DNA of 64,000 nt from Comamonadaceae bacterium (lineage in GTDB: Bacteria > Pseudomonadota > Gammaproteobacteria > Burkholderiales > Burkholderiaceae_C). The position numbers and the translations under genes were made by a program. Positions 1-64,000 of the stretch are shown one piece after another (within the stretch, counting starts at the first letter, position 1; each line of letters opens with the position of its first letter). The notes under the pieces were generated by a model. The model searched no databases. It saw only the letters and a program-made list of their open reading frames with translations, and was not told the origin of the DNA. The stretch covers positions 20,327-84,326 of the forward strand of contig JAAFIY010000003.1 in NCBI GenBank assembly GCA_013297985.1. The letters run 5' to 3'.

Positions 1-760
1 ACTCAGAGCGCTGAAAGCCCTCGGGCAGCGTGACGCGCACGGTGTTTTCAATCACCCGGGGGCCGGCAAAGCCAATGAGTGCCTTGGGCTCGGCAATCAC
101 GATGTCGCCCAAAAACGCAAAGCCCGCGCTCACGCCGCCCATGGTGGGGTCAGTCAGCACGCTGATGTAGGGCAGCCCTTTCTTGGATAAGCGAGTCAGT
201 GCGGCGTTGGTCTTGGCCATCTGCATCAAGGACAACAGGCCTTCTTGCATGCGTGCGCCGCCGGTGGCGGTAAAGCAAACAAACGGCACTTTTTGCTCAA
301 TGGCTGTTTCCACCCCGCGGGCAAAGCGCTCGCCCACCACGCTGCCCATGCTGCCGCCCATAAAGCCAAATTCAAAGGCAGCGGCTACCACTCCGATGTT
401 GAGCACCGCGCCGCCCATCACCACCAGCGCGTCGGTCTCGCCGGTGTCGTCCAAGGCTTCTTTCAGCCGTTCGGTGTACTTGCGGCTGTCTTTGAACTTG
501 AGCGGATCTACCGGCAGCACCTCTTGGCCGATTTCGTAGCGGCCCTCGGCATCCAAAAAAGCGTCCAGACGCTGTCGCGCGGCGATGCGGTGGTGATGGC
601 CGCAGTTGGGGCATACGTTTTGGTTGGCTTCCAGATCGGTGCGGTACAGCACCGTGTCGCAGGCCGGGCATTTAATCCACAGTCCTTCGGGCACCGTGCG
701 CCGCTCTTGCGGATCGGTCTTCTGGATCTTGGGGGGCAGTAGTTTGTCGAGCCAGCTCAT
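1..760 (-). CDS. accD: Acetyl-CoA carboxylase carboxyltransferase subunit beta, C-terminus cut by window edge
   Basis: Reverse translation from CAT at 758-760: [59 protein letters not shown] (AccD Zn-ribbon), continuing [18 protein letters not shown]. Absent from the ORF track because it is truncated. Confidence 0.95.
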
Positions 761-796
761 GCGGTGTGTCCTTCGGGGGCGCCGCGCGCCCGTGCC

Positions 797-1705
797 TCAA
801 TTGTCTAACGCTTGGCGAATCTGCGCCATGAAGGCCTGGCCGCGGGCGCTGACCTGGTCTCGCGGGGCGTCGTCCAGCAATTGAATCAGGCGGCTGCCAA
901 TCACTACCGCATCGGCCACCGCCCCCACTGCACGCGCCGTGGCGCCGTCTCGAATGCCAAAGCCCACCCCCACCGGGATGTGGCCGACATGCTGGCGAAT
1001 GCGCGGCAGCATTTGGGCCACCGCGTCCACATCCAGGTTGCCCGCGCCAGTGACGCCCTTGAGCGACACGTAATACACATAGCCGCTGGCCACGCGGGCC
1101 ACTTGGGCCATGCGCTCATTGGTGCTGGTAGGGGCGAGCAAAAAGATCAAGTCCATGCCGTGGGCGCGCAACTGGGTGGCGAAGTCTTCGCACTCTTCGG
1201 GCGGGTAGTCCACGATCAACAGGCCATCTACGCCCGCCGCTTGGGCGTCGGCCATGAAGCGGCCCGCGCCGTGCTTGATGTCGTAGCGCTCCACCGGATT
1301 GGCGTAACCCATCAGCACCACCGGGGTGGTGGTGTCGGTGGCGCGAAAGGCGCGCACCATGGCCAGCACCTGCACCATGCCAATGCCCAGCGCCAGGGCG
1401 CGTTCACCGGCTTTTTGAATCACTGGGCCGTCGGCGCTGGGGTCCGAGAACGGCACGCCGAGTTCAATGACGTCCGCGCCGCCCGCCACCAGGGCGTGCA
1501 GCAGCTCGGGGGTGACATCGGCAAACGGAAAGCCTGCTGTGACATACGGAATCAGCGCCTTGCGGCCCTGGCTTTTGAGGGTGGCAAAGCGCTGCGCCAT
1601 ACGCGCCGACGCACTGGCTGTCTGGACGACATTTGCTACGGTTTTTGTAGCTGCTTCGGCAGTAGAAATGGGCGCAGCAGTCGGTTTTGCTTCAAGGGTG
1701 CTCAT
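797..1705 (-). CDS. trpA: Tryptophan synthase alpha chain, with atypical N-terminal extension
   Basis: [42 protein letters not shown] motifs; next to trpB. Confidence 0.95.
1633..1690 (+). repeat. Dispersed palindromic repeat, copy inside trpA
   Basis: TTGCTACGGTTTTTGTAGCTGCTTCGGCAGTAGAAATGGGCGCAGCAGTCGG. Confidence 0.8.
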
Positions 1706-2985
1706 GCGTGTAACTCCACCACGGCGGTGCCACCTTTGACGCCCTGGCCACGGCACGAGGGGCGGCAATAGAAGTCAGCGCCCGACAAATCGGCCACCGT
1801 GCCGATGTCTTTGTCACCCCGGCCCGAGAGGTTCACCAAGATGGATTGATCGCGGCGCATCTGCGGCGCCAGCTTCATGGCGTGGGCAATGGCGTGGCTG
1901 CTTTCCAGCGCGGGAATGATGCCTTCGGTGCGGCACAGGTGGTGGAAGGCGGCCAGCGCTTCGGTGTCGGTGATGCCGACGTATTCGGCCCGGCCGATGT
2001 CTTTGAGCCAAGCGTGTTCAGGCCCCACACCGGGGTAATCTAGCCCCGCGCTGACGCTGTGGGTTTCAGTGACTTGGCCGTCTTCGTTTTGCAGCACATA
2101 GGTGCGGTTGCCATGCAGCACGCCCGGCAGGCCGCGCTGTAGGGACGCGGAATGCTTGCCACTGTCTAGGCCTTCACCGGCGGCTTCAATACCGATCAGC
2201 CGCGTGGCGGGGTGCCCGATGTAGGGGTGAAAAATACCCATGGCGTTGCTACCGCCGCCCACGCAGGCTAGCACCGCGTCGGGCTGCAGGCTGTGGCAGC
2301 CCACTTCGGCCAGCAAGTCGGGCATTTGTTGAATGCATTCTCGGCCGATGACGCTTTGAAAATCTCGCACCATCATCGGATAAGGGTGCGGGCCCGCCAC
2401 GGTACCAATGATGTAGAAGGTGTTGTCGACGTTGGCCACCCAATCGCGCAGGGCTTCGTTGAGCGCGTCTTTGAGCGTCTTGCTGCCCGATTCCACCGGC
2501 ACCACCGTGGCCCCAAGCAGCTTCATGCGGTACACGTTGGGGCTTTGGCGCTTGATGTCTTCGCTGCCCATGTACACCACGCATTCCAGACCATAGCGGG
2601 CGCAGATGGTGGCAGTGGCCACGCCGTGCTGGCCCGCGCCCGTCTCGGCAATCACCCGGGGCTTGCCCATGCGCTTGGCCAGCATGGCTTGGCCGATGGT
2701 GTTGTTGACCTTGTGGGCGCCGGTGTGGTTTAAGTCTTCGCGCTTAAAGAAGATTTGCGCGCCGCCCAGCTCAGTGCTCATGCCCTGGGCGTGGTACACG
2801 GGCGACGGGCGGCCCACAAAGCGGGCCAGTTCGCGCTCAAATTCGGCCACAAAGGCCGGGTCATGCTGGTAGTGGGCGTAGGCGTCGCGAAGCTCGCTGA
2901 TGGCGTAGGTGAGGGTTTCGCTGACAAAGCTGCCGCCATAGGGGCCAAAGTGGCCGCGGGCGTCGGGTTGCTGATAGGCGTTCAT
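1702..2985 (-). CDS. trpB: Tryptophan synthase beta chain
   Basis: [44 protein letters not shown] motifs. Confidence 0.97.
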
Positions 2986-3032
2986 ACAGGTTCAGGGCGG
3001 GTGATGGGCGCAGGCCTGAACCACACGGGGGG

Positions 3033-3800
3033 TCAGGCGCTGGCGGATTTGGGTGGCGCAGCCAAAGGGTTGGCAGCACTTGCAAAAGCCGCATCGGCGG
3101 CGCGCACGGCCGCTACAAAACGGGCTATTTTTTCGGCACTTTTAAGGCCCTTGCGGGTCTGGCCGGGCCGGGCGGGATCGTCTTCTTCCACGCCCGAGCT
3201 GACATCAACCGCGAGCGACAGCGCGCGCGGGCGCACCTGGGTGATCCCATCGGCCACGTTTGCAGGTGTGAGTCCACCAGACAAGACGAGGTGAGCGTTG
3301 ACGTTTTTTGGCAGCAGTGACCATTGAAATGCGTGTCCGCCGCCGCCATAGCCCACCACTTGGGCGTCGAGCAACACGGCTTGGGCAGCGGCAAATTGCT
3401 GCGCGAATTTTACGAGGTCAAAGCCCGCCCCGGCCTCACCCAGCGGAATCCGCGCGGCGCGAATGAAAGGGATGCGACCGTTTTGGGTCACAGCCAGGCA
3501 GTGCTCGGGCGTTTCGTCGCCGTGCAATTGCACCAAAGCGTACGGCAGTTGCTGGTGCGCCGTGGCTACTTCTTCGGGGCTCGGGTTCACAAACAGCAGC
3601 ACCGGCGTCACAAAGGGCGGCAGGCGGCGGGCCAGATGGGCGGCGCGCTGCAAATCCACATGCCGTGGGCTGCCGGGCCACAACACAAAACCCACCGCAT
3701 CCGCCCCAGCGGCCACTGCCGCATCGACGTCGGCCGCTCGGGTCAGGCCGCAGACCTTGATGCGGGTGCGGGCTGCATGGGGGTGAACAGGGGCGCTCAT
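3033..3800 (-). CDS. trpF: Phosphoribosylanthranilate isomerase
   Basis: RIKVCGLTRAADVDAA, GADAVGFVLWPGSPR, LSGGLTPANVADGI; trp cluster context. Confidence 0.93.
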   Translation of the reverse strand: MSAPVHPHAARTRIKVCGLTRAADVDAAVAAGADAVGFVLWPGSPRHVDLQRAAHLARRLPPFVTPVLLFVNPSPEEVATAHQQLPYALVQLHGDETPEHCLAVTQNGRIPFIRAARIPLGEAGAGFDLVKFAQQFAAAQAVLLDAQVVGYGGGGHAFQWSLLPKNVNAHLVLSGGLTPANVADGITQVRPRALSLAVDVSSGVEEDDPARPGQTRKGLKSAEKIARFVAAVRAADAAFASAANPLAAPPKSASA

Positions 3801-4660
3801 GGGGGCGGATCATGCCGCAGCACCAGGGCTTCTTGCGGCGCGGCATCAAAGGCGCTGGGCCGCACTGGCAGCCCCCAGCTGTCGGCGTAGCGCGGGCCCA
3901 AGAAGTGCAGGCCATCGGGCGCAAACGTGGGGGCGGCCAAGCTGCGGCTGCGGCTGGCCAGCACCTCGGCCAACCACTGCGGCGTCTGCAAGCCCTGGCC
4001 CACGCGCAGCAGGCTGCCCATCAGGTTGCGGATCATGTGGTGAAGAAAAGCGTCGGCTTCAAATTCAAAGCACCACTGCACGGCGCCCAGCGCCTCGTGG
4101 CGGCTGATGGCGATTTCAAGCAGTGTCTTCACCGGCGAGTGGGCTTGGCATTCAGCCGCACGAAAGGCGCTGAAATCGTGGGTGCCCAGCAAATGCGCCG
4201 CCGCCTCGCGCAAGGCGCCCATTTGCAGGGGCCTAAACACCCAGCCCACCTGGCCTGCCCGCAGCGCTGGCCGCACCGGCGACTGCCACACCCAGTAGGC
4301 GTAACGACGGCTGAGCGCCACTGCACGGGCGTGAAATTCGCGTGGCACCGGCTGCGCCCATTGCACCGCCACATCGGGAGGCAGAAAGCGGTTGGTGCCG
4401 CGCACCCATGACGAAGCATCGCGCTGCAGGTCACTGTCGAGGTGCACCACCTGGCCCACGCCGTGCACGCCGGCGTCGGTGCGGCCCGCGCAGATCACCT
4501 GCAGGGGCTGGGCGGCAAAGGCGCTTAAGGCCGCTTGCAGCGCATCTTGCACCGTGGGCAGGCCGAGCTGGCTTTGCCAGCCGTGGTAGGCGCTGCCGCG
4601 GTAGCAGACGCCCAGCGCGGTGCGATGCAGCGCGCGGCTGGGCCTTTGGCTCACACGCAA
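3797..4660 (-). CDS. truA: tRNA pseudouridine synthase A
   Basis: YRGSAYHGWQSQ, CAGRTDAGVHGVGQVVHLD, HHMIRNLMGSLLRVG motifs. Confidence 0.93.
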   Translation of the reverse strand: MRVSQRPSRALHRTALGVCYRGSAYHGWQSQLGLPTVQDALQAALSAFAAQPLQVICAGRTDAGVHGVGQVVHLDSDLQRDASSWVRGTNRFLPPDVAVQWAQPVPREFHARAVALSRRYAYWVWQSPVRPALRAGQVGWVFRPLQMGALREAAAHLLGTHDFSAFRAAECQAHSPVKTLLEIAISRHEALGAVQWCFEFEADAFLHHMIRNLMGSLLRVGQGLQTPQWLAEVLASRSRSLAAPTFAPDGLHFLGPRYADSWGLPVRPSAFDAAPQEALVLRHDPPP

Positions 4661-4671
4661 AAGCGGCTGGA

Positions 4672-7389
4672 TCAGCTCAGTTCGGCCAGCAGGCGCTCGG
4701 CCTTGGCCTTGACTGACCCGCTGGCTTCAGCCAGAACCTCTTCCACCAAGGCGCGGGCGCCGTCGGCGTCGCCAATGGCGTTGAATTCTTCGGCCAAGGC
4801 GAGCTTGGTGGCCAAGGGGTCGTCGGCTGCAGGGTCTGCTGTGGTGCCTGCGGCGTTGCCCAGATCGCCTTTGGCTTCTGCAGCCACCGGGGTGGGCGCC
4901 GGCGGGTCCAAGTCCAACGAGATGCTGCTGAGGTCAAACTCCAGCGGCTTGTCGGTGCTTGGCGCGGCTGCGCTGGCGGCGGCGGGTGCAGGGCTTGGTG
5001 TGCCGGGCAGATCAAGCGAAAAGTCCAGGCCCTGATCGGCGCTTTCAGCCTTTGCGGCGGGTGTGGGTGCGGGCGCCGCAGCAGGCCCGGGGGAAGGGGT
5101 GGGCGTCGGCGTGAGCGCGGCGGGCTGGCTGAGGGCCGCGTCGACGTCAAATTCAAGATCCATCAGCCCAGAGTCACTAGCGGGCGCTTCAGCGGCTTTG
5201 GCAGCGCCCGCAGGTGCGGGTAGCGCGCCGGGGGCGGACAAGGGCAATTCACTGTCGTCGCCAGAAAAATCCAGATCAATATCGACCGCGCCGGTGCTGG
5301 CGGCGGCTAGGCCGGGCGCGGTGGCTGGGCGGTCGTGCTGCGCGTACAGCGGATTGTTCGGGTCAAGCGAACGGCCCATTTCGGCGGCGCGCTCCCAGTC
5401 GTTGCCGAAGCCCTGGCTGATGGCATTGAGCTCACCGGCCAACTGGTTGAAGTGGCTGACGTCTTGCCGCTTGTTGTAAATCTCAAGCAGCTTGGTGTGA
5501 ATGGCCGTGCGCGTGGGGTTGTTGCGCAAGGCTTCTTTCAGGATTTCTTCGGCTTGTAGATCGCGGCCATAGGCCAAATACACGTCGGCTTCGGCCACCG
5601 GATCGACATCGCCCCGCGCGTCGAGCTGGCTGGGCGAATAGCTCATGTTGGAGCTGGCGCCGGTCTCCTCATTGGTGTCCACGCGCTGACCACCGCTGGA
5701 GCCAAAGAACGAATCAGGTTGGAGCTTGCTTTCTAGGGCTGAGTCAAGCGGTGCCTTTTTGCGCTGACGCATGCGCATCAGGCCCAGGCCCAACAACAGG
5801 GCGACCAAGCCGCCCGCCGCGGCGGGTACCAGCGGGTTCTCTAGCAAGGCGTCAACGATGCCGGGCTCTTCGGCCACGGGGGCCGGAGCGGGAGCGGGCG
5901 CCGACGCGGGCGCTGGGGCTGGTGCTGCGGCCACCGGGGCTGGTGCGGGCGCTGCCTCTGCCGGGGCGGCGGGCGCCGCTGCAGGCGCTGGTGCAGCTGC
6001 CGCGGGGGCGGGCGCGGCGGGCGTCGCCGCTGCTGCGGGCGTTGCCGGGGCTGGCGCAGCCGCCGTTGGAGCTGGCGCAGGCGCGGCAGTTGCGGGGGCC
6101 GCTGCGGCCGCCGGTGCGGGTGAGGCAACCGGAGCTGCAGGGGCCGCAGCGGGCGCTGTGCCGCCGAGTTTGCTCAGGTCGCCGATGTTGCGCGACAGCT
6201 CGGCCATACGCTGGGCGGATTCGCGGGCTTGGGCGTCTTTGGCGGCCTTGTCCTCAGCGGCGCTGGTGCCCTTGGACAGGGTGAGCTTGTCGCTGGCCGC
6301 CGCACCGGCTTTGCCGTCTTGCACCTGGGCCTGTACGCGGCCTGCGGCTTCGCGTGCCGGTGCAGCGCTGGCCACTTGCGGCACGGCGCTGGCCACGCGA
6401 TTGCGCAGTTCATTGAAGTCGCGCGCTTGGGCCGCGACGATCCGGGTGGCTTCGGGCGCCGGGGTGGCGTTGGCTTCCTCGGTGGTGGGCAACTCCAGCG
6501 TGGCGCCGGCGCGCAGCCGGTTGACGTTGTTGCCGATGAATGCGTCGGGATTGCGCTGCAGCATGGCCACCAGCATCTGGTCGAGCGAGACGCTGGCGGG
6601 CTTGTTGGCGGCGGCGATGCGGCTGGCGATGTCGCCGGACTTCACGGTCACAGAGCCGCTGGCCGTGGCGGCTGGCGCAGGCGCGGCAGACGCAGGGGCC
6701 GCTGCGGCCGGGCGCGGCGCGGGGGTGGCCCGCACCGCAGGCGCCAAGGGGGCTGCAGGGGCTGCCGTGGCGGGCGCAACGGGCGCCACCACAGCGGGAG
6801 CCGACGCTGGCGCCTGTGCGGCCTGCACGGCAGAGGCAGCGGGGGTGGGCGCCGGCGCGGCAGCCGGGCTGATCTGCGGCGCCACCGTCACAGCGGGCGG
6901 CGCTTGGCGCAGGTTGGGCGGATCAAACAACAGCGTGTAGCTGCGCAACAGCCGCCCGGTGGACCACTGCGCATCCACCATCAAATCCACAAACGGGTCG
7001 GTGACGACGCGGTCACTGCTCACCCTTAGCACAGTGCGCCCGCTGGCGTTGCGCTGCAGGGTGATCTGCAGCGAGGTCAGGGCGGGGCTGTAGTCCAGGC
7101 CTGCTGCGCGGAACTGTTCGGGCGAAGCGGGCCCCACGCGAAGCGTCTCGGCCTCTGCCGTGGTGATTTCTGGCACCTCGATTTCAGCTCGCAGGGGTTC
7201 CCCCAGGGCCGACAAGACACTCACGCGCCCCAGGCTCAAAGCCTGGGCCGACGGGGTGAACGACGCCAGCGCCAACGCCACCGCCGCGGCCGCTGCGGTT
7301 AGCACCGCTTTGGACGATCGACGCGGCAAGACGCCATCGCTCGACGAACGATGCGCAGGGTTGGCCATATGTCCGCTCACCTCTGACAA
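4672..7389 (-). CDS. fimV: FimV/HubP-type peptidoglycan-binding polar protein with Ala/Pro-rich linker
   Basis: N-term LGRVSVLSALGEPLRAEIEVPEI; LysM-like segment; single TM; C-term DPLATKLALAEEFNAIGDADGARALVEEVL. Confidence 0.9.
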   Translation of the reverse strand: MSEVSGHMANPAHRSSSDGVLPRRSSKAVLTAAAAAVALALASFTPSAQALSLGRVSVLSALGEPLRAEIEVPEITTAEAETLRVGPASPEQFRAAGLDYSPALTSLQITLQRNASGRTVLRVSSDRVVTDPFVDLMVDAQWSTGRLLRSYTLLFDPPNLRQAPPAVTVAPQISPAAAPAPTPAASAVQAAQAPASAPAVVAPVAPATAAPAAPLAPAVRATPAPRPAAAAPASAAPAPAATASGSVTVKSGDIASRIAAANKPASVSLDQMLVAMLQRNPDAFIGNNVNRLRAGATLELPTTEEANATPAPEATRIVAAQARDFNELRNRVASAVPQVASAAPAREAAGRVQAQVQDGKAGAAASDKLTLSKGTSAAEDKAAKDAQARESAQRMAELSRNIGDLSKLGGTAPAAAPAAPVASPAPAAAAAPATAAPAPAPTAAAPAPATPAAAATPAAPAPAAAAPAPAAAPAAPAEAAPAPAPVAAAPAPAPASAPAPAPAPVAEEPGIVDALLENPLVPAAAGGLVALLLGLGLMRMRQRKKAPLDSALESKLQPDSFFGSSGGQRVDTNEETGASSNMSYSPSQLDARGDVDPVAEADVYLAYGRDLQAEEILKEALRNNPTRTAIHTKLLEIYNKRQDVSHFNQLAGELNAISQGFGNDWERAAEMGRSLDPNNPLYAQHDRPATAPGLAAASTGAVDIDLDFSGDDSELPLSAPGALPAPAGAAKAAEAPASDSGLMDLEFDVDAALSQPAALTPTPTPSPGPAAAPAPTPAAKAESADQGLDFSLDLPGTPSPAPAAASAAAPSTDKPLEFDLSSISLDLDPPAPTPVAAEAKGDLGNAAGTTADPAADDPLATKLALAEEFNAIGDADGARALVEEVLAEASGSVKAKAERLLAELS

Positions 7390-7556
7390 AAACAGAAAAA
7401 GTAACTTAGCAGCAATGCGTTAGCGCGACAAGCTCACGCATTAGGTAAGTTTCGATGGTGCCGTTACATTTTGGGTAAGCATCTGTAAGGTGTTGCCCTA
7501 GGACAACGCGAGCAAGCCGCCAGCCGATGTCGCCACCGACCGCAGCTCCGGGCCAT

Positions 7557-8696
7557 TTAGTGCGTCAAAACGATGCGCAGCATGCGGCGCAGCGGCTCGG
7601 CAGCGCCCCACAAAAGCTGGTCGCCAATGGTGAAAGCGCCCAGGTACTCGGGCCCCATGGCCATCTTGCGCAGGCGGCCCACCGGAATGCCCAAGGTGCC
7701 AGTGACAGCCACCGGGGTGAGGTGTTGCAGGGTGGCTTCGCGGGTGTTGGGCACCACTTTCACCCAGGCGTTATCGGCAGCGATCATGGCTTCGATATCG
7801 GCCATCGGCACGTTCTGCTTGAGCTTGAAGGTCAGCGCCTGGCTGTGGCAGCGCATGGCGCCAATGCGCACGCAAAAGCCGTCTACTGGCACGCCTGCCG
7901 TGCCAAAACCTTCGCCCTGGCCCAAGATTTTGTTGGTCTCGGCGCCGCCTTTCCATTCTTCGCGGCTGACGCCATTGCCCAGATCTTTGTCGATCCAGGG
8001 GATAAGTGAGCCGCCCAGCGGCACGCCGAAGTTGGCGGTTTCATCCGCCGACATGGCTTGCTGGCGCTGCAGCACCAGGCGATCAATCTCAAGAATGGCG
8101 CTTTTGGGGTCGTCCAGCAGGGGCCGCACCTGAGCGTTTAGGCTGCCGTATTGGGTGAGCAGTTCGCGCATGTGCTGGGCGCCGCCACCCGACGCCGCTT
8201 GGTAGGTCATGGTGCTCATCCATTCCACCAAACCCGCCTTGAACAGGGCGCCCACGCCCATCAGCATGCAGCTCACCGTGCAGTTGCCGCCAATCCAGTT
8301 GCGCCCGCCCTTGGCCAATGCGTTTTGAATCACCGGCAGGTTGACGGGGTCCAAGATGATGACCGCGTCGTCCTTCATGCGCAGGGTGCTGGCGGCGTCA
8401 ATCCAATGGCCGTTCCAGCCTGCGGCACGCAGTTTGGGGAAGACTTCGGTGGTGTAGTCGCCGCCCTGCGCGGTGATGATGATGTCGCAGCGCTTGAGGG
8501 CCGCCACATCGTGCGCATCGAGCAGTTTGGTTTCGTTTTTGGCCATGGCCGGGGCGGCACCACCAGCATTGCTGGTGCTGAAAAACAGCGGCTCGATCAG
8601 CTCAAAGTCGCCTTCGGCTTGCATGCGATCCATGAGGACGCTGCCGACCATGCCTCGCCAGCCAACGAGGCCCACACGATTAGATTTGCTGCTCAT
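7557..8696 (-). CDS. asd: Aspartate-semialdehyde dehydrogenase
   Basis: [51 protein letters not shown] at 8696 chosen. Confidence 0.95.
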
Positions 8697-8718
8697 TTGA
8701 AAAGACACCCTCTTTTAG

Positions 8719-8746
8719 AAAAAACAAACAGGAATCGACCTGCCTG
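8719..8746 (-). terminator. Terminator-like hairpin between leader ORF and asd
   Basis: Minus strand CAGGCAGG-TCGATT-CCTGTTTG (8 bp, two G-U) followed by TTTTTT. Confidence 0.5.
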
Positions 8747-8753
8747 CCTTCGG

Positions 8754-8793
8754 CCCGGCTCGTCTGGCCGGGGAGGGCGCACGACGAACCAGG
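8754..8793 (-). promoter_or_regulatory. Competing hairpins in the asd leader
   Basis: CCTGGTTCGTC (8793-8783) can pair with GACGAGCCGGG (8764-8754), 11 bp with two G-U; CCCGGC (8772-8767) can pair with GCCGGG (8759-8754). Both use 8754-8759, so they are mutually exclusive. Confidence 0.5.
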
Positions 8794-8799
8794 CTTTGG

Positions 8800-8898
8800 C
8801 TAGCCCTTAATGGTGGTCGTGGTTTTGGTGGTGCGCGCGCAGGCGGCCGCGAGCGCAAAGGCGGCGGTGTTCAAGGCGAACGTGGCTTGCGTGGGCAT
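8800..8898 (-). CDS. Putative Thr-rich leader peptide upstream of asd (MPTQATFALNTAAFALAAACARTTKTTTTIKG)
   Basis: 32-codon ORF; last codons ACC ACC AAA ACC ACG ACC ACC ATT AAG GGC TAG; TAAAAT -10-like box 7 nt before the ATG. Confidence 0.5.
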   Translation of the reverse strand: MPTQATFALNTAAFALAAACARTTKTTTTIKG

Positions 8899-8971
8899 GG
8901 CCCAGATTTTAGCCGCAGTGCGACTGGGCCCCAGCTGACTCCAGCGCTGGGGCGCGGTCGCGGGCGCGGGC

Positions 8972-10054
8972 TCAGGCCAGGGCCGCCACCACCGCGTCCC
9001 CCATTTGCGCCGTGCCCACGCGGGTGCTGCCTTCGCTGTAGATGTCGGCCGTGCGCAGGCCTTGGGCCAGCACGGTTTGCACAGCGGCTTCAATGCGGTC
9101 GGCGGCCTCGGGCAAGTTCAGGCTAAAGCGCAGCATCATGGCGGCGCTCAGAATGGTGGCCAGCGGGTTGGCGATGCCCTTGCCCGCAATGTCGGGCGCA
9201 CTGCCGTGGCTGGGCTCATACAGGCCCTGGTTGCTGGCGTTCAAGCTGGCGCTAGGCAGCATGCCGATGCTGCCTGTCAGCATGGCGGCCTCGTCGCTCA
9301 AGATGTCGCCAAACATATTGCCGGTGACGAGCACGTCAAACTTTTTGGGCGCCTTCACCAACTGCATGGCGGCGTTGTCCACATACATGTGGTCTAGCTC
9401 GACGTCGGGGTATTGCTGGCCTACTTCAGTGACGATGTCTTTCCAAAACTGAAAGGTCTCCAGCACGTTGGCCTTGTCCACGCTGGTCACCCGCTTGCTG
9501 CGTTTGCGCGCCGCTTGAAAGGCCACATGCGCGATGCGTTCCACCTCGGGGCGGCTGTAGCGCATGGTGTCAAAGGCCTCGGGGGCGCCGGGAAAATGGC
9601 CGTCAACCGCTGTGCGGCGGCCGCGGGGCTGGCCAAAGTAGATGTCGCCCGTCAGCTCACGAATGATGAGGATATCCAGCCCGGCAATCAGCTCAGGCTT
9701 CAGGCTGCTGGCGCCCACCAGTTGCGGATAGCAAATGGCGGGGCGAAAGTTGGCGAACAGGCCCAGCTCGCGGCGCAAACCCAAGATGGCTTGCTCGGGG
9801 CGCAGGGGGCGGTCGAGCTTGTCGTATTTCCAATCACCCACGGCGCCAAACAGCACGGCGTCGGCTTGCTTGGCCAGCGCCAAGGTAGCGGGCGGCAGCG
9901 GGTGGCCGTGCAGTTCATAAGCGGCACCGCCCACTGGGGCGGTGTCGAGTTGCAGCGGCAGCTTCAGGGCGTGCAGCACCTTGATGGCTTCGGCCACGAT
10001 TTCGGTGCCGATGCCGTCACCCGGCAAGACAGCAATGCGGTGTGTTTTGCTCAT
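8972..10054 (-). CDS. leuB: 3-isopropylmalate dehydrogenase
   Basis: [39 protein letters not shown]; adjacent leuD/leuC. Confidence 0.96.
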
Positions 10055-10104
10055 TTTTTTATAGCTACTTCGGCCCATGAATAGGGCGCAAACGCCCAAA
10101 AAGA
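10047..10104 (+). repeat. Dispersed palindromic repeat spanning the leuB start codon
   Basis: TTGCTCATTTTTTTATAGCTACTTCGGCCCATGAATAGGGCGCAAACGCCC. Confidence 0.7.
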
Positions 10105-10122
10105 CTCAGTGCCCTGGTGAGA

Positions 10123-10776
10123 TCAACGGGCGCCCAGCGAATTGGCCAGCCACGGCATGCGGGCGATGCGCTGTGCTTCAAAGCTGCGGATGGTGTCGGC
10201 GTGCTGCAGCGTCAGGCCAATGTCGTCTAGGCCGTTGAGCAGGCAGTGCTTGCGAAACGGCTCCACCTCAAACGGCAGCTCGGTGCCGTCGGGCTTGACC
10301 ACCACCTGGCGGCCCAAGTCGATGGTGAGTTTGTAGCCAGGGAAGGCCGCGACGTCGTCAAACAGGCGCGCCACCACCGCTTCGGGCAGCGCAATGGGCA
10401 GCAGTCCGTTTTTGAAGCAGTTGTTAAAGAAGATGTCGGCGTAGCTAGGTGCAATCAGCGCGCGAAAGCCGTATTGGTCAATGGCCCACGGCGCGTGCTC
10501 GCGGCTAGAGCCACAGCCAAAGTTTTTGCGCGCCAACAGCACACTGGCGCCGCTGTAGCGCGGCTGGTTTAGCACGAAGTCGGGGTTGGGTTTGCGACTG
10601 GCCAAGTCTTGGCCTGGAAAGCCAGGATCCAGATAGCGCCACTGGTCAAACAAATTGGGCCCAAAGCCGGTTTTGCGGATGGACTTGAGGAATTGCTTGG
10701 GGATGATGGCGTCGGTGTCCACGTTTTCGCGGTCCATGGGCGCCACCAGCCCGGTGTGAAGGGTGAAGGGGGTCAT
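10123..10776 (-). CDS. leuD: 3-isopropylmalate dehydratase small subunit
   Basis: [27 protein letters not shown] motifs. Confidence 0.96.
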
Positions 10777-10908
10777 TTAGCGTCGGCCTGCGTCTTCAAT
10801 TTTTTGGCCACCGCGCTGGATGTCTTTGCCCAAGCCGGCCACCGTGTTACAGCCCGCCAGCCCAATCAGCACGGCGGCGACGGCGACAAAGCGAATGAGT
10901 GTGTTCAT
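10777..10908 (-). CDS. Entericidin A/B-like small lipoprotein (43 aa)
   Basis: Reverse translation MNTLIRFVAVAAVLIGLAGCNTVAGLGKDIQRGGQKIEDAGRR; lipobox LAGC; below the ORF-track length cutoff. Confidence 0.88.
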   Translation of the reverse strand: MNTLIRFVAVAAVLIGLAGCNTVAGLGKDIQRGGQKIEDAGRR

Positions 10909-10926
10909 AGTGCCAAAGGCTCCTGG

Positions 10927-12378
10927 TCAGCTAAAGCGACGCACGTCCACAAAATGCCCATGGATGGCCGCCGCTGCTGCCATGGCGGGGCTGACCAAAT
11001 GGGTGCGGCCGCCTGCGCCTTGGCGGCCTTCAAAGTTGCGGTTGCTGGTGCTGGCGCAGCGCTCGCCGGGCTCCAGCCGGTCGGCGTTCATGGCCAGGCA
11101 CATGCTGCAGCCGGGCTGGCGCCATTCAAAGCCGGCCGCAGTAAAGATCTCGTGCAGGCCTTCCGATTCGGCCTGCGCCTTTACCAAGCCTGAACCCGGC
11201 ACCACGATGGCCAGCTTCACATTGCGCGCCACCTTTTGGCCCAGGCGTTTGACCACCGCTGCGGCTTCGCGCATGTCTTCAATGCGGCTGTTGGTGCAGC
11301 TGCCAATGAAGACTTTGTCGATAGTGATGTCGGTGATGGGCTTGCCCGGTTGCAGGCCCATATAGGCCAAGGCGCGTTCAATGGCGCCGCGCTTGCTGTC
11401 GTCGCGTTCGCGTTCGGGGTCGGGCACGGTGCCGAGCACGTCCAGCACCATCTCAGGTGAAGTACCCCAGGTGACTTGGGGGCTGATCTGCGCGGCGTCC
11501 AACTCCACCACCGCGTCAAAGTGGGCGCCGGGGTCGCTGTGCAGGGTCCGCCAGTGGTTGGTGGCGGCGTCCCAATCGGGGCCGCCCACAAATTGGCCGG
11601 TGGCGGGGTCGGTGCCGGGGGCCATGGGACGGCCTTTGAGGTAGGCGATGGTTTTGTCGTCGGCCGCCACCAAGCCCGCGCGGGCGCCGGCCTCGATGGC
11701 CATGTTGCACACCGTCATGCGGCCTTCCATGCTGAGGGCGCGAATGGCGCTGCCTGCAAATTCAATGGTGTAGCCGGTGCCGCCTGCGGTGCCAATGCGG
11801 CCAATGATGGCCAGCACGATGTCTTTGGCAGTGCTTCCTTTGGGCAGGTGGCCCTCCACCCGCACCAGCAGGTTCTTGGCCTTTTTGGCAATGAGCGTTT
11901 GGGTGGCCAGCACGTGCTCGACCTCACTGGTGCCAATGCCATGCGCCAGGGCCGCAAACGCGCCGTGGGTGCTGGTGTGGCTGTCGCCGCACACCACGGT
12001 CATGCCCGGCAGGGTGGCGCCGGTCTCGGGCCCGATCACATGCACGATGCCCTGGCGCTTGTGCAAAAACGGAAAGTACGCCGCCGCGCCATATTGGGCG
12101 ATGTTGCTGTCTAGGGTGGTGATTTGCTCTTTGCTGATGGGGTCGGTGATGCCGTCGTAGCCGCGCTCCCAATCGGTGGTGGGGGTGTTGTGGTCGGCTG
12201 TGGCCACCACTGAGGTGATGCGCCACACCGGGCGCCCGGCCACGCGCAGGCCCTCAAACGCCTGCGGGCTGGTGACTTCATGCACCAGATGGCGGTCGAT
12301 GTAGAGCAAGGCGGTGCCGTCGGCCTCGGAGCGGACGACGTGTTCGTCCCAGATCTTGTCGTAGAGGGTGCGGGCCAC
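10927..12378 (-). CDS. leuC: 3-isopropylmalate dehydratase large subunit
   Basis: [48 protein letters not shown] motifs. Confidence 0.97.
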
Positions 12379-12474
12379 GGGGGCGGTCTCCTGCGTAGAT
12401 AAACCTAGATGCGGGCTGATTCTAGAAAACCGAGCCTAAGCGGTATGGCGTGGCTGCTGGGTAGCACCCACGAT

Positions 12475-12532
12475 TTGCTACAAAATAAAGAGCTGCTTAG
12501 GCAGATAAATAGGGCGCTTCAGACCGGTTTGA
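12475..12532 (+). repeat. Dispersed palindromic repeat, leuC/gltA intergenic
   Basis: TTGCTACAAAATAAAGAGCTGCTTAGGCAGATAAATAGGGCGCTTCAGACCGGTTTG. Confidence 0.8.
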
Positions 12533-12540
12533 AAGAAAAA

Positions 12541-12565
12541 AACCCGCCGAGATCGTCGGCGGGCT
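12541..12565 (-). terminator. Rho-independent terminator downstream of gltA
   Basis: Minus strand CCCGCCGA-CGATC-TCGGCGGG followed by a T run. Confidence 0.8.
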
Positions 12566-12621
12566 TTGGGTGCGCTGCAAGACCCGGCGACGCCACTGGC
12601 GCCGCATCGCCTTGGGCCCAA

Positions 12622-13932
12622 TCAGCGCTGGGCCAAGGGCTTGACGTTGCGGGGTACGGAGCCGGTGAACAACTGGCGCGGGCGGCCAATTTTGTACTCA
12701 GGGTCGGCAATCATTTCATTGAGCTGCGCGATCCAGCCCACCGTGCGGGCCAGGGCAAAGATACCGGTGAACAGCTTCACCGGAATGCCAATGGCGCGCT
12801 GAACGATGCCGCTGTAGAAGTCCACATTGGGGTAGAGCTTGCGCTGCACGAAGTAGTCGTCTTCCAGCGCAATGCGTTCGAGTTCCTTGGCCAACTTGAA
12901 CAACGGGTCATTGGCCAGGCCCAGTTCATTGAGCACTTCGTTGCAAGTCTCTTGCATGAGCTTGGCGCGCGGGTCGTAGTTTTTGTACACCCGGTGGCCA
13001 AAGCCCATCAGGCGCACGCCTGAGTTTTTGTCTTTGACCTGGTTCATGAACTCACCCACCTTGGCCACGCCGCCCATGGCCTGGATTTCTTCCAGCATGT
13101 TCAGGCAGGCTTCGTTGGCGCCACCGTGGGCAGGGCCCCACAGGCAAGCCACGCCAGCGGCAATGGCGGCAAACGGGTTGGTGCCCGAGCTGCCGCACAG
13201 GCGCACCGTGCTGGTGGACGCATTTTGCTCGTGGTCAGCATGCAGGATAAAGATGCGGTCTAGCGCGCGCTCGAGCACCGGGTTGACTTTGTAGTCCTCG
13301 CACGGCGTGGCAAACATCATGCGCAAGAAGTTGCCGCTGTAGCTCAGGTCATTCTTGGGATAGATGTAGGGCTGCCCCGCGCTGTACTTGTAGGCCATGG
13401 CCACCAGCGTGGGCATCTTGGCGATCAGGCGCACCGCTGAGATGTCGCGGTGCTCGGCGTTGTTGATGTCGGTGCTGTCGTGATAGAAGGCCGACAAGGC
13501 CCCCACCAAGCCCGTCATGATGGCCATGGGGTGGGCGTCGCGGCGAAAGCCGCGCAAGAAAAACTGCATCTGCTCGTTGACCATGGTGTGCATGGTCACG
13601 CGCTTGGTGAAATCAGCCTTTTGCTCAACATTAGGCAGCTCACCGTACAGCAGCAGGTGGCAGGTTTCCATGAAGTCGCAGCTGGTGGCCAGTTGCTCAA
13701 TGGGATAGCCGCGATAGAGCAATTCACCCTTGTCGCCATCGATGTAGGTGATGGCCGACTGGCACGCCGCCGTAGACAGAAAGCCCGGGTCATAAGTGAA
13801 CATGCCCGTTTGTGCGTACAGCTTGCGGATATCAATGACATCAGGGCCCACCGCGCCCGAATACACCGGCATTTCGACGCTGGGCTTGCCGTTGCTGAAC
13901 GACAGCGTGGCTTTGTTGTCTGCGAGTTTCAT
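12622..13932 (-). CDS. gltA: Citrate synthase (type II)
   Basis: [46 protein letters not shown]. Confidence 0.97.
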
Positions 13933-14246
13933 GAGGCTTTCCTTTGCAGCAGTTCGATCAGTTGTGTGCCTTCGGGGGAATCAAAGCGGCCGTCTTCGAC
14001 CTGCGCGAGCGAACGCCGCGACAGCAGCACGTCGAGCAAGTCGTTATCGGTCATGTCCATCAGGCCGCCCAGCGTGCCCGCTTGCCCTTGCGTGAGGCTG
14101 TCACCTTGGCGGGCCAAGAAGCGTTCGATCAAGAGATCGTTTTCTAGCATGCCGCGGCGGCAGCGCCAGCGCAGGCGGCTGAGCGTGCGTTCATCCACCG
14201 GCTGACCTGCGGGGTCGGCCGGGGCGATGGGGGTGTCAACAAGCAC
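13929..14246 (-). CDS. sdhE: Succinate dehydrogenase assembly factor 2 (FAD assembly, SdhE/CptB)
   Basis: [20 protein letters not shown]; between gltA and sdhB. Confidence 0.88.
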
Positions 14247-14291
14247 GGTGGGACGGCGTTTGCATCGACGGATGGAGCGAGCGTGGCAAGG

Positions 14292-14996
14292 TCAAACCGT
14301 GCGCAGCACCATCATTTCTTTGATCTTGCCGATAGCCTTGGTGGGGTTGAGACCCTTGGGGCACACATCGACGCAGTTCATGATGGTGTGGCAACGAAAG
14401 AGCCGGTACGGGTCTTCCAGGTTGTCCAGCCGTTCGGCGGTAGCTTGGTCACGGCTGTCGGCGATAAAGCGATAGGCCTGTAACAGGCCCGCTGGGCCCA
14501 CAAACTTGTCGGGGTTCCACCAAAAGCTGGGGCAGCTTGTGCTGCAGCTCGCGCACAGAATGCATTCGTACAAGCCATTGAGCTCTTCGCGCTCTTCGGG
14601 GCTTTGCAGGCGTTCTTTTTCGGGCGGGGCGGTTTCGTTGACCAGATACGGCTTGACGCTGTGGTATTGCTTGAAGAACTGCGTCATGTCCACGATCAAA
14701 TCGCGAATGACGGGCAGCCCCGGCAGTGGTTTCAAGACGATGGGGTCTTTCAACTGACGCATGTTGGTCAGGCAGGCAAGACCGTTTTTGCCGTTGATGT
14801 TCATTGCGTCAGAGCCACACACGCCTTCGCGGCATGAGCGCCGAAAGGACAGCGTGGGGTCTTGCGCTTTGAGCTTCATCAGCGCGTCAAGCAGCATGCG
14901 TTCGTTGCCGTCTAGCTCAATCTCGATCGTTTGCATCCGCGGCTTGGCATCCACGTCCGGGTCATAGCGGTAGATCTTGAAGGTGCGTTTTTGCAT
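14292..14996 (-). CDS. sdhB: Succinate dehydrogenase iron-sulfur subunit
   Basis: [38 protein letters not shown]. Confidence 0.97.
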
Positions 14997-15085
14997 GGTC
15001 TTCTTCTCAGGCAGAGTCTCTGGCGACTTGGGCGACGGAAGATGCCGTCAACAACGTGCAATCAACAACAAAAGGCAAACACAGA

Positions 15086-16894
15086 TCAGAACGTGCGCAC
15101 CTTGGGCGGCACGCTTTCAACCGTCAGGGGTTTGAGCTTGACGGGTTTGTAGTCGAGTCGATTGCCCTCGGAATACCACAGGCTGTGGCGCATCCAGTTG
15201 GCGTCGTCACGGCCCACCGGAGCGACCGGGTCGTCTGCGGGGCGTTCGTAGTCTTTCACCGTGTGGGCGCCACGGCATTCCTTACGGGCGGCGGCTGATT
15301 CGATGGTGGCCTGAGCAGACTCGATCAGGTTTTCCACTTCCAGCGCTTCAATGCGGGCGGTGTTGAACACCAGCGACTTGTCTTTGAGCTCAATGGCGCC
15401 CACGCGCTCACGCAGCGCTTTGATTTTGCGCACGCCCTCGTCCATGCTGGCCTGGGTGCGAAACACGCCCGCGTGCAGTTGCATGCTGGCGCGGATGTCG
15501 TTGGCCACGTCTTGGGCGTATTCGCCTTTGGCGCGGGTGTCCAGGCGATTCAGGCGCTCCAAGCTCAGGTCAGCGGCACCGGCCGGCAGCGGCTTGTGTG
15601 AACGGGTCTTGAGGTTGTAGTCCACGATGTGGTTGCCCGCCGCGCGGCCAAACACCAGCAAATCCAGCAGTGAATTGGTGCCCAGGCGGTTGGCACCGTG
15701 CACGCTGACACAAGAGCATTCGCCCACCGCATACAAGCCGTTGATGATGGCGTTGTGGTCACCACCCTTTTGCATCACCACCTGGCCATGGATGTTGGTG
15801 GGAATGCCGCCCATTTGGTAGTGGATGGTGGGCACCACCGGAATCGGCTCTTTGGTGATGTCGACGTTGGCAAAGTTAATGCCAATTTCGTACACCGAAG
15901 GCAGGCGCTTGTGGATGGTCTCGGCACCCAAGTGGTCCAACTTGAGCAGCACGTAGTCTTTGTTGGGGCCGCAGCCCCGGCCTTCTTTGATTTCTTGGTC
16001 CATGGAGCGCGACACAAAGTCACGCGGGGCCAAATCTTTCAAAGTGGGCGCATAGCGCTCCATGAAGCGTTCGCCATTGCTGTTGAGCAAAATGGCCCCT
16101 TCGCCTCGGCAGCCTTCGGTGAGCAGCACGCCCGCACCGGCCACGCCGGTGGGGTGAAACTGCCAAAACTCCATGTCTTCCAGCGCAATGCCCGCACGGG
16201 CGGCCATGCCCAAGCCGTCACCGGTGTTGATGAAGGCGTTGGTGCTGGCGGCATAAATACGGCCCGCGCCGCCGGTGGCCAACAGCACGGTTTTGGCGTG
16301 CAGCACATGCACGTCGCCGGTTTCCATCTCAAGGGCGGTAACGCCCACGCAGTCGCCGTCGGCGTCGCGGATCAAATCAAGCGCCATCCACTCCACAAAG
16401 AAGTTGGTGCGCGCCGCCACGTTTTGCTGATACAGCGTGTGCAGCATGGCGTGGCCGGTGCGGTCGGCCGCCGCGCAGGCGCGCTGCACGGGCTTTTCGC
16501 CGTAATTGGCGGTGTGGCCGCCAAAGGGGCGCTGATAGATGGTGCCGTCGGGGTTGCGGTCAAAGGGCATGCCCATGTGCTCCAACTCGTACACCACTTT
16601 GGGTGCTTCGCGGCACATGAATTCAATCGCGTCTTGGTCGCCCAGCCAGTCGCTGCCCTTCACCGTGTCGTAGAAGTGGTAATGCCAGTTGTCCTCTGAC
16701 ATATTGCCCAAGCTGGCACCGATGCCGCCCTGCGCGGCCACCGTGTGCGAGCGGGTGGGAAACACTTTAGACAGCACCGCCACGTTCAGCCCCGCACGCG
16801 CCAACTGCAGCGAAGCGCGCATGCCTGAGCCGCCTGCGCCCACGATCACCACATCGAACTTGCGGGTGGTGACGTCTTCTTTCTTGAATCCCAT
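15086..16894 (-). CDS. sdhA: Succinate dehydrogenase flavoprotein subunit
   Basis: DVVIVGAGGSGMRASLQLA, SHTVAAQGGIGASLGN, VHGANRLGTNSLLDLLVFGR. Confidence 0.97.
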   Translation of the reverse strand: MGFKKEDVTTRKFDVVIVGAGGSGMRASLQLARAGLNVAVLSKVFPTRSHTVAAQGGIGASLGNMSEDNWHYHFYDTVKGSDWLGDQDAIEFMCREAPKVVYELEHMGMPFDRNPDGTIYQRPFGGHTANYGEKPVQRACAAADRTGHAMLHTLYQQNVAARTNFFVEWMALDLIRDADGDCVGVTALEMETGDVHVLHAKTVLLATGGAGRIYAASTNAFINTGDGLGMAARAGIALEDMEFWQFHPTGVAGAGVLLTEGCRGEGAILLNSNGERFMERYAPTLKDLAPRDFVSRSMDQEIKEGRGCGPNKDYVLLKLDHLGAETIHKRLPSVYEIGINFANVDITKEPIPVVPTIHYQMGGIPTNIHGQVVMQKGGDHNAIINGLYAVGECSCVSVHGANRLGTNSLLDLLVFGRAAGNHIVDYNLKTRSHKPLPAGAADLSLERLNRLDTRAKGEYAQDVANDIRASMQLHAGVFRTQASMDEGVRKIKALRERVGAIELKDKSLVFNTARIEALEVENLIESAQATIESAAARKECRGAHTVKDYERPADDPVAPVGRDDANWMRHSLWYSEGNRLDYKPVKLKPLTVESVPPKVRTF

Positions 16895-16932
16895 GGTTCA
16901 ATGCCTCTTATCAAGATGAGCTTGTGCGCGCC

Positions 16933-17298
16933 CTATAGCCGCCAAAGCACTTGCACGGACCAACCCGCGCATCCCACCAACCAGGCGATGGTGAAAACCT
17001 GCAGCCCCAGGCGCACGCCCACGGGCTTGACGTAGTCCATCCACACATCGCGCATGCCCACCCACACGTGGTAGAGCAGCGAAACAATCACGACGAAGGT
17101 GAGCACCTTCATCCACTGGGCCGCAAAGATGCCGGCCCATTTGTCGTAGCCGATGGGGCCGCTCGAAAACAACACCTGCGCCAGCACCACCAGGGTGAAC
17201 AGCGCCATCAATACGGCGGTGATGCGCTGGCTGAGCCAGTCGCGCAAGCCGTAGTGCGCCCCTACGACGATTCGCTTGGAACCATAGTTGACTGCCAT
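16933..17298 (-). CDS. sdhD: Succinate dehydrogenase membrane anchor subunit
   Basis: YGLRDWLSQRITAVLMALFT plus three TM segments; sdh context. Confidence 0.88.
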   Translation of the reverse strand: MAVNYGSKRIVVGAHYGLRDWLSQRITAVLMALFTLVVLAQVLFSSGPIGYDKWAGIFAAQWMKVLTFVVIVSLLYHVWVGMRDVWMDYVKPVGVRLGLQVFTIAWLVGCAGWSVQVLWRL

Positions 17299-17334
17299 CG
17301 CTGCGTCCTTCTCCGGGAATCTGCAAGAAACCGT

Positions 17335-17392
17335 TTGCTACAAAAAATATAGCTGTCTGCGCTTTATTTAAGGGCGCTACAGCGGTATTGCC
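17335..17392 (+). repeat. Dispersed palindromic repeat, sdhD/sdhC intergenic
   Basis: TTGCTACAAAAAATATAGCTGTCTGCGCTTTATTTAAGGGCGCTACAGCGGTATTG. Confidence 0.8.
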
Positions 17393-17417
17393 TTTAAAAA
17401 GCTGGGGCCGATAACGC

Positions 17418-17858
17418 TCAGTACAAGCCAAACAGCTTGGCACCCAGCGCCAGCGTGAGCAGCACGCTCAAGCCCAGCGTGGCCTTGGCCGACCACTCGC
17501 CCACCTCTTTGGTGACAGCGTGGGTGGCGTCCATCCACAAGTGCCGCACGCCGGCAATGAAGTGGTGCAAAAACGCCCAGATCAGCGCCAGCGCCACCAG
17601 CTTGAAGATCCAGCCCGGCAAGCCCCACACACCGGCGTTGAACAGGGACGTGAATCGTGCAAAAGAAATTTCAGACGACACCGAGGTGTCAAACATCCAG
17701 ATGATGAAAGGCATCAACAGGAACATGAGCACGCCACTCACGCGGTGCAAGATCGACACAAAACCGGCCGCGGGCAGGCGGTAAGAGGTCAGGTCGGCAA
17801 AGACGTTCAGGTTGCGAAACTGCGGCCGAGCCGCAGCGGCCTTGGGGACGTTGCTCAT
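17418..17858 (-). CDS. sdhC: Succinate dehydrogenase cytochrome b556 subunit
   Basis: YRLPAAGFVSILHRVSGVLMF, HHFIAGVRHLWMDATH. Confidence 0.92.
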   Translation of the reverse strand: MSNVPKAAAARPQFRNLNVFADLTSYRLPAAGFVSILHRVSGVLMFLLMPFIIWMFDTSVSSEISFARFTSLFNAGVWGLPGWIFKLVALALIWAFLHHFIAGVRHLWMDATHAVTKEVGEWSAKATLGLSVLLTLALGAKLFGLY

Positions 17859-18043
17859 GATTTGGAATGCTTCAATGGGTTGGTGGGGGCCACGCAGCGC
17901 GTGGGGCGGGTAGATGTAGGTGTAATGGCCGCCGCTGTGGGCGCCAGATGGCGCCAGCAATAGAACCCACCAAAAATTCTATTGCATTGCAGCACCGCCC
18001 AAGCCGCCTTTCGCCACAAATGCGGGGCGCAAGCCGCTTGGGA

Positions 18044-18820
18044 TCAGTTGAGTTCGTTGAAATAGTGGTGCGTATCGGTGCGATACAGCCCTCGGCGCAG
18101 CTCCATCGGGGCGTCGTTGTAGGTAAAAGTGAGCCTTTCCACGCTCAACAGGGGTTCTGCAGGCCGCACCTGCAGCAACTCGGCTTGTTCGGCGTCGGCT
18201 TGCACGGCGCGAATGCGTTCGGTGGCACGCACCATGCGCACGCCAAAGTCTTGCTCAAACAGGGCGTAGGTGGGGCCGCTGTAGGCCGCCAAGCGCTCGA
18301 CTGACAGGCCTTTGAAGGCGGCGGCGCTCAGCCAGATGTCTTCCAAAATGGTGGGCGTGCCTGCCAAGGCCAGCAGTCGGCGCACTTGCAGCACGCTGTC
18401 GCCGGTGCGCAAGCCCAGCTGGCGGGCGAGCTCGGCCGGGGCCCGCAGCTTTTTCAGGTCATGCATCAGGCGCTGGGTGGGGCCTTCGTCGGCGGCTTCG
18501 CCCGCATCAGGCCGCAGCCGCAGAAAGCGGTACTGCACGCCGCGTTCGGCATGGGTGGCCACAAAGGTGCCGCGGCCTTGGCGGCGCACCAGCAGGTGGT
18601 CAGCCGCCAGTTCATCGATGGCTTTGCGCACCGTGCCTTGGCTGACTTTGAAGCGGGCGGCCAAGTCGAATTCAGACGGAATGACCTCGCCAGGCTTCCA
18701 TTCAGCATCTTGCAGGCTTTGCAGCAGCAATGCCTTGATCTGCTGGTACAGCGGGCTAAAGGCTGGCGCAACACCGACGCCGGTGGGTGGGTCTTGCAGG
18801 GTTGATGCAGATGCGGGCAT
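18044..18820 (-). CDS. GntR-family (HutC subfamily) transcriptional regulator
   Basis: wHTH GEVIPSEFDLAARFKVSQGTVRKAIDELAADHLLVRRQGRGTFV; UTRA-like C-term; divergent from mdh. Confidence 0.9.
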   Translation of the reverse strand: MPASASTLQDPPTGVGVAPAFSPLYQQIKALLLQSLQDAEWKPGEVIPSEFDLAARFKVSQGTVRKAIDELAADHLLVRRQGRGTFVATHAERGVQYRFLRLRPDAGEAADEGPTQRLMHDLKKLRAPAELARQLGLRTGDSVLQVRRLLALAGTPTILEDIWLSAAAFKGLSVERLAAYSGPTYALFEQDFGVRMVRATERIRAVQADAEQAELLQVRPAEPLLSVERLTFTYNDAPMELRRGLYRTDTHHYFNELN

Positions 18821-18952
18821 GGGGGCGTGCAAAAGGTGGCGCGGGGCGTTTTGGCCAGCGGCGCAGCGCCTACCCGCAGGTGGCGGGTGCATGTGGCGGG
18901 TGCGTGTGGCGCGGGCGCCCGGCGTGTGGACTGACGCGATGCTGCGGATGTT

Positions 18953-18973
18953 ATCTTATATAAGACATAAGAC
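18953..18973. promoter_or_regulatory. Candidate GntR operator: palindrome TCTTATATAAGA plus an extra ATAAGAC half site
   Basis: ATCTTATATAAGACATAAGAC in the divergent GntR/mdh intergenic region. Confidence 0.6.
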
Positions 18974-19056
18974 AAAGCGGCAGATGCCGCCTGTGCCTCG
19001 CTACACTTCGCAGCCAGTTTTCGTCGTCCATCACTGCGCTTTTCAGGAGCCTTCCC

Positions 19057-20043
<987 letters not shown>

Positions 20044-20052
20044 GCGCACCGC

Positions 20053-21093
20053 GTGTCGATGTCGGCAACAGCCCCAGGCGCCGCGCAAGCCGCTGCGCTT
20101 GGCGTTGACCTGCATCCCGCCCAAGTGCTGCGCGAGGCCGGTACCCGTTTGGGGGCCTTGCCGGTGGTAGACCACTACTGCGGCACCGAAGCCCGCATGC
20201 AGCGGGCGCTGGCCTTGCAGCAGCAACTGCACGCGGAGTTTGGCGCGGCGGTCATGGACGTCACTCTGGATTGCGAAGACGGCGCCGCCGCTGGGGCGGA
20301 AGCAGGCCATGCCGAACGGGTGGCGCAACTCGCCTTGCACGCCGCACCCACTGCCCGCGTGGCCGCTAGGGTGCATGCGGTCGACCACCCCGCCTTTGCG
20401 GCCGATGTGGCCACCATCGTGGGTACGGCGGGCCATCGGCTGGTGCATTTGATGGTGCCCAAGGTGGAATCGGTGGCCGATGTGGATCAGGCCGTGCAAG
20501 CGGTGGCGCGTGCGGGCCACCCTCGGCTGCCGCTGCATGTGCTGGTGGAATCAGCAAAAGCCGTGATGGCAGCGCCCGCGCTGGCGGCCCACCCGGCGGT
20601 GCATTCGATCAGCTTTGGGCTGATGGACTTTGTGAGCAGCTATGGCGGCGCAATTCCCGCGTCGGCCATGGGTGTGCAGGGGCAGTTTGCCCACCCGCTC
20701 GTGCGTCGCGCCAAGCTGGCCATTGCCGAGGCCTGCCATGCCTATGGCAAGGTACCTTCGCACTGCGTGGTGACTGAATTCAAAGATGCCGCAGCCCTGA
20801 GCCAAGCCGCCCGCACGGCGGCCCATGAGCTGGGCTATTTGCGGATGTGGAGCATCCACCCCGATCAGATTCAGCCTATCTTGGCCGCCTTTGCCCCGTC
20901 GGCGGATGAGTTGGCCCGTGCGGCGCAGGTGCTGCAGGCCGCGCACGCCGCGCAGTGGGGGCCGGTGGCAGTTGACGGGCAGTTACACGACCGCGCCAGC
21001 TACCGCTATTTTTGGCAGGTGCTGCAACGCGGCCAGCGCACCGGGCTGGCTTTGCCGCCGGGTGTTCAATGTTGGTTTACGGAGTCTGCGTGA
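20053..21093 (+). CDS. HpcH/HpaI aldolase / citrate lyase beta-like protein
   Basis: DVTLDCEDGAA, SFGLMDFVSSYGGAIP, SIHPDQIQPI; downstream of mdh. Confidence 0.85.
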   Translation: MSMSATAPGAAQAAALGVDLHPAQVLREAGTRLGALPVVDHYCGTEARMQRALALQQQLHAEFGAAVMDVTLDCEDGAAAGAEAGHAERVAQLALHAAPTARVAARVHAVDHPAFAADVATIVGTAGHRLVHLMVPKVESVADVDQAVQAVARAGHPRLPLHVLVESAKAVMAAPALAAHPAVHSISFGLMDFVSSYGGAIPASAMGVQGQFAHPLVRRAKLAIAEACHAYGKVPSHCVVTEFKDAAALSQAARTAAHELGYLRMWSIHPDQIQPILAAFAPSADELARAAQVLQAAHAAQWGPVAVDGQLHDRASYRYFWQVLQRGQRTGLALPPGVQCWFTESA

Positions 21094-21770
21094 TGACGAT
21101 TTGCAATCTGCGGGTTTGTTTGGCCTGTGCCACCCTGGCCAGCGCGCTGGCGCCCTGGGGTGTGGCCCATGCCCAATCGACCACCGCGCCCTCGGCCAAT
21201 CGGGCCGCAGCCGCGCCCAGCGGCGCCTCAGCCGCCCGTGAGCGGGTGGATGCGCGCAGCGCCCAGCGCCAAGCGGCCGCCGGCGCACAGGCGGCCACCA
21301 CCGCCTTGACCCCGGGCGAACTCGACGTGGCCCGGCGGGTAGAAACCGGTCGCTTTCCCTGCGAATTAGGCCAAGCGGTGGAGGTGCAGCCCGAAGGCCG
21401 TATTGCCGGCATGTTTGTGGTGACTTTGGGCAACCAGCGTTTTCGCATGCAACCGGTGGAGACCACCACCGGCGCCTTGCGGCTAGAAGACCCGCAGCGC
21501 GGCGGTGTGTGGCTGCAACTGGCCAACAAAAGCATGCTCATGAATCAAAAGCTGGGCCGCCGCTTGGCCGATGAATGCATGAGCCCGCAGCAAACCCGCG
21601 TGGCTGAGGCCATGAAGAACGCGCCCCCCGTCAACATCTTGGAGCCCGCACCCCCGCCACCGCCGCCATCACCGGCCGCTCAGCCGGTGCAAGGTGCACC
21701 GCAGGTGATCGTGACGCCGGTGCGCCCGGGCGGCATTGCGGCCGAGGGCATTCCAGGCGCCCGCGATTGA
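21093..21770 (+). CDS. Exported hypothetical protein, proline-rich C-terminus
   Basis: Signal peptide-like N-term; ATGA overlap with the upstream gene; PAPPPPPPSPAAQP tail. Confidence 0.7.
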   Translation: MTICNLRVCLACATLASALAPWGVAHAQSTTAPSANRAAAAPSGASAARERVDARSAQRQAAAGAQAATTALTPGELDVARRVETGRFPCELGQAVEVQPEGRIAGMFVVTLGNQRFRMQPVETTTGALRLEDPQRGGVWLQLANKSMLMNQKLGRRLADECMSPQQTRVAEAMKNAPPVNILEPAPPPPPPSPAAQPVQGAPQVIVTPVRPGGIAAEGIPGARD

Positions 21771-21822
21771 TGGGATGAGTGGCTGACAACTGAGTCAGCC
21801 CCGTCAGCCTCTTCAGCCCTAT

Positions 21823-21885
21823 CAGCTATAAAGTTGATAGCTAATTAGGCAGTCAAATCGGGCGCTACAGCCCGATTGGCTGAAA
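21823..21885 (+). repeat. Dispersed palindromic repeat between convergent genes
   Basis: CAGCTATAAAGTTGATAGCTAATTAGGCAGTCAAATCGGGCGCTACAGCCCGATTGGCTG. Confidence 0.8.
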
Positions 21886-21895
21886 ACCCCTGCGC

Positions 21896-24166
<2,271 letters not shown>

Positions 24167-24274
24167 GGTGGCAAATCAAAACAAATCGGTCGCGCGTCGG
24201 GTGTGAGGAAGTGGTTGCCGACGCATGCAGCGCCGCATCATGCCGTGCCGCTCAGCATGGCCTACACAGCCCCG

Positions 24275-25174
24275 TCAATTACGGGGTCGAAACGACAGCA
24301 CCAGCAGGGGCGGCACGCGGCCGTCGGTGTCGCGGGGCAGCACTTCGGTTTTGTCGATGGCTTTCAGCACCGCTTCGTCCCAACTGGGCTGGCCACTGGC
24401 TTTCAGCAGCCGACGGCCCAAGATGTTGCCACTAGCGTCCGCCCGCACTTCGACTTCGGCAACCGGATTGCCCCGCGGCTCATCGGTAAACACGATGTTG
24501 GGCCGAATCCGCGCCACGATGCGCCCTGCGTAGCTGGCGCTGGGCCCCGCGCTTTGGGCCGCAGTGCCGCTAGCGGCTGGGCCGCCGGTGGCGTCTGCCA
24601 GGCCCGCCATGCGGCGCAGGTTTTCTTGGCGCAAGGCTTCGGCGCGGCGGGCGTCTTCGGCGGCAACCTGTTCGGCTTTTTGCTCGGCTTTTTGTTCGGC
24701 GCGCTTGGCTTTCTCGGCTTGTTCGCGGCGCTCGCGCTGTTCTTGCCGCTCTTTGTCGAGCTTGACTTGTTGCTCTTTTTCGCGCCGCTCACGTTGGGCT
24801 TTTTCGCGTTCGCGCTCGCGTTCGGCGCGCTCGCGCTCGGCTTTCTGGCGTTCGCGGTCGCGGGCGATTTCGGCTTCACGTTGGGTGTCGCGCGGGGGCT
24901 CAGCGGCGCGTGGCGGCGGGGTGGGGCGGGGGGCTTCTGCGCGCGGTGGGGGCGGTGGGGGTGGCTCAACTGCGCGGGGTGCGGCTTCACGCGGCACGCT
25001 GGCCCACAGCTCGGCTTGTACCGGGCTGCCAATGTCTTGCCGTTGCCAGCTCACGCCCCAGGTGAGGGCGGCGATCAGCGCCGCATGGGCCAGCAAGGCC
25101 AGCGCTACGGCGCGCTTGCGGCCGATGGGCCCGCTGGGCAGCAGGGCTTCGGCGGGGGCGCGGCCAGCGTGCAT
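24275..25174 (-). CDS. tolA: TolA-like cell envelope protein
   Basis: N-terminal TM, Pro-rich then Glu/Arg/Lys/Ala helical domain, TonB-like C-term; tolR/tolQ adjacent. Confidence 0.88.
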   Translation of the reverse strand: MHAGRAPAEALLPSGPIGRKRAVALALLAHAALIAALTWGVSWQRQDIGSPVQAELWASVPREAAPRAVEPPPPPPPRAEAPRPTPPPRAAEPPRDTQREAEIARDRERQKAERERAEREREREKAQRERREKEQQVKLDKERQEQRERREQAEKAKRAEQKAEQKAEQVAAEDARRAEALRQENLRRMAGLADATGGPAASGTAAQSAGPSASYAGRIVARIRPNIVFTDEPRGNPVAEVEVRADASGNILGRRLLKASGQPSWDEAVLKAIDKTEVLPRDTDGRVPPLLVLSFRPRN

Positions 25175-25207
25175 GGGTTGAAGGGGCGGGGGGTTGACGC
25201 TGCGGTG

Positions 25208-25627
25208 TCAGTTGCTGGTCTGCACGCTCAAGCCCACGCGCTGCACGCCTGCACGCTGCAGGCTGTCCATGACGCGCACCACCAGCTCGTATTTGACTTG
25301 CTTGTCGGCGCTAATCACCACCGCCGTCTGCGCATTGCCAGCTTGCATCGCCCGCACTTGCTCGGCCACTGCCCGCACCGTGGTGTTGCGGCTGTTACCT
25401 GCGCTTGAAACCTGCAGGCTTTCGTCGCGTTTGATGATGATCTCCACTACCGCATCTGGCTTGCGGCTGGCCTTGCCCACGCTGGGCAAATCCACCACGC
25501 TGGGCGTGATGAGCGGCGCGGTGACCATGAAGATGATCAACAGCACCAGCATCACATCAATGAAGGGCACCATGTTGATTTCATTGATGGTGCGGCGACC
25601 GCGGCCACGGCTGGCAAGTTGGGGCAT
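25208..25627 (-). CDS. tolR: TolR/ExbD family protein
   Basis: INEINMVPFIDVMLVLLIIFMVTAP. Confidence 0.95.
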   Translation of the reverse strand: MPQLASRGRGRRTINEINMVPFIDVMLVLLIIFMVTAPLITPSVVDLPSVGKASRKPDAVVEIIIKRDESLQVSSAGNSRNTTVRAVAEQVRAMQAGNAQTAVVISADKQVKYELVVRVMDSLQRAGVQRVGLSVQTSN

Positions 25628-25633
25628 GGTGCG

Positions 25634-26344
25634 CTACCGGTTGGCTGCGGTGCCTGCCTGCACTTGCACGCTGATATTGCGCTGCAAGATGTTGGAAAAC
25701 TCTTCCATGAAGGTTTCCAGCCGAATGGCCACGCGGTCAATGTCCCGGGCGAAGCGGTTGTAGGCCACCACGGCGGGAATAGCGGCAAACAAGCCAATGG
25801 CGGTGGCTACCAGGGCCTCGGCAATGCCGGGCGCCACCGTGGCCAGGGTGACTTGCTGCAAGCTGGCCAAGCCAGTAAACGCATGCATGATGCCCCACAC
25901 CGTGCCAAACAAGCCGATGTAGGGCGACACCGAGCCCACGCTGGCCAAAAAGCTCAAAGACGATTCCACCGTGTCCATTTCGCGGTGGTAGCTGGCCCGC
26001 ATGGCCCGCCGGGCACCTTCCATGAGCGCGGCCACATCGGCAATGCGGCGTTCGCGCAGCTTGTGGTATTCACGCAGGCCGCTGGCAAAGATGCGCTCCA
26101 TGGGGCCGGTTTCTTGTTTGCCGCTGGTGACGTCTTCATAGAGCTGGTTGAGGTTGCCGCCCGACCAAAACTCACGCTCAAAGGCTTCATTGAGCCGCTT
26201 GACGCGGCCCAGCGCAAACAGCTTGGAGAAGATGGCCGCCCAGCTGGCAATGGACATCAACACCAACAGCGCCATAACGGCCTGCACCACCCAACTGGCG
26301 TTGAGGATGAGCTGGGTAATGGACAGTTCTTGGGTCATGGGCAA
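25634..26344 (-). CDS. tolQ: TolQ/ExbB family protein
   Basis: SPYIGLFGTVWGIMHAFTGL, AEALVATAIGLFAAIPAVVAYNRF. Confidence 0.95.
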   Translation of the reverse strand: MPMTQELSITQLILNASWVVQAVMALLVLMSIASWAAIFSKLFALGRVKRLNEAFEREFWSGGNLNQLYEDVTSGKQETGPMERIFASGLREYHKLRERRIADVAALMEGARRAMRASYHREMDTVESSLSFLASVGSVSPYIGLFGTVWGIMHAFTGLASLQQVTLATVAPGIAEALVATAIGLFAAIPAVVAYNRFARDIDRVAIRLETFMEEFSNILQRNISVQVQAGTAANR

Positions 26345-26379
26345 AAGGCTTCAGGCGGGTACAGGCGGGTTCTGGCAAC

Positions 26380-26832
26380 TCAGGGGCTTTGCAGGGCACG
26401 GCGCAGTTCGGCAGGCAGGCGCTGCGGCCGCATGGCTGCTGCATCCACCCATGCAATTTCAATGGTGCCATGGGCCGCTTGCACTTGATTTGACTGCGTA
26501 TGGTGCTCTGATTTTAATAGCGTTGCAGATTGTTGCAAACGCAGCGTGGCGGCGCCCATGTGGGCCACTTGGGTGCGGATGATCAGTTCATCATCGAGTC
26601 GCGCTGGGGCCAGATAGTTCACAGCGGTGTGGGTGACGACAAACATGCCGCCCAGGCGCTGGCGCAGTTCAGCCTGTTGCAGGCCCAGGTGGCGCAGCCA
26701 CTCGGTGCGGCCGCGTTCAAAAAACTTGAGGTAGTTGGCGTAGAACACCACGCCGCCCGCGTCGGTGTCTTCCCAATACACCCGCACGCGCCATTCAAAT
26801 GCGGGGGCTTGGGTGGTGGTGGACGTCTTCAA
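26380..26832 (-). CDS. ybgC: YbgC/TolQ-associated acyl-CoA thioesterase
   Basis: RVYWEDTDAGGVVFYANYLKFFERGRTEWLR. No in-frame ATG near the conserved start; TTG at 26832 overlaps the upstream stop (TTGA). Confidence 0.88.
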   Translation of the reverse strand: MKTSTTTQAPAFEWRVRVYWEDTDAGGVVFYANYLKFFERGRTEWLRHLGLQQAELRQRLGGMFVVTHTAVNYLAPARLDDELIIRTQVAHMGAATLRLQQSATLLKSEHHTQSNQVQAAHGTIEIAWVDAAAMRPQRLPAELRRALQSP

Positions 26833-28034
26833 GCGTGGCGCAACCAGTGCTGCAGCCGCTGTGCGGCGGTGCTGAGTTCGTCCATGCTGCTGGCGGTGGA
26901 AAAGCGCACAAAGCGGGCGGTGTCGGCGTGGCCAAAATCGCGCCCGGGGGTCAGCGCGACGCCGGCGTGTTCCATGGCGGCAAAGGCAAATTCCCAGCTG
27001 CTGGCCAGGCCCAGGCGGGCACAGGCTTCGCTGCAATCGGCCCAGGCGTAGAAGGCGCCGTCGGGCATGACGGGTACGGCCAAGCCTGCGGCTTGCAAGG
27101 CGGGCACAAAGGCATCGCGGCGGGCTTTGAAGGCGGCGCGGCGCTGTTCGTACAGCGCCAGCGTGTCGGGCTCAAAACACGCCAGCGCCGCATGCTGGGC
27201 CAAGGTGCTAGCGCAGATGTACAGGTTTTGCGCCAGCTTTTCCACCACCGGCACCAAGGCGGGCGGCACCACCAGCCAGCCCAAGCGCCAGCCTGTCATG
27301 TTGAAGTATTTTGAGAAGCTGTTGACGCTGATGATTTGCTCGCCCAAACCATCGGGTAGCGCCAGTGCGCTGCGGCCAAAGGCGTCGTCATAACTCAGCG
27401 GCAAGTAGATTTCATCCACCATGCAGATGCCGCCGCGTTCGCGCACCGTGTGGGCTATGCGCTGCAATTCGGCCGGATGGATGGACGTGCCCGTGGGGTT
27501 GGAGGGCGAAGCCAACAACACGCCCCGGGTGCGCGGGCCCCAGGCGTCGGCCACCTGCTCTGCATCCAACTGAAAGCGCTGCGCGGCGGTGGTGGGCAAG
27601 AGCCGTGCGTTGCCACCCGCAGCCGACACAAAGTGCCGGTTGCAGGGGTAGCTGGGGTCGGGCATCAGGATTTCGTCGCCATCGTCCACCAAGGCCAAAC
27701 AGGCCAACTGCAAGGCGGCCGACGCCCCTGCGGTGACGATGATGCGGCCCGCGTCCACCTCCAAACCAAAGCGCTGTGCATACCAGGCGCTGATGCATTC
27801 ACGCAGCTGCGGTAAACCGGTGGCCTGGGTGTACTGGCTCTGGCCTGCCGCAATGGCGCGCTGGGCGGCGGCTTGTACGCTGGGTGGGGCGGTGAAGTCA
27901 GGCTCGCCGATGTTCAAAAAGATCATCGGATCGGCGCCCCGGGCTTGGCGCTCACGGCCCAATTCACTGGCGGCCTTGGCCACCTCCATCACATAAAACG
28001 GTTCGATGCGTTCGGCGCGGCGGGCAATGCGCAT
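26829..28034 (-). CDS. Class I/II PLP-dependent aminotransferase
   Basis: IFLNIGEPDFTAPPSV, LLASPSNPTGTSI, VNSFSKYFNMTGWRLGW. Confidence 0.93.
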   Translation of the reverse strand: MRIARRAERIEPFYVMEVAKAASELGRERQARGADPMIFLNIGEPDFTAPPSVQAAAQRAIAAGQSQYTQATGLPQLRECISAWYAQRFGLEVDAGRIIVTAGASAALQLACLALVDDGDEILMPDPSYPCNRHFVSAAGGNARLLPTTAAQRFQLDAEQVADAWGPRTRGVLLASPSNPTGTSIHPAELQRIAHTVRERGGICMVDEIYLPLSYDDAFGRSALALPDGLGEQIISVNSFSKYFNMTGWRLGWLVVPPALVPVVEKLAQNLYICASTLAQHAALACFEPDTLALYEQRRAAFKARRDAFVPALQAAGLAVPVMPDGAFYAWADCSEACARLGLASSWEFAFAAMEHAGVALTPGRDFGHADTARFVRFSTASSMDELSTAAQRLQHWLRHA

Positions 28035-28060
28035 GGGTTTGGGGTGGCTGGGGCGGCCGC

Positions 28061-28594
28061 CTAGCTGGCGCGGCGCCCGCGCTGGCTTTGGTAGGCCTGC
28101 ACTTCGGCGCTGCGCAATTGCGCGGCCAGGCGGTTGAGCACCGCGTTGATGTACTTAAAGCCGTCGGTGCCGCCAAAGTCTTTGGCGAGGTCGACGTATT
28201 CATTGATGGCCACCACAAAGGGCACATCCACACAGGTTTGCAGCTCAAAGGTGCCTAGCCACAGCACGGCGCGCTCAATGGGCGAAATCTCAGCCAGTGG
28301 GCGGTCGAGCGCCGGGGTGATGAGGGCGTCAAGCGCGTCTCGTTGCGCGGCCACGCCGTGCACCAGCGCGTCGTAGTGCGCGCTGTCGCACTTGGCAAAG
28401 CCTGACAAATCACGGGTGTAGGTGTCAATAGCGGCCACATCCTGCTGGCCCACGATGAGCTGATACAGCGCCTGCAAGGCAAATTCGCGCGCGCGGCTGC
28501 GGGGCTTGAGCTTGCTGCTTTGGCGGCCGCCGTCTGTGCTGGCCGGGGCGTCGCCCGGCACAGCGGTGGGTTTGGAAGACGAAGGAGCGGGCAT
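28061..28594 (-). CDS. nusB: Transcription antitermination factor NusB
   Basis: [30 protein letters not shown]-like region, [27 protein letters not shown]; upstream of ribH. Confidence 0.94.
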
Positions 28595-29092
28595 TTACAG
28601 CGGGTCCAGTTCGGACTCGTCATCGTCGGGCATCAGGCTGTGGATCAGCCGCGCCATTTCAACTGCCACCCGAGCGGCGTCGCGGCCCTTGTCGGTTTGG
28701 CGGGCCACGGCCTGGGCCATGTTTTCGGTGGTGAGGATGGCGTTGGCAATGGGCAGGCCGTATTCGAGCGCGACGCGGCTGACACCGGCGCCCGATTCAT
28801 TGGCCACCAGTTCAAAGTGATAGGTCTCGCCGCGGATGATGCAGCCCAGTGCCACCAAGGCGTCGTGCTCAGCGCGTTCGGCCAAGGCTTGCAGGGCCAG
28901 TGGGACTTCAAGCGCGCCGGGCACGGTGATGAGGTCAATGTCGGTTTCGGCCAAACCCAAAGCGGCCAACTCGGCCAGGCAGGCCGTGGCCAGGGCGCGG
29001 GTGACGTCTTCATTGAATCGGGCTTGCACGATGCCAATGCGCAGGCCGGTTCCGTCGAGATCGGCCAGGGGAGCTTGGTTTGCGCCTTGCAT
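28595..29092 (-). CDS. ribH: 6,7-dimethyl-8-ribityllumazine synthase
   Basis: [45 protein letters not shown]. Confidence 0.96.
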
Positions 29093-29140
29093 GAGATATC
29101 CGGGGTTGGGGCCACCCAGCGCGCGGCCGGGTGAACCGAT

Positions 29141-29198
29141 TTACTACAAAAAATATAGCTGCTTAGGCTGATTTTATAAGCGCTAGCGGCTGATTGGG
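29141..29198 (+). repeat. Dispersed palindromic repeat, ribBA/ribH intergenic
   Basis: TTACTACAAAAAATATAGCTGCTTAGGCTGATTTTATAAGCGCTAGCGGCTGATTGGG. Confidence 0.8.
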
Positions 29199-29213
29199 CA
29201 AAAAACGCTTGCC

Positions 29214-30344
29214 TTAGGCGCCCAGATAGCCCACCACTTCGAGCCCATAGCCCATCATGCTGGGCATGCGCCGCGGGTTGCCAAGCAGCTGCATGCGGCC
29301 CACGCCGCAGTCGCGCAAGATTTGCGCGCCTACGCCGTAGGTGCGCAAGTCCATGCGGCTGCCCCGCTGGGGCGCCTGCGCGGCGCGGGCGGTGCCTTCA
29401 AACTGGGCCAGCAATTGGTCGGCGCTTTCGCCGGCATTGAGCAGCACCAGCACGCCACAGCCCTGGCTGCGCATATGGCGCATGGCCGCGTCCAGGCTCC
29501 AGCTGTGCATCTTGCGTTGGGGTTCAAGCAGGTCAAACACGCTTAAAGGCTCATGCACCCGCACCGGTACCACCGCACCGGCTTCCCATTGGCCCATGAC
29601 CAATGCCAGATGCACGCAGCCGCTGGGGGTATCGCGATAGGCGTTGACGGTGAAGGGGCCGTGCGCGGTCTCGATGGCGCGGCTGCCCACCCTCTGGATG
29701 AGGGACTCGGTGCGGCTGCGGTGCTCAATCAAATCGGCGATGGTGCCGATCTTCAGCCCGTGCTCTAGCGCAAAACGGCGCAGGTCACCCAGGCGGGCCA
29801 TGGTGCCGTCGTCGTTCATGATTTCGCAAATGACGGCTGACGGCGCGCAACCGGCCATGGCCGCCAAGTCACAGCCTGCTTCGGTGTGGCCCGCCCGCAT
29901 GAGCACACCGCCTTCAACAGCCTGCAGCGGGAACACGTGGCCTGGCTGCACCAAATCAGACGGCTGGGTGCGGGCGCCCACCGCCACTTGCACCGTGCGG
30001 GCCCGATCAGCCGCGCTGATGCCGGTGGTGACGCCTTCGGCCGCTTCAATGGACACGGTAAACGCGGTGCTGTGCTTGGTGCCGTTGCGCATGGCCATGG
30101 GCGGCAGGCCCAAATACTGCACACGCTCTTGCGTCAAGGTCAGGCAGATCAAACCCCGACCAAAGCGGGCCATGAAGTTGATGGCCTCGGGCGTGACGTG
30201 GTCAGACGCCAGCACCAGATCGCCTTCGTTTTCGCGGTCTTCGTCGTCCATCAAGATGACCATGCGGCCTGCTTTGAGTTCGGCCACGATCTCTGCAACG
30301 GGCGCAATGCCCACGGTGTCAGCGCTCAGGTGAGGGGCGTTCAT
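29214..30344 (-). CDS. ribBA: Bifunctional 3,4-dihydroxy-2-butanone-4-phosphate synthase / GTP cyclohydrolase II-like
   Basis: MVILMDDEDRENEGDLVLAS, RAGHTEAGCDLA, then RibA-like domain ending LRDCGVGRMQLLGNPRRM. Confidence 0.92.
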   Translation of the reverse strand: MNAPHLSADTVGIAPVAEIVAELKAGRMVILMDDEDRENEGDLVLASDHVTPEAINFMARFGRGLICLTLTQERVQYLGLPPMAMRNGTKHSTAFTVSIEAAEGVTTGISAADRARTVQVAVGARTQPSDLVQPGHVFPLQAVEGGVLMRAGHTEAGCDLAAMAGCAPSAVICEIMNDDGTMARLGDLRRFALEHGLKIGTIADLIEHRSRTESLIQRVGSRAIETAHGPFTVNAYRDTPSGCVHLALVMGQWEAGAVVPVRVHEPLSVFDLLEPQRKMHSWSLDAAMRHMRSQGCGVLVLLNAGESADQLLAQFEGTARAAQAPQRGSRMDLRTYGVGAQILRDCGVGRMQLLGNPRRMPSMMGYGLEVVGYLGA

Positions 30345-31003
30345 GGCGTGGCAGCTTCAAGGGTTGGGGTGACAGTGGGCATGGCAGCGCCAGCGCCTAA
30401 CATGCGCTCGACATAGCGCGCAATCAAGTCCACTTCCAGATTGACGGCGCTACCGGCTTGCAGCACATGCAAGGCGGTGTGCTGCACCGTGTGGGGGATC
30501 AGATTGATGGCAATCAAGCTGTGATCGGCACGATCGGCCACACGGTTGACCGTCAAGCTCACGCCGTTGACGGTGATCGAGCCTTTGTAGGCCAAGTACT
30601 TGGCCAGTTCGCGCGGCACGGCGATGTCTAGCGCCCAGCTTTCGCCCACGGGCTCAAAGCGGCTGACTTGGCCCAAGCCATCGACATGGCCGCTGACCAA
30701 ATGGCCGCCCAGGCGATCGTTGGCGCGCAAGGCTTTTTCTAGATTGACGGGGCCGATCTGGTTCAACCCAGCGGTGCGCTCCAGGGATTCAACTGAGCAG
30801 TCAATACAAAAGCTGGGGGCCGAAGCGTCCAGGGTAACCACCGTCATGCAGGCGCCGTTGATGGCAATGCTGTCGCCCAGGCCCACGTCATCCAGGTAGC
30901 CCGCTGGGGTGGCCAGACGCAGGCGTTTGCCGTGGGCGGCGGTGGCCCCCAAGGGAAGCACGTCGGTGATATGGCCGACGGCGGTGATGATTCCGGTAAA
31001 CAT
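30341..31003 (-). CDS. ribE: Riboflavin synthase alpha chain
   Basis: MFTGIITAVGHI, SIAINGACMTVV, GGHLVSGHVDGLG. Confidence 0.95.
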   Translation of the reverse strand: MFTGIITAVGHITDVLPLGATAAHGKRLRLATPAGYLDDVGLGDSIAINGACMTVVTLDASAPSFCIDCSVESLERTAGLNQIGPVNLEKALRANDRLGGHLVSGHVDGLGQVSRFEPVGESWALDIAVPRELAKYLAYKGSITVNGVSLTVNRVADRADHSLIAINLIPHTVQHTALHVLQAGSAVNLEVDLIARYVERMLGAGAAMPTVTPTLEAATP

Positions 31004-31048
31004 GCCCCAATTGTCGCAGCGCTGCGGGTTTGCCCGGTGTCGCCTAGG

Positions 31049-32323
31049 CTATTTGGGCGGGCTGGCCAAATCGGTGGGCCAGCAACGCCCAGCCGCCGGG
31101 GTGCGGGCCAGCAGGCGCAGGTCAGGGCCCACGCGCTGAGGCTCGCCCACCCAGGTCAGGGGCACGCCTTGGTTCAGATCACTCAGCGGCCCCAAATGCA
31201 CCAGCGGCGCCCCGCCGGTGCCCAGCAGGGTGGGGGCCAGGTACACCAGCCATTCGTCGATCAATTCGGCGCGCGCTAGCGAAGCCAGCAGCTTGGCGCC
31301 CGCTTCCACATGCACTTCATTGACTTGGGCGCGGGCCAAGTCCGCCATCAGCGCCGCCAGATCCAGCTTTGCCTGGGCATCGCCGGGCGCTGCGGGCAAG
31401 CGCCGGACATCAGCGCCTTGGGCCTGCAGCGCTGATTGGCGATCTGCCGCCCCAGGTGCATCGGCGCTGCCGTAGATCCACACTTGGCGCGTGGGTTGAG
31501 TGGGGCGCAGCAAAGCGGCATCAACCGGGGTTTGGAAGGCTGAATCCACCACCACCAAATGCGGCTGACGGCTGGGCGGTGCGGCCACCTCGCGTACATC
31601 CAGCCGGGGGTTATCCGCCAGCACGGTGCCAATGCCGGTGAGCACCGCACAGGCCCGGGCCCGCCAAGCGCGGCCGTCAGCGCGGGCTGCCGGGCCAGTA
31701 ATCCACTGGCTGGCGCCGTTGGCCAGCGCCGTTACGCCATCGAGCGACGCCGCTACCTTGGCGCGCACCCAAGGCCTGCCGCGCTGCATGCGGCTTAAAA
31801 AACCGATGTTGATGTCGCGTGCCGCCATCGCCACAGGGTGGTTGGCATCCAACACATCCACCTGCACCCCCGCCGTCCGCAGGCGCGCCACGCCCTGGCC
31901 CGCCACCAGGGGGTTGGGGTCAATCAGCGCCACCACCACCCGAGCCACCCCAGCGGCCACCAGCGCATCGGCGCAGGGCGGCGTGCGGCCGTGGTGCGAG
32001 CAGGGCTCCAGCGTCACAAACGCGGTGCCCCCCTTGATTGCTCCTAAATTTGTAGCTGCTTGCGCCGTAGATACGGCCGAAGCGGCCGATTTGGCTACAT
32101 GCCCCAAGCCCAACTGGGCCAGCGCATACGCCTCGGCATGGGCCTGGCCCGCAGCTTGGGTGTGGCCATGGGCCAGCACGGTGCCATTGGCGGCCACCAG
32201 CACGCAGCCCACCCGTGGATTGGGGTTAGACAGCGCCAGCGACCGCTCGGCCAAAGCCAGCGCGGCATGCAGCTGGGCCAGATCAGTGGGGGACGGATGG
32301 GGCAGTGCGGGCGCCGTGCTCAT
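31049..32323 (-). CDS. ribD: Bifunctional riboflavin deaminase/reductase, with an extra internal segment
   Basis: NPRVGCVLVA, HAEAYALAQLG, TLEPCSHHGRTPPCADALVAAGV. Confidence 0.93.
   Translation of the reverse strand: MSTAPALPHPSPTDLAQLHAALALAERSLALSNPNPRVGCVLVAANGTVLAHGHTQAAGQAHAEAYALAQLGLGHVAKSAASAVSTAQAATNLGAIKGGTAFVTLEPCSHHGRTPPCADALVAAGVARVVVALIDPNPLVAGQGVARLRTAGVQVDVLDANHPVAMAARDINIGFLSRMQRGRPWVRAKVAASLDGVTALANGASQWITGPAARADGRAWRARACAVLTGIGTVLADNPRLDVREVAAPPSRQPHLVVVDSAFQTPVDAALLRPTQPTRQVWIYGSADAPGAADRQSALQAQGADVRRLPAAPGDAQAKLDLAALMADLARAQVNEVHVEAGAKLLASLARAELIDEWLVYLAPTLLGTGGAPLVHLGPLSDLNQGVPLTWVGEPQRVGPDLRLLARTPAAGRCWPTDLASPPK
32038..32097 (+). repeat. Dispersed palindromic repeat inside ribD
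   Basis: TTGCTCCTAAATTTGTAGCTGCTTGCGCCGTAGATACGGCCGAAGCGGCCGATTTGGC. Confidence 0.75.
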
Positions 32324-32436
32324 GGGGGCATGGTGCCGCAAAACCAGGGGGGGCAGCCGACGAACGGTGCGCGGGGGCCGATGAACGGTCGTGACGCGGC
32401 TAGCGTGGCGCAGGACCGACTCCTACTATCAGTGGC

Positions 32437-33060
32437 ATGAAGTTTCCTGCCCCAACACGCCATTTGACGCCCCCCGCCTTGCGGCGCTGGCCTGTCCAGG
32501 CGGGTTTCACGCTGATTGAATTGATGGTGACGATTGCGGTGCTCGCCGTCATCGTGGCCATCGCGGTACCCAACTTGCAGCAGTTTGCAGTGCGCTCGCA
32601 GTTGAGCGGCTTGACCACCGACTTCGCCCGCGATGTGGCCCGCACCCGGCTAGAGGCCATCAGCCGTAACACCTGCGTCAAGATGTGTCTGTCGGCCAAC
32701 ACCTCCAACGCGCTCATCGGCACCACACCCACCTGTGATGCTTCGGGCAGTGACTGGCAGCCTGGCTGGGTGATCTTTACCGCGCCCACCTGCAACACGG
32801 CCGAGGGCACCGGGGGCACCGGGGTGGTGGTGATCGCCATCCAACAAAGCGCCTATCCCAACCTGACATTGACCCAAGGCAGTGGCTCGGGTAACCCCGG
32901 CTTCTTCTTCTTTGATGCCAAAGGCCAGCCTGGCATGACGGCCGTGCGGTCTTTGACTGCCCAGCACGACGGCGGGCCGGGTCGTCTTACAGAGCGCGTG
33001 CTCTGTGTGTCTGCCGGAGGCCGCGTGAGCACCTTGGCTGGTTCTTCAACCTGTAGCTGA
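32437..33060 (+). CDS. fimT: Type IV pilus minor pilin, GspH/FimT family
   Basis: Prepilin motif [25 protein letters not shown]. Confidence 0.85.
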   Translation: MKFPAPTRHLTPPALRRWPVQAGFTLIELMVTIAVLAVIVAIAVPNLQQFAVRSQLSGLTTDFARDVARTRLEAISRNTCVKMCLSANTSNALIGTTPTCDASGSDWQPGWVIFTAPTCNTAEGTGGTGVVVIAIQQSAYPNLTLTQGSGSGNPGFFFFDAKGQPGMTAVRSLTAQHDGGPGRLTERVLCVSAGGRVSTLAGSSTCS

Positions 33061-33072
33061 ATCGATCGCGTC

Positions 33073-33699
33073 ATGTTGAACCGTTCACACCGCCGCGCAG
33101 CGGCGCATTCAACCCCAGCAGGCCACGTGCGCCCCGGGCGTCGCCATCGCGGAGCCACGCTGATCGAAGTGCTGGTGGCTGTGCTCTTGCTGTCTATCGG
33201 CCTGTTGGGCATGGTGGGCCTGCAAGTGCGCACCATGGCCTATGAAAAAGGCTCTGCCGTACGGGCAGCTGCCTCCAATTTGGTGAGTGACATGTCCGAA
33301 CGTGTGCGCGCCAACCAAGGCGCGGGTGCGTCGTATGTGTCCACCGGCACGTATGCGGCGCTGTCAGCCGCCAGTGTTACTTTGCCCAGCCCCAACTGCT
33401 ACACCGCCGCCTGCACTCCGGCACAGTTGGCGGCTTTCGATCTTGCCAACTGGCGTCTGTCTGCACGTTCACAAATGCCTGCTGGCGTCGGCGCAGTGCG
33501 CAACCCGCGCGCTGGCTTGTACGAAGTCACGGTGGCCTGGACAGACAAAGACTTTGTGGATTCCGCTGGCACTTTAGGCACCACGGCCACTTGCACAGCC
33601 ACCACCACCGGAATTGCGGCACGCAATTGCTGCCCGGACTTTTTGACGGTTGTTGCTGCATCCGGCGTCCGCTGCGCCGTGGCCACCGTCTCGGATTAA
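33073..33699 (+). CDS. pilV: Type IV pilus modification protein PilV
   Basis: GATLIEVLVAVLLLSIGLLGMVGLQ. Confidence 0.85.
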   Translation: MLNRSHRRAAAHSTPAGHVRPGRRHRGATLIEVLVAVLLLSIGLLGMVGLQVRTMAYEKGSAVRAAASNLVSDMSERVRANQGAGASYVSTGTYAALSAASVTLPSPNCYTAACTPAQLAAFDLANWRLSARSQMPAGVGAVRNPRAGLYEVTVAWTDKDFVDSAGTLGTTATCTATTTGIAARNCCPDFLTVVAASGVRCAVATVSD

Positions 33700-33703
33700 G
33701 CGT

Positions 33704-34756
33704 ATGACAGCCCATCGTGTGAATCGCTTGCGTACCTTGACCTTGCGGGCACGCCAGCGAGGCCTGACGCTCATCGAATTGATGGTGTCTCTGGTGGTGG
33801 GCCTGGTGCTGGTGCTGGCCGCCGCGCTGGCTTACCTGGGTACGCGCAATACGGCCAGCAGCCTAGACCAAGTCTCGCAGCTCAACGAGTCCGGCAAGCT
33901 GGCGCTTGACATCATCGCGCGCGAAATTCAAATGTCGTGCTACTACCCCATGACCTTTGGTGTGGGTACTACCACCATCCCCAGCTGCGACGACCGCAAC
34001 CCCCTGTCCAACCAGACCGGTTTTCCGGCTGTGGTGGCGGCATTGCCGATGTTGTTCGGCTGTGACAGCGGCATCGTCCAGCACACCCAACGCACAGCGG
34101 TCAACAGCACACGCTGCAACACCGCCACGGCGGGTGCCTCAGCTGGCGGCAGTCTGGTGGTTAGCTACTTTGTCTGGCCGCGCGAAACGGGTGGCACGAC
34201 TGGCTTGGGCACCGCATCGGCCACCGACTGCCTGCGCCAATCGGTACTGCAGTCAGGCTCGGCGGGTGACAGCGTGAACACCGACGCGAACGCACCGCAG
34301 TTCGTCTCCAACATCTTCAGTTTGCGACCCTTCACCTACACCAACTCAGATGGTGTGGCGGTCAGCACCAACAGCTTGTCTTGCGAAGGCAACGGCAACA
34401 TCGCCGCCACTGCGTCACGCCAGCCGATGCTGTCGGGCGTAGAGCAAATGGTGCTGCGCTATGTGGTGCAGCCGGGGTACGTAGTCAAGGGCTTTGGCGG
34501 CGCTGGCAGGGCCTTCTACACGGCGGCAGATCTGAACTCTGCGGCGACCAACGACGACCTGCTGACCAACTGGCGGGCAGTCGTCACCGTGCGCGTGTGC
34601 TTGCTGATGTCCACGGCTGACCCCGTGCGCCAAGTCGGTGGAACCAATAACTACCGCAATTGCGACGGCACCACCACCAACTACGCCACGGGCGAGCGCC
34701 GGGTGTTCAAGGCCTTTGAACGCAATGTGGCAGTGCGCAACAACTCCCGCTGGTAG
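33704..34756 (+). CDS. pilW: PilW family minor pilin
   Basis: RGLTLIELMVSLVVGLVLVLAAALAYLGTRNT; between pilV and pilX. Confidence 0.87.
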   Translation: MTAHRVNRLRTLTLRARQRGLTLIELMVSLVVGLVLVLAAALAYLGTRNTASSLDQVSQLNESGKLALDIIAREIQMSCYYPMTFGVGTTTIPSCDDRNPLSNQTGFPAVVAALPMLFGCDSGIVQHTQRTAVNSTRCNTATAGASAGGSLVVSYFVWPRETGGTTGLGTASATDCLRQSVLQSGSAGDSVNTDANAPQFVSNIFSLRPFTYTNSDGVAVSTNSLSCEGNGNIAATASRQPMLSGVEQMVLRYVVQPGYVVKGFGGAGRAFYTAADLNSAATNDDLLTNWRAVVTVRVCLLMSTADPVRQVGGTNNYRNCDGTTTNYATGERRVFKAFERNVAVRNNSRW

Positions 34757-34768
34757 CACGAGGTGAGC

Positions 34769-35455
34769 ATGAAGAACCCAAGCGTTTCATTCGCCCGCAT
34801 GCGGGGCTTAGCCTTGCCAGTGGTCATGATTTTTCTGGTGGTGATGGGCACCTTGGCCACCCTGGGTGTGCGCCGCGCAGTGGTGTCAGAGGCGCTGACG
34901 CGCAACCAGTTTGAGTTTGAAATTGCCCGCCAAGCCGCAGAGGCGGCCCTGCGCGACGCCGAGAGCGATGTGTTTCGAGTCACCAACGGCACGCCCTTGT
35001 GCACCCGAGACTGGAATCAGGGCCAATTCCGCCTGTTGGCCACGCCCGACTGCACCCAAGGCTTTTGCAACATCGAAACCGCAGGCGTGTACGCCGCAAG
35101 CGACTACAGCGCGGGCACCAACGCTCCGCCGTGGTGGCCTGCCGCCAAAAACGGCCGGTGGGATGACACCCCAGACGACAAACCTAGCGTGGCAGACGGC
35201 GTGGGCAAAAAATGCAGTTTTACCGGCGGCGTGCCTTTTGGCACCTTCACTGGCGCTGGCGCCTATCCAGGCGTGGCCAAGCAGCCTGAGTACCTGATTG
35301 AGTTCATGAACTTCCAATACCGGTTCAGTGACCGCAGCGTGATCATGCGCGTCACAGCCCGAGGCTTTGGCTCGGGCGGCAGCAGCAATGGCAACGGCAC
35401 CACCGAAGTGGTGTTGCAGAGCTTTATTCGCACAAACGATCTTGGCGCCAAGTAA
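34769..35455 (+). CDS. pilX: PilX family minor pilin
   Basis: RGLALPVVMIFLVVMGTLATLGVRR, QAAEAALRDAESDV. Confidence 0.85.
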   Translation: MKNPSVSFARMRGLALPVVMIFLVVMGTLATLGVRRAVVSEALTRNQFEFEIARQAAEAALRDAESDVFRVTNGTPLCTRDWNQGQFRLLATPDCTQGFCNIETAGVYAASDYSAGTNAPPWWPAAKNGRWDDTPDDKPSVADGVGKKCSFTGGVPFGTFTGAGAYPGVAKQPEYLIEFMNFQYRFSDRSVIMRVTARGFGSGGSSNGNGTTEVVLQSFIRTNDLGAK

Positions 35456-35472
35456 CAGCGCCTAAACAACAG

Positions 35473-38400
35473 GTGATCGTCATGAAACATCGAATCTCTC
35501 AATGGATCGCGCTGCCGCTGGCAGTGGTGATCTTCTCGGTCAGCGGCTTTATCGCGGCTCAAACGCCTTCGCCCCCGCCGGTGATCCCGCCCAACCTGGT
35601 CACTGACCAGGCCAAGCCCATGATCATGCTGAACATGTCGCGCGACCATCAGCTTTTCTACCGCGCCTACGACGAGTTCTCTGACATCGATGGCGGCCTG
35701 CCGGGCGGCGATCTGGCCCCTGAGACCACTTACAAGCACTCGTTTACCTACTACGGCTACTTCGATTCTTTCAAGTGCTACAACTACAACGGCACCAGCA
35801 GCCGTTTTGAACCCACCAGCGTCACGGCAGACAAAACCTGTACCGGCCAAGCAGGCCGCTGGAGCGGCAACTTCTTGAACTGGTCCACGATGACCAAGAT
35901 CGACATCGTTCGCAAGGTGCTCTATGGCGGCTTGCGCAGCACCGACACCACGAGCCTGACGGTGCTTGAGCGCGCTAATTTGCCCACCGACGCGCATTCG
36001 TTTGCCAAACACTACCGCGGTACGACCACCGTGCCGGTGTCGGCTGTGACGCCGTTTGACCAGACTGAAGTCACCATTTGCAACACCACGTTGGGCGACA
36101 ACAATGGCGTCAACCGCTATTCACACACCAATAACAACCCGCCTTTGTTGCGTGTGGCTCGCGGTGATTACCAACTGTGGAATGCCAATGAGCGCTGGCA
36201 GTGCTATTGGAGTGAGGACAAAGCGGCTAGCAACGGAAACAGCCCGGCCACTACCGGGTTGAATTCGGCTAGCAGCAACCCCGGGCGAGGCACTCAGGGC
36301 TTGACAGTCGGTGGCAGCGGCCCCGACTTTGTTGTGCGGGTGGAAGCCTGCCGCAGCGCGTTGATCGGAAACGAGCGCTGCAAAGAATATGGCAGTGGTG
36401 GGTCAAGTTCATTCAAACCGATTGGTTTGTTGCACGAATACGGCGAGGACGAGAAAGCTGAATTTGGACTGTTAACTGGTAGTTTTCGAAAAAACATCAG
36501 TGGTGGTGTCGTGCGCTCCAATATGGGTAGTTTTCGGGACGAAATCAACACCACCAATGGCAATTTCAGCTCAAGTGCGCGCGGCATTGTCTATAACATT
36601 GATCGCCTACGCATCTACGGCTATGACTACAACGACGGCACTTATATCGGCGCGGACAACTGCAGCTACCAGATCACCGGCTTGACCGAAGGCGAATGCA
36701 CCAGCTGGGGCAATCCGATTGGTGAGATGTACCTGGAGTCGTTGCGGTATTTGGCCGGTAAGACTGCCACGCCTGCCTTCACCTACACCAACAGCGGCAG
36801 CAAGGACGCTGCCATGGGGCTTTCGCAGCCCGCCTGGGTGGACCCCATGCTACGTGGCAGCCCAACTGAGCGCGCCGCCACCGAGGCCAAGTTCGGTCGG
36901 GCTCAGTGCCGTCCGATCAATTTGTTGACGTTTAACGCCAGTGTGTCCTCATATGACCATGACCAATGGGCGCCTTTCAGTGACCTGAGCAGCACTCAAA
37001 CAGTGGGTGCTTTGGTGGACATCATCGGTGTCGAAGAGAAAATCCACAACAAGCTATGGTTTGTAGGCGGAAACGGTGGCACCGATCCCGATACTGATGC
37101 TAACCGCTTGTGTACATCAAAGACCGTGGGCACGCTGTCTAGCGTGCGGGGCATTTGCCCGGATGGACCCGCTTATTTTGGTTCCTATGCGATGGCCGGG
37201 CTTGCTTATTGGGCCAATACCAACCGCATTCGATCTGACATTACCGCTGCTACCGACTTCAATCGCAGCCTGATGGTGCGCAGCTATTCGGTGGCGCTCA
37301 GCCAAGGCAAGCCCCGCATTGTCGTGCGCAATGGTAACAACGTTGCCGTCATTCAACCGGCTTATCGGCTGCGGATTAACAGTACACGGGTGGGTTCGGG
37401 CACTCTTGTGGATTTTCGGGTGGTGAATGAGTCCGCGACCGAAGGGCGCTACCTGGTGGTGTGGGAAGACTCCGAGCAAGGTGGTGACTATGACCAAGAC
37501 GCGTCCGGCATCATCCGCTGGAAGCTGGAAGGCGACACACTGCGCGTCTTTACCAGCACGTTTGCGGACGCCACAGCCAACCCCCAGGGTTTTGGCTACA
37601 CCATCTCGGGCACCAACCTCGACGGCGTGCACTTTCACTCGGGCATTCTGGGCTTTAATTACAACGACCCAACTAATCTACCTGTTACCCGTCCTGACGG
37701 TACGGCTCACCCCAATGTGAATGCCAGTGGTGGTTGTAAAGATTGCCGCAGCAACCAAGGCGAAACCATGGCCACCTACACCTTGAAGGGCACGTCCGGC
37801 GGCTCGCTGGAAGACCCGCTGTGGTACGCCGCCAAGTGGGGCGGCTTCAGCGGTGCGATCGATTCGACCAGCAAGCCCACCAGCAAAGCCTCGTGGGACA
37901 TCAAAAAGATCGATGGCACCGCGGGCGAAGACGGTATTCCCGACAACTACTTCTTTGCCACGCGCCCGCAGGAGTTAGAGAACTCATTGCGCAGCGTGTT
38001 TGAAGCCATCATCAGTGGCTCTAACACGGCGCCTGCCCTTTCAGCACCGCAGCTCACCGTGGGTAGCGCCCGCTATTCGGTCAGCTTTGACCAGGCCACC
38101 GGCAAGGGCGAGGTGTCGGCGTTTGTCATCAAGGCCGATGGTGAGTTCAACGACGCGCCGGCGTGGACTGCCAATGCAAAGCTCAACCCCGTGTCAGCAA
38201 GCAGCCGGGTGATGATCACCAATGAGGCCCAAGAAGGCAAAGCCCTGCGCTGGGCCAATTTGTCGGCCACCACCAAAACCACCGCGTTCGCTGACGTGGA
38301 AAAGCGCCTGGATTGGTACCGCGGAGACAAGGCAGACGAGACCCCAGCCGGCTTGCGCTTGCGCGCCCGCACGGCCAGCGGCGTGCCATGGTCGCTTGGC

Positions 38401-40230
38401 AATATTGTCAATAGCAACCCCCATGTGCAACTGCGCCCGCAGGCAGCTTTGGCGGGCCCGAATTTTCCGGGCTACCGGACGTTTGCAACGTCTACAACCA
38501 GCAAGGCACGAAAGCCAGTGCTTTGGGTGGGGTCGGGGGACGGCCTGCTGTACGGTATCAACGCCAGTGTCAGCATCGATGCTTCCACCACGCCCCCCAC
38601 CCCCGATCCGGACGGCGGCAAGGTGATCTTGTCTTACCTGCCGCAAGGCCTGCACGCGAAGATTCCGTCTTGGATCACCACCGGCGCAGACCCCGTGCAG
38701 GCCCAAATGGACGGCTCTCCGTTTACTGCGGATGTGAACCTGGCCGCCATGAGTTCCACTTCGCACAACTGGAAGACCTATCTGTTCTCAGCGCTGGGCC
38801 GTGGTGGAAAAGGCATGTTCGCGCTAGACGTTACCAACCCGAGCACGTTTGCCGAGAGCGCAGCCAGTTCCATCTTCCGCTGGCAGTTCAATGAGACCAA
38901 CGACAACTCCGGCGACTTGGGCTTTAACGTGTCGAGTGCCACCACCATTAACCCGCAAAGCGGTCAAAGCGGCATGGTGGCCTTGATGAACAACGGCAAG
39001 TTTGCGGTGTTGATGAATAACGGCGTGCGTAGCGCCAATGCCAGCGCTGCTCTGTACATCTTGAACGCAGCGGGTCCTTCAGGCACCGGTGGCGCGTGGT
39101 TGAGCGGTGGGGCCAACCCAGACTTCGTGAAGCTGGTCGTGCCAAGCGCGGGCCCCACCAGCGTGGCCAACGGTCTGTCTGAACCCACTTGGGTGGATGT
39201 GGACGGCAACGGCACGGCGGACTTCATCTACGCCGGTGACCTGCGCGGCAACGTCTGGAAGTTCGATGTCCGCGACGCGAATCCCGCCAATTGGAAGGTG
39301 GCACTCGAGAACCTGCCCCTGTTTCAGGCCAACTCGAGCACCACCATGCCGGTGACTTCGGCCAACTACTTGCCCATCACCTCCACGATCCGCTTGGAGC
39401 GTCATCCGAACGGCGGCTTTGTGGCGGTGTTCGGAACCGGGCAGGCCTTGTTCAGCGGCGACTTTGCCAGCTCATCCAGGGTAGACATGACCTTCGGGAT
39501 TTGGGATCGGCCCGCATTCTCGAGCACCACCTCGCCCATGACCGCCGCCCAGTTGGGCGCTGATTTAGGGACTGCGCTTCCCAGGGGCCTGAAGTACTTG
39601 CAACAGCGCGTGCTGGCCCGCAACGCCACCACCGGGTTAGGCACGATGTCTGAGCCTACGGGGGACACCACTCCGGGGGTGGACTGGGCAAGCCAAGCGG
39701 GCTGGTATTTCCGCTTCGCTGCGACGACTGAGATGAACGTCTACAGCCCTCTTTACTTGTTCGACGGCTTGATGGGGGTGAACTCGATTGCTCCCAAGGG
39801 CACCTCATCGACCGATTGCAATGTCAGCTCTGATGGCTACCTCACCCTGTTTGATCCAATTTCGGGCTTGCTGCCTCGTAACGTGGCCGGTAAAACGACG
39901 GTGGGTGGTGTGTCGCTGAACGTGGCGTCAGTCAAGCTCAAGAGCGGTGATCCGCTGCGGGTCAGCTGGGATCTGACTCCCAAGAACCCAACCATCGGCC
40001 CGGGCAGCGGCGGCAGTGGCAGCCCCAAAGACGATCCGTGTGTCGGCCCTGATTGCAAGAAAACCGACAACTCCACCGGGCCAAGCTGCGTTGCGAGTCG
40101 AGCCACCTTGCCAACCTCGTCAAACTTGGCGCTCGTCCAGAACACGTCCAACGACTCGCTGTTCGCAGGCTCTAGCCGTTGCAGAATCCACTGGCGCGAC
40201 GTACCCAACTTCCGCACCACCGTACGCTAG
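35473..40230 (+). CDS. pilY1: PilY1-like type IV pilus tip/assembly protein (1585 aa)
   Basis: C-terminal beta-propeller with WVGSGDGLLYGINA and DVDGNGTADFIYAGDLRGNVWKFDV; pilus cluster context. Confidence 0.92.
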   Translation: MIVMKHRISQWIALPLAVVIFSVSGFIAAQTPSPPPVIPPNLVTDQAKPMIMLNMSRDHQLFYRAYDEFSDIDGGLPGGDLAPETTYKHSFTYYGYFDSFKCYNYNGTSSRFEPTSVTADKTCTGQAGRWSGNFLNWSTMTKIDIVRKVLYGGLRSTDTTSLTVLERANLPTDAHSFAKHYRGTTTVPVSAVTPFDQTEVTICNTTLGDNNGVNRYSHTNNNPPLLRVARGDYQLWNANERWQCYWSEDKAASNGNSPATTGLNSASSNPGRGTQGLTVGGSGPDFVVRVEACRSALIGNERCKEYGSGGSSSFKPIGLLHEYGEDEKAEFGLLTGSFRKNISGGVVRSNMGSFRDEINTTNGNFSSSARGIVYNIDRLRIYGYDYNDGTYIGADNCSYQITGLTEGECTSWGNPIGEMYLESLRYLAGKTATPAFTYTNSGSKDAAMGLSQPAWVDPMLRGSPTERAATEAKFGRAQCRPINLLTFNASVSSYDHDQWAPFSDLSSTQTVGALVDIIGVEEKIHNKLWFVGGNGGTDPDTDANRLCTSKTVGTLSSVRGICPDGPAYFGSYAMAGLAYWANTNRIRSDITAATDFNRSLMVRSYSVALSQGKPRIVVRNGNNVAVIQPAYRLRINSTRVGSGTLVDFRVVNESATEGRYLVVWEDSEQGGDYDQDASGIIRWKLEGDTLRVFTSTFADATANPQGFGYTISGTNLDGVHFHSGILGFNYNDPTNLPVTRPDGTAHPNVNASGGCKDCRSNQGETMATYTLKGTSGGSLEDPLWYAAKWGGFSGAIDSTSKPTSKASWDIKKIDGTAGEDGIPDNYFFATRPQELENSLRSVFEAIISGSNTAPALSAPQLTVGSARYSVSFDQATGKGEVSAFVIKADGEFNDAPAWTANAKLNPVSASSRVMITNEAQEGKALRWANLSATTKTTAFADVEKRLDWYRGDKADETPAGLRLRARTASGVPWSLGNIVNSNPHVQLRPQAALAGPNFPGYRTFATSTTSKARKPVLWVGSGDGLLYGINASVSIDASTTPPTPDPDGGKVILSYLPQGLHAKIPSWITTGADPVQAQMDGSPFTADVNLAAMSSTSHNWKTYLFSALGRGGKGMFALDVTNPSTFAESAASSIFRWQFNETNDNSGDLGFNVSSATTINPQSGQSGMVALMNNGKFAVLMNNGVRSANASAALYILNAAGPSGTGGAWLSGGANPDFVKLVVPSAGPTSVANGLSEPTWVDVDGNGTADFIYAGDLRGNVWKFDVRDANPANWKVALENLPLFQANSSTTMPVTSANYLPITSTIRLERHPNGGFVAVFGTGQALFSGDFASSSRVDMTFGIWDRPAFSSTTSPMTAAQLGADLGTALPRGLKYLQQRVLARNATTGLGTMSEPTGDTTPGVDWASQAGWYFRFAATTEMNVYSPLYLFDGLMGVNSIAPKGTSSTDCNVSSDGYLTLFDPISGLLPRNVAGKTTVGGVSLNVASVKLKSGDPLRVSWDLTPKNPTIGPGSGGSGSPKDDPCVGPDCKKTDNSTGPSCVASRATLPTSSNLALVQNTSNDSLFAGSSRCRIHWRDVPNFRTTVR

Positions 40231-40251
40231 CCATTTGTGCCAAGAAAGCCT

Positions 40252-40743
40252 ATGAACAAGTCCAAAACGAAAGGCTTCACGCTGATCGAACTGATGATCA
40301 CCGTGGCTGTGCTCGGTATCTTGGCCGCTGTGGCTCTGCCGTCCTACACGCAGTACATCGCCCGCGGCCACCGGGCCGAGGCGCAGGCGGCGCTACTGCG
40401 TGGGCAACAGTGGATGGAGCGGCACTTTGCCGAGAACAACAGCTATTCGGCCAACGCGGGCGGCACAGCTACTGATGGAACCTCCGGCACCTTCATTACC
40501 AACTCCGGTGTTACTCGGGTGCCCGCCGACACGGGGGTAGCACAGCGGTATGCGATCACCATCACGGCCGTGACGGCCACCAGCTACACGCTCACCGCCA
40601 CCCGCCAAGGCAGCATGGCCAATGATCGGTGCGGCAACTACACCGTGAACAACTTGGGTGTTCGCAGCGTGGCGAGTTTTGCCAGCAGCTACGGCACGGG
40701 TGCAACCGGTGCTGCTGCGGCGGTGCGCGACTGCTGGAAGTAA
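40252..40743 (+). CDS. pilE: PilE-like type IV minor pilin
   Basis: [43 protein letters not shown]. Confidence 0.87.
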
Positions 40744-40791
40744 GACGCAGCGAACTTGCAGGCGGCTACCGGCTCACCCTGCACCCAGCCC

Positions 40792-41241
40792 CTAACGCCG
40801 CACCTCATCCACCAGCGTCTTGAAGTCATCGATGTCTTCAAAACTGCGATAGACGCTGGCAAAGCGCACATAGGCCACTTTGTCGAGCTTTTTTAGCTCG
40901 CGCATCACCCATTCGCCCAGGCGGTTAGATGCGATTTCGCGTTGGCCTTGGTTGAGCAGTTTTTCTTCAATGCGGGCGATGGCCGCGTCAATTTGCTCGG
41001 TGCTCACTGGGCGTTTGCGCAGCGCTAGGTTGAGCGAAGCTGCCAGCTTGTCAGGCTTGTATTCGGCCCGGCGGCCGTCTTTTTTGATGATGCTGGGAAA
41101 GCTCAGCTCAGGCCGCTCATAGGTGGTGAAGCGCTTTTCACACGCGCCGCACTGGCGGCGTCGGCGGATGAAGTCACCCTCTTCTGCCACGCGCGTTTCC
41201 ACCACTTGCGTGTCAGGGTGCGAGCAAAAGGGGCACTTCAT
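40792..41241 (-). CDS. nrdR: Transcriptional repressor NrdR
   Basis: [43 protein letters not shown]. Confidence 0.97.
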
Positions 41242-41327
41242 GGTTGGAGTATCGGTGGCGGCTTTTGGTGCAGCCCAGATGTCATTGTGGCCAATACGGC
41301 GATTGCGCCCATCAATACGCCCGATGC

Positions 41328-41380
41328 AGCTACAAAAAACATAGCAGATCGCAGCAGTGCGCTGAAACGCGGGCGCTAGG
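41328..41380 (+). repeat. Dispersed palindromic repeat, glyA/nrdR intergenic, degenerate middle
   Basis: AGCTACAAAAAACATAGCAGATCGCAGCAGTGCGCTGAAACGCGGGCGCTAGG. Confidence 0.6.
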
Positions 41381-41409
41381 CCTGGCCCAACGCCGCGCCC
41401 GCCAAAGCC

Positions 41410-42654
41410 TTAGCGATACACCGGAAAGCGCGCGGTCAGCGCCGACACCTTGGCACGCACTTCGGCCAAGCGGGCTTCATTGCCCGCGTTTTCCAGCACG
41501 TCGGCCACCAAGGTGGCGGTCAGCCGGGTTTCTTCAGCGCCAAAGCCGCGGGTGGTGATGGCAGGCGTGCCCACGCGAATGCCGCTGGTCACCATCGCTT
41601 TTTCTGGGTCTTTGGGAATCGCGTTTTTGTTGATGGTGATGTGCGCTTGGCCCAAGGCGGCTTCAGCGGCTTTGCCGGTGATGCCTTTGGCGCGCAGGTC
41701 CACCAGCATCACATGCGATTCAGTGCGCCCGCTCACGATGCGCAGGCCGCGCTCAGTCAGCGTTTGCGCCATGACTTGGGCATTAGCCACCACTTGCTGT
41801 TGATACTGCTTGAAGCCGGGCGACAGCGCTTCGCGAAAAGCCACCGCCTTGGCCGCAATCACATGCATCAGCGGGCCGCCTTGCAGGCCGGGGAAGACGG
41901 CGCTGTTGATGGCTTTTTCATGCTCGGCTTTCATCAAGATGATGCCGCCGCGCGGGCCACGCAGGCTTTTGTGGGTGGTGCTGGTCACTACGTCGGCGTG
42001 CGGCACAGGGTTGGGGTACACACCTGCGGCCACCAGGCCGGCGTAGTGGGCCATGTCCACCATGAAGATGGCGCCTACGGCCTTGGCCACGCGGGCAAAG
42101 CGTTCAAAGTCAATGCGCAGGCTGTAGGCACTGGCACCCGCAATGATGAGCTTGGGGCGTTTTTCGTGCGCCAGGCGTTCCATGGCGTCGTAGTCAATCG
42201 CTTCGTTGGCGTCCAGCCCGTAGCTGACCACGTTGAACCACTTGCCGCTTAAGTTCAGCGGCATGCCGTGGGTGAGGTGGCCGCCTTCGGCCAGGCTCAT
42301 GCCCATGATGGTGTCGCCGGGCTTCAAAAAGGCCAAAAACACCGCCTGGTTGGCGCTTGCGCCGCAATGCGGCTGCACGTTGGCGGCGTCGGCACCAAAG
42401 AGCTGCTTGACTCGTTCAATGGCCAGCAACTCGGCCACATCCACATGCTCGCAGCCACCGTAGTAACGCTTGCCCGGGTAGCCCTCGGCGTATTTGTTGG
42501 TGAGCTGACTGCCTTGCGCGGCCAGCACGGCGGGCGAGGCGTAGTTTTCGCTGGCGATCAGCTCAATGTGGTCTTCCTGCCGCTGGTTTTCGGCCTGGAT
42601 GGCAGAAAAAAGCTCAGGGTCAACGGATTCGATGGTTTGGCGGTGGTCGTACAT
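41410..42654 (-). CDS. glyA: Serine hydroxymethyltransferase
   Basis: [36 protein letters not shown]. Confidence 0.97.
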
Positions 42655-42736
42655 GGTCTGGCAGGCTCCGGTTTGCGTACATGCCCTTGGCCGCCGCGCT
42701 GCAGTTGCCGCGAAGCAGTCAGGTCGGTCGGCAAAG

Positions 42737-42905
42737 GCTGCCCAGGCGCACGGCGGATCGGCCGCTGCCTGCCATCGCCTTCAAAGCCAATGACCTGCCG
42801 CGCCGGTGTACTCCCCCGTGGTGGTGGTCTCCACGTCGGGCCTTCCCTGCATCAGGGGGTGATGCAGCGAATCCCTATCGCCAGTCGTACACACCCCGTA
42901 GTTTA
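42737..42905 (-). ncRNA. ZTP/ZMP riboswitch (pfl-like motif) upstream of glyA
   Basis: Minus strand ACGACTGGCGATAGGG...GTGGAGACCACCACCACGGGGGAGTACACC...CCGTGCGCCTGGGCAGCC, matching remembered pfl core elements (ACUGGCG; GGUGG/CCACC-GGGGAG; CCGCCUGGGCA). Confidence 0.82.
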
Positions 42906-42949
42906 CCGGGGGCTGAACGCTTTAGGTGCGCTGGTTGAGGTGCGGCCGA

Positions 42950-43915
42950 TCAGCCCGCGTCAGCGGACGCAGGCACTGGCACGGTGGAGCCAGCGGGACC
43001 ATGGTTGGGTGCGTGGCCAGGCGAAGCTTTCAGGCTAGCTGGCATCACCCCCGGGGCGCCTACCGGTTGGCGCATGTCCAGCGCGGGGGTGGGCACAGTT
43101 GCTTCCCGCGAAGCGACTTCGGCGACCGGGGCGGCCGTCGGCTGCGCCTGCATTGCCACAGGGGCTGCCGCAGGCAACTCGGCCACTTGGGTGGGCACGG
43201 CCGTGCCCTGGGCAACTTGGCGCAGGCGATTGAATTCGGCCATCACTTTGGCCGCATAGCCACCGTCATCGGGCAGATTGGCTGCACCCACATAGAACTT
43301 CAGGCCGCCTTCGAGCGAACCCGCGCGGGCGATGCACTCTTGCAGCACCTTCACGCCCACACGCAGGTTGCTGACTGGGTCAAACGCCGCCAGCGTGCCG
43401 CCGAAGCTTTGGTATTTGTCGGTGTGCACCCGGGTCATGACCTGCATCAGACCTTGGGCGCCCACTGGGCTTTGAGCAAAGGGGTTAAAGCCCGATTCAA
43501 TGGCCATGATGGCCAGAATCAGCGCCGGGTCGAGCTTGGCGCGTTGGCCCACCACATGGGCTTCGGCGACTAAGGCCGCAATAGGCTCGGGCGCCACGCG
43601 GTACTTGGTGCTGATCCAGCGCGCCATGCGGGCTTGCTCTTTGGGCAGCTCGGCCAGGTGCACAGCGGTGGCGCGCTCATGCGCGCTGGTGTCGGCTTCA
43701 AAGCCTTGTTCGGTCACTTGGCGCTCTTGCAGCCACTGCACCAACTGGCTTTCGCCGTGTTGGCGCAGCTCGGGCCGCACCAGCAAGGTCAGGGCCACAA
43801 AGGCCACCGCCAAGCCCAACAGCGCGAAGCCGTTGTGGGTGATTTCAAAAAAACCGTCGGCGATATCTTGCGCGGCGTGGCGCAGGCCGAGGATGAACGG
43901 GCGTTGCTCAGTCAT
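42950..43915 (-). CDS. Lytic transglycosylase (SLT domain), membrane-anchored
   Basis: LALIMAIESGFNPFAQSPVGAQGLMQVM-type motif, NLRVGVKVLQECI, KFYVGAANLPDDGGYAAKVM. Confidence 0.9.
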   Translation of the reverse strand: MTEQRPFILGLRHAAQDIADGFFEITHNGFALLGLAVAFVALTLLVRPELRQHGESQLVQWLQERQVTEQGFEADTSAHERATAVHLAELPKEQARMARWISTKYRVAPEPIAALVAEAHVVGQRAKLDPALILAIMAIESGFNPFAQSPVGAQGLMQVMTRVHTDKYQSFGGTLAAFDPVSNLRVGVKVLQECIARAGSLEGGLKFYVGAANLPDDGGYAAKVMAEFNRLRQVAQGTAVPTQVAELPAAAPVAMQAQPTAAPVAEVASREATVPTPALDMRQPVGAPGVMPASLKASPGHAPNHGPAGSTVPVPASADAG

Positions 43916-44310
43916 GGCACCTCCTGGTGGGGCGCGGCGCGGGTTGCGGGCGGCCCGAACGAATTCAGGCCCGCCAGCAACACCGGCACCGCGGTGCATC
44001 GGTGGGTGTCGAATCGCGCTTTGGGCCACTGCGTGGCAGGGCGGCCAGAGCGCGGGGCCTGCTTAGAAAAAAACAGGCGCCAGTTGCGACAGCGAACCAG
44101 CCGCTCGCTGCGCGGCTGGGGATAACCCGGACTCGGGTGATCAGCGGGACGGATGCTACGTGCGCTGTTTATGCTCAGTCAATAGTAAAAAACAATTTCT
44201 TTATAACCCCATAGCCCATAAGAGTTGGGCTTTAGCCATCGGCGGCCACTGAATTTTTAGCCAGTTCATGGTCGTCAATTGTCTTGGGCTTGTAATCCAA
44301 CGTATCTTTT

Positions 44311-44369
44311 TTGCTATGTAAAACGTAGCAAAAACTGCAATCAGGTAGGCCGAAGCAGCCGATTTTCAT
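44311..44369 (+). repeat. Dispersed palindromic repeat in an AT-richer intergenic region
   Basis: TTGCTATGTAAAACGTAGCAAAAACTGCAATCAGGTAGGCCGAAGCAGCCGATTTT; 5' and 3' modules recognisable, middle divergent. Confidence 0.5.
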
Positions 44370-44576
44370 TGAGTTGTTTTGGACCGCCGACAAGCTGCTG
44401 CTTCGGCAGGGTTGCATGGTTCTGACCATCGGCCTGCCTGGGTGCGCAAAGCCATGGAGTGAGCGCCTGGGCTGATTTAGAGCAAGGCCCCAATTGGGGC
44501 TGAAATCTGGAGTGGGCTGCCGGGCGTGGGGTTGGCGTGGGGCCGATCTAGCGGCGGACCTAGCGGTGGACCGCTG

Positions 44577-45380
44577 CTAAGCCGTCGGGTCCGAACGCGG
44601 CTGACCCGCGCCGTCCAGCGCCACCCGCTCGTCAAATACAAAGCATTCGCCGTGGAAGTGGGCAGGCCCCACGGCCTCAAAGTAGCCCAAGATGCCGCCG
44701 TCTAGCTGAAGCACACGGGCGGGGCCGCCCGCGCTGGTCTGGCTTTGCATCCAGAGCGCGGCTTTCTCGCAGCGGATACCCCCGGTGCAGTAGCTCACTA
44801 CCGTGGCTCCAGCCAGCTCGTCGCGGTGCTGCAGGTAGGCCGCCGGAAACTGCGTGAAGCGCTCCATGTGCCACTGCACAGCGCCGTCAAAAGCACCCAC
44901 GTCCACCTCAAACGCATTGCGGGTGTCCAGCAGGCGCACCGGGCGACCTTCATCGTCGTGGCCTTGGTCCAGCCAGCGTTTGAGCTGGGTCGGACTGACG
45001 GCAGGGGCCCGTAGGGCAGGCGACGGCACCACCGTTGGCTGGTCCATGCGAATGATTTCGGGCTTGACCTTGACTTTCAGCCTTCGAAACGGCTGCTGTG
45101 CGCTCCAGCTTCGCTTTACCGCAAGGGCGCCCAAGCCGGGCCGGGCGCGGACTTCGTCCAGCCAGGTGTCCACCTCAGCGGCGCCGCCAGCTAGGAAGAG
45201 GTTGATGCCTTCGCTGGCCAGCAGCACCGTGCCGCGCAGGCCCAGATTGCGGGCGCTTGCGCGCAGCTCGTCTGCCAAGGCTGGCAAAGCTCCCAGAGCG
45301 GTGAATAGATAGCCACTGACATTGAGCACCTGCCCCTGTTGGGCGAAGGGTGTGGCGGGCGCTGGCGAGGGGGTGGTCAT
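44577..45380 (-). CDS. Rhodanese-domain sulfurtransferase (YceA/TrhO-like)
   Basis: LRGTVLLASEGINLFLAG, LLDTRNAFEVDVGAF, VVSYCTGGIRCEKAALWM. Confidence 0.87.
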   Translation of the reverse strand: MTTPSPAPATPFAQQGQVLNVSGYLFTALGALPALADELRASARNLGLRGTVLLASEGINLFLAGGAAEVDTWLDEVRARPGLGALAVKRSWSAQQPFRRLKVKVKPEIIRMDQPTVVPSPALRAPAVSPTQLKRWLDQGHDDEGRPVRLLDTRNAFEVDVGAFDGAVQWHMERFTQFPAAYLQHRDELAGATVVSYCTGGIRCEKAALWMQSQTSAGGPARVLQLDGGILGYFEAVGPAHFHGECFVFDERVALDGAGQPRSDPTA

Positions 45381-46465
45381 TTGGAGGCGTCAGGGCTAGT
45401 GGGGCTTAAACCCAGGTCGGCCAGAAACTTCAGCAGTGGCTGCAGGGAGCTGGCCGGGTCTTCCAGATGTGGCACGTGGCCCAAGTCGGGCAGCAGCACC
45501 TGAACCGGGGCAGGGGCCTGGGGGTGGCGAAAATGCACAAAGCCCTGGGCGGCCTCGGGCGGCACCAGGCGGTCATGCACACCCCAGAGCAGCAGGGTGG
45601 GTGCACGCACGGTGGCCCAGGTGGCTTGGGCCGCTCGGCCGCCGTCAGCACGCTCGGCCAGCACGGCCTGAATACGCTGCGCCAGTGCTATGCGATTGCC
45701 TTCGCGGCGGGTGATGTCAAAAAAGCGGTCCACCAACCCGTCGGTCACCCGATCAGGGTTGGCATACACCGACCTCACGCTGGCGCGCACCAGCGGCCGT
45801 GGCAGCACCGTCTGCCCCACCCAGCGGCCCACAGGCGAGCGCGCCAATTGCAGGCCCACAGGGATGGATTTGGGCTCCAGCGGCATGCCGCTAGCGGCCA
45901 GCAGGCCCAGCGCGGCTACGCGCTCAGGCGCCAACGCGGCGGTGCGCCATGCGACTTCGCCACCGAGCGAATTGCCCACCAGCACCACTTGGCGTAGCGC
46001 CAGCGCATCCAGCACCGCCAGGGTGGTGCGGGCGTAGGTGTCGCTGGCGTAGTCAGCTTGCGGGTGCGGGCCCGTCAAGCCAAAGCCGGGCAGATCAAAG
46101 CGAACAACGCGGTGGCCTTGGGCCACGAGGGCTTGCGTCCACGCATCCCAAGTGTGCAGGCTGTCGCCGGTGCCGTGGACGAGCACGATGGGTGGAGCAC
46201 CCGATTGGCGCGGGCCTTCGTCGCGCAAGTGCAAACGCAGGCGCGCGCTGGTGCTGCCCGGCGGGCTCGGCACTAGTAGCTGCAGCCACTGTGATGGCGG
46301 TGCAGCCCAGCGCTGGGCCAGCGCGCTGACGGGGACATCCGCTTCGCGCCAGAGCGCCGCGGCCACGGTGATGACGATGGTCAGCGCCAGCGTCGCCCGC
46401 CAGGCCACAGCCCATAGCGGTGCCCCGATGCGCGCCCACGGTGACGGATGGATCCGGTCCGACAT
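45377..46465 (-). CDS. Alpha/beta fold hydrolase
   Basis: VLVHGTGDSLHTWDAW, VLVGNSLGGEVAW nucleophile elbow, LLLWGVHDRLVPPEAA. Confidence 0.88.
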   Translation of the reverse strand: MSDRIHPSPWARIGAPLWAVAWRATLALTIVITVAAALWREADVPVSALAQRWAAPPSQWLQLLVPSPPGSTSARLRLHLRDEGPRQSGAPPIVLVHGTGDSLHTWDAWTQALVAQGHRVVRFDLPGFGLTGPHPQADYASDTYARTTLAVLDALALRQVVLVGNSLGGEVAWRTAALAPERVAALGLLAASGMPLEPKSIPVGLQLARSPVGRWVGQTVLPRPLVRASVRSVYANPDRVTDGLVDRFFDITRREGNRIALAQRIQAVLAERADGGRAAQATWATVRAPTLLLWGVHDRLVPPEAAQGFVHFRHPQAPAPVQVLLPDLGHVPHLEDPASSLQPLLKFLADLGLSPTSPDASK

Positions 46466-46612
46466 AGGCCTCAGGATAGCGCCAGCGTGCGGACGCGGCC
46501 CTGGTGGGCGGCGCGGTGGCGGCCCGACGTTTCTGCCCGCCTGCCAAGGCCCGCAAGCTGTGTCCAGTTGTTCCGCTAAATCTCTCGAGCATTCGGCATT
46601 GCCAAAGCCCGC

Positions 46613-46860
46613 TTGCAGCGGCTGGCGGGCGTATCTATATTGGAGGTGCTGGGTTCGCAACGCGTGCTTCAGCATCGCTACCGTCATGCAGCCTTGGCCG
46701 CGCGCCGGTAGCACCCCAAAGGGGGCAATCCGTTGCCCCCGGCTCGGCTGCAGAACACCCCTGGCCCACTGGCCCAGTCTGCACCGTTAGCCATCGGCTG
46801 GCCCCTTGTGGCTGCCGCCCGAGCCCAGTTGGTCCGAAAGGAGCGACTGGGCTCTTCTGT
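46613..46860 (+). ncRNA. Candidate structured RNA or long structured 5' leader upstream of the DUF349 gene
   Basis: TTGCAG-17 nt-TATATT (46613-46641); GCTACCG/CGGTAGC (46677-46683/46706-46712); GGGGGCAA-TCCG-TTGCCCCC (46721-46740); GAGCCCAGT...GAAA...ACTGGGCTC then TTCTGTTT (46821-46860). Confidence 0.35.
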
Positions 46861-47026
46861 TTGGGCTTCCCAGAGGCGCCGCACGGCTCGCTGCGGGCCC
46901 GTCAGTTTGCACCGACAATCGCGGGTTCTCATTTTTTTGGCCTTGCGTGGGTGGCACCTGCCCTGCGCTGGCATTCAACATCGCCCGCAGCCTGTCGCGG
47001 GTGTTTGCACTCAAGCAGCTCGACTC

Positions 47027-50000
47027 ATGTCTTCAGCACCCAATCGCCATCCTGACCTTGCCTCTTTGGACGCACTCACCCAGGGCGCTTTTACGGCGCC
47101 CACTTCGGGCGAGCGTTCGGCACGCATTCGCACCTGGCTGGCCACCGACCCCAGCGCCGAGGCCCTGCAAGACGTGTTTCGTGAACTGAGCGCGCGCGAC
47201 AAGGGCGCGGCCAAGGCCGTGCGTGAGCGTCTAGATGAATTGCGCCGCGCCCGTGGCCAAGAGCAACTGGCGCAGGAATGGGCTGAGCGCGCCCAAGCCT
47301 TGCTCAACGGCCCACGCCTGAATATGGCCGACGCCTTGGCCTGGCAACGCGACGCGGCCCGCGCTGGTGCGCCCTTAAGCCGCGAGCCGCTGTCAGAGTT
47401 GAAGGCCCAACTGGCCGAGCGCGTTAAAGGTATTGAAGACCTGCAACATCGGGTGCAGGTGCATCGCGAAGCGGCCGTGCTCTTGGCCCAGCGCATTGAA
47501 GTGCTCTCCACCAAAAGCTGGCGTGACGCGCAAAGCGTGCAGCCGGGTCTGGCCGAAGATGTCGCCGCTTGGCATGCTCAGGCCGATGTGCTGGGTGCTG
47601 AGCCGCACTGGACCAGCGTTGACGCTCGCTTTGCGCCGCTCTTGGAAGCCTCGCGCAAGCAGCTGCAAGTGGTGCGCGATGCGTTTGACGGTGCGCTGGC
47701 CTTGGCCGTGGCCGCCGATGCCGATGCACACGCTGCCTTGCCACCGGTGCCCATGTGGGCCGATGAAATTCGCCAGGCCCGCAGTGCCGCCGAACCGGCT
47801 GCCGCCGCCAAGCCTGCCACCCGCCCCTCGGTAGCGCCCGCAGTGCGTCAACTGGCCGAACAAACGGTGCAAACCGCCCTGGACCGCCTGCAAGCCGAGC
47901 TGGCCCAAGGCCACGGCAAGGCTTCTGCCAGCGCAGCGGGCCAGTTGCGCGGCGAGCTCAAAAAGCACGGCGCCTTTATTGGCCACAACCTCGACGTGGC
48001 TGCCCAGGCTGCTTTGGCTGCCGCCAGCGAACTCGACGGCTGGCAACGCTGGCGCGCCAACCAGTTGCGCGAAGAGCTCATCACCAAAGCCGAGGCGCTC
48101 AACGGCGGCCGGGTGGTCAAGCAAGCGACAGCACCCGCTGCTGACACCCCCGAAGAAAAAACGGCCGAAACGCTTGAAAATACCGCCGAAGCAGCTATTG
48201 AAAATGTAGCAAAAGATGCGGGTGATGCCGGTGATGCTGCCGCGGTCGAAGCCGTGGCTGAAGCTGCGGTTGTGGCCCCCGTAGACGACGCCAGCGCGCA
48301 GGCCTCAGAGCCCGCACCAGAGCCAGCCCCCGCCGGCGCAAGCCCCGACGCAGCGGCTACCGAAGCCGCCCAAACCACCGGCGCCGCAGCCGAAGCTGCT
48401 CCCGCCGAAGCCCCTGCCGAAACGCAGACTCAGCCCGAGTCGGCCACGGCGGCCGAAGGCGCCACCCCAGCGGCGGCCCGCCCGTCCAGACCCGCTTCGG
48501 GCAACGCCCCCAACGGCAAGCCCATGCCCGGCGGCCGCAAGCTGCAAGACGCCGTGCGCCAACTGCGTGACGCGTGGAAAGAAGTCGACCAAGTCGCGCC
48601 GCCCAACTTTGCTCTGCGCAAGCGCTTTGATGCGGCTTGCAACCTGGCCCACCAGCGGGTGCAGACCTGGCTGGACCAAACCCGCGCCCAGGCGGCAGAG
48701 CACACCGAGCGCCGCCGCGCCTTGATTGCCGAAGTCAAAGCCTGGGGCGAACAAGCCGCCCAACAGGCGGCGGCGCAGTCCGCGCCCGATTGGAAAGGCT
48801 TTGCCCGCGACATCCACGGCTTTAGCGAACGCTGGCGCACCGCAGGCCATGTGGCTGAAAAAGCCTTTGATGACCTGCAAAAACAGTGGCGTGACGCCAT
48901 CCACGAGGCGGCCCAGCCGCTGGAAACCGCCCAACAAGCCAGCTTGGCACTGCGCCAAAGTCTGATTGCCGACGCCCAAGGGCTGGCTGAAACCGGCCTG
49001 CGCATGGACGTGGTGCGCGGTTTGCAGCAGCGTTGGCAGGCCGAAGCCCAACGCGTGCCGCTAGAGCGCAAGCTTGAGCAAAAAATGTGGGAAGCCTTCC
49101 GCGGCGCCATCGACGCGGCCTTTGCCGCCAAGTCGGCGGAGCGTGAACGCGCCCAGTCCGCGATGAGCGACCGCGACCGTGAGATCCTGGGCTTGTCCAA
49201 GGCCGTCGACGAGGCAGTCGCCGGCGGCGATGCGCGGCAGATCCAAGCGGCCGTGGGCGCCCTGAACGCCGCGCTGTCCGGCAAGGCGAGTGCTACAAAA
49301 TCAGTAGCTGCATCGGCTGATTTGAAGGGCGCTTCAGCCCAATCGAGTTCTGCCGCTGAGGCGTCTGCCAGCGCCGATACCGCACCTACAGAAGGCGCTG
49401 CGGGCGAAAGCGTTACCGACGCGGCGCCCGCCGATGTAGCCCCTGCTGCCACACCCGCCAAGCCCAAACCCCTGGTGGTGGCCCGCCGCGGGGACGACCG
49501 CCCGGGCAGCCGCACCGCTGCAGCGCCGGTAGGGCGCGATGCGCGAGACGGCCGGGGTGACCCGCGCAACGCCAAAGGCCCTGGCCGCCCAGGTGCGCCC
49601 GGCGGGCGTGACGGCGGCCGCGATGGCGCCCGATCAGGCCCCGGCGGCCCCGGTGGTTTTGGCGCGCCGCGTGGCGACCGGCCGGGCTTTGGTGGCCCCG
49701 GCGCTCCGCGTGGCGACCGTTTTGGGCGCGACCGATTCGACAGCCGTGACGACGCCGACCGAGGCCCGCGCTTGGGTGACGCCGCGTTTCGCGCCCAGCG
49801 CGAGGCGCAAGAGCGTGCCGATGCCGCGCTGCGCAAGATGGCCGCACAGGCGCACGGCGAAGCGCTCACTCAATTGATGTCAGCCTGGGCCGAACGTGAC
49901 GCCGCCAAACTGCCGCCCGCTTCTGAGTTGGGCCGCTTGAGTGCGGCGGGGCGTGGGGCGTGGCAACAGGCCGTGGGCCGCGCCGCCGGTGCGGCGCCTG

Positions 50001-50230
50001 CCGCATCCGAAGCGCTCTTGCGTTTGGAAATGGCCGCCGAGGTGCCCACACCGGCCGCACACCTCAGCGCTCGGCGGATGCTGCAATTGCAACTGCTCAC
50101 TCGCCGCAATGACCCGGCCCCCGCTGCCACCTGGGAGCGCGACGCGGCCAGCGTGTTGGCGGCGCCGTCGGATAGTGAATCTGCCCAACGCCTGCAAAAC
50201 GCGCTGAAGGCGCTGCTGCGGCGCGGTTGA
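47027..50230 (+). CDS. DUF349-like protein with Ala/Glu-rich and Gly/Arg/Asp-rich disordered segments
   Basis: Repeated W-containing helical blocks (LRDAWKEVDQVAPPNFALRKRFDAACNLAHQRV; GLQQRWQAEAQRVPLERKLEQKMWEAFRGAIDAAF); low-complexity GRDARDGRGDPRNAKGPGRPGAPGGRDGGRDGARSGPGG. Confidence 0.78.
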   Translation: MSSAPNRHPDLASLDALTQGAFTAPTSGERSARIRTWLATDPSAEALQDVFRELSARDKGAAKAVRERLDELRRARGQEQLAQEWAERAQALLNGPRLNMADALAWQRDAARAGAPLSREPLSELKAQLAERVKGIEDLQHRVQVHREAAVLLAQRIEVLSTKSWRDAQSVQPGLAEDVAAWHAQADVLGAEPHWTSVDARFAPLLEASRKQLQVVRDAFDGALALAVAADADAHAALPPVPMWADEIRQARSAAEPAAAAKPATRPSVAPAVRQLAEQTVQTALDRLQAELAQGHGKASASAAGQLRGELKKHGAFIGHNLDVAAQAALAAASELDGWQRWRANQLREELITKAEALNGGRVVKQATAPAADTPEEKTAETLENTAEAAIENVAKDAGDAGDAAAVEAVAEAAVVAPVDDASAQASEPAPEPAPAGASPDAAATEAAQTTGAAAEAAPAEAPAETQTQPESATAAEGATPAAARPSRPASGNAPNGKPMPGGRKLQDAVRQLRDAWKEVDQVAPPNFALRKRFDAACNLAHQRVQTWLDQTRAQAAEHTERRRALIAEVKAWGEQAAQQAAAQSAPDWKGFARDIHGFSERWRTAGHVAEKAFDDLQKQWRDAIHEAAQPLETAQQASLALRQSLIADAQGLAETGLRMDVVRGLQQRWQAEAQRVPLERKLEQKMWEAFRGAIDAAFAAKSAERERAQSAMSDRDREILGLSKAVDEAVAGGDARQIQAAVGALNAALSGKASATKSVAASADLKGASAQSSSAAEASASADTAPTEGAAGESVTDAAPADVAPAATPAKPKPLVVARRGDDRPGSRTAAAPVGRDARDGRGDPRNAKGPGRPGAPGGRDGGRDGARSGPGGPGGFGAPRGDRPGFGGPGAPRGDRFGRDRFDSRDDADRGPRLGDAAFRAQREAQERADAALRKMAAQAHGEALTQLMSAWAERDAAKLPPASELGRLSAAGRGAWQQAVGRAAGAAPAASEALLRLEMAAEVPTPAAHLSARRMLQLQLLTRRNDPAPAATWERDAASVLAAPSDSESAQRLQNALKALLRRG
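48162..48212 (-). repeat. Dispersed palindromic repeat inside the DUF349 gene (copy 1)
   Basis: Minus strand TTGCTACATTTTCAATAGCTGCTTCGGCGGTATTTTCAAGCGTTTCGGCC. Confidence 0.7.
49291..49347 (+). repeat. Dispersed palindromic repeat inside the DUF349 gene (copy 2)
   Basis: TGCTACAAAATCAGTAGCTGCATCGGCTGATTTGAAGGGCGCTTCAGCCCAATCGAG. Confidence 0.8.
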
Positions 50231-50270
50231 CGCCAAGGGCAGGTGGGGCGGCCGGCTTGCCCACAAGAAC

Positions 50271-50301
50271 AAAAAAAGCACCCCTCGGGGTGCTTTTTTT
50301 T
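50271..50301. terminator. Bidirectional terminator
   Basis: AAAAAAAGCACCCC-TC-GGGGTGCTTTTTTTT between convergent DUF349 gene and efp. Confidence 0.9.
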
Positions 50302-50305
50302 GGGG

Positions 50306-50325
50306 GCTCAGCCCTTGGGCTGAGC
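50306..50325. terminator. Second perfect hairpin beside the bidirectional terminator
   Basis: GCTCAGCCC-TT-GGGCTGAGC. Confidence 0.5.
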
Positions 50326-50338
50326 TCAGCGGCGCGCC

Positions 50339-50893
50339 TTAGACGCGGCGGCGGTATTCGCCGGTGCGGGTGTCGATTTCGATCTTGTCGCCTTGGTCCA
50401 CAAACAGCGGCACCGCCACTTCAAAGCCAGTGGCGGTTTTGGCGGGTTTCAATACCTTGCCAGAGGTGTCGCCCTTCACGGCAGGTTCGGTCCAAGTGAC
50501 TTCACGCTCGACGCTGGTGGGCAGTTCTACCGAGATGGCTTTGCCGTCGTAGAACACCACCTCAGCCGACATGCCGTCTTCTAGGTAGCTGATGGCGTCG
50601 CCCATGTTGCCGGCTTCGACTTCGTACTGGTTGTAGTCAGCGTCCATCCACACGTACATCGGGTCGGCAAAGTACGAGTAGGTGCAGTCTTTTTTCTCCA
50701 GCACGATGTTGTCGATCTTGTCGTCGGCTTTCATGACGACTTCAGTGCCCTGGTTGTTGAGCAGGGCCTTGAGCTTCATGCGCACCGTGGCAGCACCACG
50801 GCCGCCGCGGGCGTATTCGGTTTTGAGCACGATCATCGGGTCTTTGCCCTGCATGATGACGTTGCCAGCGCGGATTTCTTGAGCGAGTTTCAT
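50339..50893 (-). CDS. efp: Elongation factor P
   Basis: [45 protein letters not shown] (Arg at the modified-loop position). Confidence 0.96.
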
Positions 50894-50990
50894 CGGTGTG
50901 CGTCGGTGGGGTTGCCAACCAGAGCGACACGAGTGGGCGCTGCGGTGACGAAACACCAAGTGCGCCAAGTGCTCTGGGCAAAGCCCTCGA

Positions 50991-51674
50991 TTATACCGTG
51001 GGCTTTTTGAGCTTGGATGTAGCCAGTTCGGTCTGCGCCATCGCTCGCAGCGCGGCTTTGATCTGTGCCCACCCGGCATCGGTCTGCAAATCAAGGCCGC
51101 TGAAAACGGCCGTGTGCCGCGCTCGCAAAAGCAAAAACTGCAAGCCCGCCACGATCACCAGCAGCACCCCCGCCAGATAGGGGTGCTCGGCATATTCACG
51201 CCCGCCCAGCAGGTGGGCCGCTTCGTGGCCCCAGGCCTCGCGTTCGGCCTCCAAGATGGCGGTGAGTTCATTGGGCTGGCTGGCTTCCGCGGCCAGAATG
51301 GCCAGCGTCAAAGGGCGGGCACGCAAGCCGTCGATGAAATGGTCCAGGAAACGCGCCAAGCGTTCAGCAGCAGGCAAGGCGGCGAAGGCGGCAGGGTCAG
51401 AACCCATCACCTCGCGGGCAGGTGGCCAAAACTGGCCGCTGGCGCCCCAAGCGCGCAGCATCTCCGGCAGGCCACCCCAGTATCGATAGATCAGCACCTT
51501 GTCCACGCCTGCCGCACGCGCCACGGCGTTAACGCCGATGCCCGCCACACCGTCACGCGCCAGCACCTCGCCAACAGCGGCCAAAAGGCGGGCCTCGGTG
51601 GCGGCGCGGTCTCGGCTGCGCGGAGTGGCGTCGATCACCGGTTCAGCTGAGTTAGGCAGGATCGGGGGGGTCAT
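50991..51674 (-). CDS. TetR/AcrR family transcriptional regulator
   Basis: [48 protein letters not shown]. Confidence 0.92.
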
Positions 51675-52852
51675 CAGGCACGGATCAAGCGGCTGGGGTC
51701 ACGGCGCGGCGTCGGCGCCTGCGTTGCAGCGTAGCCGACGCGGCAGAACATTTGCACCACCCGCTGCTGGGCTTGGTCGCCCAACAGGCTGAGGTGCAGG
51801 TTTTGCAGGTGCGCCTGCATTTCGGGGAATTCTTGCGCGGCCTGGCTCAGCGGGTGCAGTTGAAGTCCCGCAGCTGTGGCCTGCAATTGCTGGCGCAAAT
51901 AGGCGCGGCCCGCTCGCACTTCGTCGGCGCGGCGGCTGTGCGCGGCGCCGGCCGCACGCGGCGTGCTGATCCACACAAATCCCATGGCTGTGCCCGCAGT
52001 GGCGCGGTAGTGGGCCATGGTTTGGTCAAACGCGGTGCTGCCGCGCTGGGGTGCCTGGCTGCGGTCAAAGAGTCCGACCGCGCTGGCGATGCGCGGCAAG
52101 AGCGCGTTCAGGCTCACGCCGTCACGGTGTTGAGCGATTTCGCTGGGGCCCACACGGGTCAGGCGCAGGGTTTCCAAAGCGGTGCGTGGGGTGCCCACTT
52201 CAACTTCCGCCGCTTGCAGGCACAAGCTGCGAAGGGCTTGCACACGGGTCGGCTGGACCGTGGCGCCTGCTTGAACCACATCGCCCGCTTGGGTGGCGCT
52301 GACCAGCGCGCTAAGCGCCTCTGGCGTCACTGGCCGCTCGGTATCAAAGGCCACTTTGGAGGTGCGCCTGCGCGGAAGGTATGCAAACAGCGGGTCAGGC
52401 TGCGCTGTGGTTTGGTTCGAATGCCAGCTCAGGCGTGCCACTGGCCGATCGTCCAGTTGGCGGGGGGCAGGTTCACCTTCGGGGAACAGGTCCACCTGCG
52501 CCTCAATGCCGCGTTGGCGCAAGGCCAGCACCAGGGCTTCGGTAAACGTACCCTGGCTCACCATGATTTGGCGAAACCACGGGTCGGTCTCAGGCAGCAG
52601 GCGCTGGCGGTCTACCCGCAGGGTGATGGCTTGGGGCTCGCTCAAGTCCACCAACCACGGCTGTAGGTTGTGGCTGCTGGGCGCCAAGATGGCCCAGCTC
52701 ACGGCCCAGCGGCGCAGCTCAGTGCCTTCGGCTGGGCCCTGCCACGGGGCAAGGGCTTCGGCGGGAAAGCTATCTGCCCCGCAGCCTGCCAGTGCGGCAG
52801 CAGCGGCTAGGGTGCCGCCACCGGCCAGGCGGATGAAATGGCGTCTTTGCAT
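51674..52852 (-). CDS. Tat-signal, Acg/nitroreductase-like protein
   Basis: MQRRHFIRLAGGGTLAAAAALAGCGADS; APSSHNLQPWLVDL nitroreductase-like motif. Confidence 0.75.
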   Translation of the reverse strand: MQRRHFIRLAGGGTLAAAAALAGCGADSFPAEALAPWQGPAEGTELRRWAVSWAILAPSSHNLQPWLVDLSEPQAITLRVDRQRLLPETDPWFRQIMVSQGTFTEALVLALRQRGIEAQVDLFPEGEPAPRQLDDRPVARLSWHSNQTTAQPDPLFAYLPRRRTSKVAFDTERPVTPEALSALVSATQAGDVVQAGATVQPTRVQALRSLCLQAAEVEVGTPRTALETLRLTRVGPSEIAQHRDGVSLNALLPRIASAVGLFDRSQAPQRGSTAFDQTMAHYRATAGTAMGFVWISTPRAAGAAHSRRADEVRAGRAYLRQQLQATAAGLQLHPLSQAAQEFPEMQAHLQNLHLSLLGDQAQQRVVQMFCRVGYAATQAPTPRRDPSRLIRA

Positions 52853-52867
52853 CGCGTTTTCCTTTAA

Positions 52868-52906
52868 GTCACTTAGTAGTGACAATAATAGTCACTTATC
52901 GGTGAC
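52868..52906. promoter_or_regulatory. Tandem palindromic operator upstream of the nitroreductase/TetR pair
   Basis: GTCACTTAGTAGTGAC-AATAATA-GTCACTTATCGGTGAC; two 16-bp palindromes, centres 23 bp apart. Confidence 0.75.
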
Positions 52907-53042
52907 ATTGGAACAGGGGATTGGATTGAGCCCTTGCGGACGGTGTGGGCTACGTAGGTCCGGGCTCGACGGTCTGCGGTGGCTGTGGGGCCTGAACGCA
53001 GGCTGGTGATTCGCCCCGTGGGTTTGCGCCCGTGTTGAGCGC

Positions 53043-54280
53043 TTAGGGGGCAATGCCTGCGTCCATGCGCCACCGCTTGATGACCATGCAGAGTTGGCTC
53101 ATCAAGTCAGGCTGCGCCAGCAAGCGGGCCCGGGCTTGCTGCGCGCAGTCGCGCCACTGGGCTAGGAGCGCTTTCCCCGTGGGCCCGGTCAAGTGCGGCA
53201 TGGGGCCGTGTTGCAGCCCGTTCCACACACCGTGGGCCTGACGCAGGCCAGGCGGGGCCTCCAGCCAGTCCAAAAACGCAGCCAGCTTGGCGTGGTGGGC
53301 CTTGTCGTGCTGGGGGTAGATCTGCCAGATGAAGGGCTGGCCTGCCCAGAGGGCGCGCACCAGCGAATCTTCGCCGCGCACCAAGTTGAGGTCGCAGGCC
53401 CACAGCAGGTGGTCGTAGTCGGCTTGGCTGAGCAAGGGCAGGGCCTTGATCTGCAAGTGGCCCACGCGAGCGGGGAGCAGGGCATTGGGGGCAAGCGCCA
53501 GCGCGGCCCGCACGGCTTGGTGGCTACGGCCCGCCGTCACGCATAGGCGGCTGGCCTGTGGCGCCAGTTGCAGGGCTTGCAGCCAATTCGGTAGCACCGC
53601 AGGTTCGTAGCAAAACAAGCTGGCCACAAACGCATGGCCGCCGCCTGAGCCTGCCGACGCTTCGGGCAAGCCATGGGCGCGGCGCCATGCGGTTGGGTCA
53701 AAACGGGCTTGGCGATCGGCCAAGTCGGCCTCGCGCAGCAAACCGCCGGTGCCCGCCACAAAGCCTGGGTAGAAGAAGCGCTTGTGCACCCCCGCCGCCG
53801 GGCCGCTGGAGATGGGGGAGGGCAAGCCATGCAGGCGCAGCACCACCGCTTCGGCGCTGAGGTATTCCAGGTTGATCCAGGTGGGCCAGTGCTTGAGGTC
53901 CAATTGGCCTGAACCGCCCAATAAATGGGCGTAAGATGCTACAAATTCTGTAGCAATCTCACAGCCGAAGGCTTCCACCCACACCTGCGGTGGCGCATCG
54001 GCAAACACCTGCTGCAGCTGGGCTGCGGGCAGGGTGGGCAGCCAGTGGCGCACTTGCAGGCCCGCAGGCCCGGCTGCGCTGCCTTGCATAAAGCCCAAGG
54101 GCGTCGGGTCATCCACCCACAGCCGCACGCGGTGGCCGTGGGCGACCAATTGGCGGCACAAGCGCAGGCACACACCAGCGTCGCCCCAGTTGTCAATGAC
54201 GCGGCAAAACACGTCCCACTGCCAAGCAGGGGCGTGCGGATCGACGGGGATGTTGCTTGCGGCCACGCACAATCGTAGGC
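53043..54280 (-). CDS. earP: EF-P arginine rhamnosyltransferase EarP; start uncertain, non-ATG
   Basis: [94 protein letters not shown]. Start approximate. Confidence 0.9.
53938..53955 (+). repeat. 5' module only of the dispersed repeat, inside earP
   Basis: TGCTACAAATTCTGTAGC. Confidence 0.4.
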
Positions 54281-56350
54281 ATGTCTGCTTCGCCACCTGA
54301 ATCCGGCCCCACTGAACCGGCCCAATCGCCCGCCACCGATGCCGATGCGCTGTGGCAATCGCTGCTGCGCGAAGTGGCGGCCTTGCCTGCCCGCCCGGGG
54401 GTGTACCGCTACTTTGATGCGCGCAGCGAGGTGCTGTATGTGGGCAAGGCACGCGACCTGAAAAAGCGCGTGTCCAGCTACTTTCACAAAAACCATGGCG
54501 GCACCCGCATTGGGGTGATGGTGGGGCGCATTGCGCGGCTTGAGACCACGGTGGTGCGATCTGAGGCCGAAGCCCTGCTGCTTGAAAACAACCTGATCAA
54601 GACGCTCAACCCGCGCTTCAACATCCTGTTTCGGGACGACAAGAGCTATCCCTATCTCAAGCTCACCGCCACTAGGCCCTTAAAGCCGATGGAGCGCACC
54701 TCGCCCCAGGCCTTTACCCGGGTGGCCTACTACCGCGGCGCCACCGACCGGCAGCACCAGTACTTTGGGCCGTATCCCAGTGCCTGGGCGGTAAAGGAGT
54801 CGATCTTGCTGCTGCAAAAGGTGTTTCGCCTGCGCACCTGTGAAGACACGGTATTTGCCAATCGCACCCGGCCGTGCTTGCTGTACCAAATCAAACGCTG
54901 CAGCGGCCCTTGTGTGGGTTTGATTGATGAGGCTGCCTACGCGCGTGACGTGCAAGCTGCTGCCGCCTTTTTGCAGGGTAAAACCCAGACGGTGTTAGAC
55001 GATTTGCAAATCCGCATGACGAGCCACGCCGAGCAGCTGGAGTTTGAGCAAGCGGCCGAGTTGCGCAACCAAATGACCGCGCTCAGCCGCGTGCTGCACC
55101 AGCAGGCGGTGGACAACAGTGGCGACACCGACGTGGATGTGCTGGCTGTGGCCATGCAAGGCGGGCGAGCATGCGTCAACCTGGCCATGGTGCGCGGCGG
55201 GCGGCACTTGGGCGACAGGCCCTATTTTCCGTCGCACACCCTGGATGCATTGGTGGACGATGGCGATCTCGAGATTGACGCCGAGCCGCAGCCGCCAGCC
55301 AGCCCAGAAGCGGCCAGCCCGAGCGCCGCCAACGCCGAAACCGAAACCGAGGCCCAGCGCCAATCGCAGTTGCGCCGCCAAGTGCTGCATGCCTTTGTGG
55401 CCCAGCACTTCACCAGCGTGCCGCCACCCACGGTGCTGGTGTGCGGTGAGCCGATTGATCGCGAACTGCTCGCCGCCTTGTCTAAAGCCACCGGTGTGCG
55501 CATCAATGCCGTGCATCAGCCGCGCGAGCAGCGCCGCATTTGGCTGGAAATGGCGCAGACCAATGCCGATTTGCAACTGGCCCGTTTGCTGGCCGAAGAA
55601 GGCTCGCAACAAGCCCGTACCCGCGCGCTGGTAGACGCGCTGGACTTGGCGCCCGATGACCTCAACCGCTTTCGGGTGGAGTGTTTTGACATTTCTCACA
55701 CGGGGGGCGAAGCCACCCAGGCCAGTTGCGTGGTGTACCTGGGCCACAAGATGCTGAGCAGCGAATACCGTCGATACGGCATTGAAGGCATCACCGGGGG
55801 CGACGACTATGCCGCCATGCGCCAGGTGTTGATGCGCCGCTACGGCAAGCTGGCCCAAGCCCTGGCCGGGCCAGAGGCGGACACCGCGCGCCACCAAATG
55901 CCCGACGTGGTACTGATTGACGGCGGCCGCGGCCAAGTGGGTGTGGCCCGCGAAGTGTTTGAAGCACTGGGCCTGGACATCGCCCGCATCGTGGGCGTTG
56001 AAAAAGGCGAAGGCCGCAAGGTAGGCCTGGAAGAACTGGTGTTTGCCGACGGCCGCGACAAGATTGCCCTGGGCCGTGAATCGGCGGCCTTGATGCTGGT
56101 CGCCCACATTCGGGACGAGGCGCATCGCTTTGCCATCACCGGCATGCGCGCCCAAAGGGCCCGCACCCGCACCGGCACGGGGGCCAGTCGGCTAGAAGAC
56201 ATCGCAGGCGTGGGCCCCAAAAAGCGGGCGCGGCTGCTGCAGCGTTTTGGTGGGGTGCGGGGGGTGGCTTCGGCCGGTGTGGACGATTTGTGCACCGTGG
56301 AAGGCATTTCACGCGAGCTGGCCGAGACCATCTATCGGGCCTTGCATTGA
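54281..56350 (+). CDS. uvrC: Excinuclease ABC subunit C
   Basis: [53 protein letters not shown]-terminal HhH. Confidence 0.97.
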
Positions 56351-56414
56351 TCGGCGCCGCGCGCTGTGGCGCACTGACACAGCGCTGCAAAAGCCGCATG
56401 ACACAATCGTTGGC

Positions 56415-56981
56415 ATGTTCTTCACCATCCCGACGCTGCTGACCTGGACGCGGATCGTGGCGATCCCGCTCATCGTCGGGGTGTTCTACCTGCCCTGGGA
56501 AGCCGACCTGCGCAACCTGATCGCCACGGTGATGTTTGTGGTGTTTGCCGCCACCGATTGGGCCGACGGCTACTTGGCCCGCAAGCTCAATCAAACCTCG
56601 GCTTTTGGTGCCTTTTTAGACCCGGTGGCCGACAAGTTTTTGGTGTGCGCGAGCTTGTTGGTGCTGGTGCATTTATCGCGTGCGGATGTGTTTGTGGCGC
56701 TGATCATCATCGGACGCGAAATCGCCATTTCGGCCCTGCGCGAATGGATGGCGCAAATCGGCGCACTGCGCAGTGTGGCCGTGCACATGTTGGGCAAGCT
56801 CAAGACGGTGGTGCAGATGGTGGCCATCCCGTTCTTGCTCTTTGACGGCATGCTGCTGGGCGTGATCGACACCGCGTTGTGGGGCACGGTGCTGATCTGG
56901 GTGGCGGCCGTGCTCACCGTGTGGTCGATGGTGTACTACCTGCAGCGCGCATTGCCCGAGATTCGTGCCAAGGCGCGCTGA
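56415..56981 (+). CDS. pgsA: CDP-diacylglycerol-glycerol-3-phosphate 3-phosphatidyltransferase
   Basis: MFFTIPTLLTWTRIVAIPLIVGVFYL; DWADGYLARKLNQTSAFGAFLDPVADKF. Confidence 0.96.
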   Translation: MFFTIPTLLTWTRIVAIPLIVGVFYLPWEADLRNLIATVMFVVFAATDWADGYLARKLNQTSAFGAFLDPVADKFLVCASLLVLVHLSRADVFVALIIIGREIAISALREWMAQIGALRSVAVHMLGKLKTVVQMVAIPFLLFDGMLLGVIDTALWGTVLIWVAAVLTVWSMVYYLQRALPEIRAKAR

Positions 56982-57011
56982 TCTCGCCGCAACCCCGCGC
57001 CTCAACAAGCC

Positions 57012-57926
57012 ATGACAGCAGGCTCTAACGCGGCATGGGTGCGTGCCATGCCGGTGGTGTTTGTGTTGATCTGGGCCACCGGCTTCATCGTGGCCCGCTA
57101 CGGCATGCCGTATGCGCCCCCGCTTACTTTCCTCACGATCCGGTTCGCCCTGTCGGTGTTGTGCTTTGGGCTGTGGATTGCGCTGACGCGGCCCGCTTGG
57201 CCTAGCCAGCCGGGCGCCTGGCGCCACTTGGCTGTGGCTGGTGTGTTGATGCATGCGGGCTACTTGGGCGGCGTGTGGGTGGCTGTCAAGGCCGGCATGG
57301 GCGCGGGGCTGTCAGCGCTGCTGGTGGGCTTGCAGCCGGTGCTCACGGCCATTTGGTTGTCAGCTGTTGGTTCGCGGGTAAGTGCCCGTCAGTGGGCCGG
57401 GCTGGCGCTGGGCTTGGCAGGTTTGGTGATGGTGGTGTGGCACAAGCTGGGTTTGGGCGAAGTGACGCCCTTTAACTTCGCGTCGGCCATGGTGGCGCTG
57501 ATGGCCATCACCGCAGGCACGCTGTACCAAAAGCGCTATGTGCAGCCCTGTGATGTGCGCACCGCCAACTGCATTCAATTGGCGGCAGCGTTTGTCGTCA
57601 CGGCCCCGCTTGCCTTGTTGCTTGAGTCTGAGCCGATGCAGTGGAACCCGCAACTGATGGGGGCCATGGCTTGGTCGGTGTTGGTGCTGACGCTCGGCGG
57701 TAGTTCACTGCTGTATCTGCTGATTCAGCGGGGCGCCGCCACATCGGTGAGTAGCGTGATGTACCTGGTGCCGCCCACCACCGCGCTGATGGCTTGGAGC
57801 TTGTTTGCAGAGCCCATCGGCTGGCTGGGCGCGGCGGGCATAGCCGTCACCGCAGCGGGGGTGGCCATGGTGGTGCGCGCAGCCGCAGCAAGCGAGGCCG
57901 AAGCGCGGCAGGCCCCCAAAACCTAA
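57012..57926 (+). CDS. DMT/EamA-family transporter
   Basis: WATGFIVARYGMPYAPPLTFLTIRF; multi-TM; duplicated EamA pattern. Confidence 0.9.
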   Translation: MTAGSNAAWVRAMPVVFVLIWATGFIVARYGMPYAPPLTFLTIRFALSVLCFGLWIALTRPAWPSQPGAWRHLAVAGVLMHAGYLGGVWVAVKAGMGAGLSALLVGLQPVLTAIWLSAVGSRVSARQWAGLALGLAGLVMVVWHKLGLGEVTPFNFASAMVALMAITAGTLYQKRYVQPCDVRTANCIQLAAAFVVTAPLALLLESEPMQWNPQLMGAMAWSVLVLTLGGSSLLYLLIQRGAATSVSSVMYLVPPTTALMAWSLFAEPIGWLGAAGIAVTAAGVAMVVRAAAASEAEARQAPKT

Positions 57927-58930
57927 GAGCGCTCGCCCGGTCGCGTGGGGCTGTCGTCAATGCCACCCCAGGGCGCTGCCACAAAGGCCTGCGCCAGCGC
58001 ATCGCGCACCACCCGCAAGCGCCGCGGGCTGCGGCTTTGTCGCGGCTGCAGCCATTGCACATCCGCATCGGTCATGGCCCAACCTGGCAGCACGGTCTGC
58101 AGGGCACCTTGGCGCACCAGTGGCGCCACATCCCACTGGCTGCGCAGCATCAGTCCATGACCGGCCAAGCACCAGTCGCGCACGGTTTCGCCTGAATTAC
58201 TGGTGAGCGGGCCGCTGGCTTCAATCCGTTCCACCAGCCGTTGCGGGCCCTGCGAGCGCTGCAGCACCCAGGTTTGGCGAGCCGCCTGCGGCGTGCGCCC
58301 GGGGTCGGTTGGCGGTGTGTTTTCAAGGGCCAGCAGACAGCGATGCGCCAGTAAGTCGGCGGGTTGCAGCGGCAGGCCATGGCGGCGCAGATACGCCGGG
58401 GCCCCGACCACCACGCGCTGGTTGCTGGCCAGCCGCGACGCCGTCCAATGGTGGGCATGCTCGGGCGGCACCGGCCATAACCACACAGCGGCATCTAGCC
58501 CGGCTCGAGTGAGGTCGCTCAAGTGGTCGCACAAATGCAGATGCACCCGCAGCCCAGGGTGGTCGGCCTGCAGGCGCGCCAGCACCGGCGCCACCCAAGT
58601 TCGCCCAAAGCCAAAGGTGGCCGCAATCTGTACCGGTCCCACCACTTGGCGGCGGCGCTCTAACAAATCGGCCTCCAGCGCGTCAAACTGCGCAAGCAGC
58701 GAATGGGCTTGCGCCAGCAATAGCCGCCCGTCGGTGGTCAGCGCGAGTTGGCGCGTGCTGCGCTCAAACAAAGCGGCGCCCAAGCGTGCCTCCAACGCGG
58801 CCAGGCGCTTGGTGACGACCGAGGGCGCCAGGCCCAGCGCCTGGCCCGCCGCGCTTAAGCGGCCGGCCTGCGCAATGGCCTGCACCAGGCGCAGATCGCT
58901 GCGATCAAGTTGTGGTGGCATTCTTTCCAT
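57923..58930 (-). CDS. LysR-family transcriptional regulator
   Basis: LRLVQAIAQAGRLSAAGQALGLAPSVVTKRLAALEARLGAALFERSTRQLALTTDG. Confidence 0.93.
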   Translation of the reverse strand: MERMPPQLDRSDLRLVQAIAQAGRLSAAGQALGLAPSVVTKRLAALEARLGAALFERSTRQLALTTDGRLLLAQAHSLLAQFDALEADLLERRRQVVGPVQIAATFGFGRTWVAPVLARLQADHPGLRVHLHLCDHLSDLTRAGLDAAVWLWPVPPEHAHHWTASRLASNQRVVVGAPAYLRRHGLPLQPADLLAHRCLLALENTPPTDPGRTPQAARQTWVLQRSQGPQRLVERIEASGPLTSNSGETVRDWCLAGHGLMLRSQWDVAPLVRQGALQTVLPGWAMTDADVQWLQPRQSRSPRRLRVVRDALAQAFVAAPWGGIDDSPTRPGERS

Positions 58931-58996
58931 GGCGGAAACACTGTACCTGCGCGCCAAGCGCAGATGGCCCAATTACAGTGCCCCTGAGGTGAATCC

Positions 58997-59950
58997 ATGC
59001 ACGCCCACCAGCCACAACCGTCCCCCGCCAACCCAGAAACCAGCGGCCTTTGGCCCGATCCCTTTTGGACCTGCCAACGCCTGACTGTGGATGGCGTAGG
59101 CCTGCAGGTGCGTACGGGTGGAGAGGGCCCCGCGCTGTTGTTGCTGCACGGCCACCCGCAAAGCCATGCCATGTGGCACCGGGTGGCGCCCACGCTGGCG
59201 CGCAGCCACACGGTGGTGATGATGGATTTGCGCGGCTACGGCGAATCAGACCGCCCGGCCGATGACGCGGAACACGTGGCCTACAGCAAACGCCGGATGG
59301 CCGCCGACGCGCTTGGCGTGATGCGGGCCCTGGGCCACACCCGCTTTGATGTGCTGGCCCATGACCGCGGTGCGCGGGTGGCGCACCGGCTGGCGGTGGA
59401 TGCCCCGCAAGCGGTGACTCGCCTGATGCTCTTGGACATCGCGCCCACGCTGGCTATGTACCAACACACCGACCGGGTGTTCGCCCAGGCGTATTGGCAT
59501 TGGTTCTTTTTGATCCAACCCCCGCCGCTGCCTGAAGCCCTCATTGAGTCGGACCCCGAGCGCTACTTGCGCAGCCTGATGGGCGCGCGTTACGGCGGGC
59601 TGCAGGTGTTTGACCCGCTGGCCTTGGCGGAGTACATCCGCTGCGCCCGCGTGCCGGGCACCGCGCAGGCCATGTGTGGCGACTACCGCGCCAGCGCAGG
59701 CGTTGATTTGGCGCACGACCAAGCGGATATCGATTCCGGCCGGCAACTGACCCAGCCGCTGCGGGTGCTGTGGGGTGCCCAAGGCGCGGTGGCGGCCAGT
59801 TTTGATGTGCTGGCGCTGTGGCGCGAACGGGCCACTCAGGTCAGCGGCCGAGCGCTGCCCAGCGGCCACTACATCGCCGAGCAAGTCCCGGCTGACTTGT
59901 TGGCCGAGTGTGCGGATTTCTTTAAACCCAATCAGCCTGTTGCGCCCTAA
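58997..59950 (+). CDS. Alpha/beta hydrolase, haloacetate dehalogenase-like
   Basis: LLLLHGHPQSHAMWHRVAP, VMMDLRGYGESDRP, DVLAHDRGARVAHRLAVD. Confidence 0.85.
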   Translation: MHAHQPQPSPANPETSGLWPDPFWTCQRLTVDGVGLQVRTGGEGPALLLLHGHPQSHAMWHRVAPTLARSHTVVMMDLRGYGESDRPADDAEHVAYSKRRMAADALGVMRALGHTRFDVLAHDRGARVAHRLAVDAPQAVTRLMLLDIAPTLAMYQHTDRVFAQAYWHWFFLIQPPPLPEALIESDPERYLRSLMGARYGGLQVFDPLALAEYIRCARVPGTAQAMCGDYRASAGVDLAHDQADIDSGRQLTQPLRVLWGAQGAVAASFDVLALWRERATQVSGRALPSGHYIAEQVPADLLAECADFFKPNQPVAP

Positions 59951-59983
59951 AAATATGCGCTGGCAGCTACAAAAAAAGGAGCG
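59926..59983 (-). repeat. Dispersed palindromic repeat spanning the hydrolase stop codon and the tartrate dehydrogenase RBS
   Basis: Minus strand CGCTCCTTTTTTTGTAGCTGCCAGCGCATATTTTTAGGGCGCAACAGGCTGATTGGG. Confidence 0.7.
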
Positions 59984-59989
59984 TTGAAC

Positions 59990-61078
59990 ATGAATACCCC
60001 CCATCGAATCGCCGTGATTGCAGGCGACGGCATCGGCAAAGAAGTCATGCCCGAGGGTTTGCGCGTGCTGCAGGCCGCCGCCAGCCGTTTCAACATCCCG
60101 CTGCAGCTGGATCACTTTGATTTTTCAAGCTGGGACTACTACGAGCGCCACGGGCAAATGCTGCCCGACAACTGGAAAGACCAGATCGGCGGCCACGACG
60201 CCATCTTCTTTGGCGCGGTGGGCTGGCCCGAAAAGATTCCCGACCACGTGTCGCTGTGGGGTTCGCTGCTGCTGTTTCGTCGCGAGTTTGATCAATACAT
60301 CAACCTGCGCCCCGCGCGCTTGATGCCCGGCGTGACGGCCCCGGTTGTGCGCCCCGATGGCACAGCCCGTGCGCCCGGTGAAATCGACATGATGATCGTG
60401 CGCGAAAACACCGAAGGCGAGTATTCAAGCATTGGCGGGCGCATGTACGCGGGCACCGAGCGCGAAATCGTCATGCAAGAAACCGTGATGTCGCGCGTAG
60501 GGGTGGACCGTGTACTGAAGTTCGCGTTCGACTTGGCGCAATCGCGGCCGCGTAAACACCTCACCAGTGCCACCAAGAGCAATGGCATCAGCATCACCAT
60601 GCCGTATTGGGACGAGCGCCATGCGCTGATGGCGCAGCAGTTTCCCGAGGTGCGCACCGACAAGTTTCACATCGACATTCTCACCGCGCACTTTGTGCAG
60701 CGGCCCGATTTCTTCGATGTCGTGGTGGCTAGCAACTTGTTTGGCGACATCTTGAGCGACTTGGGGCCTGCGTGCACCGGCACGATTGGCATTGCGCCCA
60801 GCGCCAACTTGAATCCCACGCGCCAGCATCCGTCATTGTTCGAGCCGGTACACGGCTCGGCCCCGGATATTGCAGGCCAGGGCATCGCCAACCCAATCGG
60901 CCAAATTTGGTCGGCTGCACTGATGCTGGACTTTTTGGGTCATCGGGCTGCGCACGACGCGGTGCTGGCGGCCATTGAAAAAGCCCTGCAGCCTGACAGC
61001 GGCGCCCCCCGCACCCGCGATTTGGGCGGCACGGCCAGCACTGCCGACGTCGGCCGGGCGGTAGCGAGCCTGGTCTGA
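59990..61078 (+). CDS. Tartrate dehydrogenase/decarboxylase-like (isocitrate/isopropylmalate dehydrogenase family)
   Basis: [59 protein letters not shown]. Confidence 0.87.
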   Translation: MNTPHRIAVIAGDGIGKEVMPEGLRVLQAAASRFNIPLQLDHFDFSSWDYYERHGQMLPDNWKDQIGGHDAIFFGAVGWPEKIPDHVSLWGSLLLFRREFDQYINLRPARLMPGVTAPVVRPDGTARAPGEIDMMIVRENTEGEYSSIGGRMYAGTEREIVMQETVMSRVGVDRVLKFAFDLAQSRPRKHLTSATKSNGISITMPYWDERHALMAQQFPEVRTDKFHIDILTAHFVQRPDFFDVVVASNLFGDILSDLGPACTGTIGIAPSANLNPTRQHPSLFEPVHGSAPDIAGQGIANPIGQIWSAALMLDFLGHRAAHDAVLAAIEKALQPDSGAPRTRDLGGTASTADVGRAVASLV

Positions 61079-61363
61079 GTCTTGCTGCGCCTTTAAGAGA
61101 GCTGAGGTTGCTAGAGGCGGGCGCCGTGCCCGTCAAGCCCAACCAAGGTTGATTGTGGCTTGCATGCAAAGCTGGGGTGAATGCGTATGGGACACATCTG
61201 TGAGCACCTCTTGGCGCGACATAGAATGCCGCTCCTTCGCGAAGAGTTCGTGGCATGCGCGGCCCATCGGCTGTTGCTACCGTTGGCACTCTCGTCTGAT
61301 TCAACCCACCCAATAATCGTTCACCCTTCCGTACCGACGCACCAAATACACGGGGAGCCCTTT

Positions 61364-61636
61364 GTGAATAAAACAGAGCTGATCGAATACATCGCCAACA
61401 ACGCCGACATCTCCAAAGCCGCCGCCACCCGCGCGCTGGACTCCACCATTGAAGCAGTCAAGAAAACCCTGCGCAAGGGCGGGACAGTCTCACTGGTGGG
61501 ATTCGGCACTTTCGCGGTCGGCAAGCGTGCTGCCCGCAGCGGTCGCAACCCGCGCACTGGCGCGACGATTAAAATCAAGGCTGCCAAGGTGCCCAAGTTC
61601 CGACCCGGCAAAGCCTTGAAAGACGCGCTGAACTAA
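61364..61636 (+). CDS. HU-family DNA-binding protein, GTG start
   Basis: (V)[65 protein letters not shown]. Confidence 0.95.
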
Positions 61637-61665
61637 ACCTGAGCGCGCCACTCTCAATGCACACC

Positions 61666-61741
61666 GGGTGCTTAGCTCAGCTGGTAGAGCGGCGCCCTTA
61701 CAAGGCGTAGGTCGGCGGTTCGAACCCGTCAGCACCCACCA
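61666..61741 (+). tRNA. tRNA-Val (anticodon TAC), CCA encoded
   Basis: GGGTGCT acceptor pairs AGCACCC; anticodon loop CTTACAA; GGTTCGAACCC T-arm. Confidence 0.95.
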
Positions 61742-61752
61742 CCCAGGCCCGC

Positions 61753-61770
61753 GTGCACACCGGTGTGCAC
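61753..61770. other. 18-bp perfect palindrome GTGCACACCGGTGTGCAC
   Basis: Self-complementary sequence between tRNA-Val and ppiD. Confidence 0.7.
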
Positions 61771-61790
61771 GTAACCGGCCCGGTCCCCGA

Positions 61791-61817
61791 AGGCGAACCC
61801 CGGTTCGCCTTTTTTGT
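61791..61817 (+). terminator. Terminator downstream of tRNA-Val
   Basis: AGGCGAACC-CC-GGTTCGCCT followed by TTTTTT. Confidence 0.75.
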
Positions 61818-61842
61818 TGCAGCTTCGATATCCCCGCACACC

Positions 61843-63792
61843 ATGTTCGATTTCGTTCGCAACAACACCAAGATCATGATGGGCCTGCTGTTTGTGCTCA
61901 TCATTCCGTCGTTTGTGTTGTTTGGGCTTGAGGGCTACACCCGCTTCAACGAGCGCACCGCTGCGGTGGCCCGGGTAGACGGCAAAGACATCACCCAAGC
62001 CGATTGGGACGCCGCGCACCGTCGCGAAAGCGACCGCTTGCGTGCCCGCAACCCTGAGATTGATCCGCGCATGCTCGATTCCGCCAGCGCGCGCTATGCG
62101 ACGCTCGAGCGCCTGGTGCGCGAACGGGTGCTGGCTGCTGCAGCCGCCAAAGGCCATGTCAGCGTGAGCGACGCGCGGCTCGCCAACACCTTGCGAGCCG
62201 ACCCCACGATTGCCGCCATGCGCAATCCTGACGGCAGCCTCGACGTTGAGCGCTACAAGGCCCTGGTGGCCGCCCAGGGCCTGACACCCGCTGGCTTTGA
62301 AGAAGGTATCCGCGCCGACTTGGTCACACAGCAGTTAGTGCGCGCAGTGACTGGCTCGACGCCCTTGATGCCCACGGTTGCCGACGTGGCCTTGAGCACC
62401 TTCTACGAGCGCCGCGAAATCAAGTTCCAGCGCTTTTTTGCGGGCGATTTCTCCAAGACTCTGAACCCCAGCGACGCTGACTTGCAGGCCTACTACGACG
62501 CCAATGCGGCTGATTTCCGCACGCCTGAGCGTTCCACGGTCGAATGGGTGTTGCTGGACCTGCCCGCCATCGAGCGGCGCATCACCCTGAACGAATCCGA
62601 TGTGCGGGCCTACTACGACCAGAACAAAGACCGCTTCTCCACCAAAGAACAGCGGCGCGCCAGCCACATCCTGATTGCGGCGGACAAAAGCGCGGGTGCC
62701 GACAAACGCGCAGCCGCCAAAACCAAGGCAGAAGAACTGCTGGCCCAAGCACGCGCCAACCCCGCGCAGTTTGCCGAGCTGGCCCGCAAGAACTCACAAG
62801 ACACCGGCTCGGCCGTCAACGGCGGCGACCTGGATTTCTTTCCGCGTGGCGCCATGGTGCAGCCCTTTGAAGACTCAGCCTTCAGCCTGAAGCCTGGTGA
62901 CATCAGTGATGTGGTGGAGACCGACTTTGGCTATCACATCATTCGGCTGACCAGCATCAAAGCGCCGGTGGTACAGCCCTTTGAGTCGGTGCGCGCCGAT
63001 CTTGAAAAAGAGTTGAAGCGCCAGCAATCCCAACGCCGCTACAGCGAATACGCCGATCTGCTGACCAACGGCGTGTACGAGCAGGCCGATTCGCTCAAAC
63101 CCGTGGCCGAGAAGCTCAAGCTCGACATTCAAACCACCGAAGACGTCACCCGCGAGCCGCGCCCCGGTGCCAAGGGGCCCTTTGCCAACGCCCGCTTTGT
63201 CGAGGCTTTGTTCTCAGTCGATGCGCTGCAAAACAAGCGCAACACCGAAGCCATTGAAGTGGGGGCCAACCAGCTGGCCGCAGGCCGCGTGGTCAAGCAC
63301 GAGCCCGCTCGCACTCGCCCCTTGGACGAAGTGCGTGCCCAGGTGCGCGAACGCGTGCTCGCTAAGCAGTCCTTCGATGCCGCCCGCGCTAAGGCCCAGG
63401 CCCAAATGACGGCATGGCAAGCCGACAGCGCCAAGGCTGCCGCAGCCATGGGCACGCCAGTGGTCATTGCCCGTGACGCTGCCCAGGGCCTGCCCAGTGA
63501 ATTCATCACCACCGCCTTGACCGTTGATTTGTCCAAAGGCCCAGCATGGACGCTGATCGATTTGGGCATGCAAGGCACTGCGGTGGTGCAAGTGCTGAAA
63601 AAAGCGGACCGCCCCGCGCCTACGGCGGCGCAAGCGGGCCAAGACCGTGAGCAATACACCCGCTGGTGGTCTGGCGCCGAAGGCCGTGCCTACCTAGACA
63701 GCCTTAAAGAGCGCATGAAAGCCAAGATCTTGGTGCCTAAGCCCAGCGCAGAAGACACGGTGGCCAGCCTGGTGCGCGCGGCCACTCGGTAG
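61843..63792 (+). CDS. ppiD: SurA N-domain/parvulin peptidyl-prolyl isomerase (PpiD)
   Basis: MFDFVRNNTKIMMGLLFVLIIPSFVLFG anchor; ARKNSQDTGSAVNGGDLDFFPRGAMVQPFEDSAFSL, GYHIIRLT. Confidence 0.95.
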   Translation: MFDFVRNNTKIMMGLLFVLIIPSFVLFGLEGYTRFNERTAAVARVDGKDITQADWDAAHRRESDRLRARNPEIDPRMLDSASARYATLERLVRERVLAAAAAKGHVSVSDARLANTLRADPTIAAMRNPDGSLDVERYKALVAAQGLTPAGFEEGIRADLVTQQLVRAVTGSTPLMPTVADVALSTFYERREIKFQRFFAGDFSKTLNPSDADLQAYYDANAADFRTPERSTVEWVLLDLPAIERRITLNESDVRAYYDQNKDRFSTKEQRRASHILIAADKSAGADKRAAAKTKAEELLAQARANPAQFAELARKNSQDTGSAVNGGDLDFFPRGAMVQPFEDSAFSLKPGDISDVVETDFGYHIIRLTSIKAPVVQPFESVRADLEKELKRQQSQRRYSEYADLLTNGVYEQADSLKPVAEKLKLDIQTTEDVTREPRPGAKGPFANARFVEALFSVDALQNKRNTEAIEVGANQLAAGRVVKHEPARTRPLDEVRAQVRERVLAKQSFDAARAKAQAQMTAWQADSAKAAAAMGTPVVIARDAAQGLPSEFITTALTVDLSKGPAWTLIDLGMQGTAVVQVLKKADRPAPTAAQAGQDREQYTRWWSGAEGRAYLDSLKERMKAKILVPKPSAEDTVASLVRAATR

Positions 63793-63856
63793 GGCGCCTG
63801 GGGACGCTGTCCAGGGGCGTCGCCCATCCGGTGTGCTTAACGGCCCCGCAGGTTCG

Positions 63857-63862
63857 TATAAT
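63857..63862 (+). promoter_or_regulatory. TATAAT -10 box of tRNA-His
   Basis: Exact TATAAT 12 bp upstream of the tRNA; no clear -35. Confidence 0.6.
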
Positions 63863-63873
63863 GCGAGCTTAGT

Positions 63874-63950
63874 GGTGGCTGTAGCTCAGTTGGTAGAGTC
63901 CAGGATTGTGATTCCTGTCGTCGTGGGTTCGAGTCCCATCAGCCACCCCA
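63874..63950 (+). tRNA. tRNA-His (anticodon GTG), CCA encoded
   Basis: G-1 + GTGGCTG acceptor pairs CAGCCAC; anticodon loop ATTGTGATT; GGTTCGAGTCCC T-arm. Confidence 0.95.
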
Positions 63951-63963
63951 AGTGCACACAAGA

Positions 63964-64000
63964 AACCCTGCTATCTAAAGGATAGCGGGGTTTTTCTTTT
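63964..64000 (+). terminator. Terminator downstream of tRNA-His
   Basis: AACCCTGCTATC-TAAAG-GATAGCGGGGTT then T-rich tract. Confidence 0.85.

Follow-up and report, generated by a model that had tools for sequence, protein, structure and literature searches.

Aspartate-semialdehyde dehydrogenase (Asd) stands at the entry to threonine, lysine, methionine and isoleucine synthesis. The leader of the enterobacterial thr operon (thrL; Rfam Thr_leader) encodes a peptide rich in Thr and Ile codons and forms mutually exclusive stems ahead of an aspartate-family gene. In translational attenuators of the erm/cat type, the stalling of a ribosome within the leader releases the ribosome-binding site (RBS) of the next gene, and what is sensed is an antibiotic. 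The leader mRNA of the Sinorhizobium meliloti trpLE attenuator begins with the leader ATG (PMC7298713), and the ilvBNC attenuator of Corynebacterium, which serves branched-chain amino acid genes, has a leaderless leader peptide (PMC11857589, PMC10272879). Ahead of leuA in actinobacteria, the LEU element forms a pseudoknot in which its own run of codons base-pairs with the Shine-Dalgarno sequence; mutations of these codons were reported to have no effect on regulation (PMC1262725).

We describe here an element upstream of asd in a Comamonadaceae bacterium and its relatives. Like thrL, it combines a Thr/Ile-rich leader with stems that exclude each other and lies ahead of an aspartate-family gene, but it differs from thrL in that it has no Rfam match, would control asd, adds Lys codons, lacks a conserved terminator, is predicted to act by sequestration of the RBS and has a leader that is either probably leaderless or embedded in LeuB. 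With trpLE it shares a predicted mRNA start at the leader ATG, whereas trpLE is a transcription attenuator responding to Trp in Alphaproteobacteria; ilvBNC differs by its transcription terminator hairpin, its gene and its phylum. In the LEU element the codon run contacts the Shine-Dalgarno sequence, whereas here a segment located after the stop codon (X, below) would do so. Release of the RBS by stalling would be common to this element and the erm/cat type, but the latter respond to antibiotics and not to charged tRNA. The preliminary description of this locus knew of no Thr leader for a betaproteobacterial asd. A search of the open-access literature found no comparable attenuator of asd described, asd is not mentioned in a 2010 survey of premature terminators, and no family of Rfam 15, the thr leader family included, gave a covariance-model match above its gathering score.

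The leader and its conservation

The sequence studied is a 64 kb stretch (hereafter the window), in which all parts of the switch lie on the minus strand. Downstream of leuB (8972-10099) and upstream of asd (7557-8696, ATG at 8696-8694), the putative controlled gene, we found the 32-codon ORF rich in Thr, Lys and Ile codons that had been proposed for the leuB-asd gap. It spans 8800-8898 (sense codons 8898-8803, TAG at 8802-8800) and encodes MPTQATFALNTAAFALAAACARTTKTTTTIKG, whose C-terminus, RTTKTTTTIKG, contains the sensing codons ACC ACC AAA ACC ACG ACC ACC ATT AAG (8806-8832). Runs of Thr codons are not rare in this DNA: when both strands and all frames are read, 12-codon stretches with 6 or more Thr codons occur 10 times in the 64 kb. 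The case for a leader therefore rests on conservation. Elsewhere in the same region, a 43-aa entericidin-like lipoprotein ORF lies between leuC and leuD (10777-10908, minus strand).

Asd-like proteins were present in 60 of the 61 genomes searched, 57 of them close. We assembled 110 asd loci with their upstream region, 30 from whole genomes and 80 with organism names, the latter from Comamonadaceae and Sphaerotilaceae (for example Variovorax, Acidovorax, Polaromonas, Ramlibacter, Rubrivivax and Ideonella). The alignment of the leuB-asd gaps of relatives, which had been suggested as a check, revealed a Thr/Ile/Lys-rich tail directly before the RNA element in 94 of the 110 loci and its absence from the other 16, and both stems described below covary. 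Among 92 relatives, the last ten codons of the tail are 38% Thr, 20% Lys and 18% Ile, a sum of 76%, compared with about 6% each and a sum of 18% in Asd. Some tails carry a Met codon in place of a Thr codon (ITTMTKTIKS, ATMTKTIKG; L006, L015, L095, L003); Met is also an end product of Asd. At several loci (L019, L028, L062, L074, L080, L099-L102), asd lies directly 3' of leuB without leader or switch, apparently through scattered losses or as states that precede the gain.

A covariance model of the element, built on the relatives and the window, matches the window copy at E = 1.4e-17 while the next best match in the whole genome has E = 0.135, indicating that the element is more than a chance resemblance. 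In the window's family, 321 of 401 genomes (∼80%) contain a match, nearly always a single one, and 122 of 141 genera are represented; about 146 further genomes of the order outside this family gave none. Second matches of the model in 12 genomes (L154-L165) fall within unrelated coding sequence that has no leader of this type; they were discarded as noise, and we claim no wider regulon.

Switch stems and ribosome position

Two mutually exclusive stems with 8754-8759 in common had been drawn after the leader stop codon. Both are present, and both covary in 88 relatives. Arm A (GCCTGGTTCGTC, 8783-8794) pairs with arm C (GACGAGCCGGGC, 8753-8764) in the ON state, as 8794-8783 with 8764-8753, and arm B (CCCCGGCC, 8766-8773) pairs with C in the OFF state, as 8772-8767 with 8759-8754 in the window; C can pair with A or with B, never with both. 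In a control that shuffles the alignment but leaves relatedness in, stem A:C reaches 11 two-sided covarying cells against 2.6 in the shuffles and stem B:C 11 against 2.1, with none of 500 shuffles as high in either case, and the same columns paired out of register give far lower scores. In one column, a G to A change in C is matched by a change to U in both A and B. The consensus after the stop codon reads AGCC(C/T)GGTTCGTC-N-GCGCCC-n-CCCGGC-n-GACGAGCCGGG. Some fused lineages, those with a leader embedded in LeuB (below), have a B arm that continues as a long helix formed with sequence further downstream (ACAAACCC/GGGTTTGT or GGACCCC/GGGGTCC; L003, L018, L023, L073, L096 and L010, L031, L032, L049, L054, L075, L105), perhaps a different OFF geometry.

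We assessed the dependence of stem choice on the ribosome by folding, for 88 loci, only the RNA downstream of a simulated ribosome, as would happen during transcription. With the ribosome paused at the Thr codons, the probability of A:C is 0.98 and that of B:C 0.01, and A:C exceeds 0.5 in 86 of the 88 loci. As the first free base moves past the start of the stop codon, the probability of A:C falls to 0.80 at 10 nt, 0.29 at 13 nt and 0.06 at 15 nt, where B:C reaches 0.77. The threshold for the loss of A:C is crossed as the ribosome leaves the last sense codon and advances by a few bases. The window itself forms A:C with a probability of about 1 when the ribosome is upstream and changes stem between 13 and 16 nt (B:C 0.75 at +15 and 0.96 at +17). 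The outcome depends on the footprint assumed: at a minimal +13, the window keeps A:C (0.98) and only 49 of the 88 loci switch. In equilibrium folds of the full-length RNA, accessibility of the Shine-Dalgarno sequence differs little between ON and OFF (26 loci up, 13 down), a weak contrast implying that the model needs co-transcriptional trapping.

Predicted output at the asd ribosome-binding site

Complementarity between the 5' arm of stem A:C together with its CGCCC flank and the asd Shine-Dalgarno sequence and start codon is conserved. This anti-RBS segment, X (TCGTCGTGCGCCCTC, 8773-8787), is complementary to the Shine-Dalgarno sequence and often to the start codon as well; in the window, the Shine-Dalgarno region AGAGGGTG (8706-8713) is complementary to GCGCCCTC (8773-8780), and the OFF fold consists of B:C, a third hairpin and GCGCCCTC paired with GAGGGTGT. 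The duplex of X with the asd RBS has a mean energy of -12.7 kcal/mol compared with -5.0 for the leuB RBS of the same loci, and is the better one in 64 of 67 (p 2.5e-12); against shuffled sequences, the means are -13.0 and about -8.5 kcal/mol (p about 1e-15). Comparison of own with swapped loci revealed no locus specificity of the pairing (p 0.14), which leaves this evidence below the level of proof given by covariation. In a Roseateles/Rubrivivax-like group (for example L003, L073, L096), the anti-Shine-Dalgarno match looks weak. From these energies and folds, one of the two states would sequester the asd RBS, as in translational attenuators.

The third hairpin bears on an alternative output, classical transcription attenuation, in which the same leader and the same arms A, B and C would lead to intrinsic termination at this hairpin and its U tract. 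The preliminary description had the hairpin as a terminator, and the structure does exist in the window: eight base pairs, CAGGCAGG/CCTGTTTG, at 8720-8751, followed by U6 (U tract 8718-8725). Some relatives, L039 and L103 among them, also have stems of the AAACAGT...ACTGTTT kind with U-rich tails. The terminator function fared differently. A strict terminator test is passed in 2 of the 88 relatives, a run of at least five T occurs in 27 of the 88, and a terminator scan of the window region found no terminator-like site. In addition, the hairpin has no overlap with A, B or C, which puts it beyond the reach of the switch, and no U tract follows B:C. Termination at this hairpin is thus an unlikely output. 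A hairpin is found at this place in 58 of the 88 loci with a variable sequence; its frequent presence, this variability and the usual lack of a terminator tail suggest that this helix is probably a spacer placing X next to the RBS.

A second alternative keeps the whole switch and takes closure of the RBS as a trigger, the OFF state acting mainly through Rho-dependent termination or mRNA decay within untranslated asd. Closure of the RBS is the conserved output and untranslated mRNA is a general target of Rho and RNases, both of which speak for this route; as the main mode of action we nevertheless regard it as improbable.

Free and LeuB-embedded leaders

The tail belongs to a free ORF of 11-38 codons in 44 loci. 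A -10-like hexamer, in most cases TACAAT, lies 6-11 nt before the start of each of these 44 free-standing leaders; in the window, the predicted hexamer is TAAAAT (8906-8911), 7 nt before the leader ATG. A TANAAT motif 5-11 nt upstream is found at 42 ATGs of these loci, all 42 of them leader starts, and at none of the other 3234 ATGs. No site near the leader was returned by a sigma-70 scan that requires a -35 box. Given this placement, and assuming that transcription starts about 7 nt after the -10 hexamer, the free leaders are probably translated from leaderless or near-leaderless mRNAs.

In 50 loci, or about half of the relatives examined, LeuB itself ends in the tail (for example GDAVVAAITTTTKTIKS). 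Within leuB, the codons GCT ACA, which create TACAAT, occur in 49 of these 50 fused loci and in none of 49 loci without the fusion, and both codons are rare in the asd genes of the same genomes (GCT is 5% of Ala codons, ACA 3.5% of Thr codons). This is good evidence that in the fused loci a short transcript, with a predicted start just after GCTACAAT, runs from a promoter inside leuB into the same leader. The Asd tree has too few resolved branches to order the two architectures, and its well-supported branches require that the fused state changed three times or more. The LeuB-embedded leader is the most unusual feature of the attenuator.

Discussion

Taken as a whole, Thr/Lys/Ile-sensing, ribosome-dependent attenuation of asd is strongly supported by comparison of sequences. 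Most likely, the element is a real, family-wide, ribosome-dependent attenuator of asd that acts on translation, and we consider it likely that what is sensed is charged tRNA for Thr, Ile and Lys. The earlier proposal of an attenuator thus holds for the sensing switch, which is borne out by conservation and covariation, and gives way for the output: pairing with the asd RBS and start codon, and not a terminator, is what is conserved. The reading draws on conservation of the tail, covariation in both stems, the complementarity between X and the RBS and placement of the -10 hexamer, from which we infer the start of transcription, the stalling of ribosomes and the direction and size of the response.

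In the proposed mechanism, the leader transcript would start at or near the leader ATG. Under a shortage of Thr, Ile or Lys, the ribosome would stall inside the tail and leave A free to pair with C as soon as C is made; A:C would hide X, and the asd RBS would be open (ON). When the three amino acids are plentiful, the ribosome would reach the stop codon and cover the 5' half of A, allowing B:C to form; B:C would free X (TCGTC...GCGCCC), which would then pair with the asd Shine-Dalgarno sequence and start codon across the junction with the third hairpin (OFF). In the fused loci, translation of LeuB would itself be the sensor, and ribosomes on the full leu transcript would traverse the same LeuB tail. 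It is on balance probable that the translational attenuator is family-wide with a leader that is often the C-terminal tail of LeuB, for which a promoter within leuB provides additional expression, and that evolution has repeatedly turned the sensor from a free leaderless ORF into the tail of an enzyme or the reverse.

A rival reading gives the function to the proteins: the ORF would encode a small protein with a role of its own, the tail would serve LeuB, and the RNA would fold incidentally or so as to bind a protein or ligand. This is very hard to credit: the N-terminus MFAARPF is common to Acidovorax/Hydrogenophaga-like leaders, but the Thr/Ile/Lys tail is the only part common to all, alternates between a free ORF and the LeuB C-terminus, ends a short and fairly fixed distance before arm A and matches the end products of Asd in composition.

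A single unannotated RNA element would explain how entry into the aspartate pathway is controlled outside enterobacteria, in a whole family of environmental bacteria. It would add closure of the RBS to attenuation by amino-acid leaders, and a leaderless leader in betaproteobacteria. In the fused loci, a metabolic enzyme seems to have kept its tail for the pausing of the ribosome that translates it and not for the protein, a warning that the C-termini of leuB and the 'intergenic' asd leaders of these genomes may be regulatory.
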